A stretch of 64,000 nucleotides of DNA from Synechococcus sp. SynAce01. GTDB lineage: Bacteria; Cyanobacteriota; Cyanobacteriia; PCC-6307; Cyanobiaceae. The notes under the pieces were generated by a model. The model had not been told where the DNA came from. It did no database searches and saw nothing but the letters and a program-made list of their open reading frames with translations. Positions 1-64,000 of this stretch are shown here, piece by piece. A program made the position numbers and the translations under genes. The first letter of the stretch is position 1. Each line of letters begins with the position of its first letter. Location: positions 1,922,001-1,986,000 of the forward strand of contig NZ_CP018091.1 of NCBI RefSeq assembly GCF_001885215.1. The letters are read 5' to 3'.

Positions 1-2
1 CG

Positions 3-284
3 TCCGCCTGGCGCCAGGTGAAAGGGGATCTTGAGGCCATGGGCGCAGGCGTCACCCTGCGCATGGCCCTGCGCAAGGCCGGACCGGTGGTGACCGATCA
101 GGGCAACCTGGTGCTGGATCTCAAGCTGGCCGCTGGAATCGAGGATCCCGCCAGCCTGGAGGGACAGATCAACAACCTGCCGGGGGTGCTGGAGAACGGC
201 CTGTTCGTGAACATCACCGACCAGGTGCTGGTGGGGGAGATCAGCGACGGCCGGCCGGTGGTGCGGGATCTGGCGAAGCGCTGA
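3..284 (+). CDS. rpiA: Ribose-5-phosphate isomerase A, C-terminal part (5' end outside window)
   Basis: Open from the window edge and in frame to a TGA at 282-284, giving the last 93 residues of a protein of about 220-240. The pattern GNLVLDLKL followed by [11 protein letters not shown] is typical of the RpiA C-terminus. RpiA interconverts ribose 5-phosphate and ribulose 5-phosphate in the Calvin cycle and pentose phosphate pathway. The GTG at 18 is internal, not the start. The 3' end overlaps the 3' end of the convergent hisD by 44 bases. Confidence 0.9.
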
Positions 285-1584
285 GCCGCAACCGCACCGA
301 TTCGGCATGGCTGTGCAGCCCCTCGCTGCGCGCCAGGGTGACCACGGCGGGGCCCGTGGCCTCCAGCGCCGCGCGGTTAAAGCTGATCAGGCTGGTGTGG
401 CGCAGAAAGGTCTCCACGCTCAGGGCCGAAGCGAAGCGGGCCGTGCCGGAGGTGGGCAGGGTGTGGTTGGGGCCAGCCAGGTAATCACCCACCGCCTCCG
501 GGCTCCAACCCCCCAGAAAGATGGCTCCGGCATGGCGAATCCGTTCGGCCAGGGGTTCCGGCCGCTCCACCAGGAGTTCAAGGTGCTCCGGGGCGAAGCG
601 ATCGCTCAAGCGGGCCGCGTCCTCCAGGCTGGGGCAGACCACAATCAGGCCCCAGTCACGCAGGGCACTGCGGCAGACCTCGGCGCGGGGGTGGTCCAGT
701 AACTGGGCCTCGATGGCAGCGGGTACCGCCTCGGCCAGGGCCGCACTGGTGGTGAGCAGGATGGCTGCGGCCAGGGGGTCATGTTCGGCCTGGGCCAACA
801 GATCGGCGGCCACCTGCTGGGGCTGGGCGCTGTGGTCGGCGATCACCAGAACCTCGCTTGGACCTGCGAGGGAGTCGATGCCAACCAGGCCATAGACCGC
901 CTTCTTGGCCAGGGTCACGTAGAGGTTGCCGGGGCCGGTGATCACATCAACGGCAGGAATCGACTCGGTTCCGTAGGCCAGGGCCGCGATCGCCTGGGCT
1001 CCCCCCACCCGGTACACCTCCTCCACCCCCGCCAGGTGGGCGGCGGCGAGCACGATCGGATTGGGCATGCCGTCACCGCCCGGCGGTGTCACCATCACCA
1101 GCCGCTCCACGCCGGCCACCCGGGCCGGTACGGCATTCATCAGCACCGTGCTGGGGTAGGCGGCGCGGCCGCCGGGGATGTAGAGCCCGGCGCGATCGAC
1201 CGGCCGCCAGCGGCGTCCGAGCCGTTCGCCATGCACGCCGCTGACGCTGATGTCCTGGGGCTTCTGGCGCTGGTGGAAATCGAGAATGCGCCGGTGGGCC
1301 AGTTTCAGGGCTTCCTGAAGATCCAGCGGACACTGCTCCCAGGCGGCGGCGAGATCCTGGCTGGGAATGCGCAAGGGATCGGGGCGGACCCCATCGAAGC
1401 GTTCGCTCAACTCCAGCAGGGCCCCGTCGCCCTCCAGGCGCACCTGGCGCAGGATGGCCGCCACGCGCGCGGTGGCCGCTTCGCTTTCGGGGTTGCTGGT
1501 GCGGGCGGCGATCGCTTCAAGCCGCTGCCCGGCCTGGGCCAGATCGTGGAGCGCCGGAACGGTCAGCGGGGAGGTGGCGGCCAC
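241..1584 (-). CDS. hisD: Histidinol dehydrogenase
   Basis: Catalyses the last two steps of histidine synthesis, histidinol to histidine with two NAD+ and zinc. The 447 residues match the family length (about 430-450). Visible family motifs are GPGNLYV (218-224), AGPSEVL (240-246), AEHDP (266-270), APEHLEL (331-337, containing the catalytic Glu/His) and [10 protein letters not shown] (371-380, metal ligand His). A GTG start at 1584 is used; no better upstream start is seen. It stands alone, divergent from rpsT and convergent with rpiA, whose 3' end it overlaps by 44 bases. Confidence 0.97.
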
Positions 1585-1652
1585 GGCGAGCGGACAGAAA
1601 GGCGAGATTCAAGCTAGAGCCCGGCCCAGGATGGGAGGGGCCAGCGCCGCGT

Positions 1653-1658
1653 TAAGAT
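1653..1658 (+). promoter_or_regulatory. Candidate -10 box for rpsT
   Basis: TAAGAT lies about 33 bases upstream of the rpsT GTG start, in the short hisD/rpsT divergent spacer. No good -35 box is visible, so this is only a candidate. Confidence 0.3.
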
Positions 1659-1660
1659 GA

Positions 1661-1996
<336 letters not shown>

Positions 1997-2028
1997 GCCG
2001 CTCCATCCGCCCGACCAGCACCACGGAC

Positions 2029-2883
2029 ATGGCCGCCACCAGCCAGCCGGTTCCAGTCGTCGAGACCCTTCCTTCAGGTTGCGTCGATTTGATCGACAGC
2101 CACTGCCACATCGTGTTTCGCAACTTCGAAGCCGATCTCGCTGACGTCTCCCAGCGCTGGCGGGAAGCTGGTGTGGTGGCGCTGCTCCACTCCTGCGTGG
2201 AGCCTGGCGAAATTCCGGCGATCCGTGCCCTGGCCGATCGTTTTCCGGAGCTGCGTTATTCCGTTGGCGTGCACCCACTCGATCCCCAGCACTGGCAGCC
2301 AGGCACTCCAGCCCTGCTGCGGCAGGCGGCCCTGGCCGATCCCAGGGTCGTGGCGATCGGAGAACTGGGCCTGGATCTGTTCAAGGCTTCGAACCTTGAC
2401 CAGCAACTGGCCATGCTTCGCCCCCAGCTTGATCTCGCCATCGAGCTGGATCTGCCGGTGATCATTCACTGCCGCGACGCTGCTGGGCCCATGCTCGAGG
2501 AGTTGGGACGGCGCCAGCAGGATGGCCGCTGTCCCCGCGGTGTCATGCATTGCTGGGGCGGTACCCCCGATGAGATGAAAGCCTTTCTGGCGCTCGGTCT
2601 GTCGATCAGCTTCAGCGGCACTGTCACCTTCAACAGTGCCGCCGAAACCCACGCCTGTGCCCGGCAGGTTCCATCCGATCGCTATCTGATCGAAACCGAT
2701 TGCCCCTTCCTGGCTCCCGTCCCGCGGCGGGGCAAGCGCAACGAGCCAGCCTTTGTGGTTTCAGTTGCCGAGCGCATGGCCGTCCTTCGGGAGGAGTCCT
2801 TCGCGCAGGTGGCGGCCACCAGTACGGCCAATGCGGTACGCCTGTTTGGTCTTCCAGTCCATCGTCACGCCCAATGTGTATGA
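2029..2883 (+). CDS. tatD: TatD family metal-dependent DNase
   Basis: A TIM-barrel metallohydrolase of 284 residues; family members act as 3'-5' exonucleases on DNA and RNA. Metal-binding motifs are all present: DSHCH (23-27), GELGLD (111-116), IIHCRD (145-150), MHCWGG (173-178) and IETDCPFLAP (221-230). It lies between rpsT and rpoB; this placement next to the RNA polymerase genes is common in cyanobacteria. The first 20 residues are not conserved in the family, so the exact start is uncertain. Confidence 0.93.
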   Translation: MAATSQPVPVVETLPSGCVDLIDSHCHIVFRNFEADLADVSQRWREAGVVALLHSCVEPGEIPAIRALADRFPELRYSVGVHPLDPQHWQPGTPALLRQAALADPRVVAIGELGLDLFKASNLDQQLAMLRPQLDLAIELDLPVIIHCRDAAGPMLEELGRRQQDGRCPRGVMHCWGGTPDEMKAFLALGLSISFSGTVTFNSAAETHACARQVPSDRYLIETDCPFLAPVPRRGKRNEPAFVVSVAERMAVLREESFAQVAATSTANAVRLFGLPVHRHAQCV

Positions 2884-3108
2884 TGTTTTATTGGTCTGGC
2901 AGCGCGAGCGCTCCATTATCGACGTCGGCAGCCCTAAACCGAGCTCCATAGGAGTGATCATGGCCCGGGCTGTTCTCTTTTCAAGGGACACCGTGGTCAG
3001 CCCTTTGGGCTGCTTGCCGCCGGGAAACCCCCTGTCGGTTTTCCCCCTACCGCTGACATTGCCGTCTTCGGCCATTCCATCCTTCCCATCCGTTCTGCAG
3101 GTCCACGC
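2879..3108 (+). promoter_or_regulatory. rpoB leader with candidate -10 box and two hairpins
   Basis: A TATGAT box (2879-2884) overlaps the tatD stop codon and could start a leader of roughly 215 bases. The leader contains a perfect hairpin CAGCCC-TTT-GGGCTG (2998-3012), and a second one, GGGAAACC pairing with GGTTTTCCC (3022-3045, one bulged base). Neither is followed by a T-run, so they are not obvious intrinsic terminators. No open reading frame with a credible start fills the leader. A role in controlling polymerase synthesis is inference. Confidence 0.45.
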
Positions 3109-6100
3109 ATGAGCAGCGCGATCCAGGTCGCCAAGACCGTCACCTACCTGCCCGATCTTGTGGAGGTACAGCGGGCGAGTTTTAAATGGTTCCTGGAGAA
3201 GGGTCTGATCGAGGAGCTCGATAGCTTCTCGCCGATCACTGACTACACCGGAAAGCTTGAGCTCCATTTCGTTGGCACCGAGTACCGGCTGAAGCGGCCA
3301 CGCCATGACGTGGAAGAGGCCAAGCGACGCGATGCCACCTTTGCCTCGCAGATGTACGTCACCTGCCGGCTGGTGAACAAGGAAACCGGAGAGATCAAGG
3401 AACAGGAAGTGTTCATCGGGGAACTTCCCCTGATGACCGAACGCGGCACCTTCATCATCAACGGCGCCGAGCGGGTGATCGTTAACCAGATCGTGCGCAG
3501 CCCGGGCGTCTACTTCAAAGATGAGCAGGACAAAAACGGTCGCAAGACCTTTAACGCCAGTCTGATCCCCAACCGGGGAGCCTGGCTGAAGTTCGAAACC
3601 GACAAGAACGATCTTCTGCACGTGCGCGTCGACAAGACCCGCAAGATCAATGCCCACGTGCTGATGCGGGCGATCGGTCTGTCCGATAACGACGTTCTCG
3701 ACAAACTCAGGCATCCCGAGTACTACCGCAAGTCGATCGAGGCGGCCAACGACGAGGGCATCAGTTCCGAAGACCAGGCCCTGCTTGAGCTCTACAAGAA
3801 ACTGCGGCCCGGTGAGCCTCCGTCGGTGAGTGGTGGCCAGCAGCTTCTGCACAGCCGTTTCTTCGATTCCAAGCGCTACGACCTGGGCCGGGTCGGCCGT
3901 TACAAGATCAACAAAAAGCTGCGGCTGACGATTCCTGATGCGGTGCGAACCCTCACCTCAGAAGATGTGCTCTCCACGATTGATTACCTGATCAATCTGG
4001 AACTCGATGTTGGCGGCGCTTCCCTTGATGACATCGACCACCTCGGTAATCGCCGTGTGCGCTCGGTGGGCGAACTGCTTCAGAACCAGGTTCGGGTTGG
4101 CCTCAACCGCTTGGAGCGAATCATCAAGGAGCGGATGACGGTCGGCGAGACCGAATCGCTCACCCCTGCCCAGCTGGTCAACCCCAAGCCCTTGGTGGCG
4201 GCGATCAAGGAGTTCTTCGGCTCCAGCCAGCTCAGCCAGTTCATGGATCAGACCAACCCCCTGGCGGAACTCACCCACAAGCGGCGGATCAGCGCCCTCG
4301 GCCCAGGCGGCCTCACCCGTGAGCGGGCCGGGTTTGCTGTTCGCGACATTCACCCGTCGCACTACGGCAGGATCTGTCCGATTGAAACGCCGGAAGGTCC
4401 GAATGCCGGCCTGATCGGTTCCCTGGCCACCCATGCCCGGGTGAATGAATACGGCTTCATCGAAACACCGTTCTGGCGGGTGCAGGACGGCATCGTCAAC
4501 AAGCAGAACGATCCGATCTACCTCTCCGCTGACCTGGAAGATGAGTGCCGCGTCGCCCCTGGCGATGTGGCCACCGACGCCACCGGCCACATCACCGCCG
4601 AGCTGGTTCCGGTGCGCTACCGGCAGGATTTTGAGACGGTGCCACCGGAGCAGGTCGACTACGTCCAGCTCTCGCCGGTTCAGGTGATTTCGGTCGCCAC
4701 TTCCTTGATCCCTTTCCTGGAGCACGACGACGCCAACCGCGCCCTGATGGGCTCCAACATGCAGCGCCAGGCGGTGCCGCTGCTGCGCCCGGAGCGTCCC
4801 CTGGTGGGAACGGGCCTGGAAACCCAGGTCGCCCGTGACTCGGGCATGGTGCCGATCACGAAGGTGAACGGCACGGTCACCTTCGTGGATGCCACGGCCA
4901 TCGTGATCAGGGATGCGGAAGGCACCGACCACATCCACCACCTGCAGAAGTATCAGCGCTCCAACCAGGACACCTGCTTGAACCAGAGGCCGATTGTCGG
5001 CCAGGGTGATGAGGTGATCGCCGGCCAGGTGCTGGCCAATGGTTCGGCCTGCGAGGGCGGCGAAATCGCTCTTGGTCAGAACGTACTGATCGCCTACATG
5101 CCCTGGGAGGGCTACAACTACGAAGACGCCATCCTGGTCAGTGAGCGTCTCGTCCAGGACGACCTCTACACCTCGGTGCATATCGAGAAATACGAGATCG
5201 AAGCCCGCCAGACCAAGTTGGGCCCTGAAGAGATCACCAGGGAAATCCCCAACGTGGCTGAGGAGAGCCTCGGCCACCTCGATGAAATGGGCATCATCCG
5301 GATCGGCGCTTACGTTGAATCCGGCGACATCCTTGTTGGCAAGGTGACCCCCAAGGGTGAATCCGACCAACCACCTGAGGAGAAACTGCTGCGCGCCATC
5401 TTTGGCGAGAAAGCCCGTGATGTTCGTGACAACTCCCTGAGGGTTCCGAACACTGAGCGTGGCCGGGTTGTCGACGTGCGCATCTACACCCGCGAACAGG
5501 GCGATGAACTGCCACCTGGCGCCAACATGGTGGTGCGGGTCTATGTGGCCCAGCGGCGCAAGATCCAGGTGGGCGACAAAATGGCCGGTCGCCACGGCAA
5601 CAAAGGCATCATCAGCCGCATCCTTCCGCGCGAGGACATGCCCTACCTGCCCGATGGCACACCGATCGACATCGTCCTCAACCCGTTGGGGGTTCCCTCA
5701 CGGATGAATGTGGGCCAGGTCTTCGAATGCCTGATGGGTTGGGCCTCCTCCCATCTCGGTTGCCGCGTCAAGGTGGTGCCCTTCGACGAGATGCACGGCA
5801 ACGAAACCTCCAAGAACACTGTTCAGAAGTATCTGGAGGAGGCGGCTGCCCAGCCTGGCAAGGACTGGGTCTACAACCCCGATAACCCCGGCAAGATCCA
5901 GCTGGTGGATGGCCGCACCGGCGAACCCTTTGACCAGCCGGTCACCGTTGGCTATGCCCACATCCTCAAACTCGTTCACCTGGTGGACGACAAGATCCAC
6001 GCCCGCTCCACCGGTCCCTACTCGCTCGTCACCCAGCAGCCGTTGGGCGGCAAGGCGCAGCAGGGCGGACAGCGGCTCGGGGAGATGGAGGTCTGGGCTT

Positions 6101-6399
6101 TGGAGGCCTACGGCGCTGCTTACACCCTGCAGGAACTGCTCACCGTCAAATCCGACGACATGCAGGGCCGCAACGAGGCACTCAACGCCATCGTCAAGGG
6201 CAAGCCAATTCCCCGTCCAGGCACGCCGGAGTCGTTCAAGGTGCTGATGCGGGAGCTGCAGTCCCTGGGTCTCGATATCGCTGTCTACACCGATGAAGGC
6301 ACCGAGGTGGATCTCATGCAGGACGTCAATCCCAGGCGCAGCACCCCCAACCGTCCCACCTATGAGTCACTCGGCGTTGCCGATTATGACGACGATTGA
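3109..6399 (+). CDS. rpoB: DNA-directed RNA polymerase subunit beta
   Basis: The 1096-residue beta subunit of cyanobacterial RNA polymerase, forming one side of the active-site cleft. The fork-loop/rifampicin region contains [12 protein letters not shown] and the [18 protein letters not shown] block (about residues 403-430), and the conserved [12 protein letters not shown] motif starts near residue 822. The short C-terminal acidic tail (YDDD) ends just before rpoC1. Length is normal for cyanobacteria, which lack the large E. coli insertions. It heads the rpoB-rpoC1-rpoC2-hli gene string, with a 52-base spacer to rpoC1. Confidence 0.99.
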
Positions 6400-6451
6400 A
6401 CTCTCAGCCTGATCCCCTCCGTTTCACTCGACGTCCGCGCGACACCCGGCC

Positions 6452-13759
<7,308 letters not shown>

Positions 13760-13779
13760 CGGTTGGCTGGTTTGCAGGT

Positions 13780-13875
13780 TTAATCAGTGATGGGTTGTGG
13801 CTCGCTCTCCTCAAGCAGCTTGTGCACCACGAAGTGCGTAACCAGCTCGTAGCCAGCTCGCATGACTTCTGCCAC
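13780..13875 (-). CDS. Candidate tiny ORF, antisense to the start of the GIY-YIG gene
   Basis: A minus-strand frame ends in TAA at 13780-13782, with a possible GTG start at 13875 or ATG at 13863. It reads VAEVMRAGYELVTHFVVHKL and ends ESEPQPITD. The protein is 31 or 27 residues, soluble and helix-like. Its first codons overlap the first codons of the plus-strand GIY-YIG gene. I do not recognise it; it could be a small gene, the 3' remnant of an older gene cut by the insertion of the imported neighbour, or chance. Confidence 0.2.
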   Translation of the reverse strand: MAEVMRAGYELVTHFVVHKLLEESEPQPITD

Positions 13876-14716
13876 GATCAAACTCTTCCTGTTGTACGGA
13901 GATGCCAAGCGACTTCGGGTTGGCGAAGTTTCGAATTGGACAGGTAAGGCACTTGCGGCGCCGCGAACGGAGCTTGACGACCTTCTTGCGCGGGAGGAGC
14001 TTGAAAGCGCAGGGATCTACTTCTTGCTTGGAACAAATCCCGATACGGGGAATCCTCAGGCTTATATCGGTGAAGCTGAAGTGATCAGAGATCGGTTGAA
14101 GCAACACAAGGCCAAGGCTTTGGAATTCTGGAGCTCAGTCGTTGTCTTTGTCAGTAAGGACGAAAACCTCACCAAGGCGCATGTGCGGTTCTTGGAGAAC
14201 CGTCTGTGGCAAGAATCGAAGATTGCGGGGCGGTACGAGCTCGAAAATGTGAACGGAAGCAACCCCAAGTTGCCTGAGTCTGATCGTGAGGAAATGGAAG
14301 TTTATCTCTCCAAAATTAGGCAGGTGTTGCCAGTACTCGGCTCAGACTTGCTTGCCCCCATTGCTGGATCCGCCAGCCCCACGAAGGATCAGCCAAACCT
14401 CGTTTGCAAGATTAAGAATGCTTTGGCGCATGGCAGGAGAACAGAGACCGGGTTCGTTGTCTTTAAGGATTCGACGGCTGTGCTGGCCCTACGTCCTTCT
14501 GCTGAGGTCCAACACCCGTTTGTTGTTGTCCTGAGACAGAAGCTCATCAAAAACGGAACTCTTGTCGAAAAGGAGGGTGTCTTCGTCTTTGGCCAGAGCA
14601 CAGAATTTTCGAGCCCAAGTGCTGCAGCGGCAGTGATACACGGCGGTGGGGCGAACGGTCTCACCGCATGGCGCGATAAGTCTGGAAAAACGCTCAAGGA
14701 AATAGAAGAGGTCTGA
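13862..14716 (+). CDS. GIY-YIG nuclease domain protein with C-terminal DUF4357
   Basis: A 284-residue protein. The N-terminal half is a GIY-YIG nuclease domain: GIYFLLG (51-57), AYIGEA (67-72), an arginine in VIRDRLKQH (75-83) and the metal-binding Glu112 in FLENRLW. The C-terminal part (about 225-280, including GANGLTAWRDKSG) fits DUF4357, a domain often attached to nucleases and restriction-type proteins. Codon use and base composition are clearly less GC-rich than the neighbours, so recent transfer is likely. It may serve in defence or DNA processing, but no methylase or partner gene lies next to it. Confidence 0.85.
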   Translation: MTSATIKLFLLYGDAKRLRVGEVSNWTGKALAAPRTELDDLLAREELESAGIYFLLGTNPDTGNPQAYIGEAEVIRDRLKQHKAKALEFWSSVVVFVSKDENLTKAHVRFLENRLWQESKIAGRYELENVNGSNPKLPESDREEMEVYLSKIRQVLPVLGSDLLAPIAGSASPTKDQPNLVCKIKNALAHGRRTETGFVVFKDSTAVLALRPSAEVQHPFVVVLRQKLIKNGTLVEKEGVFVFGQSTEFSSPSAAAAVIHGGGANGLTAWRDKSGKTLKEIEEV

Positions 14717-14721
14717 CCTCT

Positions 14722-14756
14722 CACTTGAGCTGAGCCAGCAACTGATAGCTCAAGTG
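14722..14756. terminator. Perfect inverted repeat between convergent genes
   Basis: CACTTGAGCT and AGCTCAAGTG form a perfect 10-bp stem around a 15-base loop, just after the GIY-YIG stop and overlapping the stop of the convergent permease gene. There is no T-run, so it is at best an atypical bidirectional terminator or transcript-end stabiliser. A second small stem, GAGGT-CTG-ACCTC, lies at 14708-14720. Confidence 0.45.
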
Positions 14757-16054
14757 GCGTCGCGAATCGGATCAAACGCGCCGATCACGCCGTTGCCCCT
14801 CCAGGGGGTGAGTCGCAGCATCAGCAGAAAAGCCGGCAGGGCCGCCAAGGCCGTGAACAGGAAAAAGCTGGGCCAGCCCACCTGCTCGGCCACCACACCT
14901 GCCGGGGCGGCCAGGATTGATCGGCTCAGGGCATAGACCCCGGAGAGCAGGGCGTATTGGGTCGCGGAGAAACGCGGATTGCACAGGCTCATCAGCAAGG
15001 CCACGAACACCGCTCCCACCATTCCGCCCGCCAGGTTCTCCAAGCTCACCGCCACCAGCAACCCCGGCACCCCACCGCCAAAACGGGCCAGCGCCCAGTA
15101 ACTCAAGTTGCCAATCGCGCCGGCAATTGAAAACAGCCACAGCGAGCGGTTCATGCCAAGGCGCGCAAACAGCACGCCCCCCAACACCGTGCCGGCCATG
15201 GTGGCGGCGATGCCCCAGCCCGCCTGCACCGTTCCGATCAGCTCCGGCGCAAAGCCTTCCTGGATCAAGAACGGCACCACCATCAGCCCCAGCAGTCCAT
15301 CAGGCCAGCGGTAGAGCAGCACCAGTAAGAGGATCAGCAGCGCCCGGCTGCCGCCTGTGCGGCGCAGAAATTCTTTCGCCGGCCCCACCACCGCCTGGCG
15401 CAGGCTCGTCACCGGATGGACGATCGGAGCCAGCCGTGGCGCCGCCAGGGTGAACGGCACCACGGCCAGCATCAGGGCGGCGGCGGCCAGGAAGGCCACC
15501 GGCCAGCCGAAGCGACCGGCCAGCACAAAGCCGCCGGCGCCGATCGCCAACATCGCCCCCCGGTATCCCAGCGAAGAGGCCGCCGCACCACCGCCGAGTT
15601 CGCTGGCTGGCAGCAGGTCGGTGCGGTAGGCGTCCACGGCAATGTCCTGGCTGGCACTGACCACGGCCAGCAGCACCGCCATCACTCCGATCAGCGTCAG
15701 GCTGGCCGCATCGGAGCTGGGCCGCAGCAGGGCCATGGCCCCGATCACCATCACCAGGGTGAGCTGCAGCACCAGCAACCAGCCCCGACGCCGGTCTGGC
15801 CATTGCAAAGGCCAGCGATCCAGCAACGGCGCCCAGAACATTTTGAGCGTGTAGGGCAGCTCCGCCAGGCCAAGCAGGCCGATCAGGCTGAGGGGCACGT
15901 TGCTGGCAGCCAGCCAACCCTGCAGCAGCCTGCTGCCCACCATGTAGGGGGTGCCGCTGGCCACTCCCTGGGCGGCCACGGCCACCAGCCGCGAGCGGGC
16001 GTCGCCTCCTGAATGACCCGATGTCGAGTCAGGGGGCAGAGTTTCAGGGTGCAC
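14750..16054 (-). CDS. AmpG-like MFS permease
   Basis: A 434-residue polytopic membrane protein with about 12 hydrophobic helices. The N-terminal stretch (GVASGTPYMVGSRLLQGWL, then APLLDRWPLQWPDRRRGW in the first cytoplasmic loop) resembles AmpG/PAT-family transporters, which bring anhydromuropeptides back into the cell for murein recycling in proteobacteria. In cyanobacteria the substrate is not proven. The start is GTG at 16054. It is a single gene, divergent from the small membrane protein and HEAT protein genes and convergent with the GIY-YIG gene. Confidence 0.8.
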   Translation of the reverse strand: MHPETLPPDSTSGHSGGDARSRLVAVAAQGVASGTPYMVGSRLLQGWLAASNVPLSLIGLLGLAELPYTLKMFWAPLLDRWPLQWPDRRRGWLLVLQLTLVMVIGAMALLRPSSDAASLTLIGVMAVLLAVVSASQDIAVDAYRTDLLPASELGGGAAASSLGYRGAMLAIGAGGFVLAGRFGWPVAFLAAAALMLAVVPFTLAAPRLAPIVHPVTSLRQAVVGPAKEFLRRTGGSRALLILLLVLLYRWPDGLLGLMVVPFLIQEGFAPELIGTVQAGWGIAATMAGTVLGGVLFARLGMNRSLWLFSIAGAIGNLSYWALARFGGGVPGLLVAVSLENLAGGMVGAVFVALLMSLCNPRFSATQYALLSGVYALSRSILAAPAGVVAEQVGWPSFFLFTALAALPAFLLMLRLTPWRGNGVIGAFDPIRDAT

Positions 16055-16080
16055 AGACCAGGCACAACTGGGCGAACCCT

Positions 16081-16242
16081 ATGCGTTCAGAATGCGAGGA
16101 AACCCGATCACGGCCTGTGTCCTTCATCCGCTCCACCTTGCTGCCGGCCGCGATCGTGCTGTTGTTCGGCCTGGCCCTGTTCGTTGTGAGTGCCCGGCTT
16201 TGGCTGCCCGGCGACATGATGGCCCCGGCTCCTGCGGGATGA
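16081..16242 (+). CDS. Small single-span membrane protein
   Basis: A 53-residue protein starting at the ATG at 16081. It has a charged N-terminus (SECEETRSR), one hydrophobic helix at about 19-38 (LLPAAIVLLFGLALFVVSAR) and a short tail with Met/Pro. No known family is recognised. It precedes the HEAT-repeat gene by 21 bases on the same strand, so the two are probably cotranscribed. It is short, so confidence rests on the good helix and tight spacing only. Confidence 0.5.
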   Translation: MRSECEETRSRPVSFIRSTLLPAAIVLLFGLALFVVSARLWLPGDMMAPAPAG

Positions 16243-16263
16243 GCGGGGAGCAGAGAAAAGCCC

Positions 16264-17067
16264 ATGCCGGAATCTGTGCCGCCGTTTTCCACCAGCCCCG
16301 CTGAGCTTGGCTTCGATCCGGAACTGCTGGCCGGGGAGCTGGCCGAAGAGCTGGCCGTCGATCCGCTCGATGCTCTCGACACGATTGAGCTCTCCAGCTC
16401 CGACATCGCCGCCGAGTGCGATCTCGGTCTTGAGCTGCTCGCCCTTGGCCGCCACGAAGACCGCATGCAGGGGTTGCGGATCTTCTGCGAACACCGCGAC
16501 CCCCGCGCCATTCCAAGGCTGCTGCCCCTGCTGGAGGCGAGCTGTCCGATTCTGCGGATGAGCGCCGTCTATGCACTGGGCCGTAACCCCGATCGGCAGG
16601 CTGTGGAGCCCCTGCTCAGCCTGCTGCAGAACGACAGCAACGGTTATGTGCGCAAGGCCGTGGCCTGGAGCCTGGGCAACTACCCCGAGGCCCCGGTGTT
16701 GCTGCCGTTGATCCGGGCCCTGCAGGTGGACGTAGCGGCCGTGCGGCTCTGGGCCGCCGGGTCCCTCGCCGATGCCGGCAGCACCGGCGCGGCCAAGGCC
16801 GACCAGGCCGCGGGTCAGCTGTTGCTCAGCCTGCGGATCGACAGTGAGCCTGCCGTTCGCAGCAACAGCGCCTGGTCGCTCGGACGTCTTTACGACCATC
16901 TCGTTGAGCCCCGTCAGCAGGTACTGGTGGAGGCGCTGGTGCTGGTGATGCTCAAGGACATCGACGCGACCGTGCGCGATGAGGCCAGGGTGGCGTTGGA
17001 GCAACTCGAAAGCCCCGCCGTTCTTGAGAAGATTCAGACGCTGGTGGAAGAGGGCCTGCTCAGCTGA
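16264..17067 (+). CDS. HEAT-repeat domain protein
   Basis: A 267-residue protein whose central part (about 55-250) is built of HEAT/PBS-lyase-type helical repeats, each with a pattern like DPRAIPRLLPLL or VRKAVAWSLGNY. Such repeats bind proteins; related ones in cyanobacteria include phycobilin lyases and assembly factors, but this one lacks an obvious chromophore-lyase signature and no phycobilisome gene is nearby. The acidic N-terminal 50 residues are separate. Probably an adaptor; function unknown. Confidence 0.75.
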   Translation: MPESVPPFSTSPAELGFDPELLAGELAEELAVDPLDALDTIELSSSDIAAECDLGLELLALGRHEDRMQGLRIFCEHRDPRAIPRLLPLLEASCPILRMSAVYALGRNPDRQAVEPLLSLLQNDSNGYVRKAVAWSLGNYPEAPVLLPLIRALQVDVAAVRLWAAGSLADAGSTGAAKADQAAGQLLLSLRIDSEPAVRSNSAWSLGRLYDHLVEPRQQVLVEALVLVMLKDIDATVRDEARVALEQLESPAVLEKIQTLVEEGLLS

Positions 17068-17158
17068 ATGGGCTGCTGGCTGTTAAATCACCGCTGGTCT
17101 CGCATCTCTCAGCTGAGCTGGAACCCGGTTAATGTTGAGAGCCACGACTGACCTCGTG

Positions 17159-17371
17159 ATGTCTCAACACACCATTCGTTTTCGCATTCGGCCCGACGGC
17201 CGGGTGGAAGAGGTGGTGGAAGGAGTGTTGGGGGCCGGCTGTGAACAGCTCACCGAGCGGATCGAGGCCAGGCTTGGCACTGTTCAGCAGCGCCGCAGCA
17301 CCTCCGAAGCGTTCCAAGCCCAGCCCCAGACCCTGACCCCCAGCCTGCCCCTCCAGCAGTCGGCCTCCTGA
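17159..17371 (+). CDS. DUF2997 family small protein
   Basis: A 70-residue protein starting with MSQHTIRFRIRPDGRVEEVV and continuing with a Cys-containing GAGCEQLTERIEARLG segment, typical of DUF2997. The ATG at 17159 is chosen because the conserved part begins there. In many cyanobacteria this family is encoded beside ycf35 and a ferredoxin, as here (ycf35 starts 41 bases downstream). The role is not known; the constant partnership suggests a shared one. Confidence 0.75.
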   Translation: MSQHTIRFRIRPDGRVEEVVEGVLGAGCEQLTERIEARLGTVQQRRSTSEAFQAQPQTLTPSLPLQQSAS

Positions 17372-17412
17372 CTTCAGGTCTGTTCCCTTTCCTTCGTTCG
17401 CCAGCCGATCCG

Positions 17413-17805
17413 ATGTCCCACTTCAGCACCGTCAAAACGGAACTCAAGGATCGCGACGCCCTCCTTGAGGCCCTCCGTGACCTGGGCCATGAGCCTGAAC
17501 TGGGTGAGCGTCCGGTGCGGGGTTACCGCGGCCAGACCGTGCTCGCCGAATTGGCCTTGCCCCAGAGCGAAGGCGGTGACATCGGTTTCCGCTGGAACCA
17601 GCAATCCGGCAGCTATGAGCTGGTGACTGACCTGGACCTCTGGAAGCAGCCGGTGCCGGTGGAGCGTTTCCTGGCCCAGCTCACCCAGCGCTACGCCCTG
17701 CGCACGATCCTGGCGGCCTCCACTCAGGAAGGTTTTCAGGTGAGTGAACAGTCGCAGCACACCGACGGCAGCATTGAACTGGTGGTGACCCGCTGGGACA
17801 GCTGA
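17413..17805 (+). CDS. ycf35: Ycf35 / DUF1257 family protein
   Basis: A 130-residue protein of the family kept in cyanobacteria and red-algal plastids. It opens with MSHFSTVKTELKDRDAL and has the conserved IGFRWNQQSGSYELVTDLD block around residues 57-75. No catalytic motif is evident. It lies between the DUF2997 gene and a ferredoxin gene (3-6 bases upstream of the latter), so the three are almost surely cotranslated. Function unknown in the literature I can recall. Confidence 0.85.
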   Translation: MSHFSTVKTELKDRDALLEALRDLGHEPELGERPVRGYRGQTVLAELALPQSEGGDIGFRWNQQSGSYELVTDLDLWKQPVPVERFLAQLTQRYALRTILAASTQEGFQVSEQSQHTDGSIELVVTRWDS

Positions 17806-17811
17806 GTTGTG

Positions 17812-18192
17812 ATGGATCCGTCGCTCGCCTTCACCGCACCGGCCCAGGTCCGGTCCAGTGCCAGCGGCGAGGAGCCGCTTCTGGGTGGTTCGCTCCGGCA
17901 AAAAGCCGTCTGGGTGGATGAAGCCGTCTGTATCGGCTGTCGCTACTGCGCCCATGTGGCTGGAAACACCTTTTTGGTGGAACCCCTCTGGGGCCGCTCC
18001 CGCGCCATCCGCCAGGACGGCAACAGCACCGAAAAGATCCAGGAGGCGATCGATACCTGCCCGGTCGACTGCATTCACTGGGTGGCCTATGAGGAGGTGG
18101 CGGCCCTCGACGAGCATTTGCAGAATCAGGAAATCCAGCCGCTTGGGTTGCCGTCTTCCTCCCGCATGAAGCGCACGCTTCCCCGCCATTGA
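17812..18192 (+). CDS. Bacterial-type 4Fe-4S ferredoxin
   Basis: A 126-residue protein with cluster ligands Cys40, Cys43 and Cys46 (CIGCRYC) and Cys83 or Cys87 (DTCPVDC). The segment GNTFLVEPLWGRSR between them fits a single-cluster ferredoxin of the cyanobacterial type. A GTG at 17809 directly precedes the ATG at 17812 and could also be used. Its stop overlaps the TTG start of the aldo/keto reductase gene, pointing to a redox unit with that enzyme. Confidence 0.85.
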   Translation: MDPSLAFTAPAQVRSSASGEEPLLGGSLRQKAVWVDEAVCIGCRYCAHVAGNTFLVEPLWGRSRAIRQDGNSTEKIQEAIDTCPVDCIHWVAYEEVAALDEHLQNQEIQPLGLPSSSRMKRTLPRH

Positions 18193-19391
18193 GTGTGCCC
18201 ACCCGGCGGTTCGGGCGCACCGAATTGGCCATGCCGCTGCTTTCTCTGGGCGGCATGCGCTACCAGCAGAGCTGGAGTGATCTGCCCGCTGATCAGATCA
18301 CTGCCACAAGCCAGGACCAGGTTCGGGCCACCGTCGAGCGCGCCGTGGCGGTGGGGATGCACCACATCGAAACGGCACGCCATTACGGCACCTCAGAAAG
18401 ACAATTGGGCTGGCTCTTGCCCGAGGTGCCAGACCCCCAGCGCCTCCTGCAGACGAAGGTTCCACCCAACCCAGACCCGGCCGTGTTCGAGGCCGAACTG
18501 GAGCGCAGTTTCGAGCGGCTGGGAGCTCAGCACCTGCACATGCTGGCCATTCATGGCCTCAACCTTCCCGAGCACCTGGAGCAGACCCTGCTCCCCGGTG
18601 GTTGCCTGGAGGTGGCCAGGCGTTGGCAGCAGCAGGGCCGGATCGGTTCGATCGGTTTCTCCACCCATGCGCCACTGCCCCTGATTCTTGAGGCGATCGA
18701 ATCGGATGCCTTCGATTACATCAATCTGCACTGGTATTTCATCCGCCAGCAGAACGGCCCGGCGATTGATGCCGCCCGTGCCCACGACATGGGCCTCTTC
18801 GTGATCAGCCCCACCGACAAAGGGGGCCACCTGCATAGCCCTTCGCCGCGTTTGAACGAACTCTGTGCGCCGTTGCACCCGATCGTGTTCAACGATCTGT
18901 TCTGCCTCTCGGCTCCAGGAATCCACACGATCAGTGTGGGTGCGGCCGGTCCGGCCGATCTCGACCTTCACCTCGAAGCCGTGGCGTTGCTGCCGCAGGC
19001 TCCTCGCCTGTTGCCGCCGATCCTGGAGCGCCTGGAGAACGCCCGGGCAGAGACCCTCGGCGCCGCCTGGCTGGAGAGTTGGTCCCAGGGGCTGCCGGAG
19101 TGGCCCGACACGCCCGGCGGCATCAACCTGCCGGTGCTGCTCTGGCTCCACAATCTGCTGGAGGCCTGGGATCTGGAGAGCTACGGGCGGGCCCGCTATG
19201 GCCTGTTGGGCCAGGGTGACCACTGGTTCCCCGGCGCCAATGCCGATGCGCTCGATCACGGCGTTTCTGAAGGCGAGCTGCTTGCGGTGCTGGGCGATAG
19301 CCCCTGGGCCGAGCAGATCCCAGACCTCCTGCGCCGCCTGCGCCAGCGGCTGGGGGGCAGCCCCAGCCAGCTTCTGATCACGGCGGACTGA
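18189..19391 (+). CDS. Aldo/keto reductase family oxidoreductase
   Basis: A 400-residue protein with an AKR (beta/alpha)8 domain in the first 280 residues. The active-site Tyr is probably Tyr66 (ARHYGTSE), with Lys90 (LQTK) and the His of AIHGLN near 123 completing the usual set. The C-terminal extension of about 110 residues resembles COG1453-type members, but without the cysteine cluster seen in some of them. The TTG start overlaps the ferredoxin stop; GTG at 18195 is an alternative. Substrate unknown. Confidence 0.8.
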   Translation: MSVPTRRFGRTELAMPLLSLGGMRYQQSWSDLPADQITATSQDQVRATVERAVAVGMHHIETARHYGTSERQLGWLLPEVPDPQRLLQTKVPPNPDPAVFEAELERSFERLGAQHLHMLAIHGLNLPEHLEQTLLPGGCLEVARRWQQQGRIGSIGFSTHAPLPLILEAIESDAFDYINLHWYFIRQQNGPAIDAARAHDMGLFVISPTDKGGHLHSPSPRLNELCAPLHPIVFNDLFCLSAPGIHTISVGAAGPADLDLHLEAVALLPQAPRLLPPILERLENARAETLGAAWLESWSQGLPEWPDTPGGINLPVLLWLHNLLEAWDLESYGRARYGLLGQGDHWFPGANADALDHGVSEGELLAVLGDSPWAEQIPDLLRRLRQRLGGSPSQLLITAD

Positions 19392-19433
19392 CGATCTCCC
19401 AAGACGATCCTCAGGGCTCCCCTGTGTGTGGGG

Positions 19434-20165
19434 TCAGAGGACGCCGAGTGGCAACTTGGCCGGTACGCCCACCGGCCTGGGATAGCTGGCCGGGCAGGGG
19501 GCCAGGGGCCGGAGCACCACGGCGTGGCGCACGCCACGAGCCGATGGGAGGTCGCAGCGCTCCACCCGCTCGGCGGCCGCCAACAGTGGCTGCAGCGCCC
19601 GCTCCAGGCTTTGCTGATCGGCTGGCTCCCACTGGCCGCGATACAGCAGGGCGTGGCCAGTGGGAGCCAGCAAGGGCACCAGATATTCCGCGACCACTGG
19701 CGCCGCCGCCACGGCCCTGGCCAGGGCCCAGTCGAAGCGGCCACGGCAATCAGGGTCTTGGCCGGTGGTCTCCGCCCGCTCCCAGCGCACCATGACCCGC
19801 TGGCTCAAACCCAGGCTATGGGCCATGGCCCGTACGGCTTCCGCTTTGCGGCCCACCGAATCGACCAGGGTGACCTGGGCCTGGGGTAGGGCGATCGCCA
19901 GGGCTAGTCCTGGAAAACCGCCGCCGGTGCCGACATCGATCAGCGAGAGTGCGGTGGGCGGTTGCCGCAGCAGCTGTTGCCAGGGCCAGAGGCTGTCGTA
20001 GAGCTGGGAAATCCAGTAGTCGTCGCCCTCGACAAGCCGGGTGAGGTTGAGGCGGCTGTTCCAGTGGCGCAGGACCTGCTGCAAGGCCAGGAACTGTTCG
20101 CGTTGCGTTGCCGATGGCTGCCAGGCCAGAGCGGACCACACCGCGTCGTCCTGCTCAGCAGCCAT
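19434..20165 (-). CDS. rsmG: 16S rRNA (guanine527-N7)-methyltransferase RsmG
   Basis: A 243-residue SAM-dependent methyltransferase (GidB) that modifies G527 of 16S rRNA. The SAM-binding segment [20 protein letters not shown] is clear, preceded by the [19 protein letters not shown] block typical of the family. The start at 20165 (MAAEQDD) is preferred over upstream ATGs at 20174 and 20255, since the shorter form fits the family length and leaves a 56-base spacer to the divergent dnaJ-like gene. Confidence 0.95.
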
Positions 20166-20221
20166 CCACGCATCAATCAGGGAAGGTTTCTCTAGGATGG
20201 CGCAGTCTGCGGGCGTGGTTG

Positions 20222-20755
20222 GTGGCAGGTAGCGAAACCGCCTCGTCGGCCCCAAATCACTACCAATTGCTGCAGCTCCCCCAGAGCGCCACGCCCCAGG
20301 ATCTGCGGCGAGCTTTCCGTTCTCTCAGCAAGCTTTATCACCCCGATACCACCAGCCTGCCGGCCGCTGATGCGGAGAACAGATTTCGGCTTCTGCAGCT
20401 GGCCTATCTCACCTTGAGCGATCCCAATCAACGCCGGGCCTATGACAACCAGTTGCAGGTGGTAGCTCCCCCGCCAGTGCTGGTGCGGCGGGTCGAGAGA
20501 GTCCAGTCGGTGCGCCGGGCCCTCTCGGGCGGCGAGTGGTTTGCCCTGGTTCTGCTGGCGGGGGCCCTGCTGCTGAGCCTGGTGCTTGGCATCAGCCTGG
20601 CCTGGTGGCGGGGCATGGAGCTGGTCACCCCCTCCATCAGCTGGCTGGAGGCCCCAGCGGTGCAGACTGCCCTTCCGCCAACAGACGACATCGGGGATGA
20701 CCGCGCTGCCATCACGCCACACCCCCCTCTACAGCCATCCTTTGCCGGCCCTTGA
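20222..20755 (+). CDS. J-domain protein with one membrane segment
   Basis: A 177-residue protein starting at GTG 20222. Residues 13-76 form a J domain with HPD at 40-42 ([11 protein letters not shown]), which would stimulate a DnaK partner. A hydrophobic stretch at about 105-127 ([16 protein letters not shown]...) is a single membrane span, so the J domain is tethered to a membrane. The final 45 residues have no known motif. The gene overlaps the DUF3143 gene by 59 bases. Confidence 0.85.
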
Positions 20756-20963
20756 GCGCTGGTTGGTGGAGCTGGGTGCGGCCCGGAGCCAGGCGGATCC
20801 CAGCAGCTGGGACCTGCCCCAACCCCTCTGGAGTGCCTTGATTGAACTGGAGGTCGAGGAACTCAAGGTGAGCTGGCAGCAGCAGGGCCGCACCACCGTG
20901 CGCTTGTTCTCCTACGGCCTCTCCCGTGCCGACGTGGAATCAGCCATCCTGGCTGGGCCCTGA
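20697..20963 (+). CDS. DUF3143 family protein
   Basis: An 88-residue protein beginning at the ATG at 20697, within the end of the J-domain gene. The segments [18 protein letters not shown] and LEVEELKVSWQQ match DUF3143, a family largely limited to cyanobacteria and usually encoded beside this J-domain protein. Function unknown. The 59-base overlap in a different frame suggests coupled translation. Confidence 0.75.
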   Translation: MTALPSRHTPLYSHPLPALERWLVELGAARSQADPSSWDLPQPLWSALIELEVEELKVSWQQQGRTTVRLFSYGLSRADVESAILAGP

Positions 20964-21006
20964 TCCCAAGGCGAAGCTCAAGCCCGATCCCGACCTGCGC
21001 GCCGGA

Positions 21007-22284
21007 TCAGAGCTGGTCGAGGCTGTCTTCGATGGCGGCGTAGCACCGCTCCAGCTGGGCGTCATCGAGGCAGAGCGGCGGCAGTAGGTACACCACATGG
21101 CCCAAGGGCCGCAGGAAGACGCCATGGCCGAGGGCATGGCGCTGGATCTGGCGGCCAGCCCCGTTGAGATAGCCGGGATTCTCCACCTTCAGATCGAAGG
21201 CGGCGATCGTGCCGCGCAGGCGCGGGCGGCAGACCCGCGGGTGGCGCGCCAGGCGCAGAAGCAGCGGCTGATGGCGCGCTTCGAAGCTGCCGAAGAGCCC
21301 TGGGCGTGCTTCCAGCAGGCTCAGGCTGGCATTGGCGGCGGCGCAGCCCAGCGGGTTGGCGGTGAAGCTATGGCCGTGATACAGGGTGTGGGCGGGGTTG
21401 TCGCTGATGAAGCCCTGATAGAGGGCTTCACGGGCCAGGGTCACCCCCATCGGCAGGAAGCCACCGGTGAGCCCCTTGGAGAGAGCTACCAGGTCAGGTT
21501 GGAGGCCGGCGGCCTGGGCGGCGAACAGGGAGCCGGTGCGGCCGAAGCCGGTCATCACCTCATCGGTGATCAACAGGGCCCCAGCCTGGCGTACGCGCTC
21601 CTGCACGCCCCGCAGAAACTCGGGCCGCACCATCGCCATGCCACTGGCCCCCTGCACAAGCGGCTCGAGGATCACCGCAGCGGTGGGTACCGCCAGCAAC
21701 TCTTCCAGTCTGGCCAGGGCCGCGGTTTCCTTGGCCTCCACCGCTTCGTCGTCCCACCAGCTGGCCGGCCAGGGGGCCCGGGCGACGGGGCAGAGCAGGG
21801 GCTCGAACGGGGCGGAGAACAGCGACCGCTCGCCCAGGGCCATGGCCCCGAAGGTGTCACCGTGATAAGCCCCCTCAAAAGCGATCAGCTGGCGCCGAGG
21901 GCTGCCTTGGTTCCGCCACCACTGCCAGGCGATCTTGAGGGCCACCTCCACGGCGGTGGAGCCGTTGTCGGAGAAGAACAGACGCTCCAGGCCGCTGGCG
22001 GCGCTCAGCCGCATCGACAGACGCTCGGCCTGGGGGTGGCGAAAGTTGGCGAAGATCACCTGCTCAAGCTCCAGGGCCTGGGCGGCGATGGCCGCGGCGA
22101 TGCTGGGCTCCGCATGGCCGTGCAGGGTGACCCACCAGCTGCTGATCGCATCGATCAGGCGGCGGCCATCGGCGAGTTCCAGCAGGGCGCCACTGCCGCG
22201 AATTACGCGCAGCGGCGGCTCACTGCTCGCCACCTGGGTGGTCGGATGCCAGAGGTTGGGGTGCCAGGTTGAGGAAAGGCTCAA
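21007..22284 (-). CDS. bioA: Adenosylmethionine-8-amino-7-oxononanoate aminotransferase
   Basis: Class III PLP aminotransferase converting KAPA to DAPA in biotin synthesis. The PLP lysine lies in ALSKGLTGGFLPMG, and ITDEVMTGFGRTG is the cofactor-binding Asp motif. The family N-terminus (HPNLWHPTTQ) begins just after a TTG at 22284, whose bases overlap the TGA of the 50-aa ORF upstream (TTGA). That gives 425 residues, normal for BioA; an upstream ATG at 22338 would add a nonconserved tail and overlap that ORF deeply. It is the last gene of the biotin operon. Confidence 0.95.
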   Translation of the reverse strand: MSLSSTWHPNLWHPTTQVASSEPPLRVIRGSGALLELADGRRLIDAISSWWVTLHGHAEPSIAAAIAAQALELEQVIFANFRHPQAERLSMRLSAASGLERLFFSDNGSTAVEVALKIAWQWWRNQGSPRRQLIAFEGAYHGDTFGAMALGERSLFSAPFEPLLCPVARAPWPASWWDDEAVEAKETAALARLEELLAVPTAAVILEPLVQGASGMAMVRPEFLRGVQERVRQAGALLITDEVMTGFGRTGSLFAAQAAGLQPDLVALSKGLTGGFLPMGVTLAREALYQGFISDNPAHTLYHGHSFTANPLGCAAANASLSLLEARPGLFGSFEARHQPLLLRLARHPRVCRPRLRGTIAAFDLKVENPGYLNGAGRQIQRHALGHGVFLRPLGHVVYLLPPLCLDDAQLERCYAAIEDSLDQL

Positions 22285-22433
22285 CGGCAGCGGGGGTCGA
22301 GCTTGGCGGCCCTCGCATCCAGGGAGCAGTTGACCCACCGAACCGCTGCCATTTCGATGTCGGTGAACAGCACCAGGATCCCACCGCAGAGGAGGACGAC
22401 AGCCGTGCTGACCAGCAGGTTGGTGCGTGTCAT
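22281..22433 (-). CDS. Small membrane protein inside the biotin operon
   Basis: A 50-residue frame from ATG 22433 to TGA 22281. Its ATG overlaps the bioD stop (ATGA) and its stop overlaps the bioA TTG start (TTGA), so both junctions show the pattern of the rest of the operon. Residues 5-23 (NLLVSTAVVLLCGGILVLF) form one membrane helix, followed by TDIEMAAVRWVNCSLDARAA. No known family is recognised. The precise overlaps argue that it is a true gene. A role in biotin metabolism or transport is only inferred from position. Confidence 0.6.
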   Translation of the reverse strand: MTRTNLLVSTAVVLLCGGILVLFTDIEMAAVRWVNCSLDARAAKLDPRCR

Positions 22434-23083
22434 GGGGCTACGTTACAAGTGAGGCTCGCTGCCAGGCCGGAGTCGTGCCAGGCCGCAGCCAGGGTCTGGG
22501 CTGTGAGCGAGGCCAGCGGCGGCAGACAGCCGAGCACGGGGGCACCCGTCAGGGCCGCCAGGGTGCTGGGGTTGTCGGCATGGATGGGTCCGTTGAACAC
22601 CAGGCCCAGCAGCGGGATCCCCCGCTGGGCCAGGGCCTCCACCGACAGCAGGGTGTGGTTCAAGGTGCCCAGGCCGCTGCGGGCCACCAGCAGCACCGGC
22701 AGTCCCCAATGGCGCACCTGGTCGATCTGAAGCAGGTCACGGCGCAACGGCACCAACAGTCCGCCGGCCGTCTCCACCACCAGGGGGGCCGTCCCGATCG
22801 GCAACTCCAGGCGGCTTGGGTCGAGCAGGTCGTGCTCCAGCTCGCCGGCCCAGTGGGGGGAGACCGGATGGCTGTAGCGGTAGGCCTCCGGCAGGATCCG
22901 CCCTTCCGCCTCGGCCTCACTGAGGCCCAGCAGGCGCCTGACCCGCTTGCTGTCGCCGCCGTCTTCGAGGCCGCACTGCACCGGCTTCCAGTAGCGGGCC
23001 TTCAGGCCCTGAACCAGCAGGGCGCTCACCACCGTCTTGCCCACATCGGTGTCGGTGCCGCAGACGATCAGCCGCTGGGTCAT
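22430..23083 (-). CDS. bioD: Dethiobiotin synthetase
   Basis: A 217-residue ATP-dependent carboxylase closing the ureido ring of dethiobiotin. The P-loop GTDTDVGKT is at residues 9-17, right after the start, as in the family; VETAGGLLVPL is the conserved second motif. It is separated from bioC by 16 bases and overlaps the next small ORF by four. Confidence 0.96.
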   Translation of the reverse strand: MTQRLIVCGTDTDVGKTVVSALLVQGLKARYWKPVQCGLEDGGDSKRVRRLLGLSEAEAEGRILPEAYRYSHPVSPHWAGELEHDLLDPSRLELPIGTAPLVVETAGGLLVPLRRDLLQIDQVRHWGLPVLLVARSGLGTLNHTLLSVEALAQRGIPLLGLVFNGPIHADNPSTLAALTGAPVLGCLPPLASLTAQTLAAAWHDSGLAASLTCNVAP

Positions 23084-23099
23084 GGCAGGAAAGAGGAGG

Positions 23100-23906
23100 T
23101 CATGGCGCGGGTTTCTGCCCCACCAGCAGCAGCATCTCCCAGCTCAGGCGCTTGCCGCCACCCTCTGCAGCGGGGACGGCGGGCCAATGGGCCTCGATCC
23201 GGCGCCACTCCCCGGGCTGCAACGGGGCCACAGGGCTGGTGCCGGCCCCAAGGCTTCGGATCTGGCGCAGAAAGGTCAGGGCGCTCGGAGCCTGGCGGCT
23301 GAAGCGCAGGTGGTCGACGCGTTCGATCCGCAGGTGCCGGCTGGCCAGCTCCACCAGGCGGCTGGCCACGGGCAAGGGCAAGGCGCTGCAGGGCAGGCCA
23401 GCCGCCTGGGCGGCCTGGCGCCATTGGCAAAAACTGCCGGCCGTGGGAACCGCCAGGGCCAGCCAGCCTGCCGGGCCCAAAGACTGGCACCACCGCTCCA
23501 GGTGGCGCTCGGGCTGCTCCAGCCAGTGGAGGGCAAAGCTGGACACCAGCAGCGAGGCGCCCTGCAGTTGGCCGGGCAGCCCCAGGTTGAGGTCCCAGGT
23601 GAGCCGGTCGGCGGCCTGATCCAAGCCGAGCAGGGCGGCGCAGTTGTCCAGTCGCAGCAGGGCCAGGCCGGGACGCTGCTGTTCGATCGCCCGAGCCAGC
23701 AGGCCCGTTCCCGCCCCCAGATCGACGCAGGGGCCTGCCGGAAGGGGCAGGCCGCGGCAGTGGTGGGCCAGGCGCCATGCCACGGCCCGTTGCAGCTCTG
23801 CTCCGCGTTCATAGCGGCCTGCCTGGCGCTCGAAGCCGTCCCTCACCCGCGTGGCGAAATTCGAAGCAGGCCGAAGGGTAGGCTGGCTGCGCCCGGCGCT
23901 GCTCAT
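23100..23906 (-). CDS. bioC: Malonyl-ACP O-methyltransferase
   Basis: A SAM-dependent methyltransferase that masks malonyl-ACP (or -CoA) so that fatty acid synthase can build pimeloyl-ACP methyl ester. The segment VDLGAGTGLLARAIEQ is the SAM-binding motif, and the N-terminal FATRVRDGFERQAGRYERGA matches BioC. The start at 23906 overlaps the bioK stop by one base (TGATG); a further ATG at 23924 would intrude on bioK. Length is 268 residues. Confidence 0.92.
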   Translation of the reverse strand: MSSAGRSQPTLRPASNFATRVRDGFERQAGRYERGAELQRAVAWRLAHHCRGLPLPAGPCVDLGAGTGLLARAIEQQRPGLALLRLDNCAALLGLDQAADRLTWDLNLGLPGQLQGASLLVSSFALHWLEQPERHLERWCQSLGPAGWLALAVPTAGSFCQWRQAAQAAGLPCSALPLPVASRLVELASRHLRIERVDHLRFSRQAPSALTFLRQIRSLGAGTSPVAPLQPGEWRRIEAHWPAVPAAEGGGKRLSWEMLLLVGQKPAP

Positions 23907-24652
23907 CAGGGCCTCTCCAGCCAATCGAAGACCGGCTCCAACAGGTCGGCGCCCAGCAGGCTGTGGCCTGCCGTCTCGATCAGCCAGCGCTCGGCCAAGG
24001 GCAGCGACTGGCGCAACAGCAGGCGGCTGATCGGTGCCACGACCCCATCCTGACCGGCTTCGACGATCAGCACCCGGGCCTTGGCGGGAAATCCGGTTGG
24101 TAGGCCGCTGAGGGTTTCCATGCGGCGCAGGTCATGGAGCAGCCGCTGCGCGTTGATCGCTTCGCTGGAGTCGAGCCCCGGGCCGAGCGGCAGCAGGGCA
24201 GCTGACTCCGGTGCCGCCGCCTTGGTGAGGAAATCGCGCAGCATGGGCTGGGCGTCACCGGCCTCCAGCCGGGCGGCCATGCCCTGCAGGGCCGTGCGCC
24301 AACGCCGCCCACTCGGACCTTCCGGCACAAAGCGCCCGAAGCTGGCCAGCAGCACCACCGCATCGGCCTGCTGCAGCACCGCTGCCGACAACAGGTGCAG
24401 GCCGAGCGAGTGCACCATCACGGCCCGCCTACCAGCTCCTTCCTGGCCGGGGAGCCACTCAGGAGCCCGTGGCGTCAGGGGGCCATAACCGCGCTCCCCG
24501 CTGCCCCAGGCCCAGCCGCGCCGTTCGGCAGCGGCCTGCCAGGGTTGCCAGGCCCGGCTGTCGCCGGCCCAGCCGTGCATGGCGATCAGCTGCCATGGCG
24601 CAGGTTCCTGGCCATGATCTTGACCATGTTTCTCGGCAGCACCGGCACTCAT
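23906..24652 (-). CDS. bioK: Pimeloyl-ACP methyl ester esterase, BioK type
   Basis: An alpha/beta hydrolase of 248 residues in the place where bioK is known in marine Synechococcus and Prochlorococcus, between bioF and bioC. It would remove the methyl ester that ends pimelate chain building. The putative triad is Ser82 (VHSLG), Asp202 (GQDGVV) and His230 (TAGHSLL); the N-terminal MHGWAGDSRAW supplies the oxyanion-hole turn. The ATG at 24652 overlaps the bioF stop (ATGA). Longer upstream frames are out-of-frame shadows of bioF. Confidence 0.85.
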   Translation of the reverse strand: MSAGAAEKHGQDHGQEPAPWQLIAMHGWAGDSRAWQPWQAAAERRGWAWGSGERGYGPLTPRAPEWLPGQEGAGRRAVMVHSLGLHLLSAAVLQQADAVVLLASFGRFVPEGPSGRRWRTALQGMAARLEAGDAQPMLRDFLTKAAAPESAALLPLGPGLDSSEAINAQRLLHDLRRMETLSGLPTGFPAKARVLIVEAGQDGVVAPISRLLLRQSLPLAERWLIETAGHSLLGADLLEPVFDWLERP

Positions 24653-25833
24653 GGCGCGCCTCGCTGGGGTGGTGCGCCCAGGGCCAGCAGCAACCGCTCC
24701 AGGCTTCCGGAGGGAAGATCGCGGCGCAGCACCAGCCGCAGCCTGGAGCTGCCCGTCGGCACGGTGGGCGGCCGGATGGCCACGCTCAACAGGCCGCCGC
24801 GCTCGAGCTGCTGTTGCAGGGCCAGGGCCCCATGGGCTGGGCCCACCGGCAGTGGCAGGATCGGGCCTTCCCCGGCTGGCCGCCCCCAGCCCGCCTGCTC
24901 CAGGGCCCGCCGCCAGTGGCGGGCGCGCGCCTGAAGCTGGCGGCCCATCGAGGGCTCCTCCTCCAGCAGTTCCAGGGCCGCCAGGGCGGCGGCGGCCAGG
25001 GGCGGGGCCAGGGCCGTTGAGTAGCGGAAGGCGCCGGAGGTCTGCAGCAACCACTCACCGATCGGACCATCGCCGGCCAGGAAAGCGCCGCCACTTCCGA
25101 AGGCCTTGCCGAAGGTGCCGCTGATCAGGCTGACCCCCGCCAGGCCATGGGCCAGGCCGCGCCCACCGGATCCGAGCACCCCAAGGGCGTGGGCCTCATC
25201 AACCAGCAGCAGAGCCCCGTAGTTCTGGCAGAGGCCGGCGATGACGGCCAGCTCAGGACTCGTCCCCTCCATGCTGAACAGGCTTTCTGTGAGCACGAGT
25301 AGCCGCCGCTGCGGATCCTCACGGCGCTGCTGTTGCAGCAGGGCCTCCAGCGCGGCGCTGTCGTTGTGGGCGAAACGCCGCAACCTGGCGCCGCTGGCGC
25401 GCACCCCAACCAAGAGCGAATGGTGGATCAGCCGGTCGGCCAGCACCAGGCTGTGGCGATCAGCCAGGGCGATCACTGCCGCCAGATTGGCCTGAAAGCC
25501 GCTGGGGAACAGCAAAACCCGCTCCCGACCGAGCCAGGCCGCCAGCCGCTCTTCCAGGGCGGCGTGGACGGGCCGGCTGCCGCTGATCAGGCGTGACGCT
25601 CCGGCCCCGATGCCTTGAGCATCGATGGCGGCGTGGGCCGCCGCCCGTAGTCGCGGATGGGCGCTGAGGCCCAGGTAGTCGTTACTGGCCAGGTCCAGCA
25701 GCAGGGGAGCCTGGGGCTGGTCGGCCTGAAGCAGGCCAGCTCCAGCGGGGCTGAAGCTTCGCAACTGGCGGCGCTGATCGGCGGGAAGCCTCTCCAGGGC
25801 TTCGCTCAGGGGAGAGAGGGGGTCGACAACCAC
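24649..25833 (-). CDS. bioF: 8-amino-7-oxononanoate synthase
   Basis: PLP enzyme joining pimeloyl-ACP and alanine to give KAPA, first gene of the biotin operon. The PLP lysine is about residue 243 in SGTFGKAFG, with DEAHALG at about 212-218 binding the cofactor. I prefer the GTG at 25833 (394 residues, family length), which leaves about 75 bases for a promoter facing the divergent helicase gene; an ATG at 25899 would leave almost none and add an unconserved tail. Confidence 0.95.
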   Translation of the reverse strand: MVVDPLSPLSEALERLPADQRRQLRSFSPAGAGLLQADQPQAPLLLDLASNDYLGLSAHPRLRAAAHAAIDAQGIGAGASRLISGSRPVHAALEERLAAWLGRERVLLFPSGFQANLAAVIALADRHSLVLADRLIHHSLLVGVRASGARLRRFAHNDSAALEALLQQQRREDPQRRLLVLTESLFSMEGTSPELAVIAGLCQNYGALLLVDEAHALGVLGSGGRGLAHGLAGVSLISGTFGKAFGSGGAFLAGDGPIGEWLLQTSGAFRYSTALAPPLAAAALAALELLEEEPSMGRQLQARARHWRRALEQAGWGRPAGEGPILPLPVGPAHGALALQQQLERGGLLSVAIRPPTVPTGSSRLRLVLRRDLPSGSLERLLLALGAPPQRGAP

Positions 25834-25910
25834 GCGGCGAGCGGCCAGAACCGGGCATCGGCAGGGCCTTGCAGTCTGCCCAATCGGCCCGCTGCCCATA
25901 GAGTTTGTTC

Positions 25911-28724
25911 ATGCTCACTGTCGGCTCCGACGCCCCACGCCCCGAGGCGGGGCGCGATTCACCTGCCCCCCTTGCGCCTGGGATTCCCTCGGCTGAGGTG
26001 CCTGCCCTTGAGCAGCTCTTTCCGTTTCCGCTCGATCCCTTTCAGCACGAGGCGATCGATGCCCTCAACCAGGGGCATTCGGTGGTGGTCAGCGCTCCCA
26101 CGGGGTCCGGCAAAACCCTTGTGGGCGAATACGCCATCCACCGGGCCCTGGCCCACGGCCAGAAGGTGTTCTACACCACGCCGCTGAAGGCCCTCTCCAA
26201 CCAGAAACTGCGCGATTTCCGCGAGCAGTTCGGTGCCGATCAAGTCGGCCTGATGACCGGTGATCTGAGCACGAACCGGGAGGCTCCGATCGTGGTGATG
26301 ACCACCGAGATCTTCCGCAACATGCTTTACGCGGAGGTGGATCGCGGCGACGACCCCCTCGCCGATGTGGAGGCGGTGGTGCTCGATGAGTGCCACTACA
26401 TGAACGACTCCCAGCGCGGCACAGTCTGGGAAGAATCGATCATTCATTGCCCACCGGCGGTGCAGCTGGTGGCGCTCTCGGCCACCGTGGCCAACGCCGG
26501 CCAGCTCACCGACTGGATCGAGCGGGTGCATGGCCCCACCACCCTGGTGATGAGTGATCACCGGCCGGTGCCCCTGGCCTTCAGCTTCTGCAGTGCCAAG
26601 GGGCTGCATCCCCTGCTCAACGACGAGAAGACGGGCCTGCATCCCAACTGCAAGGTGTGGCGCGCTCCAAAAGGCGAGCGTCGCAAGGGCAAGAGTTCGA
26701 GACCACCCCAGCCGGAGGCCGCCCCCCTGCCCTTCGTGGTGGCCCAGATGGCCGAGCGCGACATGCTGCCGGCCATCTATTTCATCTTCAGCCGCCGCGC
26801 CTGCGACAAGGCGGTGCGCGACCTCGGCCGGATCTGCCTGGTCAGCGAGGCGGAGCAGGCGGTGATCGACCGCCGCCTTGACGCCTTCGTGGCGGCCACG
26901 CCTGAGGCGGTGCGGGAGGGCGGCCACGCCGACGCGCTCAGGCGGGGGATTGCCTCACACCACGCCGGGGTGCTGCCGGCCTGGAAGGAACTGATCGAGG
27001 AACTCTTCCAGCAGGGGTTGGTCAAGGTGGTGTTTGCCACCGAAACCCTGGCGGCCGGCATCAACATGCCGGCGCGCACCACGGTGATCTCGGCCCTCTC
27101 GAAGCGAACCGAGCGGGGCCACCGGCCGCTGATGGGCAGTGAGTTCCTGCAGATGGCGGGCCGGGCCGGGCGGCGTGGCCTAGACGTGCAGGGCTATGTC
27201 GTCACGGTGCAGAGCCGTTTCGAAGGGGTGCGTGAAGCCGGAACGCTGGCCACCAGCCCGGCTGATCCGCTCGTGAGCCAGTTCACGCCCAGCTACGGCA
27301 TGGTGCTCAACTTGCTGCAGCGCTATGAGCTGGCCAAGGCCAAGCAACTGGTGGAACGCAGCTTCGGCCGCTACCTGGCCACCCTCGATCTGCTCGACGA
27401 CGAAGCCCGCATCCTGGAACTGCGCCAGCAACTCGACACGCTCAGTGGCCCGGTCAGCGATGTGCCCTGGGAAGCCTTTGAGGTTTATGAGAAACAGCGC
27501 GAGCGGCTGAGGGAGGAGCGGCGCCTGCTGCGCATCCTGCAGCAGCAGGCCGAGGAGACCCTGGCCAACGAACTCACTTTGGCCCTGCAGTTCGCCAGCG
27601 AAGGAACCCTGGTGAGCCTCAAGGCACCCCAGCTCAAGGGCCGGGTCACCCCGGCGGTGATCGTTGAGAAGCTGCAGGGTCCGGGCCAATTCCCCCTGTT
27701 GCTCTGCCTCACCGACGAGAACGTCTGGATCCTGGTGCCCTGCCAGGGCGTGGTGAGCCTGCATGCCGAGCTGAGTTGCCTGCAGGTGGGCCAGGCTGCG
27801 GCGCCCGAGCTGCGCCATGCCGGTGAGTTGCGCCACGGCGATCAGGCCAGTGGCGGCCTGGCCCTGGCGGTGGGCTCGATGGCCAGCCGCCACGACATGG
27901 TCACCCCCCAGTACGACCTGGCTGGTGAGGTGCGCAGCCAGGCCGAGCTGGTGGCGGAACAGGAGAGGGAACTCGAGCTGCACCCCGCCCACCGCTGGGG
28001 AGACCGCCGCCAGCTCAAGAAGCAACGGCGGCGCATGGAGGAGCTGGATCTGGAGATCGAGGAACGCCAGCGCCTGCTGCACCATCGCTCCAATCGCCAT
28101 TGGGACACGTTTCTCTCCTTGATCGAGATCCTGCGCTTCTTCGGTGCGCTCGATGGCCCCGATGGCCTCGAGCCCACCGAAGTGGGCCGCACCGTGGCGG
28201 CCCTGCGTGGTGATAACGAGCTCTGGCTGGGCCTGGCCCTGATGAGCGGCCACCTCGATGCCCTCAACCCGGCCGAGCTGGCCGCGGTGTTCGAGGCGAT
28301 CAGCACCGAAGTGAACCGGCCGGATCTCTGGAGCGGCTTCCTCTCACCGCCCCTGGCGGAAGAGGCCCTGCACGATCTCGGCGGGCTGCGCCGCGAGCTG
28401 CTGCGCCAGCAGGAGAAGGCCGGGGTGGTGGTGCCGGCCTGGTGGGAACCGGAGTTGATGGGTCTGGTCCATGCCTGGGCCACCGGCACCAGCTGGAGCG
28501 ACCTGATCGCCAATACCTCCTTGGATGAGGGCGATGTGGTGCGCATCCTGCGCCGCACCGTCGACCTGCTGGCCCAGGTTCCCTATGCCGAAGCGATCAG
28601 CGCCCAGCTGCGCACCACAGCCCGCCAGGCCCTGCGGGCGATCAACCGCTTCCCGGTCTGCGAACTGCAGGATTCAGCGCCCGCTCCGCCTGCCACGCAG
28701 GATCCGATGTTATCTGGTAGTTGA
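25911..28724 (+). CDS. Ski2/Mtr4-type DEAD/DEAH-box RNA helicase with DSHCT domain
   Basis: A 937-residue superfamily 2 helicase. Walker A is APTGSGKT (62-69), motif II is DECH (158-161), and motif VI is MAGRAGRRG from about 415. The C-terminal third (LELHPAHRWGD... to IEILRFFGAL and beyond) matches the DSHCT domain of Ski2/Mtr4 proteins, related to chloroplast ISE2. It probably unwinds structured RNA for processing or decay. ATG at 25911 is preferred; a TTG two codons earlier is possible. Confidence 0.92.
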   Translation: MLTVGSDAPRPEAGRDSPAPLAPGIPSAEVPALEQLFPFPLDPFQHEAIDALNQGHSVVVSAPTGSGKTLVGEYAIHRALAHGQKVFYTTPLKALSNQKLRDFREQFGADQVGLMTGDLSTNREAPIVVMTTEIFRNMLYAEVDRGDDPLADVEAVVLDECHYMNDSQRGTVWEESIIHCPPAVQLVALSATVANAGQLTDWIERVHGPTTLVMSDHRPVPLAFSFCSAKGLHPLLNDEKTGLHPNCKVWRAPKGERRKGKSSRPPQPEAAPLPFVVAQMAERDMLPAIYFIFSRRACDKAVRDLGRICLVSEAEQAVIDRRLDAFVAATPEAVREGGHADALRRGIASHHAGVLPAWKELIEELFQQGLVKVVFATETLAAGINMPARTTVISALSKRTERGHRPLMGSEFLQMAGRAGRRGLDVQGYVVTVQSRFEGVREAGTLATSPADPLVSQFTPSYGMVLNLLQRYELAKAKQLVERSFGRYLATLDLLDDEARILELRQQLDTLSGPVSDVPWEAFEVYEKQRERLREERRLLRILQQQAEETLANELTLALQFASEGTLVSLKAPQLKGRVTPAVIVEKLQGPGQFPLLLCLTDENVWILVPCQGVVSLHAELSCLQVGQAAAPELRHAGELRHGDQASGGLALAVGSMASRHDMVTPQYDLAGEVRSQAELVAEQERELELHPAHRWGDRRQLKKQRRRMEELDLEIEERQRLLHHRSNRHWDTFLSLIEILRFFGALDGPDGLEPTEVGRTVAALRGDNELWLGLALMSGHLDALNPAELAAVFEAISTEVNRPDLWSGFLSPPLAEEALHDLGGLRRELLRQQEKAGVVVPAWWEPELMGLVHAWATGTSWSDLIANTSLDEGDVVRILRRTVDLLAQVPYAEAISAQLRTTARQALRAINRFPVCELQDSAPAPPATQDPMLSGS

Positions 28725-29274
28725 GCATGGACCATTTGCAGCTGCTGGAATCCGGTTGATTTGCCTGCAACATCCGTCCCGATTCTTTATTTGAGTGGAG
28801 CGTCACTCAAAAGTTAAAATTAGAAAAATAAAGGTGAACTGGCGACTATCAAGCATAGCGAACAAGTCAATGATCGCTTCTTCTGATGACGCCAAAAACT
28901 CTCTGCAGAATCTTCAGCGATAGCTGGCAGGCTGGATATGGCAAGATCAACAGTCTTCGAAGTCAGTCTGAAAGGTCTGGTCTGCTTATTGGCCTTGTTA
29001 TTGATCTTGGCGAAACCGATCCAATTCCAATAGGTAATCTGCTTGCCTGCCTCCTGATCAGGCCGGTCATTAGTGAGACAGTACCAAGATGAGACAGTAC
29101 CCAGCTTTCTAGGCTTGATGCCTCTTTCCGTGGGTGATGGTCTGTTGGAAGGCAAACTTCCTATGGATCTGTTGGTGGCTTAGACGCGATGATCTTAAGG
29201 GCAGTACTAATGAATGGCGTACAGCGCCAGAACGGTTTCTCGTTGACTCACACCCCTGACTTTGGGCCGATTCC
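28725..29274. other. 550-base AT-richer intergenic stretch
   Basis: No credible gene is seen here. Short frames on both strands (28886-29092 plus, 28820-29155 minus) have ordinary composition but no start context, motif or codon bias. The stretch holds the TGAGACAGTACC pair at 29074-29101 and looks like decayed foreign sequence. No tRNA or terminator could be recognised. Confidence 0.5.
29074..29101 (+). repeat. Two direct copies of TGAGACAGTACC
   Basis: Exact 12-base copies at 29074-29085 and 29090-29101, separated by four bases (AAGA). They could be an end of a lost insertion sequence, a regulator site or a small duplication. No transposase remnant is recognised nearby. Confidence 0.6.
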
Positions 29275-30504
29275 ATGCTCCGCTTCCTCCACACGGCTGA
29301 CTGGCAGCTTGGCAAGCCCTATGCCCGCGTCAGCGATGCTGACAAGCGGGCCCGTCTCAGGCAGGAGCGGCTGACTGCCATTACCCGGCTTGGGTCTGTG
29401 GCGCGCCAGCAGGGGGCGGCCTTTATTGTGGTGGCTGGGGATCTCTTCGATTCTCCCCAGCCCACCCGCGCAGACGTGTCGGCGGCCTGCAGTGCCATTG
29501 GAGCCCTGAAACTTCCGGTTCTGGTGATCCCTGGCAACCACGACCATGGCGGTGCCGGCAGTCTGTGGCAGGAGGCCTATTTCAAGGAGGAGCGAGCCCA
29601 GCTGGCTCCCAACCTGCAGGTTCTGCTGGACCGCCAGCCCTTTGCATTGGGCACGATTGGGCTGGCAGGTGGCGTAGTGCTGCCCTGTCCGCTGCTGCGC
29701 AAAGCCGAGCCCCTGGATCCCACTGCCTGGTTGCGACATCTCGACTTTTCGCCCTGGGTCGATCAACCACGCATCGCCATCGCCCATGGTTCGATCCAGG
29801 GCTTTGGGGCACTCGAGAGCTCCGACACCGACGACGAGAACCCACCGGTGCCCACCAACCGCATCGATCTGTCCTCCCTTCCCGCCGCCGAGATCGACTA
29901 CATCGCCCTCGGCGATTGGCATGGGCTCAAGCAGGTGGGGCCGCGGGCTTGGTACGCAGGCTGTCACGAGATGGACCGCTTCCCCCGCTCCGCCGATTAC
30001 TGCTCCGGTCAGGTGCTGGTGGTGAGCGTTGCCCGTGGCGCCCTCCCTGATGTTGTTCCGCTGCCCACGGGCGGCCTGCGTTGGCACCATCTCCACCATC
30101 GCTTCAACAGTGACGACGATCTCGGGCGTCTGGAGCAGTTGCTGCGCGAGGCGATCGGTTCGCGCAGCAATGAAGATCTACTGCTGCTCGAACTCGACGG
30201 CAGCCTCAGCCTGGCGATGGCAACCCGGTTGCAGGATCTGCTGGAGCGCCTGGAGGCCCGGCTGCTGCGGCTCAAACGGCGTGATCGCACCAGCGTTGCC
30301 CCCGATCCAGCCGAGTTGCGCCAGCTCACCGAGCGCGCCGGTGATCCACTGGTCGCTCGGGTGGCCCAGCGGCTGCAGCAACTGATTGAAGCCGGCGAGG
30401 GCGGTGGCGATTCCGCTGCTGCTGATGAGCTGGCCCGCATGGGTCTGCGTGAGTTGCACCGCGCTTGCCTAAGTGGCCATGCCGAAACGGCTGGCTCCCC
30501 TTAG
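29275..30504 (+). CDS. SbcD-like DNA repair exonuclease (metallophosphoesterase)
   Basis: A 409-residue calcineurin-like phosphoesterase. Metal-binding blocks appear in order: HTADWQLGK (6-14), AGDLFD (about 58), GNHDHG (about 87) and IALGDWHGL (about 211). With the next gene it forms an SbcCD/Mre11-Rad50-like pair, or more closely the YhaO/YhaN pair, acting on DNA ends and hairpins. The C-terminal 150 residues include Arg/Leu-rich helices that could bind the ATPase partner. The ATG at 29275 directly precedes the conserved strand. Confidence 0.88.
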   Translation: MLRFLHTADWQLGKPYARVSDADKRARLRQERLTAITRLGSVARQQGAAFIVVAGDLFDSPQPTRADVSAACSAIGALKLPVLVIPGNHDHGGAGSLWQEAYFKEERAQLAPNLQVLLDRQPFALGTIGLAGGVVLPCPLLRKAEPLDPTAWLRHLDFSPWVDQPRIAIAHGSIQGFGALESSDTDDENPPVPTNRIDLSSLPAAEIDYIALGDWHGLKQVGPRAWYAGCHEMDRFPRSADYCSGQVLVVSVARGALPDVVPLPTGGLRWHHLHHRFNSDDDLGRLEQLLREAIGSRSNEDLLLLELDGSLSLAMATRLQDLLERLEARLLRLKRRDRTSVAPDPAELRQLTERAGDPLVARVAQRLQQLIEAGEGGGDSAAADELARMGLRELHRACLSGHAETAGSP

Positions 30505-30558
30505 ACCCGCAGCCATCACCACCACGCCTCACGGCTCAGACCGGAGAGAACCAACCCC

Positions 30559-33351
30559 ATGCGCCTGCTCTCTGCTCGAGTCCGCGACTACCGCCTCCAC
30601 CGTGATCTGGCGTTGGCGTTCGATCCACGATTCACGGTGATTGCTGGCCCGAACCAGTCCGGCAAGAGCACCATCGCCGAAGCCCTCCACCGCGCCCTGT
30701 TCTTGCCGGTCAAGACCGGCGGCAGCGTGCTTGATGCGATGAAGAGCGACCCTTTCATGGCCGATCCCGAGGTGGAATTGGCCTTCAGCTGCGCCGGTGA
30801 CAGCTGGGTCCTGCGCAAACGCTTTGCCGGCACCCGGGGCAGCGTTTCGCTGCAGGATTCCGGAGGCCGGAGCCTGCAGGGAGAGGCGGCAGAGGAACGG
30901 CTGGCCCAGCTGATTGGTACGGCAGCTGTGGCCCGCACCCGTGCGGCGGCTGAGCAGCTCAAGGAACGTTGGGGGCATTTGTGGGTGTGGCAGGGATCCT
31001 CCAGCGACAACCCTCTCGGCCTGCCCAGTTCCAGCTACGACCATGACCGCTTGGTCGAGCGGCTGCAGGCCGGTGCCGACCTGGGGGTGCAATCGCCCCT
31101 TGATCTGGCCGTGCTCGACGACATCCAGAGGCGCTGGGCTGAGGTGTTCACAGCCGGAGGCAGCAACCGCACACCCCAGGTGCGCAAGGGATCAGCCCTG
31201 CAACGAGCCGCCGCCGCCGCCGCTGCAGCCCGCAATGATCTCAAGGACATCGAGGACAGCCTGCAGCAGCAGCAGGGGTTCCAGCAGGCGTTTGATCAGG
31301 CTGTCGACATTCAGGTACGCATGGCTTCTGAGCTGCCCCGCTGCAGCGAAGAGCGCCAGGCCCTTGAAGGCCGCCTGCGCCGCAGCCGGGAACTGATCAC
31401 CCGTGTGAACCAGGAGCGCCCTGTGCTAACGGGTCTGCGCAAAGAGTTTGACGATCGCGTGGCCGACAGGGACCAGCTGGACCACCAGCGCAAGCAGGCC
31501 GCAGCGCTCGAAGCTGCTCTGGCTCCGAAGACACGGCAGCAGGTTGATCTCAACAGCCGGCACCGAGCCGTTGAGCAGCAGCGTCAGTTGGCCCGCGGCC
31601 AGCTCGAAAGCCTGCGGCAGGCCAGTGCAGAGCGCACGGCTTGGGCAGAGGGGATCGAGCAACGGCTGCGTTGGTCCCGCCTCGAGCAGCGCCGGCAGCA
31701 ACTTGCCAGCCGTCTGCGGGCTGGCGAGCAGCTTCAGGCGAATCTGGCGTCGCTGGAGAAGGATCTCGCTCTGCTCCCGGGGATCGATGCACAGGCGGTG
31801 GATCGTCTGCGCCAGCGGCAGCAGGCGCTGCAGGCTGCCCGGGTCAGGGCCGAGGCGATGGCCGCCGGCATCGAGGTGATCCGCGCCGGCCAACCGGTGC
31901 GGATCAATGGGGACCTGTTGGCGAGTGGCGGCACCAGGACGCTCTCTGCCACCGCCGTTCTTGAGGTGGGCGACAACGTCGAGCTGCGCTTGGTCCCGGG
32001 AGGAGGAACAACGGCCGCCGAGGCCCAGCAGCAGCTGGAGGCGAGTGAGGCCGCCCTCAGCAAGGAGCTGGCGCGCTGGCAGCTCGACTCCGTGGATGCC
32101 GCCGCCACAGCGGAGCGGCGTCGCAGCGACCTGCTGGGTGAGCGGGAACGGCTGCTGGAGCAGCGCGGTGCAGAGGATCCGGCCTCCATTCGTCAACAAC
32201 TGGATGAGTTGCGGGAGCAGATGGATGCGCACGCCGCTGACTTCGCCCCTACCAACGCCAACGCCAACTCCAACTACAACGCCAACGCAGACTCCAACTC
32301 CGATTCCGACTCAGGCCTCGATCAGGACCCTGAGACTCTGATGGCCCGGCTGGAGTCCGACCTGCGGATCGCCCGGATCGCCAGGACGCAGGCCCTCGAT
32401 GCCGAGCAGCGGCAGCTGCATTTTGTCCAGGAGGCCGAGAGCGCGCTCGATTCGCTTCTGAACGCGCTCAAGTCCGCCGACTTGGCCCTCAACGAGAGTC
32501 GGAACCAGCTGCTTGAGGCCAGGACCCGAATCGATGCCGTGTTGCAGCGCCGCGGCTCTAGCGAAGCCCTGGCGGCTGAAATCGCTGGCCTGGATGAACG
32601 CCGCCAGCGTGGAGCGGCCCAGCTCAGTGAGCTTGAGGCGGAATTATCCGCTCTGGCTCCGGAGGACCTGCAGCGCCAGGCCCAGGCTCTGGATCGAACC
32701 ATCCGCTCGCTGCAGCAGCAGGAACGGGAGGCGAGCGAGGCCCGCATCCGCGCCGAGGGGAAGCTGCAGGGCGATGGGCAGGTGGATCGCCAGGCTGAGC
32801 TGGAGCAAAAGCAAGCCGATCTGGAGTCGCGGCTTTCCGAGCTCGAGCGCCTCCAGAAGGAGGCCGACATTCTCTCGCTGCTGCGGCGTTTGCTGGAGGA
32901 AGAACAGAACGCCATGGCCAGCCAGTACGCCGCGCCTCTGACCAAGCGCATTGGCGCCTACCTGGCCCATGTCTTCCCGGAGGCTCCGCGCGCGAGCCTG
33001 GCCTACGACGCCCGCGGCGGCTTCGGCAGCCTTCGGTGGCGCCGTGGCAACGAGGCGGCCTTTGCCTTCGAGCTGCTCAGCACCGGTGCCCGTGAGCAGT
33101 TCGCTGCCGCCCTGCGGGTGGCCATGGCCGAGGTGCTGGCGGAGGCCTACGACGGCAGCCTGCCCCTGGTGTTTGACGACGCTTTCGCCCATTCCGATCC
33201 AGAGCGCCAGGCCGGCGTCCAGCACATGCTGCAAGAGGCCGCCGACCGGGGGCTGCAGGTGATTCTGTTGACCTGTGATCCGGCCTCAACCATGGCGATT
33301 GAACCGGCGGGCCGGGTGTGGTTGGGCGGGGCTGGCTCCCCGATGCCGTAG
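30559..33351 (+). CDS. SbcC/Rad50/YhaN-like coiled-coil ATPase
   Basis: A 930-residue SMC-like protein. Walker A GPNQSGKST is at 30-38, the ABC signature ELLSTGAREQF near 838 and Walker B PLVFDDAF near 869. Long coiled coils fill about 195-430 and 495-820. They are interrupted by a small beta-rich part (about 430-495, with VIRAGQPVRINGD), as in YhaN-type proteins. No CxxC zinc hook is present. An unusual Asn/Asp dipeptide repeat lies at about 565-586. The gene follows the SbcD-like gene by 54 bases and is its partner. Confidence 0.88.
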   Translation: MRLLSARVRDYRLHRDLALAFDPRFTVIAGPNQSGKSTIAEALHRALFLPVKTGGSVLDAMKSDPFMADPEVELAFSCAGDSWVLRKRFAGTRGSVSLQDSGGRSLQGEAAEERLAQLIGTAAVARTRAAAEQLKERWGHLWVWQGSSSDNPLGLPSSSYDHDRLVERLQAGADLGVQSPLDLAVLDDIQRRWAEVFTAGGSNRTPQVRKGSALQRAAAAAAAARNDLKDIEDSLQQQQGFQQAFDQAVDIQVRMASELPRCSEERQALEGRLRRSRELITRVNQERPVLTGLRKEFDDRVADRDQLDHQRKQAAALEAALAPKTRQQVDLNSRHRAVEQQRQLARGQLESLRQASAERTAWAEGIEQRLRWSRLEQRRQQLASRLRAGEQLQANLASLEKDLALLPGIDAQAVDRLRQRQQALQAARVRAEAMAAGIEVIRAGQPVRINGDLLASGGTRTLSATAVLEVGDNVELRLVPGGGTTAAEAQQQLEASEAALSKELARWQLDSVDAAATAERRRSDLLGERERLLEQRGAEDPASIRQQLDELREQMDAHAADFAPTNANANSNYNANADSNSDSDSGLDQDPETLMARLESDLRIARIARTQALDAEQRQLHFVQEAESALDSLLNALKSADLALNESRNQLLEARTRIDAVLQRRGSSEALAAEIAGLDERRQRGAAQLSELEAELSALAPEDLQRQAQALDRTIRSLQQQEREASEARIRAEGKLQGDGQVDRQAELEQKQADLESRLSELERLQKEADILSLLRRLLEEEQNAMASQYAAPLTKRIGAYLAHVFPEAPRASLAYDARGGFGSLRWRRGNEAAFAFELLSTGAREQFAAALRVAMAEVLAEAYDGSLPLVFDDAFAHSDPERQAGVQHMLQEAADRGLQVILLTCDPASTMAIEPAGRVWLGGAGSPMP
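32251..32316 (+). repeat. Hexanucleotide repeat inside the SbcC-like gene
   Basis: About eleven imperfect 6-base units of the form NCC-AAC (later drifting to NCC-GAT/GAC), in frame. They encode alternating Ala/Ser/Thr and Asn/Asp at residues 565-586. The unit length and gradual decay suggest replication-slippage expansion. Confidence 0.8.
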
Positions 33352-33398
33352 CCGCCTGCTGCGCCAGTTCAAGATGGCCGGGAAGGCGACCGGATGCC

Positions 33399-33770
33399 AT
33401 GCCCTGGTTCGTGAAGCTCGAAGAAGGCGTGGTCGACCGCGCCCGCTTCGATCGTTTTCTCCCCGACCATCTCACCTGGGTCAGGGAGCTTGAGCGGCTG
33501 GGCCATCACCCGAGTACGGGCTACTGGCGCGAGTCACTCGGCAGGAATGGCAGCGGTGCCGGTGGCATGCTCCTGTTCCAGGCCCATGATTTTGCAGAAG
33601 CCGAAGCGATCGTGCGCGGCGACCCGCTCATCGCCTCTGGCTGCGTGAGCTGGATCTTGCATGAATGGCGGGTCGTGGCGGGGGAACTGGGCCGTGGCAG
33701 AACGCCTAATGGCGAGCCAAAGTCAAAGCCAGACTCAAAGCTAGAGCCAGACGCAGAGCAGAAGTCTTGA
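33399..33770 (+). CDS. YCII-related domain protein
   Basis: A 123-residue protein. Residues 1-95 (MPWFVKLEEGVVDRARF, HLTWVREL, GGMLLFQAHDFAEAEAIV) match the YCII fold, a ferredoxin-like dimer with a possible His/Asp active site, often of unknown substrate. The start at 33399 is chosen since the fold begins there. The last 20 residues are a Lys/Pro/Asp/Glu-rich low-complexity tail made by a degenerate repeat. It follows the SbcC-like gene by 47 bases. Confidence 0.75.
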   Translation: MPWFVKLEEGVVDRARFDRFLPDHLTWVRELERLGHHPSTGYWRESLGRNGSGAGGMLLFQAHDFAEAEAIVRGDPLIASGCVSWILHEWRVVAGELGRGRTPNGEPKSKPDSKLEPDAEQKS

Positions 33771-33776
33771 GCTGAT

Positions 33777-34301
33777 TCAGCTGCTCTTCGCGGCCCTGCC
33801 GAGCCCGTCGCTGCCTGCGCCGAAGAAGCTGGCCAGGCTGATCCCCGCCTCGTGGGCCGCCACGGTGACCTGCAGTTTCTGGTCCTCATCGAGCCCATCC
33901 CAGAAGGCGTGGAAGAGATCGAGCGAGGCCTTGCCGGCCCCCACGGCCCCCAGCAGCGAAAGGGGGAAGGCCAACCAGGGGAAAACCAGCAGCACTACGG
34001 AAAGCACCGCTCCGACGGCAACGCCGGTTTTGGCTGTTTCCAGGCTGGTGCTGAGGATCAGTTTCAACTGGGTGGCGCGGTCGATCTCACCTCGCTTGCG
34101 CAGGGCCTCGGTGCGCAGGGCGGTGAGCAGGGCCTGGTAGATCGCATAGGTGAGCACCCCACCGACGGTGGACTCGGAGATGAACTCACCACCACCGAAG
34201 GCACCGCCGTTGGCGTTGAGATCGACGCTGGCAAAGCCCGCCAGAGGAGCCACCTCCCAGCCGGCGCGTGGAATACGAAAAGGATCCTGTTCGCGGGACA
34301 T
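33777..34301 (-). CDS. Hypothetical membrane-associated protein
   Basis: A 174-residue protein starting at ATG 34301 (MSREQDPFRIPRAGWEVAP). A strongly hydrophobic stretch lies at about 92-124 (TGVAVGAVLSVVLLVFPWLA), enough for one or two membrane passes, after a charged helix. A Gly-rich segment NANGGAFGGGEF is at 29-40. No family is recognised. It is convergent with the YCII gene, stop to stop within seven bases. Upstream in-frame codons to 34433 lie in AT-rich sequence and are not likely coding. Confidence 0.55.
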   Translation of the reverse strand: MSREQDPFRIPRAGWEVAPLAGFASVDLNANGGAFGGGEFISESTVGGVLTYAIYQALLTALRTEALRKRGEIDRATQLKLILSTSLETAKTGVAVGAVLSVVLLVFPWLAFPLSLLGAVGAGKASLDLFHAFWDGLDEDQKLQVTVAAHEAGISLASFFGAGSDGLGRAAKSS

Positions 34302-34711
34302 GGCGGAGCTGCTAAGACGATAAGTCTGCTTCAAATCCTGCCGATTGGGCTGGCAACCGACGGACTGGCCTGCAGAACCTCTCGGAATAGGATGGATTTG
34401 ATTGCGGCGCCATTGGATGATGGATGGCAGCACATGGAACTAGAGGTATGGACACCCCTGCGAAGAGGCTTCCACAGAGGCCTTTGTGAGCTCAGTAAAA
34501 GCAACTTGTCAGTGATTTAAACTAGGCTTTGGGCTGTAATCACAGGTTTTTTGCTAAATCTTGTGTCGTGAACTTAGGCTGCCCATGAAGCTACATCCTG
34601 AAGTTTTTGACAGAAATTTATGATTATGATAAAATAATTATCTTCGCGATTAATTCCATACCTATCTCCAAAACCGCTAGCCGTCAGCAATTTGAGGCTG
34701 AGATTTCAAGC
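34302..34711. other. 410-base AT-rich intergenic stretch with a consensus promoter
   Basis: Divergent spacer between the hypothetical membrane protein (minus) and the HAD phosphatase (plus). Besides the promoter at 34607-34635, nothing gene-like is seen. In-frame codons upstream of the phosphatase can be read back to 34607, but that TTG is the -35 box itself. Confidence 0.6.
34607..34635 (+). promoter_or_regulatory. Consensus sigma-70 promoter of the HAD phosphatase gene
   Basis: TTGACA (34607-34612) and TAAAAT (34630-34635) are spaced by exactly 17 bases in an AT-rich stretch. Transcription would start near 34642, giving a leader of about 70 bases before the GTG at 34712. Confidence 0.75.
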
Positions 34712-35461
34712 GTGCTGCCGCGCGACCCAGCCTTGGTGCTCGTCACCGATCTCGATGGAACCCTGTTGGGCGGTTCACCTGAAAGCCGCCGCCAGCTCTA
34801 TGGCTGGTTGGCGGATCAACGCCAGGAGGTGTTGCATATTTTCTGTACCGGTCGGGACCGTCGGGCCGTGCGCGCCATGCTGGATGGTGGAGTTCAGCCG
34901 CCGCCGCCAGCGCCCCATCTGGTGATCGGGGATGTGGGCTGCACGGTGGCCTGTGGCCTCAGCCTGGAAACCGTGCCGATGGCCGTCGATCCGATCGAGG
35001 CCCAGTGGAAGGTTGTGGCCCCTTTGGTCGATGGTTGCCTGGACGGGGTCGCCGGGCTCAAGCCCCAGGCCCAGCCCCCCGAGCGCCGTTACGCCTTCAA
35101 CTACGAACCCGAAACGTTTGATCCCTCCATTCTCGCCAGCCTGGAGAGCCTGGGGGTGGATTGCCTGCTCTCCGATAATCAATTTCTCGACCTTCTTCCG
35201 GCTGGAGTGAACAAGGGCTCCACCTTGATGCGCTTGCTCCAGCTGCTGGACCTTCCCCCCGAGCGTGTGGTCACAGCCGGTGACACACTCAACGATCTCT
35301 CGATGTTCGAAACCGGTCTCAAGGGGGTCATGGTGGGAAATGCCGAGCCCAAACTCCGCGCCCTCCATCCCGAACTCAAGAACATCTACCTGGCTCAAGA
35401 CCATGGCTGCGCAGGAATCATCGAAGGTCTGCGTCACTTCGGCATGGTGGCCCCCGATTGA
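34712..35461 (+). CDS. HAD-superfamily sugar-phosphate phosphatase (sucrose-phosphatase-like)
   Basis: A 249-residue HAD hydrolase of the sucrose-6-phosphate phosphatase/Cof type. Motifs: DLDGT (13-17), CTGRD (45-49), Lys168 (GVNKGST) and GDTLND (190-195). The cap domain between them fits sugar phosphatases. In this group of organisms the substrate may be a compatible-solute phosphate such as sucrose- or glucosylglycerol/glycerate-phosphate; no partner synthase is adjacent. GTG 34712 is chosen because the HAD core begins there and a consensus promoter lies upstream. Confidence 0.82.
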   Translation: MLPRDPALVLVTDLDGTLLGGSPESRRQLYGWLADQRQEVLHIFCTGRDRRAVRAMLDGGVQPPPPAPHLVIGDVGCTVACGLSLETVPMAVDPIEAQWKVVAPLVDGCLDGVAGLKPQAQPPERRYAFNYEPETFDPSILASLESLGVDCLLSDNQFLDLLPAGVNKGSTLMRLLQLLDLPPERVVTAGDTLNDLSMFETGLKGVMVGNAEPKLRALHPELKNIYLAQDHGCAGIIEGLRHFGMVAPD

Positions 35462-35516
35462 GCCGGTCCAGGCTTTATTTAGGCCAAGATATAAGGCCAA
35501 GGCTTAAAGCCACGGC

Positions 35517-35795
35517 TCAAGGATCAGATAATTCACTGTCATCGCGGTTGATCGTCACTCCGAACGGAGCGAACAGGAAAACCAGTTCGCTCAGTCGTTC
35601 TTGATGGCCATTCAAGGCGTAGACGCCACCGGCCACGAAGTCCGCGGAGCGCTGGGCCTCCTCGGCAGACATGGAACCGAGATTGAGCAGCACCGTTTTG
35701 CGCTCACGCACCGCATGAACGGCATCGAGGACGTCTTCGAAACGCAGCGGTTCCATCAAAACCACCTCCGGAGGCAAGTCTGGGAACCGGCTCAT
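35517..35795 (-). CDS. Short SepF-like protein
   Basis: A 92-residue protein consisting almost only of a SepF (DUF552) domain: VVLMEPLRFEDVLDAVHAV, then TVLLNLGSMSAEEAQRSADF and VAGGVYALNGHQERL, ending FLFAPFGVTI. Full SepF (about 150-200 residues) has an N-terminal membrane amphipathic helix and linker that link FtsZ to the membrane; both are missing here. It may be a truncated paralog or an FtsZ-binding modulator. The start at 35795 (MSRFPDLPP) fits better than 35837. Confidence 0.75.
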   Translation of the reverse strand: MSRFPDLPPEVVLMEPLRFEDVLDAVHAVRERKTVLLNLGSMSAEEAQRSADFVAGGVYALNGHQERLSELVFLFAPFGVTINRDDSELSDP

Positions 35796-35857
35796 CGCCA
35801 CAGGGTGCCACGCACAGCCAGAAGCGACCAGCACCAAGGCTGAGCCTGTCGGGTCGC

Positions 35858-36397
35858 TTATAGATCAGGCAGAAAGTCTTCGCTGCGGAGATCGGGGCGC
35901 CGCTTCAGGGCGAACAGGGTGCCGGCGTTGCCCCGGCAAACCCGCAGCTCCTGATCCAGCACTGTCATGTCGAGCCAGGCGGGAGTGCTCTGCTGCACTC
36001 GGCGGAACAGTTGCAGGCGCTGATCACCGAGGCGTGGACCAAGCCAGCCCCCCTTCTGGAAGGACACGTTGACCCGCTGGTTACCCACCACCTCAAGGCT
36101 TGCCTCGACGCCGATCGCCGTCAGACCAGCGAGAGGACCGGCCGGCCGCAACAGATTCATGCCACGGCCCAGCTCCGGCCGCAGCACCTGCAGATTTTCC
36201 AGCCAGGGCGCCACCATTAGATAAGGGAGGCTGCTGCTGCTCCAGCGCAGCTCCCAGACCCCTGCCAGCGGAGCGCGGCTATCGGCGAGATCCGCTGGTT
36301 CCTCTTGCTCTAATGCCTCGATGAGCTGTTCCATCTGCCGGTCGGTGCACCGGCCTGGAGTGGCCATGGCCTGCAGCAATTGATCACGGTTTGACAT
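35858..36397 (-). CDS. PAP/fibrillin family protein
   Basis: A 179-residue protein of the plastid lipid-associated (fibrillin) family. Recognisable parts are the LAGVWELRWSSSSLPYL strand segment (about 44-60) and the C-terminal LDMTVLDQELRVCRGNAG. These are lipocalin-like beta barrels associated with thylakoids or lipid droplets, linked in plants to photoprotection. It is upstream of the SepF-like gene on the same strand, 62 bases away, and divergent from the RNA-binding protein gene. Confidence 0.85.
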   Translation of the reverse strand: MSNRDQLLQAMATPGRCTDRQMEQLIEALEQEEPADLADSRAPLAGVWELRWSSSSLPYLMVAPWLENLQVLRPELGRGMNLLRPAGPLAGLTAIGVEASLEVVGNQRVNVSFQKGGWLGPRLGDQRLQLFRRVQQSTPAWLDMTVLDQELRVCRGNAGTLFALKRRPDLRSEDFLPDL

Positions 36398-36564
36398 GGC
36401 ATCGGGCCTGGATGGTAAAGGTCAGGTGAAGATCGCAAGTTCAAAGACCTGGAATGCCAAAAGGTCGCTGGCGAGTTGTAGGGTGATTGCGGTTCATAGA
36501 CCTCTGGCTAGCTCACAACTGGGCTAGAGCCCTCGACGGATCAGTTCAAGTTTTTTTACGTTAC

Positions 36565-36903
36565 ATGACAATTTACATAGGCAACCTTTCGTTCGACGCC
36601 GAACAAGAGGATCTCCGTGACCTTTTCAGTCAGTACGGAGAGGTTCGCCAGTGCAGCCTGCCCCTCGACCGGGAAACCGGCCGTAAGCGTGGTTTCGCCT
36701 TTGTCGAGCTGGCCAATGATGCCGAAGAACAGAAGGCCATCGACGATCTGCAGAACGTCGAATGGATGAACAGGATGATCCGGGTGAACAAGGCTGAGCC
36801 CCGTGGTGGCGGCGGCGGCGGCGGCAGCCGTGGCGGCGGTGGCGGCTACGGCGGTGGCGGTGGCGGTTACGGCGGCGGCGGCGGTGGCCGCAGCCGTTAC
36901 TGA
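36565..36903 (+). CDS. rbp: Glycine-rich RRM RNA-binding protein
   Basis: A 112-residue protein with one RRM: RNP2 IYIGNLSF (3-10) and RNP1 RGFAFVEL (42-49), followed by a Gly/Tyr/Arg tail from about residue 82. Such Rbp proteins are cold-induced in many cyanobacteria and bind U-rich RNA; some bring mRNAs to thylakoids. The ATG at 36565 begins the RRM. There is no Shine-Dalgarno sequence; a run of seven T (36551-36557) sits just upstream, which may mean unusual initiation. A strong terminator follows. Confidence 0.95.
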   Translation: MTIYIGNLSFDAEQEDLRDLFSQYGEVRQCSLPLDRETGRKRGFAFVELANDAEEQKAIDDLQNVEWMNRMIRVNKAEPRGGGGGGGSRGGGGGYGGGGGGYGGGGGGRSRY

Positions 36904-37014
36904 ATTCGTCCAAGACATTCCCCGGTGCCATTGGAACCGAGTTCTGAATTCAGGCTTGTCTTACCTCGATAGATTGGCCTGAAATCAGGTTCTGTTTCTT
37001 GTCGTAATCCGCTC

Positions 37015-37040
37015 AAACCCCGCTTTGGCGGGGTTTTTTT
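37015..37040 (+). terminator. Intrinsic terminator after the RNA-binding protein gene
   Basis: AAACCCCGC pairs with GCGGGGTTT around a four-base loop, followed by T to 37040 (seven T from 37034). It is the clearest intrinsic terminator in the window. Confidence 0.9.
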
Positions 37041-37066
37041 ATGGCCGCAGATGGCCTGCCTAACGC

Positions 37067-38608
37067 TCAGGGTCGATCGCCAGGCAGCAGGTAGGCGGCC
37101 CCTGCCGCCACGATCACCAGCGCCAGCAGGGGGGCTTCCTGCCAGCGGGCATAGGGAGTGAGGCCGCTGAGTACGTCGAGCTTGAAACGGGCGGTTGCCG
37201 CCTGTCCGGCAGGCAGCCGGCGCCGCACCTTCCCCTGACTGTCGATCACCTGGCTGGGACCGGTGTTGGCGGAGCTCACCAGCCAGCGGCCTGTTTCTAT
37301 CGCCCGCAACTGAGCCAGCGCCGAGAACTGAGCCTGGAGCAGGAGCGGATAGGGATCGAGGTTGGCGGAGGCCAGCAGCCAGCCGGCACCGTTCCGGCTC
37401 GCTGCTGCCAAGGCCTGACCATCGGAGAGCTCGTAGCAGATGGCCACCCCAATTGCGCCCTCGGGCCGCGGCAACAGGCGTGAGCGTGCGCCTGGCTCCA
37501 CTCCACCGACGGCCGATAGGCCGCTCCAGCGCCAGAGCCGCGCAAGCGGTACCCACTCACCGAGCGGAACCAGTCGGTGCTTGTCGATCCAGCTGCTGGC
37601 CACCAGTTGATCGGGACCAAAACGCAGCACGCTGCTGCGCAGTTCCTCGCCCTCCTGGCGAAAACCGCCGCTGAGCACCTCAACCGGCTCCTGGCTGGGC
37701 AAGTTCTGGCCCAGCACCAGCGACCCTTCCGGCAGCAGCAAGGGCCCCAGACCCTCCTGGGCAGCCTGCTGGCGGGCAGCAGCCAGCTGCTCAAGCAGGC
37801 GTCGTTGCCGGCCCGGTTCGAACTTCTCCCGGGTCGGCACCGCCGGCTGCAGCACGAGAACCTCGACCGAAGCCCCCCGCTCGGCTCGAGCGGGGGGCAG
37901 CTGACTCCACCCCAGCAGATGCAACGCCGCGGTCAGGGTGGCAAAGCCAAGCCACCAGCTCCGATTGCCGCTTCGCCGTCGCCCCACCTTTGCCGCCACT
38001 CTCGCCGCAGCCGTCGCCTCAAGGGCCCGCCAGAGCAGCCAGGCGATCAAGAGCTGGGCCGCAGCCACCAAGGCGGCCCCACCGAGGGCCCCCAGGCCGG
38101 CCAAGGCCCGATCTCCCGGCAGGGGGGAGGTTCCCAGGCCGATCCAGAACAGGGGGCTGCGCGATAACCAGACTTCTGCCAGCCCCCAGATCGCTGCCGT
38201 CAGCACAGCCGTGCTCCACCGCCTTGGCCCCAGCCAACGCACCAGCACCGACCAGAGCGCCACCAGGATGGCCGCCGCCAGACCGCAACCCAGCCAGAGC
38301 GCCAGGCACACGGGCAGGCTGAGCGGCAAAGGGATCCCCACCCAATCGAGTGGGTGCAGCCACAACAGCCAGCGATGGCTCGCCAGCACAGCCGTGCCCC
38401 CCCACAGGCCCGCCGCCCAGACGCCGGCGCCGAGTCCTTTCCTGCCCCGCGCTCCGGAATCCCGCAGTGACTGCCCCCAAAGCGGCACCAACGCCAGCCA
38501 GAGCAGGGGTGGCCAGCCCAACGGGGCCAGGCTCAGTCCAGCGAGGGTCCCGGCCAGGGCCGCAACGGGTGTGGAGACCACCCAGCCAGGTTGCCGGTCA
38601 TCGCCCAT
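37067..38608 (-). CDS. lnt: Apolipoprotein N-acyltransferase
   Basis: A 513-residue inner membrane protein that adds the third acyl chain to lipoproteins. The N-terminal half has about 6-8 hydrophobic helices; the C-terminal nitrilase-like domain holds the Glu of LLPEGSLVLGQ, the Lys of DKHRLVPLGEWVPL and the Cys of GVAICYELSDG, the expected Glu-Lys-Cys triad. One more hydrophobic helix ends the protein. It is convergent with the RNA-binding protein gene and divergent from the phasin-like gene. Confidence 0.93.
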   Translation of the reverse strand: MGDDRQPGWVVSTPVAALAGTLAGLSLAPLGWPPLLWLALVPLWGQSLRDSGARGRKGLGAGVWAAGLWGGTAVLASHRWLLWLHPLDWVGIPLPLSLPVCLALWLGCGLAAAILVALWSVLVRWLGPRRWSTAVLTAAIWGLAEVWLSRSPLFWIGLGTSPLPGDRALAGLGALGGAALVAAAQLLIAWLLWRALEATAAARVAAKVGRRRSGNRSWWLGFATLTAALHLLGWSQLPPARAERGASVEVLVLQPAVPTREKFEPGRQRRLLEQLAAARQQAAQEGLGPLLLPEGSLVLGQNLPSQEPVEVLSGGFRQEGEELRSSVLRFGPDQLVASSWIDKHRLVPLGEWVPLARLWRWSGLSAVGGVEPGARSRLLPRPEGAIGVAICYELSDGQALAAASRNGAGWLLASANLDPYPLLLQAQFSALAQLRAIETGRWLVSSANTGPSQVIDSQGKVRRRLPAGQAATARFKLDVLSGLTPYARWQEAPLLALVIVAAGAAYLLPGDRP

Positions 38609-38662
38609 GGCTTGGTGCCGAACCGTTGACCATGATTAAGGACCGCCAAACCAACTGTCGCC

Positions 38663-39004
38663 ATGGACCGGGACAACCTGCTGCAACAGCTTCTGCTCCG
38701 TGGACTTGGCACCAGCTCCTTGGTGGCAGAACGTCTGCGCAGTGTGACCCAGGGCTGGGTCAGCAGTGGCCAGTTGGATCCCGCCCAGGCCACCACCTTG
38801 GTCGACGACGTGATGCGAGCGCTGCGGGGCGATAACCCCGAACTGGAGAAGCAGGCCGGTCGTCAGATGGAGCGCAACATCGACCACTTTCTCCAGGACG
38901 TGGGCTTGGCCCGCCAGAAAGAGATCGATGAGCTGCGTGGTCGCATCGACCGCCTGGAGCAACAGCTGCGAGCCAGGCGGGAGTCGGAGACCCCCGATGG
39001 TTGA
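38663..39004 (+). CDS. Phasin-like coiled-coil protein
   Basis: A 113-residue helical protein resembling the COG3937 group (PhaF-like regulators/phasins) kept in cyanobacteria. It has a helical N-terminus (VAERLRSVTQGWVSSGQLDP) and a C-terminal coiled coil, EIDELRGRIDRLEQQLRARR (about 89-108). No PHA synthase gene is present nearby, so a role in granule binding is not supported; general oligomerisation is all that can be said. Confidence 0.7.
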   Translation: MDRDNLLQQLLLRGLGTSSLVAERLRSVTQGWVSSGQLDPAQATTLVDDVMRALRGDNPELEKQAGRQMERNIDHFLQDVGLARQKEIDELRGRIDRLEQQLRARRESETPDG

Positions 39005-39070
39005 GCGACCTCTCGCTGGCTGCGAGGGGCAACTGGCAGAATCAATTCTCCTTGAGGTTGACCCGGTGCG

Positions 39071-39760
39071 ATGCGCGACATCCTGATCAGTACGACCGTC
39101 TGCGTGGCCTGTCTGATGGTGGCCCTGTTCAGCCAGATTCTGGCGCCCAGCAGCGTTGACGCTTCCAGCTCGACGCTGGGTGCTGACCAAATCGCCCTCC
39201 AGGCGGTGTCCCAGGCAGCCGTCCAGACAGCTGCCGTAAGACCCGCAGCTCAAGCGGCGGTGGCCACCGCCCCTGAACGCCTTGAACTCGACCCCGACGA
39301 TCCCAACCCCACTCTTTTCACGATGGCTCCTGAATCCGTTGCACCTGAAACCATGTCCAGTGACAGCAACGACCTGGCCCAGGCGGCCAATCTTGGTGGC
39401 GAGATGGTGGCAGCCAAGGAACGGATCACGGCAAGCGGGCTGCGGATCACCGATCTGGTAGTCGGCGAGGGCGATGGGGCCAGCAGCGGCCAGACCGTGT
39501 CGGTGAACTATCGCGGAACTCTGGAAGATGGCACCGAATTTGACAGCAGCTATGGGCGTAACCAGCCCTTCTCCTTTCCCCTCGGTGCCGGTCGTGTGAT
39601 CAAGGGCTGGGATGAGGGCGTTGATGGCATGAAGGTGGGCGGCAAGCGCAAGCTGGTGATTCCGCCGGATCTGGCCTACGGCGAGCGTGGGGCTGGCGGC
39701 GTGATTCCGGCCAATGCCACCTTGATCTTCGAAGTGGAGCTCCTCGGCGTCGGCCGCTAA
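39071..39760 (+). CDS. FKBP-type peptidyl-prolyl cis-trans isomerase, exported
   Basis: A 229-residue protein. The N-terminal hydrophobic stretch ([19 protein letters not shown], about 8-26) is a signal anchor. An Ala/Gln/Pro-rich linker follows, then an FKBP domain from about 130 ([57 protein letters not shown]). It would aid folding in the periplasm or thylakoid lumen. It follows the phasin-like gene by 66 bases on the same strand. Confidence 0.92.
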
Positions 39761-39800
39761 CGGCTAGGGGGGCTACCAGGCAACATCAACCTGAATCAAT

Positions 39801-39809
39801 TGTTACAAT
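39801..39809 (+). promoter_or_regulatory. Extended -10 promoter element ahead of sodB
   Basis: TGTTACAAT at 39801-39809 is an extended -10 (TGn-TACAAT), about 130 bases before the sodB ATG. No clear -35 box is needed for this type and none is seen. Confidence 0.5.
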
Positions 39810-39939
39810 GGAGGTGGGCGGTGTGACCCGTTTCCAGACCTCTTTCCAGTGTCTGGCCTGCCTGCAGATCGCGATCCTGGCGCCCGGGCCCTGGCGTTCA
39901 CGCCCCCGCCGCTTTCCCTGAATTTCCTCTTCGAACCCC

Positions 39940-40539
39940 ATGACCTTTCAGCTGCCGGCGCTTCCCTACGAACTCGACGCCCTTGAGCCCCATATCTCCC
40001 GCCAAACCCTTGAGTTCCACCACGGCAAGCACCACGCCGGCTACGTCACCAACCTCAACAAGATGGTGGAAGGCACCGATCTGGATGGCAAGGGTCTTGA
40101 AGAGGTGATCCTGGCGGTCGCCGGTGACGCCGGCAAGGCAGGCATTTTCAACAACGCGGCCCAGGTCTGGAATCACACCTTCTACTGGCAAGGGATCAAA
40201 GCGGGTGGCGGCGGTGCTCCCAGCGGAGCCCTTGCCGACAAGATCTCCGCCGATTTCGGCAGCTTCGAGGAATTCGCCACCCAGTTCAAGGCGGCCGGTG
40301 CCACCCAGTTCGGTAGCGGCTGGGCCTGGCTGGTGCTCGATGGCGGCACCCTGAAGATCACCAAGACCGCCAACGCCGACCTTCCCCTCGCCCATGGTCA
40401 GAAGGCCTTGCTCACCATGGATGTCTGGGAGCACGCCTACTACCTCGACTACCAGAACCGGCGTCCTGATTACATGACCACCTTCCTCGACAAGCTGGTC
40501 AACTGGGACTTCGTGGCCGCCAACCTGGCCGCCGCCTGA
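39940..40539 (+). CDS. sodB: Superoxide dismutase, Fe type
   Basis: A 199-residue cytosolic superoxide dismutase. Metal ligands lie in FHHGKHHAGYV (about 26-36), AQVWNHTFYW and DVWEHAYYLDYQNRRPDY. The AQVWNH form with Gln before the second histidine motif is typical of iron SODs, in contrast with AGGHWNH in the other SOD at 53253. No signal peptide. It is followed by a terminator lying inside the 3' end of the convergent queA. Confidence 0.96.
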   Translation: MTFQLPALPYELDALEPHISRQTLEFHHGKHHAGYVTNLNKMVEGTDLDGKGLEEVILAVAGDAGKAGIFNNAAQVWNHTFYWQGIKAGGGGAPSGALADKISADFGSFEEFATQFKAAGATQFGSGWAWLVLDGGTLKITKTANADLPLAHGQKALLTMDVWEHAYYLDYQNRRPDYMTTFLDKLVNWDFVAANLAAA

Positions 40540-40578
40540 TCCAGACAGCGATTCCGGTGTTGCTCCTTCAGCATCGTC

Positions 40579-41775
40579 TCAACCCTGTTTTGATGCCTCC
40601 GCTCCGTCGGGGGCTTTTTTTTGATCCGCTGCGGAGCCGCTTTCGCTGGCTGCTGCAGCGGGTCTTGCCGCCGGCCGCACGGCGGCTGGGGCGATCCACA
40701 TCGCATCGCCATAGGAAAAGAAGCGGTAGCCCGCCGTGATCGCTTCGGCATAGAGATCCAGCAAGCGCTGGCGACCGAGCAAAGCGCTCACCAGCAGCAG
40801 CAGTGAACTGCGCGGTAGGTGGAAGTTCGTGAGCAGACCCTCCACCACCTGGAAGCGGAAACCGGGCTGGATCACTAGGTTCACCGGTCCCTGGTAAGGG
40901 GTCAGCACCCCGCCATGGAGCGCTGCGACCCCTTCGAGGCTGCGCACGCTGGTGGTGCCGATCGCGATCACCCGCCGTCCCCGCCGCCGGCAGGCCGCCA
41001 CGGCCTCCACGGCTTCGGGGCTCACCTCCACCCATTCACTGTGAAGCTCCAAGGCCGTGAGGTCTTCGTCTTCGACGGGGCGGAAGGTGCCCAGGCCCAC
41101 ATGCAGGGTGATCCGGGTCAGCTCGACGCCCCGATCGGCGAGGGCCTTCAGCAGGGCATCGCTGAAATGGAGGCCGGCCGTGGGGGCGGCCACCGCTCCG
41201 GGTCTGCTGGCGTAGCGGGTCTGATAGCGCTCGTCGTCGCTGGGATCGTGTGCGTGGATATACGGCGGCAGCGGGATTTCGCCGTAGCGCTGCAACAGGC
41301 CTTCCATCGCCGCCGCCGTGTCGCGCTCGCTGGCAAAGCGGATCACCCGGCCGCCGCTTGGCCCGTCCACCCCGACGACCTCCACGGCCAACGGCGGTTG
41401 ATTCTCGGCTTCGAGTTGCAGGATCTCGCCTGCCTTGAGCCGTTTGGCCGGTCTGGCCAAGGCCCGCCAGCAGCCATCTCCGAGGGGATCGAGCAAAAGA
41501 AGCTCCACAGCTCCGCCACTGGCCCGGCGGGCTTTCAAGCGGGCCTTGAGAACGCGGGTGTCGTTAACCACCAGCAGATCGCCGGGTTCCAGCTCCGCCT
41601 GCAGATCCCAGACCTGCAGGTGACGGGCCGAGCCGTCGGGCTCGACCGCCAGGAGCCGGGAGGCGTGGCGGGGCTCCACCGGCCGCTGGGCAATGCGCGA
41701 CTCAGGCAGATCGAAGTCGTAGCTGGAGAGTCGTAGGTCGGGGTGGAGATCTCCGTCTTCAGGCGCTGCGCTCAC
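40579..41775 (-). CDS. queA: tRNA preQ1(34) S-adenosylmethionine ribosyltransferase-isomerase
   Basis: A 398-residue enzyme that transfers the ribose of SAM to preQ1 in tRNA to form epoxyqueuosine. Motifs include [34 protein letters not shown] and the C-terminal [10 protein letters not shown]. After this last motif, where the family ends soon, it carries about 35 low-complexity residues rich in Ala/Ser/Lys; the final codons are encoded by the sodB terminator on the other strand. It starts one base after the pdhC stop. Confidence 0.95.
40595..40622 (+). terminator. Intrinsic terminator of sodB
   Basis: GCCTCCG pairs with CGGGGGC (one G-T pair) around a six-base loop, followed by eight T (40615-40622). 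It lies inside the final codons of queA on the opposite strand. Confidence 0.85.
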
Positions 41776-41776
41776 G

Positions 41777-43162
41777 TCAGAGGGCCAGGCTTTCCGGGTC
41801 GGTTTCGATCAAGGCGGCAAGATCCTTGAGGAAGGCCGCGCCGTGGGTGCCATAGATGACCCGGTGGTCGGCGGTGAGGTTCACCTGCATCTGGCGCTTC
41901 ACCGAGATGGAGCCGTCGCTGGCCGCCACCACGCAGGGCCGCGAAGCCGCCACAGCCAGGATGGCGCCGGTGCCCGGCGGCAGGATGGCATCAAAGCGAT
42001 CGACGCCATACATGCCCAGGTTGGAGAGGGTGAAGGTGCCGGTGCTGTACTCGGCTGGCTTGAGCTGTTTGGTGCGGGAGCGGGCCACCAGGTCGGCCCA
42101 GCTGCGCGAGAGGGAATAAAGGTCGGTTTTGTCGGCGTTGGCCAAGACGGGCGTGAGCAGGCCACCGTCATCCATGGCCACCGCCACCGCCACATTGACG
42201 CTGGCCGGATAGGCCATGCCGGCCTCGCTGTAGGCCGCATTGACCTGAGGATGGCGAGCCAGGACAACCGCCACGGCCTTGGCCAACAGGGCCGTCATCG
42301 TGACCCCCTTGGCCTTCACCTGCTTGTAGAAGGCATCGAAGCGATCGGTGGTGATCGTGTAGCCGACGTGGAAGCAGGGGACGGTCAGGCTGGCCGCCAT
42401 GTTGCGGATGACTGCCTGCTGCAGGGTGTTGAAGGCCACGGTCTCGCCGGGGCTGCCGAAGGCCTGGCCCAGAGGTGCCGCGCCCGCTGCCCCTGCGGCG
42501 GAGGCTCCGTTGCCTGCCAGCGCAGCGGTGGCAGGTGCGTAGGAACTGCTGCCTTCCGATACCCGGGGCACGCTCAGCGGCTGGCCGCTGGCCCGCTCCA
42601 CGTCCTCGGCCTGGATGCGGCCATGGGGGCCGCTGCCGCGCAAACTTTCCAGGGCCACGCCGAGCTGCTTGGCCAGCTTCTTGGCCCGCGGTGTGGCCAC
42701 CAACCGGCCGTTGGCTGCAGTTGTCGTGGCGTTGGACATCTCCGCCACCGGCGCCGTTGCCGGTGACGCCGCCACTGGAGCCACGAGGGCCTTCGCCGCT
42801 GGAGCTGGTTCAGCCGCCGGTTTCACCGGGGCCGTTGCCGCTGCAGGCGGCTTGGAGGGTGCCGCAACGGCAGCGGCAGAAGAACTAGGAGCGCTGGCCT
42901 GGGCGGCGGCGATCTCGGCCTCCGTTTCGACGATCAGGCCGATTGTTTCGCCCACGGGAGCTGATTCTCCTGCTGGCATCAACACAGCGGCAAGGAATCC
43001 CTCCTGGAAGGCCTCCACATCCATGTCTGCCTTGTCCGATTCGACCACCAGCACGGATTCACCGCGGGCAACTGGATCGCCGGGCTTTTTCAGCCACTCG
43101 ACGATCTTGCCCTCCGTCATGGTGGAGCTCAGGGCGGGCATGAAAATGTCGTGGGTCGCCAA
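41777..43162 (-). CDS. pdhC: Dihydrolipoamide acetyltransferase (E2) of pyruvate dehydrogenase
   Basis: A 461-residue E2. An N-terminal lipoyl domain has the lipoyl lysine at 44 (ESDKADMD), an Ala/Pro linker spans about 88-150, and a peripheral-subunit-binding domain ([20 protein letters not shown]) follows. The C-terminal catalytic domain ends with the active-site [15 protein letters not shown]. The HRVIYG form (not HRVVDG) is the plastid/cyanobacterial type. TTG at 43162 is the start; a TAAAAT box lies 31 bases upstream. It makes acetyl-CoA for fatty acids with E1 and E3 encoded elsewhere. Confidence 0.94.
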
Positions 43163-43192
43163 AGTCTTGATCCCAGAAGCTGCCGGCCACGC

Positions 43193-43198
43193 ATTTTA
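43193..43198 (-). promoter_or_regulatory. Candidate -10 box for pdhC
   Basis: TAAAAT read on the minus strand, about 31 bases ahead of the pdhC TTG. No strong -35 is seen. Confidence 0.4.
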
Positions 43199-43247
43199 CC
43201 GGTGAAGGGGCCGTTAGGGGTGGAGCTGCGGCCCCGCTTTGGGCGTA

Positions 43248-43303
43248 GCCCTGATGGAGGAGGCCCTCATGGAGGTGCTCTCCAAGGGCGACGCCCTCAG
43301 AGG
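43248..43303. repeat. Short direct repeats upstream of pdhC
   Basis: GCCCTGATGGAGG (43248-43260) and GCCCTCATGGAGG (43263-43275) are 15 bases apart, with a partial third copy GCCCTCAGAGG at 43293-43303. Function unknown; perhaps slippage. Confidence 0.5.
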
Positions 43304-43785
43304 GAGATCGACTCAGAGGTCGTGGTCTCAGGGGCGGTGGTCTCGCCTCCCTCGATGGATTCGATCACGCCGTCACGCACCAGCACCGCCACCTGCAGCT
43401 TCTGGACCAGGTTGTCGCCCACCCTGATCTTGCAGGTGCCCTCGATTTGGCCCTGGTCAACGATTTGCTCGAACACCAGTTCCCGCACCTGGCGTTGCTG
43501 CTCGAGCAGGGTGCGCTTCTGCTCTTCGAGTTCGCTGCGCTTGCTCGCCACCTGTTGTTGCACGGAGCCCACCTGCTCCTGGACGCGCGGGTCGAGCGGA
43601 TTGAGGCTCTGCCGGCGAATCTCGCTGACCAGTTGCTGACCTTCCTGTTCCAGCTGGGCAAGCTGTTGGTCGCTGTTGCTGACCGCGGCACTGAGTTCCC
43701 GCTCGGCATCCTCCTTCCAGCGTGGTGTCACCACGGCACGCACGGTGATCGTGCGTTTGATCGTTAAGGGATGGCCGTCAGTCAT
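43297..43785 (-). CDS. YlqD family protein
   Basis: A 162-residue protein of the YlqD family. It begins with a beta strand (TIKRTITVRAVVTPRWKEDA), has a Gln/Glu-rich coiled coil in the middle and a C-terminal strand region ending GVIESIEGGE. Its role is not known. It lies downstream of the acyl synthetase gene, 66 bases away on the same strand, and upstream of the pdhC leader. Confidence 0.8.
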   Translation of the reverse strand: MTDGHPLTIKRTITVRAVVTPRWKEDAERELSAAVSNSDQQLAQLEQEGQQLVSEIRRQSLNPLDPRVQEQVGSVQQQVASKRSELEEQKRTLLEQQRQVRELVFEQIVDQGQIEGTCKIRVGDNLVQKLQVAVLVRDGVIESIEGGETTAPETTTSESISL

Positions 43786-43851
43786 GGGAAGGGGGAAGCG
43801 TCCCCCAGGCTCTCAGGCCAGCGGTCAATGGGTCAACCAGCAGTCAAGGGG

Positions 43852-45813
43852 TCAACTGCGGTATAGCGACTCGATGGCCTCAGCATCGCGACTGGCGATC
43901 CGATCGCGGCGCTGCTTGAGGGTCTGGGTGAGCAGCCCGTTCTCGATCGTGAACGGCTCCACCAGAGCGACCCCACAGATCCGTTCATCGGAGCGGGAAC
44001 CGGGGCGAGCGGCCAGCAGCCGGTTGAACTCTCCTTTGAGTGCACGCAGCACCTCGGGGCTGGGCCTCTCTGCTCGGGCCACCATCAGCGCCGCCAACTG
44101 GCGACGGTCCTGGCCGACCAGCATCAGCTGCTCCACCAGCGGGTGGGCCACCAGGGCGTCTTCCAGGGGGCCGGGCTCGATGTTTTCGCCACTGCTGAGC
44201 ACGATCGTGTCCTTGGCCCGGCCAGTGAGCACCAGGGTGCCGTCGGGCATCAGGTGGCCGAGGTCGCCGGTGTCAAACCAGCCCTTGCCATCAAGCACCG
44301 CGGCTGTGGCCTCGGGATTACGGAAATAGCCGCCCATCACCTGGGGGCCCCGGCCCAGTACCCGGCCCCGCTCACCCCAGGTCAGGGGAGCGCCGCTCTC
44401 GGCATCGACAATCTTCAGGGCCGTGCCGGGCAGTGGTTGTCCGGCGCTGCCGCGGCGGTTGTGCCAGCGCCGCCGGCAGGCCAGCACCGGGCTGGTTTCG
44501 GTGAGCCCGTAGCCCACCAGGAGCTCGATGCCGATCGCTTCGAAGAAGCCATCCACGTGCAGGGCCAGGGCACCGCCGCCGCTGATTGCTGTACGCATCA
44601 CCCCCCCCACCAGTTGCTGGCGCACCTTGGGCCAGAACAGCCGGGAGGCCACGCCATGCAGCGGCAGGCTTGCCAACGCCAGGCTGGCCGCCAGCAGCCG
44701 CCGCGCCGGGGGTTCGTTCGTGAGGGTGAGATTGAGGGCCCGCCGGCGCTGCAAGGCATGGAACCGGCTGATGCCCAGGGCCGTGCCGATCAAGCGGCGC
44801 CGGGAGGACGGCATGGCAGCGAGGGCATCCTCGAAGCCGGCCAGCAGCGCTTCCCAGAGGCGGGGCACGCTGATCATGTACTGCGGTTTGATCCGCTGGA
44901 GATCGCTGCGCAGGTGCTTGAGCGTGGTGTAGGCCTGCTGGCAGCCGCAGGAGAGCAGGAAATATTCGGCCATGCGCTCGTAGGCATGCCAGATCGGCAG
45001 CACGCTGAGCGCCCGATCTCCTGGCTGCGGAGACACCGCCACCCCGAGGCTGCCGAGCTGGTGCAGCAGGTTGGCGTGGCTGAGGGGAACCCCTTTGGGG
45101 CGCCCGGTGGTGCCCGAGGTGTACAGCAAGGTGGCCAGGCGCTGGGGGCCACCGGCGGGTAAGGCCGGCAGGGGCGCCGCCGCACCCCGCTGTGCAAAGG
45201 CGTCCCAGCTCAGGCAGGGCAGCACGGGCCGCACAGGGCCGTCTGTGGTGGGGCTGGTCGGGGCCACAGTCTGACTCACAGCCGGACTGTCCTCAATCAC
45301 CAGTACGAAGCGCAGCGCTGCCCGTTGCTGGCTGCCTAGATCGAGATCCCGAAGCAGCTCGGACGATTCCACCACCAGGCCAATGGCGCCGGAATTCTCG
45401 AGGATGTAACGCAGTTCATCGATTGGCGCCGTGCTTCCCCGAACCGCGTCGGCGGCGCCGGCCCGCATCAGGCCCTGATCGGCCACCAGCCAGCGGGGAG
45501 AATTTTCGGCGAAGAGGGCCACCACATCACCGGCCCTCACCCCGAGGGCAGCAAAGGCGGCGGCGGCCTCGCCGATGGCGGTGTTGAGGCCCGTATAGCT
45601 GAGGCACTGGGGCGGATGGCTGTGGGGGGCCTCCAGGGCCAGCGCTTCGCCATAGCGTTCCGCCAGGGCCGGCCAGAGCTGCTCGAGGCCGTTCAGGCCG
45701 CTCCAGTCATGGCGCGCGGCCAGGGCCTGCTGATCAAGGCGATCGCCCTGCCAGTGGATCTCAGCTCTGCCTTTCACGAAGGATCCCGCTCGGTTGGCCC
45801 CTAGCCATATCAC
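43852..45813 (-). CDS. aas: Long-chain acyl-ACP/acyl-CoA synthetase (AMP-forming)
   Basis: A 653-residue adenylate-forming enzyme. The P-loop [20 protein letters not shown] is clear, with [11 protein letters not shown] and [14 protein letters not shown] and the C-terminal lysine region [17 protein letters not shown]. In cyanobacteria the single enzyme of this kind is Aas (acyl-ACP synthetase), which recycles free fatty acids to acyl-ACP; this is the likely role. Start GTG 45813 overlaps the lipB stop (GTGA). Confidence 0.88.
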
Positions 45814-46487
45814 CTCCAGAGCCGCTCAGCCAGGGTCGGCGAACGCAGGGTCAAGCCAAACCGGCTGGCCAGCGCTTGCTGGAGCAGGGGTTGCACCTGC
45901 TCGGGGAGCAGACCGGGGATCCAGTCGCAAAGGCGGCCTACCGGACGATCAATCAGCCCACAGGGTGCGATGGCGCCAAATCCGCTGAGATCGCAGTTCA
46001 CGTTCAGCGCTAGACCGTGCTGGCTGATCCAGCGTCGTGCTCCCACCCCGAACGCCGCCACCTTCTGACCCTCTAACCAGACACCGGTCAGGCCCTCGAT
46101 GCGCTCGCCGGCCAGTCCGAGGACAGCCAAGACATCGAGCACCGCCGCTTCCAGCTCGCGCAGATAGAGGTGGAGGTCGGCGCCATGACGGCTCAGGTTC
46201 AGCACGGGATAGGCCACCAGTTGACCAGGCAGGTGGTGGGTGACCTCTCCTCCCCGATCGATCCGGAACAGGGGGGCCGGCGCTGCGGCCGGATCAAAGC
46301 GCAGGTGCTGCTCAGAGGCCCCCCGTCCCAGGGTGTAGCAATCGGGGTGCTGCACTAACAGCAAGGCTTCAGGCCCGCTGGAGTCGGCCAGCAGGCGCGC
46401 CTGCAGCACCCGCTGCCAGCCCCAGGCCAGCTGGAAGGGAACAATCGAAATGGGATCGAAAAGGATTGCGTCAAGTCGGGAATTCAT
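45810..46487 (-). CDS. lipB: Lipoyl(octanoyl) transferase
   Basis: A 225-residue enzyme that moves octanoyl from ACP to lipoyl domains. [31 protein letters not shown] and [15 protein letters not shown] (catalytic Lys) are family motifs, and the catalytic Cys is in APCGL. A target, the E2 lipoyl domain of pdhC, is encoded 2.6 kb downstream on the same strand. ATG at 46487 is used. It is divergent from lrtA. Confidence 0.95.
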
Positions 46488-46534
46488 GCACTCGCCTGCT
46501 TAGAATCAAACCAATCGGATCGCTGCAAAGGTGG

Positions 46535-46634
46535 TTCGATGCAGTTCAATTCGTTGCAGTGGAATTTGATGCAGTGAACGTTGCTCCGGCCGCTTGGGCA
46601 GGGGTGATTGCTGTTTCCACTGTTCTTGATGCAG
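46535..46634 (+). repeat. Spaced TTGATGCAG-like repeats in the lrtA leader
   Basis: TTCGATGCAG (46535-46544), TTTGATGCAG (46565-46574) and CTTGATGCAG (46625-46634) are spaced 30 and 60 bases apart. A weaker copy CTTGGGCAG sits at 46593-46601. They lie between lipB and lrtA. A TAGAAT box at 46501-46506 may be the lrtA -10. Confidence 0.55.
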
Positions 46635-46643
46635 AGGTGTTCG

Positions 46644-47234
46644 ATGAAGCTCTTGATCCACGGACGCAATCTTGAGGTCACTCCAGCCATCCGCGATTAC
46701 ACGCAGGCCAAGCTAAGTCGGGCGATCAACCATTTCGAGGGTCTCGTCCAGGAAGCCGATGTCCATCTCTCCGTCGCGCGCAACCCGCGGGTGACCCAGC
46801 AGACGGCCGAGGTCACGGTCTTTGCCAACGGCATGGTGATTCGAGCCCAGGAACGCAGCGAAAACCTGTACTCCAGCATCGACATGGTGGCCGGCAAGCT
46901 CAGTCGTCAGCTCAAGCGTTACAAAGAACGTCTCAGCGATCATCATGGCGAAGAGTCTGCCTTGAAGCAGGTTGATCAGCTGGATGATGAGGCCACTGTG
47001 GCAGCCATCCAGCCGGGTGATCTGATCGGTGATCGTGAGCCTGCCCTGCCGCCGCCGGCGGTGCGGCGGAAGTATTTCTCCATGCCACGCATGGGCCTGG
47101 AGGAAGCCCTCAATCAACTGGAACTGATTGACCACGATTTTTATGTTTACCGCGATAGCAAAAGCGGTGAAATTCAGGTGGTCTATCACCGTAATCACGG
47201 CGGTTATGGAGTGATCCAATCCAAGGAGTCCTGA
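46644..47234 (+). CDS. lrtA: Long ribosome hibernation promoting factor (light-repressed protein A)
   Basis: A 196-residue long HPF. The N-terminal domain (MKLLIHGRNLEVTPAIRDY, LSVARNPRVTQQTAEVTVF) binds the 30S decoding region, and the C-terminal domain (RKYFSMPRMGLEEALNQLEL, GVIQ) joins two ribosomes into 100S dimers. In cyanobacteria the homolog is LrtA, whose mRNA is abundant in the dark and depends on a long leader. ATG at 46644 begins the domain. The upstream leader has spaced repeats. deoC follows after four bases. Confidence 0.93.
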   Translation: MKLLIHGRNLEVTPAIRDYTQAKLSRAINHFEGLVQEADVHLSVARNPRVTQQTAEVTVFANGMVIRAQERSENLYSSIDMVAGKLSRQLKRYKERLSDHHGEESALKQVDQLDDEATVAAIQPGDLIGDREPALPPPAVRRKYFSMPRMGLEEALNQLELIDHDFYVYRDSKSGEIQVVYHRNHGGYGVIQSKES

Positions 47235-47238
47235 GCTT

Positions 47239-47964
47239 TTGGCCCGCGATCGCCCTGACCTTGCTCCTCTGATCGATCATGCCCTGCTCGATCCCCACCA
47301 AGGTCGGGAGGCGATTGGGCGTTGCTGCGACCAAGCCAGGCATTTCGGCTTTGCCGGAGTGTGCGTGTCCTCCCGCTGGCTGCCGGTTGCCCGGGAGCGA
47401 CTCGGGCGTGACACCAAGGTGAAACTTATTGGCGTTGTGGCCTTCCCTTTCGGCGCTGTGCCCAACGCGATCAAGCGAGCTGAGGCTGAGGCGGCGGCGG
47501 AGGCCGGGGCTGATGAGCTCGATCTGGTGCCGGATTTCGGTGCCCTTGCCGATGGAAATGGCGGCGCCGTCTACGACGAGATTGCTTCGATTGTCGAGCT
47601 GGGCCTGCCGGTGAAGGTGATCCTCGAAGCAGGTCGACTGGGGCGCGAAGCCCTGCAATTGCTCGTGGAGGCCTCGATCGACGCCGGCGCCGCCTTTCTC
47701 AAGACCGGCAGTGGGTTCGGGCCGGCCGCCACCGCCGAGCAGGTCAGTGAGCTGCGGGAATTGGCGCGTGGCCGTGCCGCCATCAAGGCCTCGGGGGGAA
47801 TCACCACCCTGGAGCAGGCCTTTGCCTTGGTCGAAGCGGGAGCCACTCGGCTGGGCACCAGCCGGGGGGTGGCCCTGATGGAGGCCCTGCGCCGTCCACC
47901 CTCCACTGGTTCAGCGTCCAGCATTCCATCGACGAGCCGCCAGAGCGGGGATGGGCCGGCGTGA
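47239..47964 (+). CDS. deoC: Deoxyribose-phosphate aldolase
   Basis: A 241-residue class I aldolase cleaving 2-deoxyribose 5-phosphate to glyceraldehyde 3-phosphate and acetaldehyde. The Schiff-base lysine is Lys155 in FLKTGSGFG, with DELDLV (92-97) and IKASGGI giving the other active-site residues. The TTG at 47239 is the only usable start. The C-terminal 25 residues are low complexity. It is packed between lrtA (4 bases) and recO (overlap GTGA). Confidence 0.93.
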   Translation: MARDRPDLAPLIDHALLDPHQGREAIGRCCDQARHFGFAGVCVSSRWLPVARERLGRDTKVKLIGVVAFPFGAVPNAIKRAEAEAAAEAGADELDLVPDFGALADGNGGAVYDEIASIVELGLPVKVILEAGRLGREALQLLVEASIDAGAAFLKTGSGFGPAATAEQVSELRELARGRAAIKASGGITTLEQAFALVEAGATRLGTSRGVALMEALRRPPSTGSASSIPSTSRQSGDGPA

Positions 47965-48791
47965 GTCCGGACGGGCGGCTTGAGGGCTTGTGCCTCAAAT
48001 CCGGCCCTCTTGGAGAGAACGATCGCCTACTCACCCTGCTCAGCGATGGCGAAGGCCTGACGCGGCTGGCGGTGCCCGGCGCCCGCAGGCCCCGCAGCAG
48101 CTTGGCGGCGGCTGTGCCGTTGTCACTGCTGCAGTTGCAGGTGAGTGGGGGCAGCGGCCTGCGACGGGTTCGTCAGCTCAAGGTGCTGCGCAGCTACAGC
48201 CAGCTGGCCCAAAGGCTGGAAACCCTGGCGGTCGCCCAGGCCCTTGCCGAGCTCTGCCTGCAGCTGGTGCCCAGTGGCGATGGGGTGGCCGGGGTCCTCG
48301 ACGACTTGCTGATGCAGTTGGGTCGCCTGGAGCAGGTGGTCAAGGAACACCAGCCCAACCTCGAGGCCTTGGCGATCGCGGTGCAGGGCAGCGTTCACCT
48401 GCTCGCCCTCGGCGGCTACGGCCTGCCGCTGCAGAGCTGCGCCCGCAGCGGCCGTGCGCTGGAGCCCCCCGTGGGGAACTGGGACTGGCGCTGCAGCCTG
48501 CTGCCCAGCCTGGGCCTGCTGATTGGGGCCGAAGCAGGTGCCGTGCTGGTGCTTAATGCCTCGGAGCTGGCCCTGTTGCAGCGTCTGCCGCGGCCCGGTC
48601 TGCCCCGACGCCGGGACGGAACCCTGATCGGGCCCGAAGGGGTATGGCTGCGGCTGCTGCAATTGGTGGAGGTCTGGGGCGGCGAACACCTGGGCCGCCG
48701 CTGCCGTGCCTTCAGCCTGTTGCGCGGCTGTTTCGAGCCATCCACCCGGTTGGCCATGGGCTCTGAGCCATCATTGCCCCGTAACGGTTGA
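47961..48791 (+). CDS. recO: DNA repair protein RecO
   Basis: A 276-residue RecO, which helps load RecA at gaps with RecR. The N-terminal OB-fold part reads LEGLCLKSGPLGENDRLLTL, with GARRPRSSLAAAVPL after it. The helical middle is consistent with the family, but the usual zinc-finger cysteines are mostly missing. GTG 47961 overlaps the deoC stop. It is followed by an MFS permease gene starting four bases later. Confidence 0.9.
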   Translation: MSPDGRLEGLCLKSGPLGENDRLLTLLSDGEGLTRLAVPGARRPRSSLAAAVPLSLLQLQVSGGSGLRRVRQLKVLRSYSQLAQRLETLAVAQALAELCLQLVPSGDGVAGVLDDLLMQLGRLEQVVKEHQPNLEALAIAVQGSVHLLALGGYGLPLQSCARSGRALEPPVGNWDWRCSLLPSLGLLIGAEAGAVLVLNASELALLQRLPRPGLPRRRDGTLIGPEGVWLRLLQLVEVWGGEHLGRRCRAFSLLRGCFEPSTRLAMGSEPSLPRNG

Positions 48792-48795
48792 CACC

Positions 48796-50205
48796 TTGAG
48801 CGGATACTCCAGACCCACGCCCCCGCCGGGGCCGGCCGATGCCGCAGCCAAACAGGACGAAACCAAGCAGGATCCACCGAAAGGGAAGGAAGGGCTTGAG
48901 GCGGTGCTGGCCCTGCCGGAGTTCCGGCGGCTGTGGATCGGGCAGATCTTCTCCCAGCTGGCTGACAGGTTCTACATCGTGCTGATGGTGTTCCTGATCG
49001 CCCAGTACTGGGTCACCGACACCCCCCAGGACAACGGAGCTTTGGCCGAGGCTGCCGCCACCCTGCGGCTCGACTTCGAGACCCGCACCCAGATGATCAC
49101 GCTGCTGGCCACAGGGATCTATGTCGCCAATACCTTGCCCGCCATGCTCCTGGGCACGGTGGCTGGTGTCTGGGCGGATCGCTGGCCCAAGCGTCAGGTG
49201 ATGGTCGCTTCCAATGCCCTGCGCGGCGGCCTGGTGCTGCTGGCTCCCCTGGCCCTGATTCCTGGCCCCTATCTGTTCGGCCTGAGCTGGGGGTACTGGG
49301 GATTGATCGGGATGACGCTGCTCGAATCGGTGCTGACCCAGTTCTTCGCCCCGGCTGAGCAGGCTGCCATTCCCCTACTGGTGCCCAGGCCGCTGCTTTT
49401 GCCAGCGATTTCTCTGTATCAGGCCACCAGCATGGGTGCCACGATCGTGGGCTTTGCCCTGGGGGATCCGGTGCTGCGGTTGCTGCGCAACGGCTTCGCG
49501 GCGATCGGGATCGGCGGCGGCGAGTTCGTGCTTTTGCCGCTCTGCTACGGGCTGGCGGCTTTTTCGATCAGCACCATTTCGATTCGCGAAACGCCGCGGC
49601 AGGAACGCGGAACCAGCGTCTGGAGTGAAATTGCCCAAGGACTGGACGTCTTGCGCGAGCGGCCCCGCCTGCGCAGCGCCATGCTCCAGCTGGTGCTCCT
49701 ATACAGCATTCTTGCGGCGCTTTACGTTCTGGCGATCAGCCTGGCTTCAGCCATCCAGGGCCTCGGGCCCACCCAGTTCGGAACCCTGCTGGCGATGAGC
49801 GGCGTGGGTATGGCGGTGGGCGCCCTGGCCGTGGCCCAGCTCGGTCAAGGCCTGCGCCGCCGGCTGATGGCCACCTCCGGACTGGGCATGATTTCGTTCA
49901 GCCTGGTCCTGCTTGGCCAGGTCACCGGCAACTTGGTGCTCACCCTGGCGCTCTGTGCATTGCTTGGTATTGGTGCTTCGCTGCTGGCGATCCCGGCCCA
50001 GACCACCATCCAGGAAGACACGCCAGAGCCCCTGCGCGGCAAGGTGTTCGGCCTGCAGAACAATCTGATCAACATCGCGCTCAGCCTGCCGCTGGTCCTG
50101 GCGGGAACGGTGGTGAGTCGTTACGGGCTGCTGCCGGTGCTCTGGATCCTGGCGGCAATCGCCGCTGTCGCGGCCCTGCTGGAGCAGCCCTGGCGTCGCT
50201 GCTAG
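48796..50205 (+). CDS. MFS transporter
   Basis: A 469-residue polytopic protein with about 12 membrane helices and an N-terminal charged tail. The cytoplasmic loop between helices 2 and 3 (AGVWADRWPKRQVMVASNAL) is the MFS signature. Similar MFS_3-type proteins export drugs or small molecules; the substrate here is unknown. The start is most likely TTG 48796, five bases after the recO stop; the frame upstream overlaps recO. Confidence 0.82.
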   Translation: MSGYSRPTPPPGPADAAAKQDETKQDPPKGKEGLEAVLALPEFRRLWIGQIFSQLADRFYIVLMVFLIAQYWVTDTPQDNGALAEAAATLRLDFETRTQMITLLATGIYVANTLPAMLLGTVAGVWADRWPKRQVMVASNALRGGLVLLAPLALIPGPYLFGLSWGYWGLIGMTLLESVLTQFFAPAEQAAIPLLVPRPLLLPAISLYQATSMGATIVGFALGDPVLRLLRNGFAAIGIGGGEFVLLPLCYGLAAFSISTISIRETPRQERGTSVWSEIAQGLDVLRERPRLRSAMLQLVLLYSILAALYVLAISLASAIQGLGPTQFGTLLAMSGVGMAVGALAVAQLGQGLRRRLMATSGLGMISFSLVLLGQVTGNLVLTLALCALLGIGASLLAIPAQTTIQEDTPEPLRGKVFGLQNNLINIALSLPLVLAGTVVSRYGLLPVLWILAAIAAVAALLEQPWRRC

Positions 50206-50231
50206 CGTTCAGTTTCAGAAGAGCGGGGCAG

Positions 50232-51467
50232 GTGGCTCATATCGCCTGGCTGGGCAAGAAATCCCCTTTCTGCGGCAACGTCTCCTACGGCCTCTCCACC
50301 ACCGAGCGGCTCCAGCAGCTGGGCCACCGCATCAGCTTCATCCACTTCGATAATCCGTCATCTGGCCTGGGTTTTGGCTGGGATGGCCTGCAACTCGAAG
50401 GCCGCCAGACCCGAGGCAGTGCTGAGAGCCGATCCAGTGCGGTTGGCCGATCGGAGGGCGACAGCGGTGATGTGGCCTTGCCCTATCTGGTCAAATCCCA
50501 GGCCTACACGATCCCTTCGCCCGGAGCGCAACGGGAGCTGCGCGAATCGCTTGAACAGCTCAAGCCTGACCTCGTCCACGCCAGCCTCACCCTCTCGCCG
50601 CTGGATTTTCGGCTGCCAGACCTTTGCCAGCATCTGGGTGTGCCGCTGGTGGCCACCTTCCATCCGGCTTTTGATGCGGGCCTGCGCAACCTGTCGGCCG
50701 GTACCCAGCAGCTGACCTATCAGATCTATGCACCGACCCTGGCCAAGTTCGACCGGGTGATCGTGTTCTCCGATCGGCAGGCCGAGCTGCTCGCCCGGCT
50801 GGGGGTGCGCGAGGAGCGGCTGGCTGTCATCCCCAACGGGGTGGACACCGACCGTTGGCAACCTGCCCCCACCGGCGCGATCACGGCCGAACTCGCCCAG
50901 TTGCGCAGGCGGTTCCAAGGTCGTCGGGTGTTCCTCTACATGGGCCGGTTGGCCACGGAGAAGAACGTGGAGGCCTTGCTGAAGGCCTGGCGGCTGGTCC
51001 GCCCCCAGGGCTGCGTACTGCTGATCGTCGGCGATGGCCCCCTGCGCGGGTCACTGATGGCGAGCTCCGACGACCCCGATGTGGAGTGGTGGGGCGATGA
51101 AGCCGACTGCGACAAGCGGGTGGCCCTGTTGCAGCTCACCGAGGTCTTTCTGCTGCCGTCGCTGGTGGAGGGTCTGTCCCTGGCGTTGCTGGAGGCGATG
51201 GCTTGCGGAACGGCCTGTGTGGCCACCGATGCCGGCGCTGACGGTGAGGTGCTTGAGGGCGGCGCTGGCATCGTGATCAGTACCCAGGGGGTCACGACCC
51301 AACTGCGCACCCTGTTGCCAGTGTTGCGGGATCAGCCGGTCCTGACGGCCGCGCTCGGAGTCCGTGCCCGCGCCCGCGCCCTGGAGCGCTACACCCTCGG
51401 GCGCAACATCGCAGCGCTCGAATCGCTGTATGCCGAGCTGGTTCCCTTGCCATCGCTGGCGGCCTGA
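50232..51467 (+). CDS. Glycosyltransferase family 4 (GT-B)
   Basis: A 411-residue GT-B glycosyltransferase. The N-terminal acceptor domain starts HIAWLGKKSPFCGNVSYGLS; the C-terminal nucleotide-sugar domain has FLYMGRLATEKNVEALL, LLIVGDGPLRG and the EVFLLPSLVEGLSLALLEAM block with the Glu-x7-Glu motif. It may make a glycolipid or surface sugar; the sugar is not known. GTG at 50232 is the start. It follows the MFS gene by 26 bases. Confidence 0.87.
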   Translation: MAHIAWLGKKSPFCGNVSYGLSTTERLQQLGHRISFIHFDNPSSGLGFGWDGLQLEGRQTRGSAESRSSAVGRSEGDSGDVALPYLVKSQAYTIPSPGAQRELRESLEQLKPDLVHASLTLSPLDFRLPDLCQHLGVPLVATFHPAFDAGLRNLSAGTQQLTYQIYAPTLAKFDRVIVFSDRQAELLARLGVREERLAVIPNGVDTDRWQPAPTGAITAELAQLRRRFQGRRVFLYMGRLATEKNVEALLKAWRLVRPQGCVLLIVGDGPLRGSLMASSDDPDVEWWGDEADCDKRVALLQLTEVFLLPSLVEGLSLALLEAMACGTACVATDAGADGEVLEGGAGIVISTQGVTTQLRTLLPVLRDQPVLTAALGVRARARALERYTLGRNIAALESLYAELVPLPSLAA

Positions 51468-51488
51468 GTCTGGCCTCGGGCGGGTTGC

Positions 51489-52859
51489 TCAGCCGAGCAT
51501 CGCGGCCTCCAGTCGGCTGCGGATCACGGCGGTGAGCTGGTCGACTGCGGTCCGGCGATCCGAGCGATAGAGCCCGAACTGATCACCCACCTCGATCGAC
51601 TCCCCCACCACGATCGTCACCCGGCGCGGCCCCAGCGAGGGGGGCGCTTCCGCCTGGGGACTACGGATCCAGGCGATCGCCCCCCAGAGGATCAGCAGCA
51701 GCTCGCCGTAGCGGTCGATGCTGGGTTTTTCAGCCACATAGGAGCCGCTGATCGAGGCAAACTGCTCCGCCAGCCGCATGTGATTCATTTGGATGGCGGC
51801 TTCCTGGGCGCTCCAGTCGGCCAGGCTGAGCTCAAGGGCGGAGCTGCCCTCCAGATCGTCGCGGTACATGGCTTGCCAGCCCGCCTGCTCGATGCGGTGG
51901 CAGCGCTCCACGATCGAGCCCTTGGGCCGTAGCTGGAAATGGGCCTCAGCCTGCGCCAGGGCCCGCTCCCGCAGGCGCACGATCCTGGCCTGAAAGGCGG
52001 GTTCTTCGGCGCTGCTGGGCGTTTCTGTCTGCCCTGGGGGCTGGTCAGTGGGCTGCACTGGGGGCTGGCCGTAGAAAGCTTCCAGCTGGCCAAGCAGTTG
52101 TTCGGCCAGGTGAATCAGACGGCCGTAGCGCCGCTCGGGTTCTGCTGCAGCCCCGGTTGCTGGGAGTCCCAGCAGGTCTTCCATCCGGCCCAGCAGCTGA
52201 TCGATCCGGTTCCAGTCGCAAGCCACCAGGTGGTATTGCAGCGCCACCGGCACGATCACGACCCGTTCGTCACGCCCCGCGGCGGCGAGATCATCGCAGC
52301 ACCAGAAGGCCATCTGGGCCAGGCCGGGTTCAAGCGGGCCTAGCAGTTCCCCGTGGTTGTTGGTGCCCCCTTCCGGCGCGATCGCCAGCGGGAAGGGGCC
52401 ATGGGCGCACAGGTTGCGGGCCGTTTTCAGGGCCCGGCGATCGAGCCTGCCGCGCTTGATTGTGATCCCGCCCAGTTTCGAGAGCATCCAGCCGGCCGTC
52501 TGGCCGGCCCAGAGCGGAATGCCCCTGTCGTAGAGGAACTGGCCGTGCACGGGCTGCGCCAGGGGCAACTTCAGGCGCCGGGCCGCCTTGGGTACCTCCT
52601 TCCAGACCAACTGGGCCATCACCAGCGGGTCGGTGGTGGAGGGATGGCGAAAGGCGATCAGGAGCCGGATCCGGCCGGCCTGGGCATCGGCGAACAAGCG
52701 GGCCAGGGGCTCGGACCCGCAAACCTCCACAGCCCGGACGCCGCGCCAACGCAGCAACAAGGGCAGCGCCAACCGGGCCAGGCGATGGAACCAGGGGGTG
52801 TAATCCGGTGGGATGAAGCGAAGGCCGGGCTGGACGCCCTGGATCGCGGCGCTGGGCAT
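51489..52859 (-). CDS. PlsC-type lysophospholipid/glycerol-phosphate acyltransferase
   Basis: A 456-residue protein. The acyltransferase box is FRHPSTTDPL (HX4D, about 70-76), with LGGITIKRGRLDRRALKTA and APEGGTNNHGE as the following motifs. The C-terminal half is an unusual helical extension with Gln/Pro-rich linker. Cyanobacterial members of this layout likely make lysophosphatidate or phosphatidate. It is downstream of the cupin gene by 19 bases and convergent with the glycosyltransferase. Confidence 0.82.
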   Translation of the reverse strand: MPSAAIQGVQPGLRFIPPDYTPWFHRLARLALPLLLRWRGVRAVEVCGSEPLARLFADAQAGRIRLLIAFRHPSTTDPLVMAQLVWKEVPKAARRLKLPLAQPVHGQFLYDRGIPLWAGQTAGWMLSKLGGITIKRGRLDRRALKTARNLCAHGPFPLAIAPEGGTNNHGELLGPLEPGLAQMAFWCCDDLAAAGRDERVVIVPVALQYHLVACDWNRIDQLLGRMEDLLGLPATGAAAEPERRYGRLIHLAEQLLGQLEAFYGQPPVQPTDQPPGQTETPSSAEEPAFQARIVRLRERALAQAEAHFQLRPKGSIVERCHRIEQAGWQAMYRDDLEGSSALELSLADWSAQEAAIQMNHMRLAEQFASISGSYVAEKPSIDRYGELLLILWGAIAWIRSPQAEAPPSLGPRRVTIVVGESIEVGDQFGLYRSDRRTAVDQLTAVIRSRLEAAMLG

Positions 52860-52878
52860 GGGGTTCCAAAGGGCAGCG

Positions 52879-53252
52879 TCAGGGACTGGGAAACAGGACG
52901 GGGGGATCGGAGCAGCGGTTGTCCGCGGTTGACTCAGCCGAACCGGGGGCGCTCCAGCTGAGGACCAGCTGGTCGGCCTCGGTGCTGCCTTGGGCTGGGA
53001 AACCAGGCAGAAAATCCTTATCGGTGGCCGGGCTGTAGGGGCCCTGTTTGATCTCCAGCATCACCGAATCCGGCTGCAGTGCCACCAGGGTGTGGAACTG
53101 GCGATCGAGCAGCAGCAGGCCGATCGCCCCCTGCAGCACAACGAGACACTCAAAGGCGGCGGCGGGAGCGGAGCGCAGGTGACAGTGGGGCCTCACGTAG
53201 GTGCCGGGCTGCAGCCTCTTATCGAACAAGGCCTGATCGAGCCGCTTGAGCA

Positions 53253-53253
<1 letters not shown>
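52879..53253 (-). CDS. WbuC-family cupin-fold metalloprotein
   Basis: A 124-residue small cupin. QPGTYVRPHCHLRSAP gives two likely metal histidines and FECLVVLQG the glutamate; IKQGPYSPATDKDF is the hallmark closing segment of the WbuC family. Some members sit in O-antigen clusters but the function is unknown. The ATG at 53253 overlaps the sodA stop by one base (TGATG), so it is translationally coupled to that SOD. The extension upstream is the antisense of another frame. Confidence 0.8.
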
Positions 53254-53945
<692 letters not shown>

Positions 53946-53997
53946 GGCGTCGGGGGTGTGCAGGAGGGCTTTGTCTGCCAAGTATGGGAACGGCGGC

Positions 53998-55476
53998 TCA
54001 GTCGAGCGTCTGCTGGACCGCTGCTGCAGCGTCTTCGCCGCTGCGCACCGCCCCCTCGAAAAATCCTGGCCAGCGCTCGGCCACCTCGGTGCCCGCCCAG
54101 AACACCTGGCCATGGGGCCGGCGCAGGGCATCGCCGCAACGGCTCCACAGCCCCGGCGGCATCCAGGCGGCATAGGCGCCGCCCACGAACGGCATGGTCG
54201 GCCAGTCCTTGACCACAAAGGCCGCCGGAGTCAGGGCCTGCGGCCCCAGATAGGCAGCCAGATCGCCGAGCACCGCCTGCTTCTGCTCCGCTTCGTCCAG
54301 CTTTGCCCAGCGCTGGTAGCGATGGCCCACCACGAAGGCGGCCAGCACTCCCCAACCGCTTTGGGGATCGGAACTGTCGGCGCAGAGTTCCACCCAGGGG
54401 CGATCACCGATGGCGATTCCCGAGAGCCCCAGCTTGCGCCACCAGGGGCTGGTGTACACCACCAGCATTTTGGCGCAGGCGCCCATCGCCATCTCCCGCT
54501 GTAGTTCCAGGCGGTCGGCGGGCAGTTCCGGCATGAAGTGCAGGCGAGCGGCCATCGCCGGCGGCATCGCCACGATCGCGGCACGGCAGGGGTAGTGCGC
54601 TCGGTCGGTCTGGACCAGAACCGGGTGAGCGGCCCCAGCTCCTGGGAGTTCGCCCTCGCGCTGGTCCTGAACCACGCTTTGCAGCACGGCCCGCACCGGC
54701 TCGCCCAGCCGCACCACCCCCTCGCCCAGTTGCGTGGCCAGCAGGGCCGGTAGCTGGCCGGCGCCGCCATGCAGCAGCTCCTGTTCGGGCTGCTCGCCCT
54801 GGGAGGCGGTGCGCTGGCCCCAGAGCACATGCAACAGCGACACCTGCTCGGGCTCCGCTGGGCCGAGGAAGCCGACGGCGCGGCAGAAATAGGCGAAATA
54901 CCAGGCGGCGAAGGGGGTGTGGGAGTGGGCGTCGATCCAGTCCTGGAAGCTGAGCTGATCGAGTTCAGCGGCGGCGGGATGGTGGTGGGGGTGACCTTCG
55001 GGCAATTGGGCCACCAGCTCCTCGAAGCGCGCCAGGGCCGCCATGGCGTCGTTCCAGTCGGCAGTCGGCACTGCCGGTGGCTGGCCTTCGGCAAAGCCCT
55101 GGAAGAACCCGGCGAAGCTGCAGCGGCTTTCGCCGAACACCAGCACGGTCTTGCCGCTATGGGGCGATTCGAAGCGGCGAATGCCGTGGCGATCGAGCAG
55201 GGCCTGCATGCGGCTCTGGCTGGGGCCCACCCACTGGCCGCCCAGGTCGATCCAGGGGTTCTGCTGTCCGGACAAGCTGCCACCGATCTCCCCACCAGCC
55301 AGCTGCAACCGCTGGCCGACCATGCGCCCGCCGAGCTCAGGGGCTGCCTCGATCAGGCGCACCGAGCGGCCGGCCACCTGCAGCGCCCGGGCCGCCACCA
55401 GGCCGGCGAGACCGGCGCCCAGCACCACCACATCAACGAGGCTCTCGCTGGGCGGCTCGGGGTTGTTCCGTGTCAC
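53998..55476 (-). CDS. FAD-dependent amine oxidase (MAO-like)
   Basis: A 492-residue flavoprotein. The N-terminal FAD-binding Rossmann motif is [17 protein letters not shown], followed by ELGGRMVG and the [16 protein letters not shown] stretch of monoamine oxidases. The C-terminus has the [22 protein letters not shown]-binding motif. It would oxidise an amine or amino acid to give aldehyde, ammonia and H2O2; no signal peptide. The start overlaps the pyrF stop (ATGA). An exported SOD gene follows. Confidence 0.85.
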
Positions 55477-56234
55477 CGCATCGCTGGGCCAGGCTCCCCA
55501 GATTGCCCGATGCTCTCGGCCATGCAGGCCGCGAAGGCTGCCGCAGGATCGCTGGCCTCACGGATCGGCCTGCCGATCACCAGCAAGCTGGCGCCGGCCG
55601 CCAGGGCTTGATGGGGTCCCATCACCCGGGCCTGGTCGCCGGCCGCGCTTCCCCTCGGGCGGATGCCGGGTGTCACCAGCAGGAAGGGGCGGGGGTGACT
55701 GGCCCGCAGCCGCCCCACTTCATGGGCGGAGCAGACGGCACCGCCCACACCGGCGGCCACCGCCAGGGCCGCGAGGCGTGAGCTGTGGCGCTCCAGGGGC
55801 TCGCCAACAGCCAGTTCATCTCGAAAGCGATCGGGCTCCCAGCTGGTGAGCACGGTCACGGCCAGCAGGGTGGGAGCGGGCAATCCCGCTTGCGCCGCTC
55901 CGGCCACCGCCGCCGCCTGGGCCGCCGCCAGTGCCTGGCTGCCGGCCGCAGCGTGCACCGTGATCAGCTCCGCTCCCAGGCGGGCGGCGCTGCCCACAGC
56001 CCCGGCCATGGTGGCTGGGATGTCGTGGAATTTCAGATCCAGAAACACCCGCAGGCCGCGGCGGCGCAGCTCAATGACGAGCGCCGGCCCGCAGGCGATG
56101 AACAACTCCAGGCCCACCTTCACCCAGCGCAGCTCGGGCAGGCGATCCACCAGCGCCAGGGCCAAGGCGGCCTCTGGGTAATCGAGCGCCACGATGATTC
56201 GATCAGCGGCATCTCCGCCCAACTTTGGGATCAC
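55473..56234 (-). CDS. pyrF: Orotidine-5'-phosphate decarboxylase
   Basis: A 253-residue enzyme making UMP from OMP. It opens [20 protein letters not shown] and has the catalytic [16 protein letters not shown] block (Asp-x-Lys-x-x-Asp). The tail TPGIRPRG with [20 protein letters not shown] completes the TIM barrel. It is first in a minus-strand string with the amine oxidase gene, overlapping it by four bases. Confidence 0.95.
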
Positions 56235-56277
56235 AGGGGGTTCACCGACCGCTGCTCAGATTAAAGATCCCAGCCCG

Positions 56278-57570
56278 TCAGGTACCAATCAGCCGCCGGA
56301 ACGTTTTCTTGCCGAGCTGCAGCACCTTGCCGTCCAGTTCGGCGGCGGCGAAGGCCTGGAGCGGGTCGCTGAGTTTGTCGCCATCGAGCCGTACCGCACC
56401 CCCCTGGATCTGCCGCCGGGCCTCGCCGCCGCTGGCGCAAAGCCCCAGCTCGCGCAGCAGGGCAAAGGCCTCAATGGGGAACTCCACCGCCGCCAGTGAA
56501 ACCTCCGGCACGGTCGCCTCTGCCGTACCGGCTGAACCCAGCGCGCCTGCAGCCTTGCCACTGCCTGCGGCTACCAAGGCCGCGGCATCGGCCTGGGCCG
56601 CCAGCGCCGCAGCCTGGCCATGGCGGCCGGCGGTGATCGCCAGGGCCATCGCCTTCTGGCGCTCCCGTCCGCCGGTCGGCAGCTCGGTGAGGTTCAGCCC
56701 GGTGAGCAGGGTGAGGTACTCATCCACCACCGCATCGGGCAGTTTCTCCAGCTTCGAATACATCGAGAGCGGGTCGTCACAGAGGCCCACGGTGTTGCCC
56801 AGGCTCTTGCTCATCTTCTGCACCCCATCAAGCCCCGGCAGGATCGGCAGCAACGCCCCGAACTGGGGTCGCTGGCCGAAATGGCGCTGCAGATCGCGGC
56901 CCATCGCCACATTGAATTTCTGGTCGGTACCGCCCAGCTCCAGGTCGGAGCGCACCGCCACCGAGTCGTAGCCCTGCAGCAGCGGGTAGAGGAACTCGTG
57001 CAGGCTGATCGGCGTGCCGGAGCTGTAGCGGTTGGCGAACTCCTCTTTGGCCAGCATCTGCCCCACCGTGGCGGTGCCCAGCAGCTCGATCACCTTGGCC
57101 AGATCCAGGCCGGCGAGCCATTCGCTGTTGCGGCGTACCTCCAGCCGGCCGGGGGTCTGGAAATCCAACAGGGCGTGCTCCGGCGGCTGGCCCTGGCCCA
57201 GCTGGGCCAGGTAGGTGGCGGCGTTGGCGTCCACGGCGTCGGCGCCCAGCTGCACCCGGGTGGCGCTCTTGCCGCTGGGATCGCCGATGCGGGCGGTGAA
57301 ATCGCCGATGATCAGAACGGCGGTGTGGCCGGCGTCCTGGAACGCCCGCAACTTGCGAAACAGGATGCTGTGGCCGAGATGGATGTCGCTGCCGGTGGGG
57401 TCGATGCCCAACTTGATCCGCAGGGGCCGGCCGGCTTGCTCTGCTTCGGCGAGCCGCGCCCCCATGATTTGATCAGGATCGCCCCCCCGTCCATTGGGAA
57501 ACAGATCGGCCAAGCCCCTCTCCAGCCACGGCGGCAAGCCAAACCCCTGCCTCTGCGGCGCCCCCACCAT
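56278..57570 (-). CDS. tyrS: Tyrosyl-tRNA synthetase
   Basis: A 430-residue class I synthetase. The HIGH-type motif is HLGH (64-67), KMSKS is at 252-256, and an S4 RNA-binding domain closes the protein ([19 protein letters not shown]). It is a single gene; the start is ATG at 57570, and pyrF lies 43 bases downstream on the same strand. Confidence 0.96.
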
Positions 57571-57648
57571 CTGGCCCTGTCTCTCTTTGCCGGCGATCGT
57601 AGGCAGCGACCCTGCTGACCTCCCCGGCTCGCTCAGCCATGGGCAGGT

Positions 57649-57972
57649 TCAGCCTTCAGCGCCCAGCTCCCGCTTCATCCGCTCCAGGGTTTGGTTCATC
57701 TGGCTGAACATCTGCTCGGGTGTCATGCCGAACTGGCCGAGCTGGGTGCGCAGCTGCTCCACGGTGAGCTTGGCCTGGAAATCCTCGGAGAGCTCGAAGC
57801 GTTTCATGAACACCCGGTAGCGATCCATCAGCGTTTCCATCCGCTCGATGAACAATTTCTTGCCTTCCCGGTCGAACTTGCCGTAGTCGCCCCCGAGCTG
57901 GGTGAGCTGCTGGTAGTCGCCGAACAGGCGTTTGGCCTCGTCCTGAACGATCTCGGATTCGAAGAACCCCAT
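57649..57972 (-). CDS. DUF1825 family protein
   Basis: A 107-residue helical protein nearly universal in cyanobacteria. It begins GFFESEIVQDEAKRLFGDYQ and has a charged middle (FDREGKKLFIERMETLMDRY) that favours long helices. ATG at 57972 is chosen over 58017 because the conserved part begins there. Its function is unknown. It is divergent from the helix-hairpin-helix gene. Confidence 0.85.
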   Translation of the reverse strand: MGFFESEIVQDEAKRLFGDYQQLTQLGGDYGKFDREGKKLFIERMETLMDRYRVFMKRFELSEDFQAKLTVEQLRTQLGQFGMTPEQMFSQMNQTLERMKRELGAEG

Positions 57973-58104
57973 GGAAGCGGCTAGCCGTGGTGCAATAGGA
58001 GCGATTCTGGGCGGCACCTGGCTTGGGCGGGAGTGCGGATTGACGTAATCGAGCCGCCACTACCGCTAACTTCGGGCCAGTTGTGCGTTTGGGCGAGTGC
58101 CGCC

Positions 58105-58791
58105 ATGGCCAAGGGGCAGTGGTTGGATGCGCTGGCCCGCCGCCTGCTGGTGGCGACCGGACAGTTGCCGGCCCCGGCCGCCCGTGCAAACAACCCGGCT
58201 GGCCCAAAGACACCGGCCAGCGCCGCGGGCCTAGCGGGTGCCGATGAGATCGAGCGGGATCTGCTGGCTTTGAAGCTGGCCCAGGATCCGGACCTGCGGC
58301 TGCGCAACGCCGATGAGGTTGGTCAGCTGGCTGCCCTGGGTTGGCATCTGGATGTGAACAGGGCCACGGCCGCCGACTGGCTGCGCCTGCCCGGCATCAC
58401 TCCTAATCAGGTGGACCTGCTGTTGCGGCTGCAGGCCGGAGGCGTTCAACTCAGCGGCATCGACGACCTGCAACGGGTGCTGGGCCTCCAGCCCGCCGAG
58501 GTGCACTGTTGGGAGCCCCTGCTGGCGTTCCGCTGGTACGGCGATAGCCCCCGCGACGGTTTGCTGGCCCTCGATCTCAACCGCGCCAGCACAGCCCAGC
58601 TGCAGGCTCAGCTGGGCCTGGATCCGGAGCGTGGTCAGCGGCTGGTGCGCGAGCGGGGCCGCGGCCCGTTCCAGGACCTGGCCGATCTGCAGCAACGGCT
58701 GCAGCTTCCCGCTGACCTGGTCGAAGGCCTGATTGGCAAGGTGAGCTTCGGTAAGGGGCCTTTGGGGCCGGAGCTGCCCCGGCGGCGATGA
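58105..58791 (+). CDS. Protein with two ComEA-like helix-hairpin-helix units
   Basis: A 228-residue protein. Unit one (about 90-133, LDVNRATAADWLRLPGITPN, VDLLLRLQAGGVQLSG) and unit two (about 161-208, LDLNRASTAQLQAQLGLDPE, VRERGRGPFQDLADLQ) resemble the ComEA HhH DNA-binding fold. There is no signal peptide or membrane helix, unlike true ComEA. The ATG at 58105 is the best start. Its stop overlaps the start of the GIY-YIG gene (ATGA), so the products may act together on DNA. Confidence 0.8.
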   Translation: MAKGQWLDALARRLLVATGQLPAPAARANNPAGPKTPASAAGLAGADEIERDLLALKLAQDPDLRLRNADEVGQLAALGWHLDVNRATAADWLRLPGITPNQVDLLLRLQAGGVQLSGIDDLQRVLGLQPAEVHCWEPLLAFRWYGDSPRDGLLALDLNRASTAQLQAQLGLDPERGQRLVRERGRGPFQDLADLQQRLQLPADLVEGLIGKVSFGKGPLGPELPRRR

Positions 58792-59432
58792 CAAACTCCG
58801 CTCGACAGGGGGAGCTGTTCCCGGCGGGTGCCGGCAGCGGTGATGGACCCGGCGCGGCCGTTTCTGCCCTGCTGCCGCTGCGGCAGCGGCAATTGCTCGC
58901 TTGGCAAAATCGCTTGGCCAGCTTCCAGCAGCCGCTGTTCAAGGCACTGGGGACCCACCACCAGGCCCCGGGAGAGGCCAGTCAGGGGCAGCTGTTCGCC
59001 ACGGGACGGCCTGGCATGGGCCCCGATCCTGCTGCTCTGGCTGCCCACTTCAACCCGCTGGCCCTCACCCCCCAGAGCCTGCAGTTCTGGCGCTGGCCGC
59101 AGCAGGCTCAGAACGGGGCGGCGCTCTATGTGGTGATTGACCAGCCGCCCCACCTCAACATCCCTTTGCTGCTGTACATCGGCGAAACCTCGCGGGCCGA
59201 TCTGCGCTGGAAGGGCGACCATGACTGCAAGACCTACCTGGCGGCCTACGGCGAGGCCCTGCAGCAGGCCCAACTCAAGAGCCTGGCCAGCATCCGCTTC
59301 TGGGCGGACGTGCCGGTCGCGGCAAGGGCGCGCCAAGTCCTTGAGCAGGCGCTGATCCGCCGCTGGCAGCCCCCGTTCAACAAGGAAACGCGCCAACGCT
59401 GGGCGACGCCCTTCACCAGCGACCTCGGCTGA
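58788..59432 (+). CDS. GIY-YIG-like nuclease domain protein
   Basis: A 214-residue protein. Residues 110-205 fit the GIY-YIG fold: ALYVV (first strand), LLYIGETSRADLRWKGDH (second strand with Tyr, then Arg), and VLEQALIRRWQPPFNKE (metal-binding Glu, then Asn). The first 100 residues are not recognised; they hold PLFKALGTHHQAPGEAS. It is translated together with the HhH protein. UvrC combines a GIY-YIG and a HhH domain in one chain; here they are split, but no UVR or RNase H domain is seen. Confidence 0.7.
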   Translation: MTNSARQGELFPAGAGSGDGPGAAVSALLPLRQRQLLAWQNRLASFQQPLFKALGTHHQAPGEASQGQLFATGRPGMGPDPAALAAHFNPLALTPQSLQFWRWPQQAQNGAALYVVIDQPPHLNIPLLLYIGETSRADLRWKGDHDCKTYLAAYGEALQQAQLKSLASIRFWADVPVAARARQVLEQALIRRWQPPFNKETRQRWATPFTSDLG

Positions 59433-59495
59433 AACCCGTCCAGGGCAGGCCGTGGAGCCTGGCTACGATCGCGGCCTCAAGATTTGCGCCCCCCC

Positions 59496-60977
59496 ATGGA
59501 GTTTCGCTGCACGCCCGTCTCGCTGAGCGACTGGGGCGGTGACACCCTGGCGGTGGGTCTGGCCCAGGACGATCACGGACCGTTGCAACAGGCCCTGGAA
59601 GCCCGCTTCGGCCCCGATCTGAGCGCCCTGCTGGAGCAGCGCCGCTTCAAGGGCAAAGCCGGCGATGTTCTCACCTTCACCCTGTTGGGCCAGGCACCGG
59701 CCCAGTTGATCGTGGTGGGGCTAGGGGAGGCGCAGGCTGGCGATGTCGCCGGTCTGCGCAGTGCCGCTGCAGCGATCGCCAGGGCAGCGGCAGCCTGTAA
59801 AGCCTCCGATCTCGGCATCGCCCTGCCCAGCGACGGACTCGATCCCAAGGCCGCGGCCCAGGCGATCGCCGAGGCGGTGCGGCTCACCCTCTATGCCGAC
59901 CAGCGCTTCAAAAGCGAAGTCGAACCCGCTGCGGTGCCGGGCTCGATCAGCCTGTTGGGGCTGCCGGAGTCGGCCCAGGCCGGTCTGGATGGCCTGGGGG
60001 CGATCTGCAGCGGCGTGGAGCTGGCCCGCCAGCTGGTGGCGGCGCCGCCCAATGTGGTCACGCCCCAGGCCTTGGCCGACACCGCGGCCGAGATCGCCGG
60101 CACCTATGGCCTGGAGCTGAAGGTGCTGGAGCGCGCCGACTGTGAAGCTCTCGGCATGGGCGCTTATCTGGGCGTGTCCCAGGGCTCCGCGTTGCCGCCG
60201 AAGTTCATCCATCTCACCTACCGGCCCGTTGACGGGGCCAGCCGCCGGCTGGTGTTGATCGGCAAGGGGGTGACCTTCGATTCCGGCGGCTACAACCTCA
60301 AGACCGGTGGCTCCCAGATCGAGATGATGAAGTACGACATGGGCGGCAGTGCCGCCGTGCTCGGAGCCGCCCGGGCCATCGCCGAGCTCAAGCCAGACGG
60401 TGTGGAGGTGCACGTGATCGTGGCGGCCTGCGAAAACATGATCAGTGGCGAGGCCATCCACCCCGGCGACATCCTGACGGCCTCCAACGGCAAGACGATC
60501 GAAGTGAACAACACCGATGCCGAAGGCCGGCTCACCCTGGCCGATGCCCTCGTCTACGCCAGCGGGCTCCAGCCTGATGCGGTGGTGGATCTGGCCACCC
60601 TCACCGGGGCCTGCGTGATTGCCCTGGGTAACGAGATCGCCGGCCTCTGGTCGCCCAGCGATGGCCTCGCCGACGCCCTGCTCGAAGCCGGACGCCTCGG
60701 CGGTGAGCAGTTCTGGAGGATGCCGCTGCAGGCCTCCTACAAGGAGGGGCTCAAGAGCCCCGTGGCCGACCTCAAGAACACCGGGCCAAGGGCAGGCGGC
60801 TCCATCACCGCCGCTCTGTTCCTGCAGGATTTCATCGAAGCAGGACCGGCCTGGGCCCACCTGGACATCGCCGGCACGGTCTGGAGTGACAAGGGGCGGG
60901 GGCTGGATCCAGCCGGTGCCACGGGGTTCGGCGTGCGCACCCTTGTCGAGTGGGTAAGCCAGGGAGGACCCGCTTAA
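59496..60977 (+). CDS. pepA: Leucyl aminopeptidase (M17)
   Basis: A 493-residue cytosolic dizinc aminopeptidase. The active-site blocks are IGKGVTFDSGGYNLK (Lys257 and Asp262) and NTDAEGRLTLADAL (339-352). The less conserved N-terminal domain is complete. ATG at 59496 is preferred to a TTG at 59484 four codons earlier. It is followed by a small membrane protein gene 28 bases downstream. Confidence 0.96.
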   Translation: MEFRCTPVSLSDWGGDTLAVGLAQDDHGPLQQALEARFGPDLSALLEQRRFKGKAGDVLTFTLLGQAPAQLIVVGLGEAQAGDVAGLRSAAAAIARAAAACKASDLGIALPSDGLDPKAAAQAIAEAVRLTLYADQRFKSEVEPAAVPGSISLLGLPESAQAGLDGLGAICSGVELARQLVAAPPNVVTPQALADTAAEIAGTYGLELKVLERADCEALGMGAYLGVSQGSALPPKFIHLTYRPVDGASRRLVLIGKGVTFDSGGYNLKTGGSQIEMMKYDMGGSAAVLGAARAIAELKPDGVEVHVIVAACENMISGEAIHPGDILTASNGKTIEVNNTDAEGRLTLADALVYASGLQPDAVVDLATLTGACVIALGNEIAGLWSPSDGLADALLEAGRLGGEQFWRMPLQASYKEGLKSPVADLKNTGPRAGGSITAALFLQDFIEAGPAWAHLDIAGTVWSDKGRGLDPAGATGFGVRTLVEWVSQGGPA

Positions 60978-61005
60978 AGTTGGCCCCAACGCCTGACCGC
61001 AACGC

Positions 61006-61281
61006 ATGGCCGTTCAGAAGATCCGCTGGTACCTCAGCGCCCAGCTCGGAGTGCTGCTGTTGCCGTCGGGGATCTGTCTCGTCGGTGAGGCGATCACCCG
61101 GCGAACCTTGCAGGAAGTCGCCCTGCTCAATCAGATGGTCTCGCCGGCCGGGCCCTGGTTCTGGTACGGAACGTTTGGTCTGATCTGTGTGACAGCCGGG
61201 GTGGGTCTGATGGTGGAAAGTGGGTTGCTGCGCGGCTATCCGCGCCAGGGGCGTATGCCAACCAGCACACCTGGCCGCTAA
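61006..61281 (+). CDS. Two-helix membrane protein, conserved-looking
   Basis: A 91-residue protein with hydrophobic helices at about 12-30 (AQLGVLLLPSGICLVGEAI) and 52-72 (FWYGTFGLICVTAGVGLMV) and polar tails. It is probably read with pepA. No family is recognised. Confidence 0.6.
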   Translation: MAVQKIRWYLSAQLGVLLLPSGICLVGEAITRRTLQEVALLNQMVSPAGPWFWYGTFGLICVTAGVGLMVESGLLRGYPRQGRMPTSTPGR

Positions 61282-61288
61282 CGAGCCG

Positions 61289-61477
61289 CTAGGCAGCCAC
61301 TTGCTCCAGGCCCTGCATCAGGCTGGCTTCGGGGGCTTCCAGTTCGTGGATCTGCCAGCTCACCCGCTCGCCGAAACCGGCCAGCCGGCGATCGAGATCA
61401 TCGGCCGCATGCTTGGGGCTGGCGAAGGGACCGATGTGGCGGGTCACCAGACCATCGCGAATCGTCAGTAAATACAT
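61289..61477 (-). CDS. Small hypothetical protein
   Basis: A 62-residue soluble protein from ATG 61477 (MYLLTIRDGLVTRHIGPF) with an amphipathic helix PKHAADDLDRRLAGFG. No family recognised. A purine-rich sequence upstream (GGAGGTTG read on the minus strand) provides a good ribosome site, which favours this start over 61495 and supports that it is a gene. Confidence 0.55.
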   Translation of the reverse strand: MYLLTIRDGLVTRHIGPFASPKHAADDLDRRLAGFGERVSWQIHELEAPEASLMQGLEQVAA

Positions 61478-61624
61478 CTGCAACCTCCTTCCCATCCACC
61501 CAGCGTAGGCTCAAATCCCCTGCCTAGGCAGGGCCTGGAGCAGGCCAGAAACCTGGGAACCCGTTGCCCATGAAGTGATCAGTGATCCTTCTCTGCAAGC
61601 GGCTGGTTCAACCCTGGGTAGCCT

Positions 61625-62299
61625 TCAGGACTTCTGCTCAGGCCATGGCACAGAGGTTCGAGCTTTTGAGCCCCAGATCTGATTGAGCCGCTGATCGCGT
61701 CCGCATGACCAGCGGTAATAGTTGTATTTGAGCTTGTTTTGGCGGGCGTAGTTCTGGTGATAGGTCTCGGCTGGCCAGAACTTGCTGAGCGGTCGGATCT
61801 GCACCCGTATCGCGGCTGCTTTCTGGTCCAGTTCCCTGCCCGCTGCCTGCAGGCTGGCGAGGGCCTGCTCCTGCTGACGTGTGCCGCTGGTGAAGATCGC
61901 CGGGCGGTAGGAGGCACCACGGTCACAGAACTGGCCGCCACCATCGAGGGGATCGACGTTGCGCCAGAACGCCCGCAGCAGGGTGGGATAGCTGATCTGG
62001 TCGGTCTCGAAGCGCACCTGCACGCTCTCGAGATGGCCGGTTCCACCGGCGGTCACCTGGCGATAGGTGGGGTTGTCTTTGGACCCACCGCTGTAGCCAC
62101 TGACCGCATCGACCACTCCGGGGAGCACCTCAAGGTCGTGCTCCAGGCACCAGAAGCAACCACCGGCGAACACTGCCTCCTCGATCACGGCTTGAGCCGG
62201 CGCTGCGGAAATCAGCAGGACGACCAGACCTAAGAGCAGACCACGCACAAGCCCAGACCAGCGCAGGGCACCGGAGTGGCTGGTCTGCTGATTCGTCAT
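61625..62299 (-). CDS. msrA: Peptide methionine sulfoxide reductase MsrA, exported
   Basis: A 224-residue MsrA. A signal-type helix (GLVRGLLLGLVVLLISAAPA, about 16-35) ends AQA before the catalytic GCFWC (47-51). YSGG and NPTYRQVTAGGTGHLESVQV are family motifs, and RPAIF then YHQNYARQN follow. The signal peptide places it outside the cytoplasm, where it would repair oxidised methionine in proteins. Upstream frame to 62464 is antisense to lpxB and not coding. ATG at 62299 is chosen. Confidence 0.9.
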   Translation of the reverse strand: MTNQQTSHSGALRWSGLVRGLLLGLVVLLISAAPAQAVIEEAVFAGGCFWCLEHDLEVLPGVVDAVSGYSGGSKDNPTYRQVTAGGTGHLESVQVRFETDQISYPTLLRAFWRNVDPLDGGGQFCDRGASYRPAIFTSGTRQQEQALASLQAAGRELDQKAAAIRVQIRPLSKFWPAETYHQNYARQNKLKYNYYRWSCGRDQRLNQIWGSKARTSVPWPEQKS

Positions 62300-62352
62300 G
62301 GCCGGCTCAGAACTGGTGGTGGGGAAGGTTGTCCGATCATCTTGCAGGGCTG

Positions 62353-63576
62353 TCAACTCCGGTGGGAGAGGGGGGCGACGGCTTTTCGAGGTTCGGGGGT
62401 CTCGGGCAGATGGTCGAGGATTTCGTTGGCCGCCCTGGCGGTGACACCCGGTTCGCCCAGGCACTTCCGCAGCCGGCGGTAGCCATCCAGCATCCGCTCG
62501 CGCGCTGGGCCGGGATCCAGGAGTGGCAGGGCGGCCGCCACCACCGCCTCGGCACTGAAGCTGTCCTGGAGCAACTCCGGAACGAGCCGCTCAGAGAGCA
62601 CCAGATTCACCGGTGAGATGTGATCGACGCGGAAGTGAAGAAGATGGTGGGCGGCCCAGGCTGTGGGGCGGCTGACGCGGTATCCGACCACTTGGGGCAC
62701 CCCGCGCAGGGCCAGCTCCAAATTCACAGTCCCTGACTTTGTCAGGGCGAGGTCGGCGGCGGCAGAGAGGACCGGCCGCAGGCGGTCCGCCGCTGCGGCG
62801 GGCACCACCTCACCCCGGACGCCAGCCTGACGCAGCAGGGCGGCCAGCGGGGCTTCGAATGCCGCCTGGCCCGCCGGCACTATCACCCGCAGGCCAGGGC
62901 GCTGGCGCTGCAGTTCAGCCGCCGCTGCCGCCAGGGTGGGCACCAGATAGCGCATCTCCTGGCTGCGGGAAGCGGGCAGCAGCAGCAGCAATGTTTCGCC
63001 TGCCGCCAGGCCCAGTTGCTGGCGGGCCTCCTCCCGGCTGGGTTGCTCGCTGAGCGTGTCGAGCAGGGGGTGGCCCACCCAGGTCACGTCGGCTCCCCGC
63101 TCGGCGTAGAAGCGCGCTTCTTCCGGAAAGATCGCCAGGATGCGATCGGTGAAGCCGATCAGCCGGGTGCTGCCGCCCTCACCGATGCGGAACGCCCATT
63201 CCTGGGGTGCGATGTAGTACGTGATCGACACCTTCGGCAGCCGGCGTCTGAGGGTGAGCCCCAGGCTGACATTGGCTCCCATGTAATCGATCAGCACCAC
63301 ACCATCGGGCGGGGTCTGGCGCAGCAGCCGGCCCACCCGCCGCTGCAGGCGCAGGGTGGGCAGCACCAACGGCAGCGCTTCCCACAGCCCCATCGCCCCC
63401 ATCGGTGCGGTGTTCGCCAGCAGCCGGGCCCCGGCCCGTTCCATGCGCTCGCCGCCTAAGGCCAGGATCTCCAGCGGCAGTCCGCGCCGGGCGGCTTCGG
63501 CATGGAGGGCCTGGATCAGCAGCCCGCCTTGGAGATCCCCGGACACCTCGCCGGTGCTGATCAGCAGCCTGGCCAT
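62353..63576 (-). CDS. lpxB: Lipid-A-disaccharide synthase
   Basis: A 407-residue GT19 glycosyltransferase joining UDP-2,3-diacylglucosamine and lipid X. The N-terminus [20 protein letters not shown] and [24 protein letters not shown] and [16 protein letters not shown] are family blocks, and YRVSRPTAW is near the end. The ATG overlaps the lpxA stop by one base (TGATG). Together they make the lipid A disaccharide. Confidence 0.95.
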
Positions 63577-64000
63577 CAGCGGTGGTGGGGCAGGGGGCCG
63601 CGCCGTCCTGCGGTGATCGAGGCCTCAAGAAAGCTGCAGAGCTCTTCGGCGGCCGGCAACAGGTGGTCTTGGCGGATGCGGGCCAGGGCTTGCACCAGCA
63701 CCTGATCGCCGCGGTACAGGCGGTTCCAGACCTCCTGCAATTGCTTCAGTTCGGCACCATCGGCGCGGTCTGAGAGCCCGCTGCGGCGCAGGCCGATCCG
63801 GTTGAGCCCTCGCAGCCGCCCCGGATGGCCCTCAACGATCGCGAAGGGAGGCACATCGCGGTCGATGCGGCTCATCCCACCCACCATCGCCAGCTTGCCG
63901 ATGTGGACGAACTGATGAATGCCCAGCACCCCACCGATCACGGCCCGATCGCCAATCACCACGTGGCCGGCGATCGCCACACTGTTGGCCACCACAATCC
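63576..64000 (-). CDS. lpxA: UDP-N-acetylglucosamine acyltransferase, C-terminal part
   Basis: The last 141 residues of LpxA; the 5' end is outside the window. The left-handed beta-helix hexapeptide rungs ([20 protein letters not shown]) and [15 protein letters not shown] are seen, followed by the helical C-terminal domain with [13 protein letters not shown]. The GTG at 63995 is an internal codon. The gene precedes lpxB in an LPS operon. Confidence 0.93.

Follow-up and report, generated by a model that had tools for sequence, protein, structure and literature searches.

A small predicted membrane protein gene coupled to bioD in Synechococcus sp. SynAce01 and its relatives

We identified a frame of 50 codons plus a stop between the biotin genes bioD and bioA of Synechococcus sp. 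SynAce01 that is, on the strength of its sequence, near-certainly a real gene and that likely encodes a membrane protein with a single span. The frame lies at 22281..22433 on the minus strand of the window, by which we mean the whole 64,000-nucleotide stretch of DNA analysed here. It runs from an ATG start (22433-22431) to a TGA stop (22283-22281), and its translation is MTRTNLLVSTAVVLLCGGILVLFTDIEMAAVRWVNCSLDARAAKLDPRCR (50 residues). We favor, at a probability of roughly 45%, the reading that the protein has a single span, depends on bioD for its expression, and serves another membrane protein as an accessory or assembly subunit outside the biotin pathway.

The frame is embedded in an operon whose genes all lie on the minus strand. 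It is preceded by bioD (dethiobiotin synthase, 22430..23083; TIGR00347, E 6.7e-36) and followed by bioA (adenosylmethionine-8-amino-7-oxononanoate transaminase, 21007..22284; TIGR00508, E 1.1e-141), both of which match NCBIfam equivalogs above the cut-off. Farther upstream are a bioC-like methyltransferase gene (23100..23906, start taken from the junction), named for its operon position and for a match to TIGR02072 below the model cut-off (E 1e-22), and two open frames that, from their position, we take to be a bioK/bioH-type esterase gene (23906..24652) and a bioF-like gene (24649..25899). As described in an available excerpt of one report, bioK lies upstream of bioC in Synechococcus (PMC3494674). 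The first-pass annotation had the frame exactly filling the space between bioD and bioA by way of two overlaps, and had noted overlaps of 1-4 bases at every other junction of the operon except bioC-bioD. The junction sequences bear this out: the frame shares ATGA (22430..22433) with bioD and TTGA (22281..22284) with bioA, bioF and bioK overlap by 4 bases (ATGA), bioK and bioC overlap by 1 base (TGATG), and the sole gap, of 16 bases, separates bioC from bioD. The TTG start of bioA is credible because TTG is the sole in-frame start codon remaining upstream of the BioA match in two relatives, L003 and L005. By frame offsets, the TTGA-type overlap recurs in L003 and L004; it is absent in L005, where the TTG is found ~30 bases past the small frame.

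Loci fetched by a search with the BioD protein exhibited a small frame directly behind bioD in many relatives. In an alignment of the first 13 proteins, Met1, Cys16, Ile19, Thr24, Glu27, Cys36, and Cys49 are invariant. Codon-position entropy over 74 distinct coding sequences is 1.35 at the third position, as compared to 0.83 and 0.67 at the other two. The pooled dN/dS of the frame is 0.218 and that of bioD 0.221 over the same 70 pairs (synonymous difference 0.05-0.3); for the 25 closest pairs the values are 0.248 and 0.199, the frame being slightly less constrained. The ratio for the frame is 0.545 in pairs with a synonymous difference of 0.3-0.5, and its median over 1462 pairs (synonymous difference 0.05-0.6) is 0.45, a value that we put down to saturation of synonymous sites; our reading of selection relies on the close pairs, not on this median. 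Because protein-level conservation, the codon-position pattern, and dN/dS all agree, the frame is beyond chance. The first-pass annotation had proposed a real, uncharacterised small membrane protein and had made its case depend on a conserved frame and helix between bioD and bioA in Synechococcus/Cyanobium relatives. Frame, helix, and bioD overlap are all kept in relatives, which strongly supports the proposal as far as sequence goes, the frame's product being a predicted protein.

The single membrane helix claimed from the window is evident as a clear hydrophobic stretch, residues 6-24 (LLVSTAVVLLCGGILVLFT; 22362..22418, minus strand), whose Kyte-Doolittle mean of 2.54 is the best of any 19 residues. 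Among 110 homologues, counted as distinct strings such that a genome fetched twice may count twice if the ends differ, the 19-residue mean reaches 1.6 in 109, and the net charge of the N-terminal flank is above that of the C-terminal flank in all 110. Both patterns point to a likely single-span, N-in/C-out topology. The C-terminal segment from Cys36 to the end (22284..22328, minus strand) contains two cysteines, Cys36 and Cys49, that are kept together in 107 of the 110 homologues, the first of them 12 residues past the helix-ending Thr. The pair is absent in L181, L025, and L084, all kept in the 110 count, whose C-termini are truncated or unlike the rest and may be draft errors; variants with a shortened C-terminus retain both cysteines. 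There are 10-14 residues between the two in 106 homologues, and one loop scored as 29 extends to a cysteine that lies past the normal end. We consider a Cys36-Cys49 disulfide on the outer or lumenal face probable. A third cysteine, Cys16, lies within the helix in 98 of the 110 homologues. A bacterial lipoprotein was rejected. A lipobox has Gly, Ala, or Ser ahead of the cysteine and a hydrophobic stretch that stops there; in 74 coding sequences, Cys16 follows Leu, Ile, or Val 69 times and Ala 4 times, the hydrophobic stretch continues behind Cys16, and this cysteine is missing in genera g25 and g68. AlphaFold, given three sequences only, predicted a helix over residues 3-38 (mean pLDDT 79.4; 94 for residues 11-20), and confidence in the model is low at the C-terminus, with a mean pLDDT of 61 over residues 41-50.

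The frame is directly downstream of bioD, on the same strand, in 115/115 genomes that have both places among the best 150 listed for the frame search and the best 150 listed for the bioD search; distant genera are under-represented in the latter because it is ranked by likeness to the bioD of the window. We then considered 81 loci (an earlier locus set minus 15 duplicates and the broken L012, with L160 onward left out). The frame starts at -4 relative to bioD in 62 of them, with ATG in 52, GTG in 6, and TTG in 4, and at -1 in three more. In the same 81 loci, bioA by estimate overlaps or abuts the frame in 6 (three of the window's genus and three of g6), follows within 59 bases in 21 and farther away in 34, with gaps of up to ~1 kb, and is not on the frame's strand of the fetched locus in 20. 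It is present in all 28 genomes searched, most of which were chosen for a fetched locus without bioA. For ten genomes with no bioA in the locus, the next genes after the frame form a convergent cluster of p125 and a dnaJ-like gene, joined by rsmG in nine within the fetched stretch; this cluster sits beyond bioA in the window. Because bioA departs in several lineages while the frame and bioD stay together, the bioD-frame pair is the conserved unit and the snug bioA fit is the exception. Loci in which bioD and the frame lie beside the p125/dnaJ-like cluster, with bioA out of the bio operon and elsewhere in the genome, are L008, L011, L051, L066, L082, L084, L107, L142, L145, L150, and L153. The bioD matches of four genomes (G199, G231, G280, and G291) span one TGA, possibly a normal stop within a longer alignment or a draft error.

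Cells of the window's family, the Synechococcus/Prochlorococcus family, rank with the most abundant photosynthetic organisms on Earth. Of 400 family genomes searched with a profile of 13 proteins, 201 have a match to the frame; the count is 138 for the 251 good genomes and 22 for the 59 genera, and most genomes with a match have one copy, in the bio operon. Since it is absent from about half of the family's genomes, the frame is dispensable. In a tree of BioD built on 62 chosen rows, whose root is not resolved, the presence of the frame beside bioD requires 6 changes, at least 4 of them forced by well-supported branches; we infer that the frame was ancestral to the family and was lost repeatedly. 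Small genomes predominate among those without it, but genera g9, g19, and g33 contribute larger ones. We take the small ones to be streamlined Prochlorococcus-type lineages. A search of 37 frame-less genomes with a wider profile recovered a remnant in G023 only, a broken frame of 27 residues behind bioD (E 1.9e-5) that is counted among the 201 matches; all other hits were at E 0.027 or worse.

In genus g25, at least two genomes have the frame and bioD at separate places. In the single contig of G027 the frame is at 934,873, where it adjoins a CorA gene, and bioD is at 1,671,191. The 12.5 kb fetched around the frame of G095 contain none of bioA, bioC, bioD, or bioF; the frame is near genes for an ATP-dependent DNA ligase and for a protein with sub-threshold metallo-beta-lactamase matches. 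By eye, G142 has the same frame neighbours as G095, and the homologues in G121, G160, and G176 are of the same types as those of G027, G095, and G142. Extra copies in loci without bioD occur in five g59 genomes and one g31 genome (G123). These seven off-operon copies (MTVGNLLSGTAVALL...) are at L109 7063-7215, L110 2967-3119, L111 7987-8139, L112 7038-7190, L113 5287-5439, L114 7049-7198, and L115 6958-7110. Over 15 pairs, the six g59 copies have a dN/dS of ~0.25. For the full set of seven, similarity of the flanks climbs to ~0.9 some 30 bases before the start. Transposase-like frames were recognised by eye in some of these loci, and the pattern resembles the trace of a copied small cassette. 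In the draft genome G354 (L076, L089), another match lies on a short piece of contig whose available 1.7 kb contain no bioD; it could be a second copy or the product of a mixed bin.

In the accessory-subunit reading, ribosomes finishing bioD would restart at the overlapping start codon and make the frame protein. Its N-terminus would be cytoplasmic, residues ~6-24 would cross the membrane, and the C-terminal part (TDIE...RWxNCGP...S.VCR) would lie on the periplasmic or thylakoid-lumenal side, most likely with its two conserved cysteines joined in a disulfide. The conserved T/E/RW face may hold a partner membrane protein, with the disulfide as stabiliser, and bioD would provide expression, not a shared task. 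We favor such a subunit over a role in biotin because the frame outlasts the departure of bioA, is separate from bioD in at least two g25 genomes, and is absent from many genomes with bioD. However, linkage to bioD is also expected from a biotin-linked role, and genes that are not jointly needed can remain together in compact genomes. A bolder form, possible and offered tentatively, is that these proteins make up an overlooked picocyanobacterial membrane protein family, ancestral and lost in streamlined lineages, whose lumenal or periplasmic disulfide holds or senses a membrane complex (photosynthetic, respiratory, or for biotin transport) and whose dose is set by restart behind bioD.

The first-pass annotation had called the protein biotin-linked, which stands for the position of the gene and is weakened for a role in the pathway. 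The presence of the frame does not follow that of the pathway genes, with bioD in 248 of the 251 good genomes as compared to 138 for the frame and at least 110 of the 251 keeping bioD without it. Taken with the departure of bioA, the g25 genomes G027 and G095, the off-operon copies with their dN/dS of ~0.25, and a likely homologue next to a universal stress protein gene in the distant genome G889, this indicates that there is probably no fixed tie of the frame to biotin synthesis. A protein that anchors BioD/BioA, or that works with BioY or at another membrane step of biotin use, is nevertheless a possibility that we hold to be doubtful rather than negligible, because the bioD linkage is unbroken in the listed genomes. 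The place behind bioD, the start/stop coupling, and the persistence of this linkage where bioA has left the operon all fit such a protein, and a partner would be at hand, BioY being found in 90 of 101 genomes tested and in all 64 good ones. Because BioY is in every good genome its co-distribution is uninformative, and genomes that have the frame and genomes that lack it alike contain bioD and BioY. Four frame-less genomes (G011, G021, G035, and G077) have bioA, and the BioD and BioA enzymes are soluble. BioY is universal in the 64 good genomes even though genes for making biotin are present in the family too, and its match is much weaker in the three g18 genomes.

The remaining explanations differ in what they make of the peptide. 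The cysteine pair could bind metal or haem on the outer or lumenal face, the protein being otherwise as in the accessory-subunit reading; the two conserved cysteines and Cys16 in the helix are compatible with this, but the alignments show neither a CxxC or CxxCH spacing nor a conserved His, and Cys16 is absent in g25 and g68, so we regard it as unlikely. Size, a single helix, and the extra copies in some genomes recall small hydrophobic toxin-like or stress peptides that act on the membrane. Such a role is improbable for a gene found as a single bio-operon copy in most genomes with a match, under selection about equal to that on bioD in close pairs, and with conserved cysteines and a conserved C-terminal motif. 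The idea that the stretch from bioD to bioA is a translational-coupling spacer or an RNA element whose peptide is unimportant draws on the way the frame exactly fills the gap and touches both genes in the window, and is already largely refuted: selection acts at the amino-acid level (codon pattern, dN/dS), bioA is often distant or outside the locus, the frame also exists away from bioD, and 21800-26200 contains no Rfam match over the gathering score, with two sub-gathering hits only.

Pfam and NCBIfam searches with three members were negative up to E 1, and the best hits of a 13-member search (Pfam E 0.15, PHROG E 0.018) are not credible. The 13-member profile found nothing up to E 5 among solved-structure chain sequences, and none of the titles, abstract openings, and excerpts listed from the open-licence literature describes this protein. 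Half of the 400 sampled family genomes carry a match, yet no searched family library or solved-structure sequence covers the protein. If it is a complex subunit, it would be a missing piece of picocyanobacterial membranes; if biotin-linked, it would be the membrane part of a pathway with soluble enzymes. The coupling to bioD is an easy handle for finding and tagging it.

Small single-span subunits occur in photosynthetic and respiratory membrane complexes, CydX among them. PsaI, PsbX, and PetM, of the same kind, are named in an available excerpt (PMC10903887). The frame protein resembles subunits of the PsaI/PsbX/PetM/CydX type in size, one helix, short tails, and a possible accessory role, and differs from them in having no Pfam, NCBIfam, or solved-structure sequence match, in the conserved cysteine pair behind the helix, and in a gene that is usually behind bioD. 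According to a partial source, CP12 has cysteine pairs and NsiR6 has four conserved cysteines, one pair of which forms CPVC (PMC5126843). Like these proteins, as they appear in that source, the frame protein is small and cyanobacterial, with conserved cysteines and a possible redox role, but its single pair is spaced by 10-14 residues and follows a membrane helix. BioK, BioG, and BioH are presented in an excerpt as variable bio operon genes for pathway esterases (PMC3494674). As far as that excerpt goes, the frame shares with them a lineage-specific place in the biotin operon and overlapping ends, and differs as a 50-residue membrane protein with no enzyme family match.

Searches for carriage of the frame by phages, plasmids, and viruses gave no match. 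Six weak hits (E 0.002-0.006) that the first profile gave across 292 genomes of the phylum look unrelated and were set aside; three of them are one recurring frame, that of another protein, 97 residues long. With the wider profile, 388 genomes of the class yielded one credible hit outside the family, in G889 (E 1.6e-5), and the other 62 genomes of its order had no frame match up to E 0.01. The draft genome with this hit is 83% complete, the contig is 3.4 kb long, and misbinning, transfer, and old inheritance may each account for it indistinguishably. On the evidence of this one short contig, the likely homologue hints that the family is older or mobile. It lies at L210 2519-2656, adjoins a universal stress protein gene, and reads RWFTC-GPFS-SGVCRR.
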